From: Nitrospirota bacterium
GTDB lineage: Bacteria; NPL-UPA2; JAADIA01
Direction: 5' to 3'
NCBI GenBank assembly: GCA_013151555.1
Contig: JAADIA010000066.1
Location: 1-8,483, forward strand
Length of the DNA stretch: 8,483 bases
A model generated the notes under the pieces. It had not been told where the DNA came from and did no database searches. It worked only from the letters and a program-made list of their open reading frames with translations. Shown in pieces: positions 1 to 8,483 of this stretch (positions within the stretch are counted from its first letter, which is position 1; each line of letters opens with the position of its first letter). Position numbers and translations under genes: made by a program.

Positions 1-121
1 TTCTCCGGCACTTCCACTGCCTGTTCCACCAGACCGTCTCCGGCGCACCGGCAGCTCTGGGAACAGGTAAGGAGAAGAGAGCCAAACAGAAAATTAGTAA
101 TCTGAAACCGGCATTGCTCAT
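1..121 (-). CDS. N-terminal part of an exported protein (runs off left edge)
   Basis: On the minus strand an open frame begins at the ATG at 121-119 and continues past the window edge. The first 40 codons read MSNAGFRLLIFCLALFSLPV, then PRAAGAPETVWWNRQWKCRR. Residues 6-20 form a hydrophobic core and AGA|PE is a plausible signal peptidase I site, so the product is probably exported. The mature start, WWN-x-x-W-x-x-R-R, resembles the opening of many bacterial surface proteins (DUF2341-like or related beta-sandwich proteins often begin this way), but too little is present to assign a family. An in-frame GTG at 124-122 is an alternative start. A GGAGG motif lies about 18-20 bases upstream, rather far, and a 24-codon ORF overlaps the start by one base, so translational coupling is possible. 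The gene is divergent from the sigma-factor operon. Confidence 0.6.
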   Translation of the reverse strand, partial: MSNAGFRLLIFCLALFSLPVPRAAGAPETVWWNRQWKCRR

Positions 122-195
122 CACTTCGTCATTAACCGCCTCCGGTTATCACAAGAAACATCAATGTCCTTGCCCACCAGTAAATATTTAATCAC
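121..195 (-). CDS. Possible 24-codon leader ORF coupled to the leftward exported protein
   Basis: A minus-strand frame starting at GTG (195-193) encodes about 24 residues (VIKYLLVGKDIDVSC, then DNRRRLMTK) and ends in TGA at 123-121, whose last base is the first base of the next gene's ATG (TGATG). An AAGGGAGGG sequence sits directly before the GTG, with a tight spacing of about 3 bases. The second GGAGG, at about 141-145, lies inside this ORF and could instead serve the ATG at 132-130, in frame three codons before the same stop. The coupling geometry is the main support. No domain is recognisable and the frame could be chance. Confidence 0.22.
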   Translation of the reverse strand: MIKYLLVGKDIDVSCDNRRRLMTK

Positions 196-330
196 ACTCC
201 CTCCCTTCTTTCAAGCAAAATTGACCGGCAAAAAATTCCATGCAATTAACAGCGCCTTATGGTAATATAAGATAAGGATAGAAAAGGGGAAGTGTATGTG
301 CAGAGATATATTTCCATTCCCGCGCTAACT

Positions 331-367
331 AAAAAGCCATGAGCGATAGATTCGCTCATGGCTTTTT
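331..367. terminator. Perfect 16-bp hairpin, bidirectional terminator-like
   Basis: The left arm AAAAAGCCATGAGCGA (331-346) and right arm TCGCTCATGGCTTTTT (352-367) are perfect reverse complements around a 5-base loop (TAGAT). Because the arms begin with five A and end with a T tract, an intrinsic terminator forms on either strand. Its place in a divergent intergenic region, where no annotated gene ends, is odd. It could end a short upstream transcript, act as an attenuator in one leader, or be a dyad binding site, since its right arm overlaps the expected -35 position of the TATAAT at 374-379. Confidence 0.7.
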
Positions 368-379
368 TGCTTTTATAAT
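351..379 (+). promoter_or_regulatory. Candidate promoter for the sigma/anti-sigma operon
   Basis: A perfect TATAAT hexamer followed by G lies at 374-379. Seventeen bases upstream the -35 position (351-356, TTCGCT) matches TTGACA at only three positions and falls in the right arm of the hairpin. Transcription would begin about 60 bases before the sigma-factor ATG. An ECF-type autoregulatory promoter is usual for such operons, but no convincing GAAC/GTC pair was found. The call rests mainly on the -10. Confidence 0.35.
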
Positions 380-449
380 GGAAAAAACTAAACAAAAAAT
401 GCTTCTCATTCGTATTATCTAGTGAAAGGAAGTGGTGGTTAGAGCATAA

Positions 450-1118
450 ATGAAAGAGCAAAGATCTCAGTCCCCCGACAATTCGCTTGCAGATAAACCT
501 CCCGGGAGTTCACTGAGGTCCGGCGAAGATAGGGATTTAGCCATCAGGGCACGAGAAGGTGACCTCGTTGCTTTTGAGGCCTTGGTAAGAAAATATCATA
601 GCCGCATTTATCGCTTGAGCTATCGCCTGGTCGGCAATGGTGAAGATGCTCAGGATATATCCCAGGAAGTTTTCATCCGGTTGCACAAGTTCATTAACAA
701 ACATAATCCTCATCGCAGTCTCCTAAGCTGGTTATTTAAAGTAGCTACAAATTTAAGCATAGACTTTAGACGGAGCAGACAGCGCCGCCATTACTTCCGG
801 CAAAAGTATGCAAGCAGATCAGATAACGAACACAGTTCTTCTTCCCTTACTAAATCCGCAGACCAAATTCTGGTAAATAAGGAACTTAATGAGATTGTAA
901 ATAGCCTCTTAAATTATCTGACGGAGAAAGAGCGAGCCGTATTTACCCTTCGCGACCTGGAAGATTTTTCCAGCGAGGAAGTGGTTGAAATATTGGGTTG
1001 TGCTTCCGGCACGGTACGTTGCCACCTCCATAAGGCCAGAACAAAAATAAGGGACAAATTATCTCATCTCTATCCGGATTTAGTTCCCTTTAAGGAAAAC
1101 AAAAACGATGAGATGTAA
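450..1118 (+). CDS. ECF-family RNA polymerase sigma factor (sigma-70 family)
   Basis: This 222-residue protein has the two-domain ECF architecture. Residues about 30-110 form sigma region 2, with the family pattern A-R-E-G-D-x-x-A-F-E-x-L-V-x-x-Y (34-49), a region 2.2 core ED-A-Q-D-I-S-Q-E-V-F (65-75) and W-L-F-x-V-A-T-N (94-101). A polar linker (about 112-145) follows, then region 4 (150-204) with the helix-turn-helix SSEEVVEILGCASGTVRCHL. It would direct RNA polymerase to a specific promoter set. A 28-residue polar N-terminal extension precedes region 2. The start ATG has only a weak AGAG or GGTGG upstream, so a different start is possible, although no better one is evident. The 3' end overlaps the anti-sigma start by 11 bases, the usual arrangement for a co-translated sigma/anti-sigma pair. 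The ECF subgroup cannot be told by eye. Confidence 0.93.
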   Translation: MKEQRSQSPDNSLADKPPGSSLRSGEDRDLAIRAREGDLVAFEALVRKYHSRIYRLSYRLVGNGEDAQDISQEVFIRLHKFINKHNPHRSLLSWLFKVATNLSIDFRRSRQRRHYFRQKYASRSDNEHSSSSLTKSADQILVNKELNEIVNSLLNYLTEKERAVFTLRDLEDFSSEEVVEILGCASGTVRCHLHKARTKIRDKLSHLYPDLVPFKENKNDEM

Positions 1119-1683
1119 AAAATACCGTAGATTATTAGCCCTTTATGTTGGCAACGACCTGTCTCCAAAACAGAATAGGAGCCTGGAAAATCACCTGTCC
1201 GGATGTTCTGAGTGCCGGAGAGAATTAAGTCTTTTACAAACTTCGCAGGAGGTAATAAAAAGAATCGGGAAAGCAGATGTCCCAGAGCTTAAATGGGAAG
1301 AGTTTTGGCCTCCCATACGCCGGCAGGTCTTAGGGAATCACTCGAGGTTTCTTCGTCCTCACGGTAGGTTGCTGGTTATCAAAAGAAGGCTTGCCTTGAG
1401 CCTTGCGGTGCCCTGCCTGGTGCTACTAGCTGTCGCGGGATTATATCTCTTCCCTGATTTCCGGCATTTTTCTCGACCCGATGTGAGATCTGTCGTCCCC
1501 TCTCCATTAGTCAAAGAAAAGGCAGGAAAGAGCGAAATAAGCATCTGGCTGGGAAGTAAATATCCGATTATAGACTATATCGGCAACGCTGATGCGGGGA
1601 TTATTGCTTTCAACACAAAAGATCCGATGATAAAAATAGTGTGGATTTTTGATGATGCTTTCGATCTTACTTTAGCCAAGTAA
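1108..1683 (+). CDS. Zinc-finger (zf-HC2) transmembrane anti-sigma factor
   Basis: A 191-residue protein begins with a ZAS/zf-HC2 domain: Cys3, then His29-x3-Cys33-x2-Cys36, the zinc-binding pattern of anti-sigma factors that hold ECF sigmas at the membrane. A cytoplasmic linker runs to about residue 93 and one membrane helix spans about 95-115 (LALSLAVPCLVLLAVAGLYL). The remaining 75 residues would lie in the periplasm and end with a short segment rich in Ile, Trp and Gly (about 144-185), perhaps a small sensor, that I do not recognise. The ATG lies inside the sigma gene's last codons. Family knowledge predicts release of the sigma factor by envelope signals, through proteolysis or zinc-site change. 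Whether its targets include the downstream genes is inference from position. Confidence 0.9.
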   Translation: MRCKKYRRLLALYVGNDLSPKQNRSLENHLSGCSECRRELSLLQTSQEVIKRIGKADVPELKWEEFWPPIRRQVLGNHSRFLRPHGRLLVIKRRLALSLAVPCLVLLAVAGLYLFPDFRHFSRPDVRSVVPSPLVKEKAGKSEISIWLGSKYPIIDYIGNADAGIIAFNTKDPMIKIVWIFDDAFDLTLAK

Positions 1684-1700
1684 AAATTTAAGGGGTAAAT

Positions 1701-1739
1701 CAGTTGGTGAATAATCCGGTTTATAATATACACCAATTG
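1701..1739 (+). promoter_or_regulatory. Inverted repeat around a TATAAT upstream of the secretin-like gene
   Basis: CAGTTGGTG (1701-1709) and CACCAATTG (1731-1739) are inverted complements except for one position, which is a G:T wobble in RNA. They enclose a TATAAT at 1722-1727. No good -35 sits 17 bases upstream. The dyad could be an operator over a separate promoter for 1754-2455, or an RNA hairpin just before the SD at 1743-1747. Confidence 0.3.
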
Positions 1740-1753
1740 AGAGGAGGCAAGTT

Positions 1754-2455
1754 ATGTTGATGGCAAAAATGAAATTGATGACCATGACAGTATTAGCCAT
1801 AGTTGTAACTCTGTATGCCATCGGGGAAACTTCCGCCGTCTATGGGGAAGAACAGATGGAAACCCGCATTTACAATATCAAGTTCAAAGATGCCAGAGAG
1901 CTAATGAAGATTCTGGCATCCAAATTTGAGGGCCGGTTTTTAGTTGACGACAAAGCTAACGCTATTATTGTTACCTCCGAGCCGTCCAATCTTAAAGCGA
2001 TGGAGAAACTAATAAAAAAAACCGACGCGGATTTTCTTCCCCCCAGACAAATAGAAGTGCAGATAAAGATGATTTTGGCATCCCGGGAAGAGACGGAACC
2101 TGAGATATCGCCCGGAATAGAAAACATCGGCAAACAACTTCAGAAGCTCTTTAAGTTTACCAGATATGAATTAATAGATATGGTAACCATACGAGGTGAA
2201 GATAGAGGAAAATCTCAGGTAAACTCAGAGGGAAGGTATAAGATAGATATAGAACCCCGTCTTATGGGAAAAGATTCAGGAATAATCCGGTTAAGGATTA
2301 AATTGTGGAAGAATGTACCTCCCCCGGTAAACTTTCAAACCATTTTAAATATAAAAAATGGGGGGACGGTTATTATTGGCGGCTCAACAGTAGCCAGTGT
2401 TGACAGAGCTCTAATCATCGCCGTTTCCGCCCGGACATTAGATGCCGAAATGTAG
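1754..2455 (+). CDS. Short exported secretin-related protein (NolW-like N domain, truncated secretin-like C region)
   Basis: This 233-residue protein starts at an ATG placed 6 bases after GGAGG. A signal peptide covers residues 1-28 (TSA|VY). Residues about 36-93 (RIYNIKFKDARELMKILAS, then ANAIIVTSEPSNLKAMEKLI) match the short N-domain repeat of type II/III secretion secretins (NolW/N1 type). PPRQIEVQIKMILAS (96-110) resembles the Q-[VI]-x-[VI]-x-x-x-I strand that opens a secretin core. The C-terminal end, with N-G-G-T-V-I-I-G-G (about 202-210) and a final A-L-I-I-A-V-S-A-R-T strand, mimics the G-x-x-V-V-I-G-G-L...T-P ending of secretins. The protein is far shorter than a typical secretin (450-700 residues), and little space remains for a full beta-barrel. 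It may be a periplasmic secretin-derived adaptor or a minimal pore subunit. A weak hairpin follows its stop. Confidence 0.72.
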   Translation: MLMAKMKLMTMTVLAIVVTLYAIGETSAVYGEEQMETRIYNIKFKDARELMKILASKFEGRFLVDDKANAIIVTSEPSNLKAMEKLIKKTDADFLPPRQIEVQIKMILASREETEPEISPGIENIGKQLQKLFKFTRYELIDMVTIRGEDRGKSQVNSEGRYKIDIEPRLMGKDSGIIRLRIKLWKNVPPPVNFQTILNIKNGGTVIIGGSTVASVDRALIIAVSARTLDAEM

Positions 2456-2473
2456 TGCTCATTGGAGCATTTT
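2456..2473 (+). terminator. Weak terminator-like hairpin after the secretin-like gene
   Basis: TGCTC (2456-2460) and GAGCA (2465-2469) pair around a four-base loop (ATTG), followed by TTTT. The stem is short and the T tract is only four bases, so termination would be partial at most. It starts immediately after the TAG stop codon. Confidence 0.35.
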
Positions 2474-2480
2474 GTAGTGT

Positions 2481-2530
2481 AGCCCTTTATGGGCGTAGAG
2501 AGCACCCTACGGGCACAAGCGGGGACAAGC
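2481..2530. repeat. GC-rich palindromic repeat-like segment
   Basis: GCCC-TTTAT-GGGC (2482-2494) is followed by CGTAG-AGAGCACC-CTACG (2494-2511) and then ACAAGCGGGGACAAGCCC. The short nested dyads are richer in G and C than the flanking genes and lie between two genes. They look like a dispersed intergenic repeat unit. Only one copy is in the window, so repetition cannot be shown. Confidence 0.3.
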
Positions 2531-2604
2531 CCTCAGCTAAACTTAACAGAAACTTGTGTAACAGGGCAGTAGTTGGGCAAAATCGGTAGCCGAAGGAGGC
2601 TGAA

Positions 2605-2946
2605 ATGGCAGAGGGGCTCATTTTAGCAGGCAGTTTTCTATTTATTGGTTTATTGATGGTCGGGCTTTCCCTACCCCTAACTCTGGGAAAAATTCCCCCG
2701 AATAAATGGTATGGATTTAGGGTTGGAAAGACGCTATCCAGCAAACGAGTATGGTACAAAGCGAATAAATATGCGGCAAAGAATCTATTGATAGCAGGCA
2801 TAATAATCTCCATAGGTTCTTTAGTATTACTGCCCTTTGTGGGGATCATATCCTTTCTGGCCATTGCAGGAATTGGGAACGTCTTAATTCTCACCTTATT
2901 AATCATAGTTTTGCTTCGGGCTTTCCTATACATCGATAAATTATAA
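2605..2946 (+). CDS. Small SdpI-family (SdpI/YhfL-type) membrane protein
   Basis: A 113-residue integral membrane protein starts at an ATG 5 bases after AAGGAGG. Three hydrophobic spans are visible at about residues 5-27, 60-78 and 82-108. Between the first two is the SdpI signature P-P-N-K-W-Y-G-F-R-V-x-K-T-L-S-S-x-x-V-W-Y-K-A-N-K (31-55), characteristic of PF13630. In Bacillus subtilis, SdpI is an immunity and signalling protein against the SdpC toxin, but that protein is longer and most PF13630 members are uncharacterised. Here only the SdpI domain is present and no toxin gene is adjacent, so a specific immunity role cannot be claimed. It lies between repeat-like segments on both sides and has no clear functional tie to its neighbours. 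Confidence 0.85.
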   Translation: MAEGLILAGSFLFIGLLMVGLSLPLTLGKIPPNKWYGFRVGKTLSSKRVWYKANKYAAKNLLIAGIIISIGSLVLLPFVGIISFLAIAGIGNVLILTLLIIVLLRAFLYIDKL

Positions 2947-3009
2947 GAATTTCGACTATGAAGATACTGTCAAAAATAAAATGACAAAAGATGAAAGAAA
3001 GATAATATA

Positions 3010-3061
3010 GGGGACTGTCCCAGATTTACGGAGCGTTAGCTCGTAGAATCGGGACTGTCCC
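3010..3061. repeat. REP-like element: paired 11-bp palindromes flanking a hairpin
   Basis: Two direct copies of GGGACTGTCCC (3011-3021 and 3051-3061) are each a perfect inverted repeat (GGGAC-T-GTCCC). Between them, GAGC-GTTA-GCTC (3031-3042) forms a hairpin extended by GATT...AATC (3022-3025 and 3047-3050). GGGACTGTCCC-type units resemble extragenic repeats mobilised by Y1-type (RAYT/IS200-like) transposases, but no transposase is in this window. The right copy ends 18 bases before the ATG at 3080, and its last bases can pair with the ribosome binding site. Confidence 0.6.
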
Positions 3062-3073
3062 TTTAAGGGAGGG
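3058..3073 (+). promoter_or_regulatory. Ribosome binding site that can fold into the adjacent repeat
   Basis: The SD of the 3080 gene, AAGGGAGGG (3065-3073), is 6 bases before its ATG and fixes that start. TCCC (3058-3061), the tail of the right repeat copy, can pair with GGGA (3067-3070) across a five-base TTTAA loop. The stem is only four base pairs, so any effect on translation is speculative. Confidence 0.3.
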
Positions 3074-3079
3074 AATAAA

Positions 3080-4255
3080 ATGGGGACATATCAAAGAATA
3101 AAGGGTCTTGGGACCATTCTTTTAGTTCAAGCCGTTATCCTGGGCTTGTTTGGAATGGGGACGGTTAAGGCCGGGCAGCAAATGGTTAGCGTAGCCGTCC
3201 TGGATTTTGATGTTACCAGGTCATTGCCCAACCGGGAGGATGTAAGATCGGTTATTACCGAGGGACTGATCAATGCCTTATCTGAAAAAGAGGGAATCCG
3301 GGTAGTGGAGAGAGAAAAGATAAGCGAATCCTTGCAGGAGCTTAAGTTAAGCGCCGAAGGGAAGATTGATAGATTGACCGCTTTGAAGATAGGGAAGATA
3401 ACAGGAGCCAGACTCATTATCAGCGGCAAAGTGGCCAGGATATCCGAAAGTATCATTATCAGCGCCCATCTGATTAATACCGAAACTACCCAACTATCCG
3501 CTGTTCAGGTTACCGCAGAGGGAATAAACCGGTTACTCCCGGCCGTTGATGCTCTTTCCAAAAAAATAGTAGAGCGTATTGCCAAAGAAGAAAAGGGTAT
3601 TCTCGCTGTTCCTTCACCAGAGGAAGAGATGAAGAGACAAAAAGCAGAGGAAGAGAAAATAAGAAATAAGATTGCCGGAAAGCACCTTCCCCGCCTCCTC
3701 ATTTTCGTTACTGAAGGGCATATGGGCCGGCAGGTCCCTGATCCGGCCGGAGAAACGGCAATGATTCGCTGGTTCACCAACTGCGGTTTTCCGGTAGCCA
3801 GCCGCATTTATGAGGGCATTCACGTACCCCTCCCTTCTCTTGAAAACCGGGGAGAAGTCACACTTGGTTTTACTCCGGCAGGGAACAAGGGAAGAAAGAT
3901 ATTTAACCTGTCCGGTCGGTTAATAAACAAGATAATTACCGGAGATTTTACAGCCATAACAGATAAGGTCAAGCAAGTTGCGGATTTGATAATTATCGGG
4001 GAGGCCTTCAGCGAAAGAGGAACCGAATCTCAAGGCCTGATATCAAGCAAGGGAAGAATAGAAGTCAAAGTTGTGGATACCCGCACGGGCAAGATTATGA
4101 TGGCGGCCAGCAAATATGGCGCCGGAGTAGATGTAGCTGAGCGGGTGGCCGGGAAAAGAGCGCTCCAGCAGGCCGGGGAAGAATTGGCCAAGGAGCTAAT
4201 TCCTATAGTAGTTGACAAGTGGGAGATCAAGTTGGAGAAAAGAAAAGGATGGTGA
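3080..4255 (+). CDS. Exported protein with CsgG/FlgO-like domain and a second, related-looking C-terminal domain
   Basis: This 391-residue protein has a signal peptide (hydrophobic core about 10-27, cleavage near VKA|GQ at 31). Residues about 35-170 form a CsgG/FlgO/TolB-N-like fold: strand V-A-V-L-D-F-D-V (38-45), then E-K-E-G-I-R-V-V-E-R-E-K-I-S-E-S-L, then A-L-K-I-G-K-I-T-G-A-R-L-I-I-S-G-K-V. A charged helical linker (about 172-202, rich in Glu and Lys) leads to a second domain (203-391) with P-R-L-L-I-F-V-T-E-G and, near the end, I-E-V-K-V-V-D-T-R-T-G-K-I-M-M-A followed by a long helix. That ending also recalls CsgG/FlgT-type proteins, so the protein may be a divergent tandem. There is no lipobox, so it is probably periplasmic. 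The TGA stop overlaps the next gene's ATG (TGATG), indicating co-expression with the CHAT gene. Confidence 0.8.
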   Translation: MGTYQRIKGLGTILLVQAVILGLFGMGTVKAGQQMVSVAVLDFDVTRSLPNREDVRSVITEGLINALSEKEGIRVVEREKISESLQELKLSAEGKIDRLTALKIGKITGARLIISGKVARISESIIISAHLINTETTQLSAVQVTAEGINRLLPAVDALSKKIVERIAKEEKGILAVPSPEEEMKRQKAEEEKIRNKIAGKHLPRLLIFVTEGHMGRQVPDPAGETAMIRWFTNCGFPVASRIYEGIHVPLPSLENRGEVTLGFTPAGNKGRKIFNLSGRLINKIITGDFTAITDKVKQVADLIIIGEAFSERGTESQGLISSKGRIEVKVVDTRTGKIMMAASKYGAGVDVAERVAGKRALQQAGEELAKELIPIVVDKWEIKLEKRKGW

Positions 4256-4740
4256 TGGAAAAAAGGAAGATTAAGAAAATGATGCCGGGGACAAATTTCA
4301 AGATAATATCAAGAGTAGCAGTATTGCTGTTACTGTTGTTCATTCCCGCTACTTGGGCAAATGTTAAAAAGTCGGAATCTAGGCCGATGGTCAGCAAATC
4401 TTCAGAAGCAGGCCTGGCACCTGGAACCATATATCTGATACCCATTGGTCAGGTAAGAGATAAATTGTTAAAGGATATGGTAACGGACATGGAATCCCGG
4501 CTCCGACATCCTGTTAAGATTGAACAATCTCCAGTAGATTTTTCCCGGGTCTACGATTCTGTTAATGACCGGTATGATGCTAGCGCCCTTTTAGATGAGA
4601 TGGGATGGAAAAGATATATTTCCCTGAAACGTTGTGTATTATTGGGGTTACGGAAAAGGGAATCTATACTAATGATAGCCTGTGGTATAACTACGCGAGG
4701 CTCAAAGCAGGGATTGGTGTGGTCTCCACATATCTACTAG
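4255..4740 (+). CDS. N-terminal fragment of the CHAT gene: signal peptide plus first half of archaemetzincin-like domain (frameshifted)
   Basis: The start at ATG 4255 is chosen because AAAAGG ends 6 bases upstream and the codon overlaps the previous stop; ATG 4249 and a longer form from 4219 are alternatives. Residues 1-35 form a signal peptide (core VAVLLLLLFIP, cleavage TWA|NV). From about residue 58 the sequence matches the start of archaemetzincins: I-Y-L-I-P-I-G-Q-V, then S-P-V-D-F-S-R-V-Y-D-S-V-N-D-R-Y-D-A-S-A-L-L-D-E-M. After about residue 116 (around 4602) the frame loses family resemblance and ends at 4740 in unrelated sequence. The domain resumes in the -1 frame in the overlapping ORF from 4605. 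This is therefore best read as the broken front of a single gene, not an independent protein. Confidence 0.72.
   Translation: MEKRKIKKMMPGTNFKIISRVAVLLLLLFIPATWANVKKSESRPMVSKSSEAGLAPGTIYLIPIGQVRDKLLKDMVTDMESRLRHPVKIEQSPVDFSRVYDSVNDRYDASALLDEMGWKRYISLKRCVLLGLRKRESILMIACGITTRGSKQGLVWSPHIY
4599..4640 (+). other. Probable frameshift site (-1 relative frame change)
   Basis: The upstream frame carries archaemetzincin-like sequence up to about LLDEMG, and the -1 frame carries the continuation from EKIYFPETLCIIGVTEKG. The -1 frame has a TGA at 4596-4598, so the switch must lie after that and before about 4635. The likeliest places are the A run 4609-4612 or the G run 4602-4604; one extra base in either restores a continuous frame. 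No standard A-AAA-AAG slippery heptamer is present in the reading phase. A sequencing or assembly indel and a real mutation are both possible. Confidence 0.75.
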
Positions 4741-7217
4741 AGCGAGGTCTGCTTGGCAAGACTCCCTATAATAAACTTCTGGGCTATCTTCCAAGAGCGT
4801 TCCTCCTCCGTTTCCATAGCTTATTTGGCAAAGTTAACTATAATAAACTTTTGGAAAGAGTTCTAAAGAAAACCAATAGAATTATCTACTATTCTTTGAA
4901 TATGAGTATGGAGAACTGCTCTAATCCAAATTGTGCGAGCAAGAAGACGGTGAGCCTTGCTGCAATCGATAGTAGCGACCTTGACTTTTGTGATGAACCT
5001 CAAAAGAAGTTGCTCGACCCGGTCTGGGTATATGGGCGGATGGCTTACCGCTATCAAAAGTTAGGATTTTATTCTGACGCCGAGAAATACTTTAAAAAGG
5101 CCCTGGCAATAAACCCCTCGGATATTTTCTCTCTGGATAAACTAGGAAACTTATATCACTATTCTGTTAATAATGAAGAACAGGCCGAAGTATATTACCT
5201 AAGAGCAATAGCAGCCTTTGAGAAATTAGGGGATAAGAAAAAACTCGCGGGTTTATATAACTCATTAGGATGGGTTTATCATAGCGACCAAATCAACAGG
5301 GGAAAAAGAGGATATATGGACAGGGCTTTTGTCTCTTTTCAGAAAGCCTTAGCCTTATCAAAAGAGACGGGGAACGAATGGCAAGAGCAGCGGGCCTTAA
5401 GTGGATTAGCTGCAGTTTATGATAAGAGAATTAATTTTGAAAAATCCATTGAGCTAAAACGCAAGAGCATGGAGATATGTAAAAGAAACGGGTGGACAAG
5501 CACTTATATGAGCAGGGTGAGCAGTTTAGCGGTCAATTATGGTCACCATGGCAAATACGATAAGGCCTTAGAATATGTGGCGGAAGGGATGCCTTATTGG
5601 AAAGAGAAAAAAAATTTGAATATGATAGCTTGGTCTTACGGAATATTCGGCCGAGCCTACCTGGCCCAGGGCAAGCATGAAGAGGCCTACCAAGCTTTAA
5701 AGAAGTCAGTGGAAATCATGGAGAAAATACGCCTGCGTAACAAGTTGGATACAGATAAATACAAAAGAGACTTTATGGGATATCAATGGAAAGAACGGTA
5801 TAATTGGATGATCGAGGCCTCTTTGACAACGAATAGAGAAGCTGAAGCCTTTAACACCATTCAGATGTATAAGGCCAGGGCCTTATTAGACTTATTAGGG
5901 GGAAAGAAATTCAATGCCAAACGGAAACTGCTCACCGAAAAAGAGAAAGAAAAAAGGCTGCTCCTGGCAAAAATAGATACCCTAAAGGGGAAAATAGATC
6001 AGGAAAGACAGATATTAGGACCGGGAGGAATCACCCGAGTAGAAAGGACACTGAAACTGGAACAGAGTAAATACGAGAAATTGAAAGAAGATATTGCCAA
6101 TAGCCGGCAAGAGATAAAGTCGCTGGAGAATATCAGCCCCTCGGGTTTAAAGGATGTTCAGAAGTTCATAAAAAATTTCACCCTGGTAGAATATTTTGTC
6201 GCCACCAGTATGAAAAAAAACTTAAAAGTGTTTGCCTGTATTATAACTAAGGATAACTTTACTATTCAAAAAATAAATATCTCTCAGGAGAAACTAAAGG
6301 AGAAGATAACTCAATTCCGGGAGGCTATTCTTCAAACCTCAAAGTCTCAACGGACCCTGAAGTTGGAAGAAGTTAAAGGGAGAAAACCAAAGATAAGTCA
6401 GGAAAAGGAACTTTCCCAGGAACTGTACAATCTGCTTATCAAACCGGTTCGGCCCTATATAAAGACGAAAATAATCTATATTTCCCCCGATAACGTTCTC
6501 AATTACCTTCCCTTCCAGGCCCTGCAGAACAAGGGCAGATACCTGGTGGAAGATTACGCTATTGCCTATACTCCCAGTGCCAGTGTCCTCAAGTTCTTTC
6601 TGAAGAATAGAAGGCAGAATAATAATAAGGAAAGGATCTTAGCCTTCGGAAATGCCAATCTAAGAGATCCCCGCTTTAAGTTAGTTTACGCAGAAAAGGA
6701 AGTGAAAAAAATCGCCCGGTTATTTCCTCAATCCCGGGTATTCTTAGGGGACGAGGCCAATGAGTATACGGTAAAGCTGTTGAGTGGTGACTATGATATC
6801 CTCCATTTTGCCATCCACGGCCAACTCAATCCGGAAGAACCGATGTTATCTTGCCTGAGGTTATCTCCCGATAAAGAGAACGATGGATATTTGCATGTCA
6901 GAGAGATATTCGACCTTAACCTGAACGCTTCTTTAGTGGTCTTAAGTGCCTGTGATACCGCTTTAGGAGAACTTACCTTAGGAAATGAAGTAGTAGGCTT
7001 AACCCGGGCATTTCTCTTTGCGGGAGCATCATCGGTTATCTCCACCCTCTGGAATATAGACGATGAGGAGACTTCCATCTTAATGACTGACTTCTATAAG
7101 AACCTGAAGACCATGAGCAAGGTAGAGGCCTTGAGGGAAGCCCAGGTAGCCATGATAAAGAGAGCTAAAGCACCTTATTACTGGGCAGCCTTCGGTTTGT
7201 TCGGGGATTATAGGTAA
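4605..7217 (+). CDS. CHAT-domain (caspase-like) protease with TPR array and degenerate archaemetzincin-like domain
   Basis: This 870-residue frame is the bulk of a gene whose true start is probably 4255; joined, it would be about 987 residues. Residues 4-135 continue an archaemetzincin-like domain: C-I-I-G-V-T-E-K-G-I-Y, then Cys105-x4-Cys110 (NCSNPNC) and Cys129. The protease motif HExxHxxGxxH expected just before Cys105 reads I94, Y95, L98, S101, N104, so it should be catalytically dead. Residues about 138-425 hold roughly six TPR-like helical hairpins (first: YQKLGFYSDAEKYFKKALAI), and about 437-512 a Lys/Glu-rich coiled coil. The CHAT domain occupies about 525-868, with the catalytic His738 in L-H-F-A-I-H-G and Cys783 in V-L-S-A-C-D-T-A-L-G, then E-V-V-G-L-T-R-A-F-L-F-A-G-A and the terminal Y-Y-W-A-A-F. 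CHAT proteins are separase/caspase-clan cysteine proteases; TPRs usually provide partner binding. With the upstream signal peptide it should act outside the cytoplasm. ATG 4605 lies inside the first domain with a poor SD, so it is unlikely to be the native start. Confidence 0.88.
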   Translation: MEKIYFPETLCIIGVTEKGIYTNDSLWYNYARLKAGIGVVSTYLLERGLLGKTPYNKLLGYLPRAFLLRFHSLFGKVNYNKLLERVLKKTNRIIYYSLNMSMENCSNPNCASKKTVSLAAIDSSDLDFCDEPQKKLLDPVWVYGRMAYRYQKLGFYSDAEKYFKKALAINPSDIFSLDKLGNLYHYSVNNEEQAEVYYLRAIAAFEKLGDKKKLAGLYNSLGWVYHSDQINRGKRGYMDRAFVSFQKALALSKETGNEWQEQRALSGLAAVYDKRINFEKSIELKRKSMEICKRNGWTSTYMSRVSSLAVNYGHHGKYDKALEYVAEGMPYWKEKKNLNMIAWSYGIFGRAYLAQGKHEEAYQALKKSVEIMEKIRLRNKLDTDKYKRDFMGYQWKERYNWMIEASLTTNREAEAFNTIQMYKARALLDLLGGKKFNAKRKLLTEKEKEKRLLLAKIDTLKGKIDQERQILGPGGITRVERTLKLEQSKYEKLKEDIANSRQEIKSLENISPSGLKDVQKFIKNFTLVEYFVATSMKKNLKVFACIITKDNFTIQKINISQEKLKEKITQFREAILQTSKSQRTLKLEEVKGRKPKISQEKELSQELYNLLIKPVRPYIKTKIIYISPDNVLNYLPFQALQNKGRYLVEDYAIAYTPSASVLKFFLKNRRQNNNKERILAFGNANLRDPRFKLVYAEKEVKKIARLFPQSRVFLGDEANEYTVKLLSGDYDILHFAIHGQLNPEEPMLSCLRLSPDKENDGYLHVREIFDLNLNASLVVLSACDTALGELTLGNEVVGLTRAFLFAGASSVISTLWNIDDEETSILMTDFYKNLKTMSKVEALREAQVAMIKRAKAPYYWAAFGLFGDYR

Positions 7218-7262
7218 GGAGCAACAATAAGGACCGGAGAATTGTGTTTAGAGGAGACGTTT

Positions 7263-8267
7263 ATGAAAAAATTACTTTTACTAATAATATCCTGTTTTAT
7301 CTATATAAGTATCTTCGCCACAAGTGCGACTCCGTCGGAATCGAAAAACAAAACAGATGTTGTAAAAATTCTTGCCGGAATAGTAGAAAACAATCTGGAT
7401 AAATTGCCTGGGAAGACTATCGCCGTGATTCCTTTTTCTTATCCGGATGGGATAAAATCAATGGAGGGTTCCTTAATTTCCGAACGCCTGATAACCAGAC
7501 TCACAGAAGATGGTAAAGTTAAAGTGTTAGAACGATATATGTTGGAAGAGGCTTTAAAGGAACAGAAACTTAACGCCTCAGGACTGGTTGACCCCCGGTT
7601 GGCAGTGAAACTAGGCAAGATAATCGGAGCCCAGGGTATCCTTTCCGGAACCATAACGGACCTGGGCGAGAAGATTGAGATAAATGCCCGCTTGTTTAAG
7701 GTAGAGACCGGCGAGGTAATTGCGGCCAGGACCCTGAGGGCCAGAAAGACCATAAAGACCTTCATCAGTCCTTTATGGGATGAAATCAACAGAATAAAAC
7801 AGGAAAGCCCCAGTTTTAAAGCCAGGATTTGGCTGGACAAAGATGCTTACAAGATTGGGGATTTTCTGACCGTCCGTTTTGAAACGGATAGGGACAGCTA
7901 TGTTACTATCTTCGATTTCAACACCGACGGATCAGTATTCATCCTTTTCCCCAACCGGTTTGTCCCCAATAACCGCGTCAAAGGAGGCAAAACCTACACC
8001 ATTCCTGCTGAGGAGGACGGTTACAAAATCAGGGTTCACGGTCCCGCCGGGCTGGAAAGACTTAAGCTCTTTGCTACCACCAAAGATATTCCCCTCTTTA
8101 CCGAAGATTACTCCCAGAGCCCCTTTCGTTCCCTTTCAGAAGATAAACGCTCTACTCCCAGAAATTTACAGGCAATCATAGATAATTTGGAGAAAAACAG
8201 CTGGGCAGAATCTCGGGTTGAGTTTTTAATAGAGAATGTTTTTAGAGGTGGTTCGTATAGACGATAG
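7263..8267 (+). CDS. Exported CsgG/FlgO-like plus DUF4384 protein
   Basis: The start at ATG 7263 follows GAGGAG by 6 bases and opens a signal peptide (MKKLLLLIISCFIYISIFAT, cleavage near TSA|TP); an in-frame TTG/ATG extension upstream lacks an SD. The product is 334 residues. Residues about 50-165 form a CsgG/FlgO-like domain (K-T-I-A-V-I-P-F; K-V-K-V-L-E-R-Y-M-L-E-E-A-L; A-V-K-L-G-K-I-I-G-A-Q-G-I-L-S-G) clearly similar to domain 1 of the 3080 gene. Residues about 187-270 match DUF4384: D-A-Y-K-I-G-D, D-R-D-S-Y-V-T-I-F-D, F-I-L-F-P-N-R-F and G-P-A-G-L-E-R-L-K-L-F-A. DUF4384 often accompanies caspase-like and TPR proteins, which agrees with the CHAT gene 45 bases upstream. An I-I-S-C resembling a lipobox ends at residue 11, too early for a usual lipoprotein signal. 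The role is probably a periplasmic or envelope partner of the CHAT protein (inference). Confidence 0.87.
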   Translation: MKKLLLLIISCFIYISIFATSATPSESKNKTDVVKILAGIVENNLDKLPGKTIAVIPFSYPDGIKSMEGSLISERLITRLTEDGKVKVLERYMLEEALKEQKLNASGLVDPRLAVKLGKIIGAQGILSGTITDLGEKIEINARLFKVETGEVIAARTLRARKTIKTFISPLWDEINRIKQESPSFKARIWLDKDAYKIGDFLTVRFETDRDSYVTIFDFNTDGSVFILFPNRFVPNNRVKGGKTYTIPAEEDGYKIRVHGPAGLERLKLFATTKDIPLFTEDYSQSPFRSLSEDKRSTPRNLQAIIDNLEKNSWAESRVEFLIENVFRGGSYRR

Positions 8268-8304
8268 TTAAGTAAGATCTTTGCAGCTCTTTTGACTATT
8301 GAAG

Positions 8305-8415
8305 TAAGGAGGAAAATTCAACCGATTGTGATAAAGGGGGTGATAGAATTATGCAATAACTTCGGGAGGTGGGAATAATATTTCTATGTAATAAATACAA
8401 AGGGAGGGAAAAAGA
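8305..8415 (+). promoter_or_regulatory. Leader with several unused ribosome binding sites and start-stop mini-ORFs
   Basis: Four SD-like motifs occur in about 100 bases: AAGGAGG (about 8306-8313), AAAGGGGGTGAT (8333-8344), GGGAGGTGGG (8364-8373) and AGGGAGGG (8401-8408). The second is placed correctly for ATG-CAA-TAA (8351-8359), and the third precedes ATG-TAA (8386-8391) with long spacing. Only the last leads to a long frame, at 8416. A 16-codon GTG frame (8328-8378) is also open. This could be a regulatory leader or the remains of decayed coding sequence. Confidence 0.3.
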
Positions 8416-8483
8416 ATGTTGAATTTGAGAAAGATTAGCTATCGCTTAGCAGTTTATTTTTGGTGTCTTGCAGTTATTGCTTG
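8416..8483 (+). CDS. Start of another exported protein (runs off right edge)
   Basis: An ATG 7 bases after AGGGAGGG opens a frame that continues past the window edge. The 22 visible codons read MLNLRKISYRLAVYFWCLAV, then IA, with two positive residues followed by a hydrophobic stretch, consistent with a signal peptide or signal anchor. Nothing else can be said about the product. It lies 148 bases after the DUF4384 gene on the same strand, so it may belong to the same transcript. Confidence 0.55.
   Translation, partial: MLNLRKISYRLAVYFWCLAVIA

Follow-up and report, generated by a model that had tools for sequence, protein, structure and literature searches.

CHAT proteases are known chiefly from cytoplasmic defence, with Craspase and SAVED-CHAT as examples. 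In DdvA, a membrane-anchored TPR-CHAT protein tied to ECF sigma factor signalling, the CHAT part faces outside. The titles of the DdvA structures (PDB 8rot, 8rw5) call the protein a transmembrane anti-sigma factor. In Csx29/Craspase of type III-E CRISPR (PDB 8eex, 7y85, 8d9f), TPRs are followed by a CHAT domain with a Cys-His dyad, and this cytoplasmic protease is activated by Cas7-11 and RNA. Csx29 cleaves Csx30, which itself inhibits CASP-sigma (PMC10028731). Caspase-like peptidases have further been found coupled to DUF4384, namely in 23 of 473 putative cyanobacterial orthocaspases (PMC8283722). Here, we characterize a bacterial gene trio in which the sequences of a TPR-CHAT protein lie between genes for LpoB/CsgG/FlgO-type and DUF4384 proteins.

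The stretch of DNA that was analysed (the window, 8,483 bp) is the entire contig G000:C48 of a 1.81 Mb genome in 99 contigs. The host bacterium is little known; it is diderm and thus possesses an outer membrane, since its genome encodes an intact 757-aa BamA, followed by Skp-like and LpxC genes. All genes of the window lie on the + strand. An ECF sigma factor gene (450-1118; Pfam Sigma70_r2 2.5e-17, NCBIfam ECF models) is overlapped by a zf-HC2 anti-sigma factor gene (1108-1683; Pfam zf-HC2 3.4e-9) whose product has one transmembrane segment in a hydrophobic-segment scan. Genes for a secretin N-domain protein (1754-2455; Pfam Secretin_N 2.2e-7) and an SdpI-like membrane protein (2605-2946; Pfam SdpI 2.2e-15) follow, and then the trio. 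A strong terminator-like hairpin of 16 pairs (331-367) is located upstream of the sigma factor gene, and GGGACTGTCCC occurs twice immediately 5' of gene 1 (3011-3021 and 3051-3061, 40 bp apart). A further ORF with a signal-peptide-like N-terminus begins at 8416-8483, where the contig end cuts it.

The outer genes of the trio encode proteins with signal peptides and were correctly recognized in the earlier note as CsgG-like and FlgO/DUF4384, respectively. Gene 1 (3080-4255) carries tandem LpoB/CsgG/FlgO-type domains (Pfam CsgG PF03783 E 1.1e-10, LpoB 8.6e-5). Its C-terminal part (G1C, about residues 200-385) contains the motifs VPDPAxE and GEAFSExxxExxG; on iteration the G1C profile began to recruit other CsgG-type proteins, and only its best matches were used. 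Gene 3 (7263-8267) combines a FlgO/CsgG-type domain (about 7419-7733) with a DUF4384 domain (7848-8084), the Pfam matches being DUF4384 4.5e-25, CsgG 3.3e-13 and FlgO 6.7e-7. Its structure model was not usable (pLDDT 33) and no relatives were found in viral contigs. The alpha/beta domain common to CsgG, LpoB and FlgO proteins is present in both genes, but the matches cover just positions 7-99 and 41-105 of the 210 in the CsgG profile, in the first half that LpoB and FlgO share. Gene 1 lacks a lipobox, with no Cys near the cleavage site, and gene 3 shows only a doubtful IISC. Given the half-profile match and the missing lipobox of gene 1, a CsgG-type pore or anchor is not supported, and neither is the earlier proposal that these proteins form or anchor an envelope complex; any channel role is putative.

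Gene 1 and the ORF that follows overlap by TGATG (4253-4257), and a 45-bp gap (7218-7262) separates the TPR-CHAT ORF from gene 3, both as noted earlier. What had been described as one pseudoprotease-TPR-CHAT protein with a signal peptide is encoded in all its parts, but in two frames; an ORF joining signal peptide to protease is absent from the sequence as read. The frame-1 ORF (4255-4740) encodes a signal peptide (MEKRKIKK...AVLLLLLFIPATWA), with cleavage likely after ATWA, and the N-terminal third of a degenerate archaemetzincin, with residues 59-119 corresponding to positions 2-62 of the NF033823 HMM profile (E 1.1e-3); its tail beyond about 4605 reads the wrong frame. The frame-0 ORF (4605-7217, 870 aa) contains no signal peptide and encodes the remainder of the archaemetzincin (about 4605-5015), a TPR superhelix, a helical linker and the CHAT domain. 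A profile built from 25 bacterial archaemetzincins is matched at positions 12-72 by frame 1 (28.3 bits) and at 79-183 by frame 0 (23.8 bits). The joined frames, a protein constructed for analysis and found in no single ORF, score 58.8 bits, with 5000 shuffles reaching 5.9 at most. Similarly, NCBIfam NF033823 matches the joined form at 2.4e-12, below the curated cut-off of 145 bits, and either half alone at about 1e-3, while a plain protein search returned stand-alone archaemetzincins (best E 2e-8). Because both frames encode parts of one archaemetzincin domain, the break at about 4600-4625 is either a frameshift or a sequence error. It is equivalent to one missing base and was placed beside GGAAAAGA by the frame switch of the archaemetzincin profile; a codon-usage scan placed the switch only loosely, at about 4630-4680. 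Programmed frameshifting is thought unlikely, as no canonical -1 slippery heptamer was seen on inspection of 4595-4620.

Homology to archaemetzincins (Pfam M54, NF033823) is clear across most of the domain. However, the HExxHxxGxxH zinc site is lost, with IYYSLNMSMEN in its place and profile positions 131-147 unmatched. Since the site is lost while three of the four zinc-site cysteines are kept, the domain is a dead metzincin, so that the pseudoprotease of the earlier note holds apart from being split across two frames. Archaemetzincins elsewhere are stand-alone, whereas this one is fused to TPR-CHAT: no other archaemetzincin-CHAT fusion was found in 386 genomes, where all matches were stand-alone archaemetzincins, and M54 matches across 193 genomes never lie beside CHAT. 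A dead-metzincin N-terminus on TPR-CHAT is unusual.

The CHAT domain (PF12770; 6408-7208) is matched over profile positions 2-289 of 289 at E 2e-68, and the TPR superhelix (about 5028-5726) by Pfam TPR_12 at 4.5e-20. The caspase-like catalytic residues expected of the protease were found as an intact dyad, H738 in FAIHG (nt 6816-6818) and C783 in LSACDT (nt 6951-6953), both invariant in an alignment of six sequences. In a structure model of ORF 4605-7217, the TPRs and most of CHAT have pLDDT values above 65, while residues 1-191 stay below 50. The best structural match of this model is DdvA (Z 20.9, 373 residues aligned), at an rmsd of 15.6, and the domain arrangement may thus not match. Csx29 and the Craspase TPR-CHAT were matched with Z 16.1 and 15.0, respectively, Foldseek yielded E values of about 1e-12 against the Csx29/Craspase TPR-CHAT, and the DdvA sequence matches the CHAT profile at E 3.2e-6. 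Listed defence systems gave only weak TPR and BovA matches. The locus thus shares TPR-CHAT with DdvA, and with Craspase also the domain order and the Cys-His dyad. In contrast to DdvA, the CHAT ORF carries neither a zf-HC2 domain nor an inner transmembrane helix, the anti-sigma factor being a separate gene. In contrast to Craspase, the candidate partners are envelope proteins, and a search of the 8.5-kb contig revealed no Cas7-11 or CRISPR partners. DUF4384 is paired with a caspase-like peptidase as in the cyanobacterial orthocaspases, but here it forms part of a FlgO-type protein encoded apart from the peptidase, which is of the CHAT type.

We surveyed 193 genomes, in most cases a single one for each family. 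CHAT was found in 46 and DUF4384 (above cut-off) in 41 of them, with both present in 22 (odds ratio 5.9, p 5e-6, phylogeny ignored). Co-occurrence beyond close relatives, a check set beforehand, was indeed observed: of the 21 other genomes containing both, 5 (G055, G090, G101, G131 and G180), each from a different family, have CHAT no more than 4 kb away from DUF4384. With the genome of the window excluded, 0.17 genomes were expected and none of 200,000 simulations reached 5. Within 3 kb of CHAT, DUF4384 was found in 7 genomes versus 0 DUF4384 genes in 800 kb of control DNA, and LpoB/FlgO-type genes gave 6 versus 0; the control came partly from the same genomes as the CHAT loci and the HMMs of this test were partly trained on CHAT loci, which makes the 4-kb test with Pfam models the cleaner one. 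Overall, the two families are adjacent in only 5-7 of the 21 other genomes with both.

G147 contains a cluster with relatives of all three proteins, as does G101 in a looser sense. The G147 cluster comprises a BlaI-like gene, a BlaR1-type M56 protein fused to the two gene-1 domains, a FlgO-DUF4384 protein and a divergent lipobox TPR-CHAT protein; aligned end to end, gene 1 is 32% identical to the C-terminal part of the BlaR1-like protein. In locus L148:4590-8277, a BlaI-like gene accompanies a BlaR1-type M56 gene that carries the two domains of gene 1, and a lipobox TPR-CHAT gene adjoins. G101 encodes a FlgO-DUF4384 lipoprotein, a lipobox TPR-CHAT protein, a CsgG-TPR lipoprotein, a FlgO-type protein and LPP20-like lipoproteins, with two CsgG-type proteins in a row. 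It is the sole genome of its small phylum with CHAT and DUF4384, both of which it contains, and offers no ortholog series. A signal-peptide TPR-CHAT protein is encoded 21 bp from a DUF4384 protein in G131. In G090 and G180, a kinase domain is followed by one transmembrane helix and DUF4384, and the adjoining CHAT protein probably carries a signal peptide. Receptor-like kinases with DUF4384 beyond the transmembrane helix are seen at L143:5446-7218 and L144:9127-10851, where ECF and CHAT genes adjoin. In such clusters, DUF4384 or the gene-1 domains make up the outer portion of membrane kinases or of a BlaR1-like receptor, with exported CHAT proteins alongside. In G055, a caspase-DUF4384 fusion with a Tat-like signal neighbours two CHAT proteins, both likely to carry signal peptides.

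DUF4384 and exported CHAT are predicted to share a membrane side in G101, G131, G147, G090, G180 and G055, with signal peptides called from a simple hydrophobicity criterion and visual inspection and with uncertain start codons in GC-rich loci. The association of exported TPR-CHAT with DUF4384 and LpoB/FlgO-type proteins is recurrent in unrelated bacteria. A hydrophobic segment, mostly N-terminal, precedes CHAT in 31 of 67 CHAT proteins, so that exported, periplasmic CHAT is not unusual. The earlier note had set the predicted periplasmic or surface location against the usual discussion of CHAT systems as cytoplasmic effectors. Exported CHAT is not exceptional, the solved DdvA being a transmembrane CHAT protein, and this contrast owes more to what has been published than to what genomes encode. 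Large CHAT proteins, about 2300-2800 aa in length, were seen at L207, L213, L214, L216, L220 and L223, several of them with lipoprotein or signal peptides.

ECF genes were found within 3 kb of CHAT at 21 of 60 loci, in 14 genomes, versus 1 in 800 kb of control DNA; a single-sequence ECF query, free of training bias, gave 10 versus 1 (p 3.5e-5). The 21 loci are L143, L144, L151, L153, L156, L158, L159, L190, L194, L195, L198, L200, L201, L206, L208, L209, L215, L217, L218, L225 and L229. At L200:5335-8910 (G142), zf-HC2, one transmembrane helix, TPR and CHAT are combined in one chain with an ECF gene 12 bp upstream, a layout that we take to be the one expected of DdvA. Both this enrichment and the cleavage of Csx30 by Csx29 speak for a sigma-signalling module, in which the upstream ECF/anti-sigma pair would serve as the protease's output, as for Csx29-Csx30-CASP-sigma or DdvA. 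In the window, this connection is weak because two genes, about 1.4 kb, intervene between the pair and gene 1, and because the sigma/anti-sigma/secretin-like order of 450-2455 recurs in G032 (L295), a genome without a CHAT match, so that the pair may be an independent unit. We consider such a module highly improbable here, the tie between the pair (450-1683) and the trio being uncertain.

For the trio itself, we see about even chances that it represents a TPR-CHAT protease of the extracytoplasmic space, with the LpoB/FlgO-type and DUF4384 proteins serving as its sensors or being its substrates. It would descend from an extracytoplasmic proteolytic module centred on an exported TPR-CHAT cysteine peptidase; the N-terminal archaemetzincin of this ancestor, catalytically dead, was probably used for binding or recruitment. 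Its TPRs may hold CHAT inactive, or recruit trigger and substrate, as in Craspase. The gene 1 (LpoB/FlgO-type) and gene 3 (DUF4384) proteins would be its periplasmic partners, as clients or sensors, and cleavage of a substrate by the CHAT protein is presumed. Gene 1, gene 3 and the frame-1 ORF, which encodes the N-terminal portion of the archaemetzincin continued in frame 0, all have signal peptides. This suggests export of the full-length protein, which would require that the frame break is an error, arose recently or is bridged. The envelope location proposed earlier agrees with the diderm host and the frame-1 signal peptide but does not extend to the CHAT ORF as read; since this ORF has no signal peptide, export requires a one-base correction or a frameshift, or has been lost.

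If the frameshift is real, TPR-CHAT could be translated alone from an internal start (e.g. ATG 4605) as a cytoplasmic protease, with the envelope proteins as mere neighbours. ORF 4605-7217 runs uninterrupted for 870 codons and, like many CHAT proteins, has no signal peptide, but its start falls inside the archaemetzincin domain, a split for which this explanation gives no reason, and comparable clusters show exported CHAT; we regard it as unlikely. The break within a domain, together with the lack of CHAT and DUF4384 in the eight other searched genomes of the host phylum, would also fit a recent pseudogene and a module decaying in the host lineage. This is decidedly unlikely in our view, the 870 codons being otherwise undisrupted and the dyad intact. 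CsgG/LpoB-type genes are numerous (84 of 193 genomes), and the trio might simply belong to a general cluster of envelope proteins, with CHAT functionally unconnected to those of the CsgG/FlgO and DUF4384 types. Against this stand DUF4384-CHAT adjacency at about 30 times random expectation in distinct families and intergenic gaps of just 21-45 bp in the pairs of G131, G055 and the window, and we judge it quite improbable.

Returning to the extracytoplasmic protease with its partners, a broader and more tentative reading, which we hold to be possible though doubtful, is that exported TPR-CHAT proteins represent widespread extracytoplasmic proteolytic signalling, an outside counterpart of Craspase. 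DUF4384 and LpoB/FlgO-type domains, either free or as outer parts of kinases or BlaR1-like receptors, would then sense or be cut. If the conserved link is true, it would provide a first testable role for DUF4384 and would suggest that caspase-like proteolysis also operates beyond the inner membrane, coupled to outputs of the kinase, BlaR1-like or sigma-factor type.
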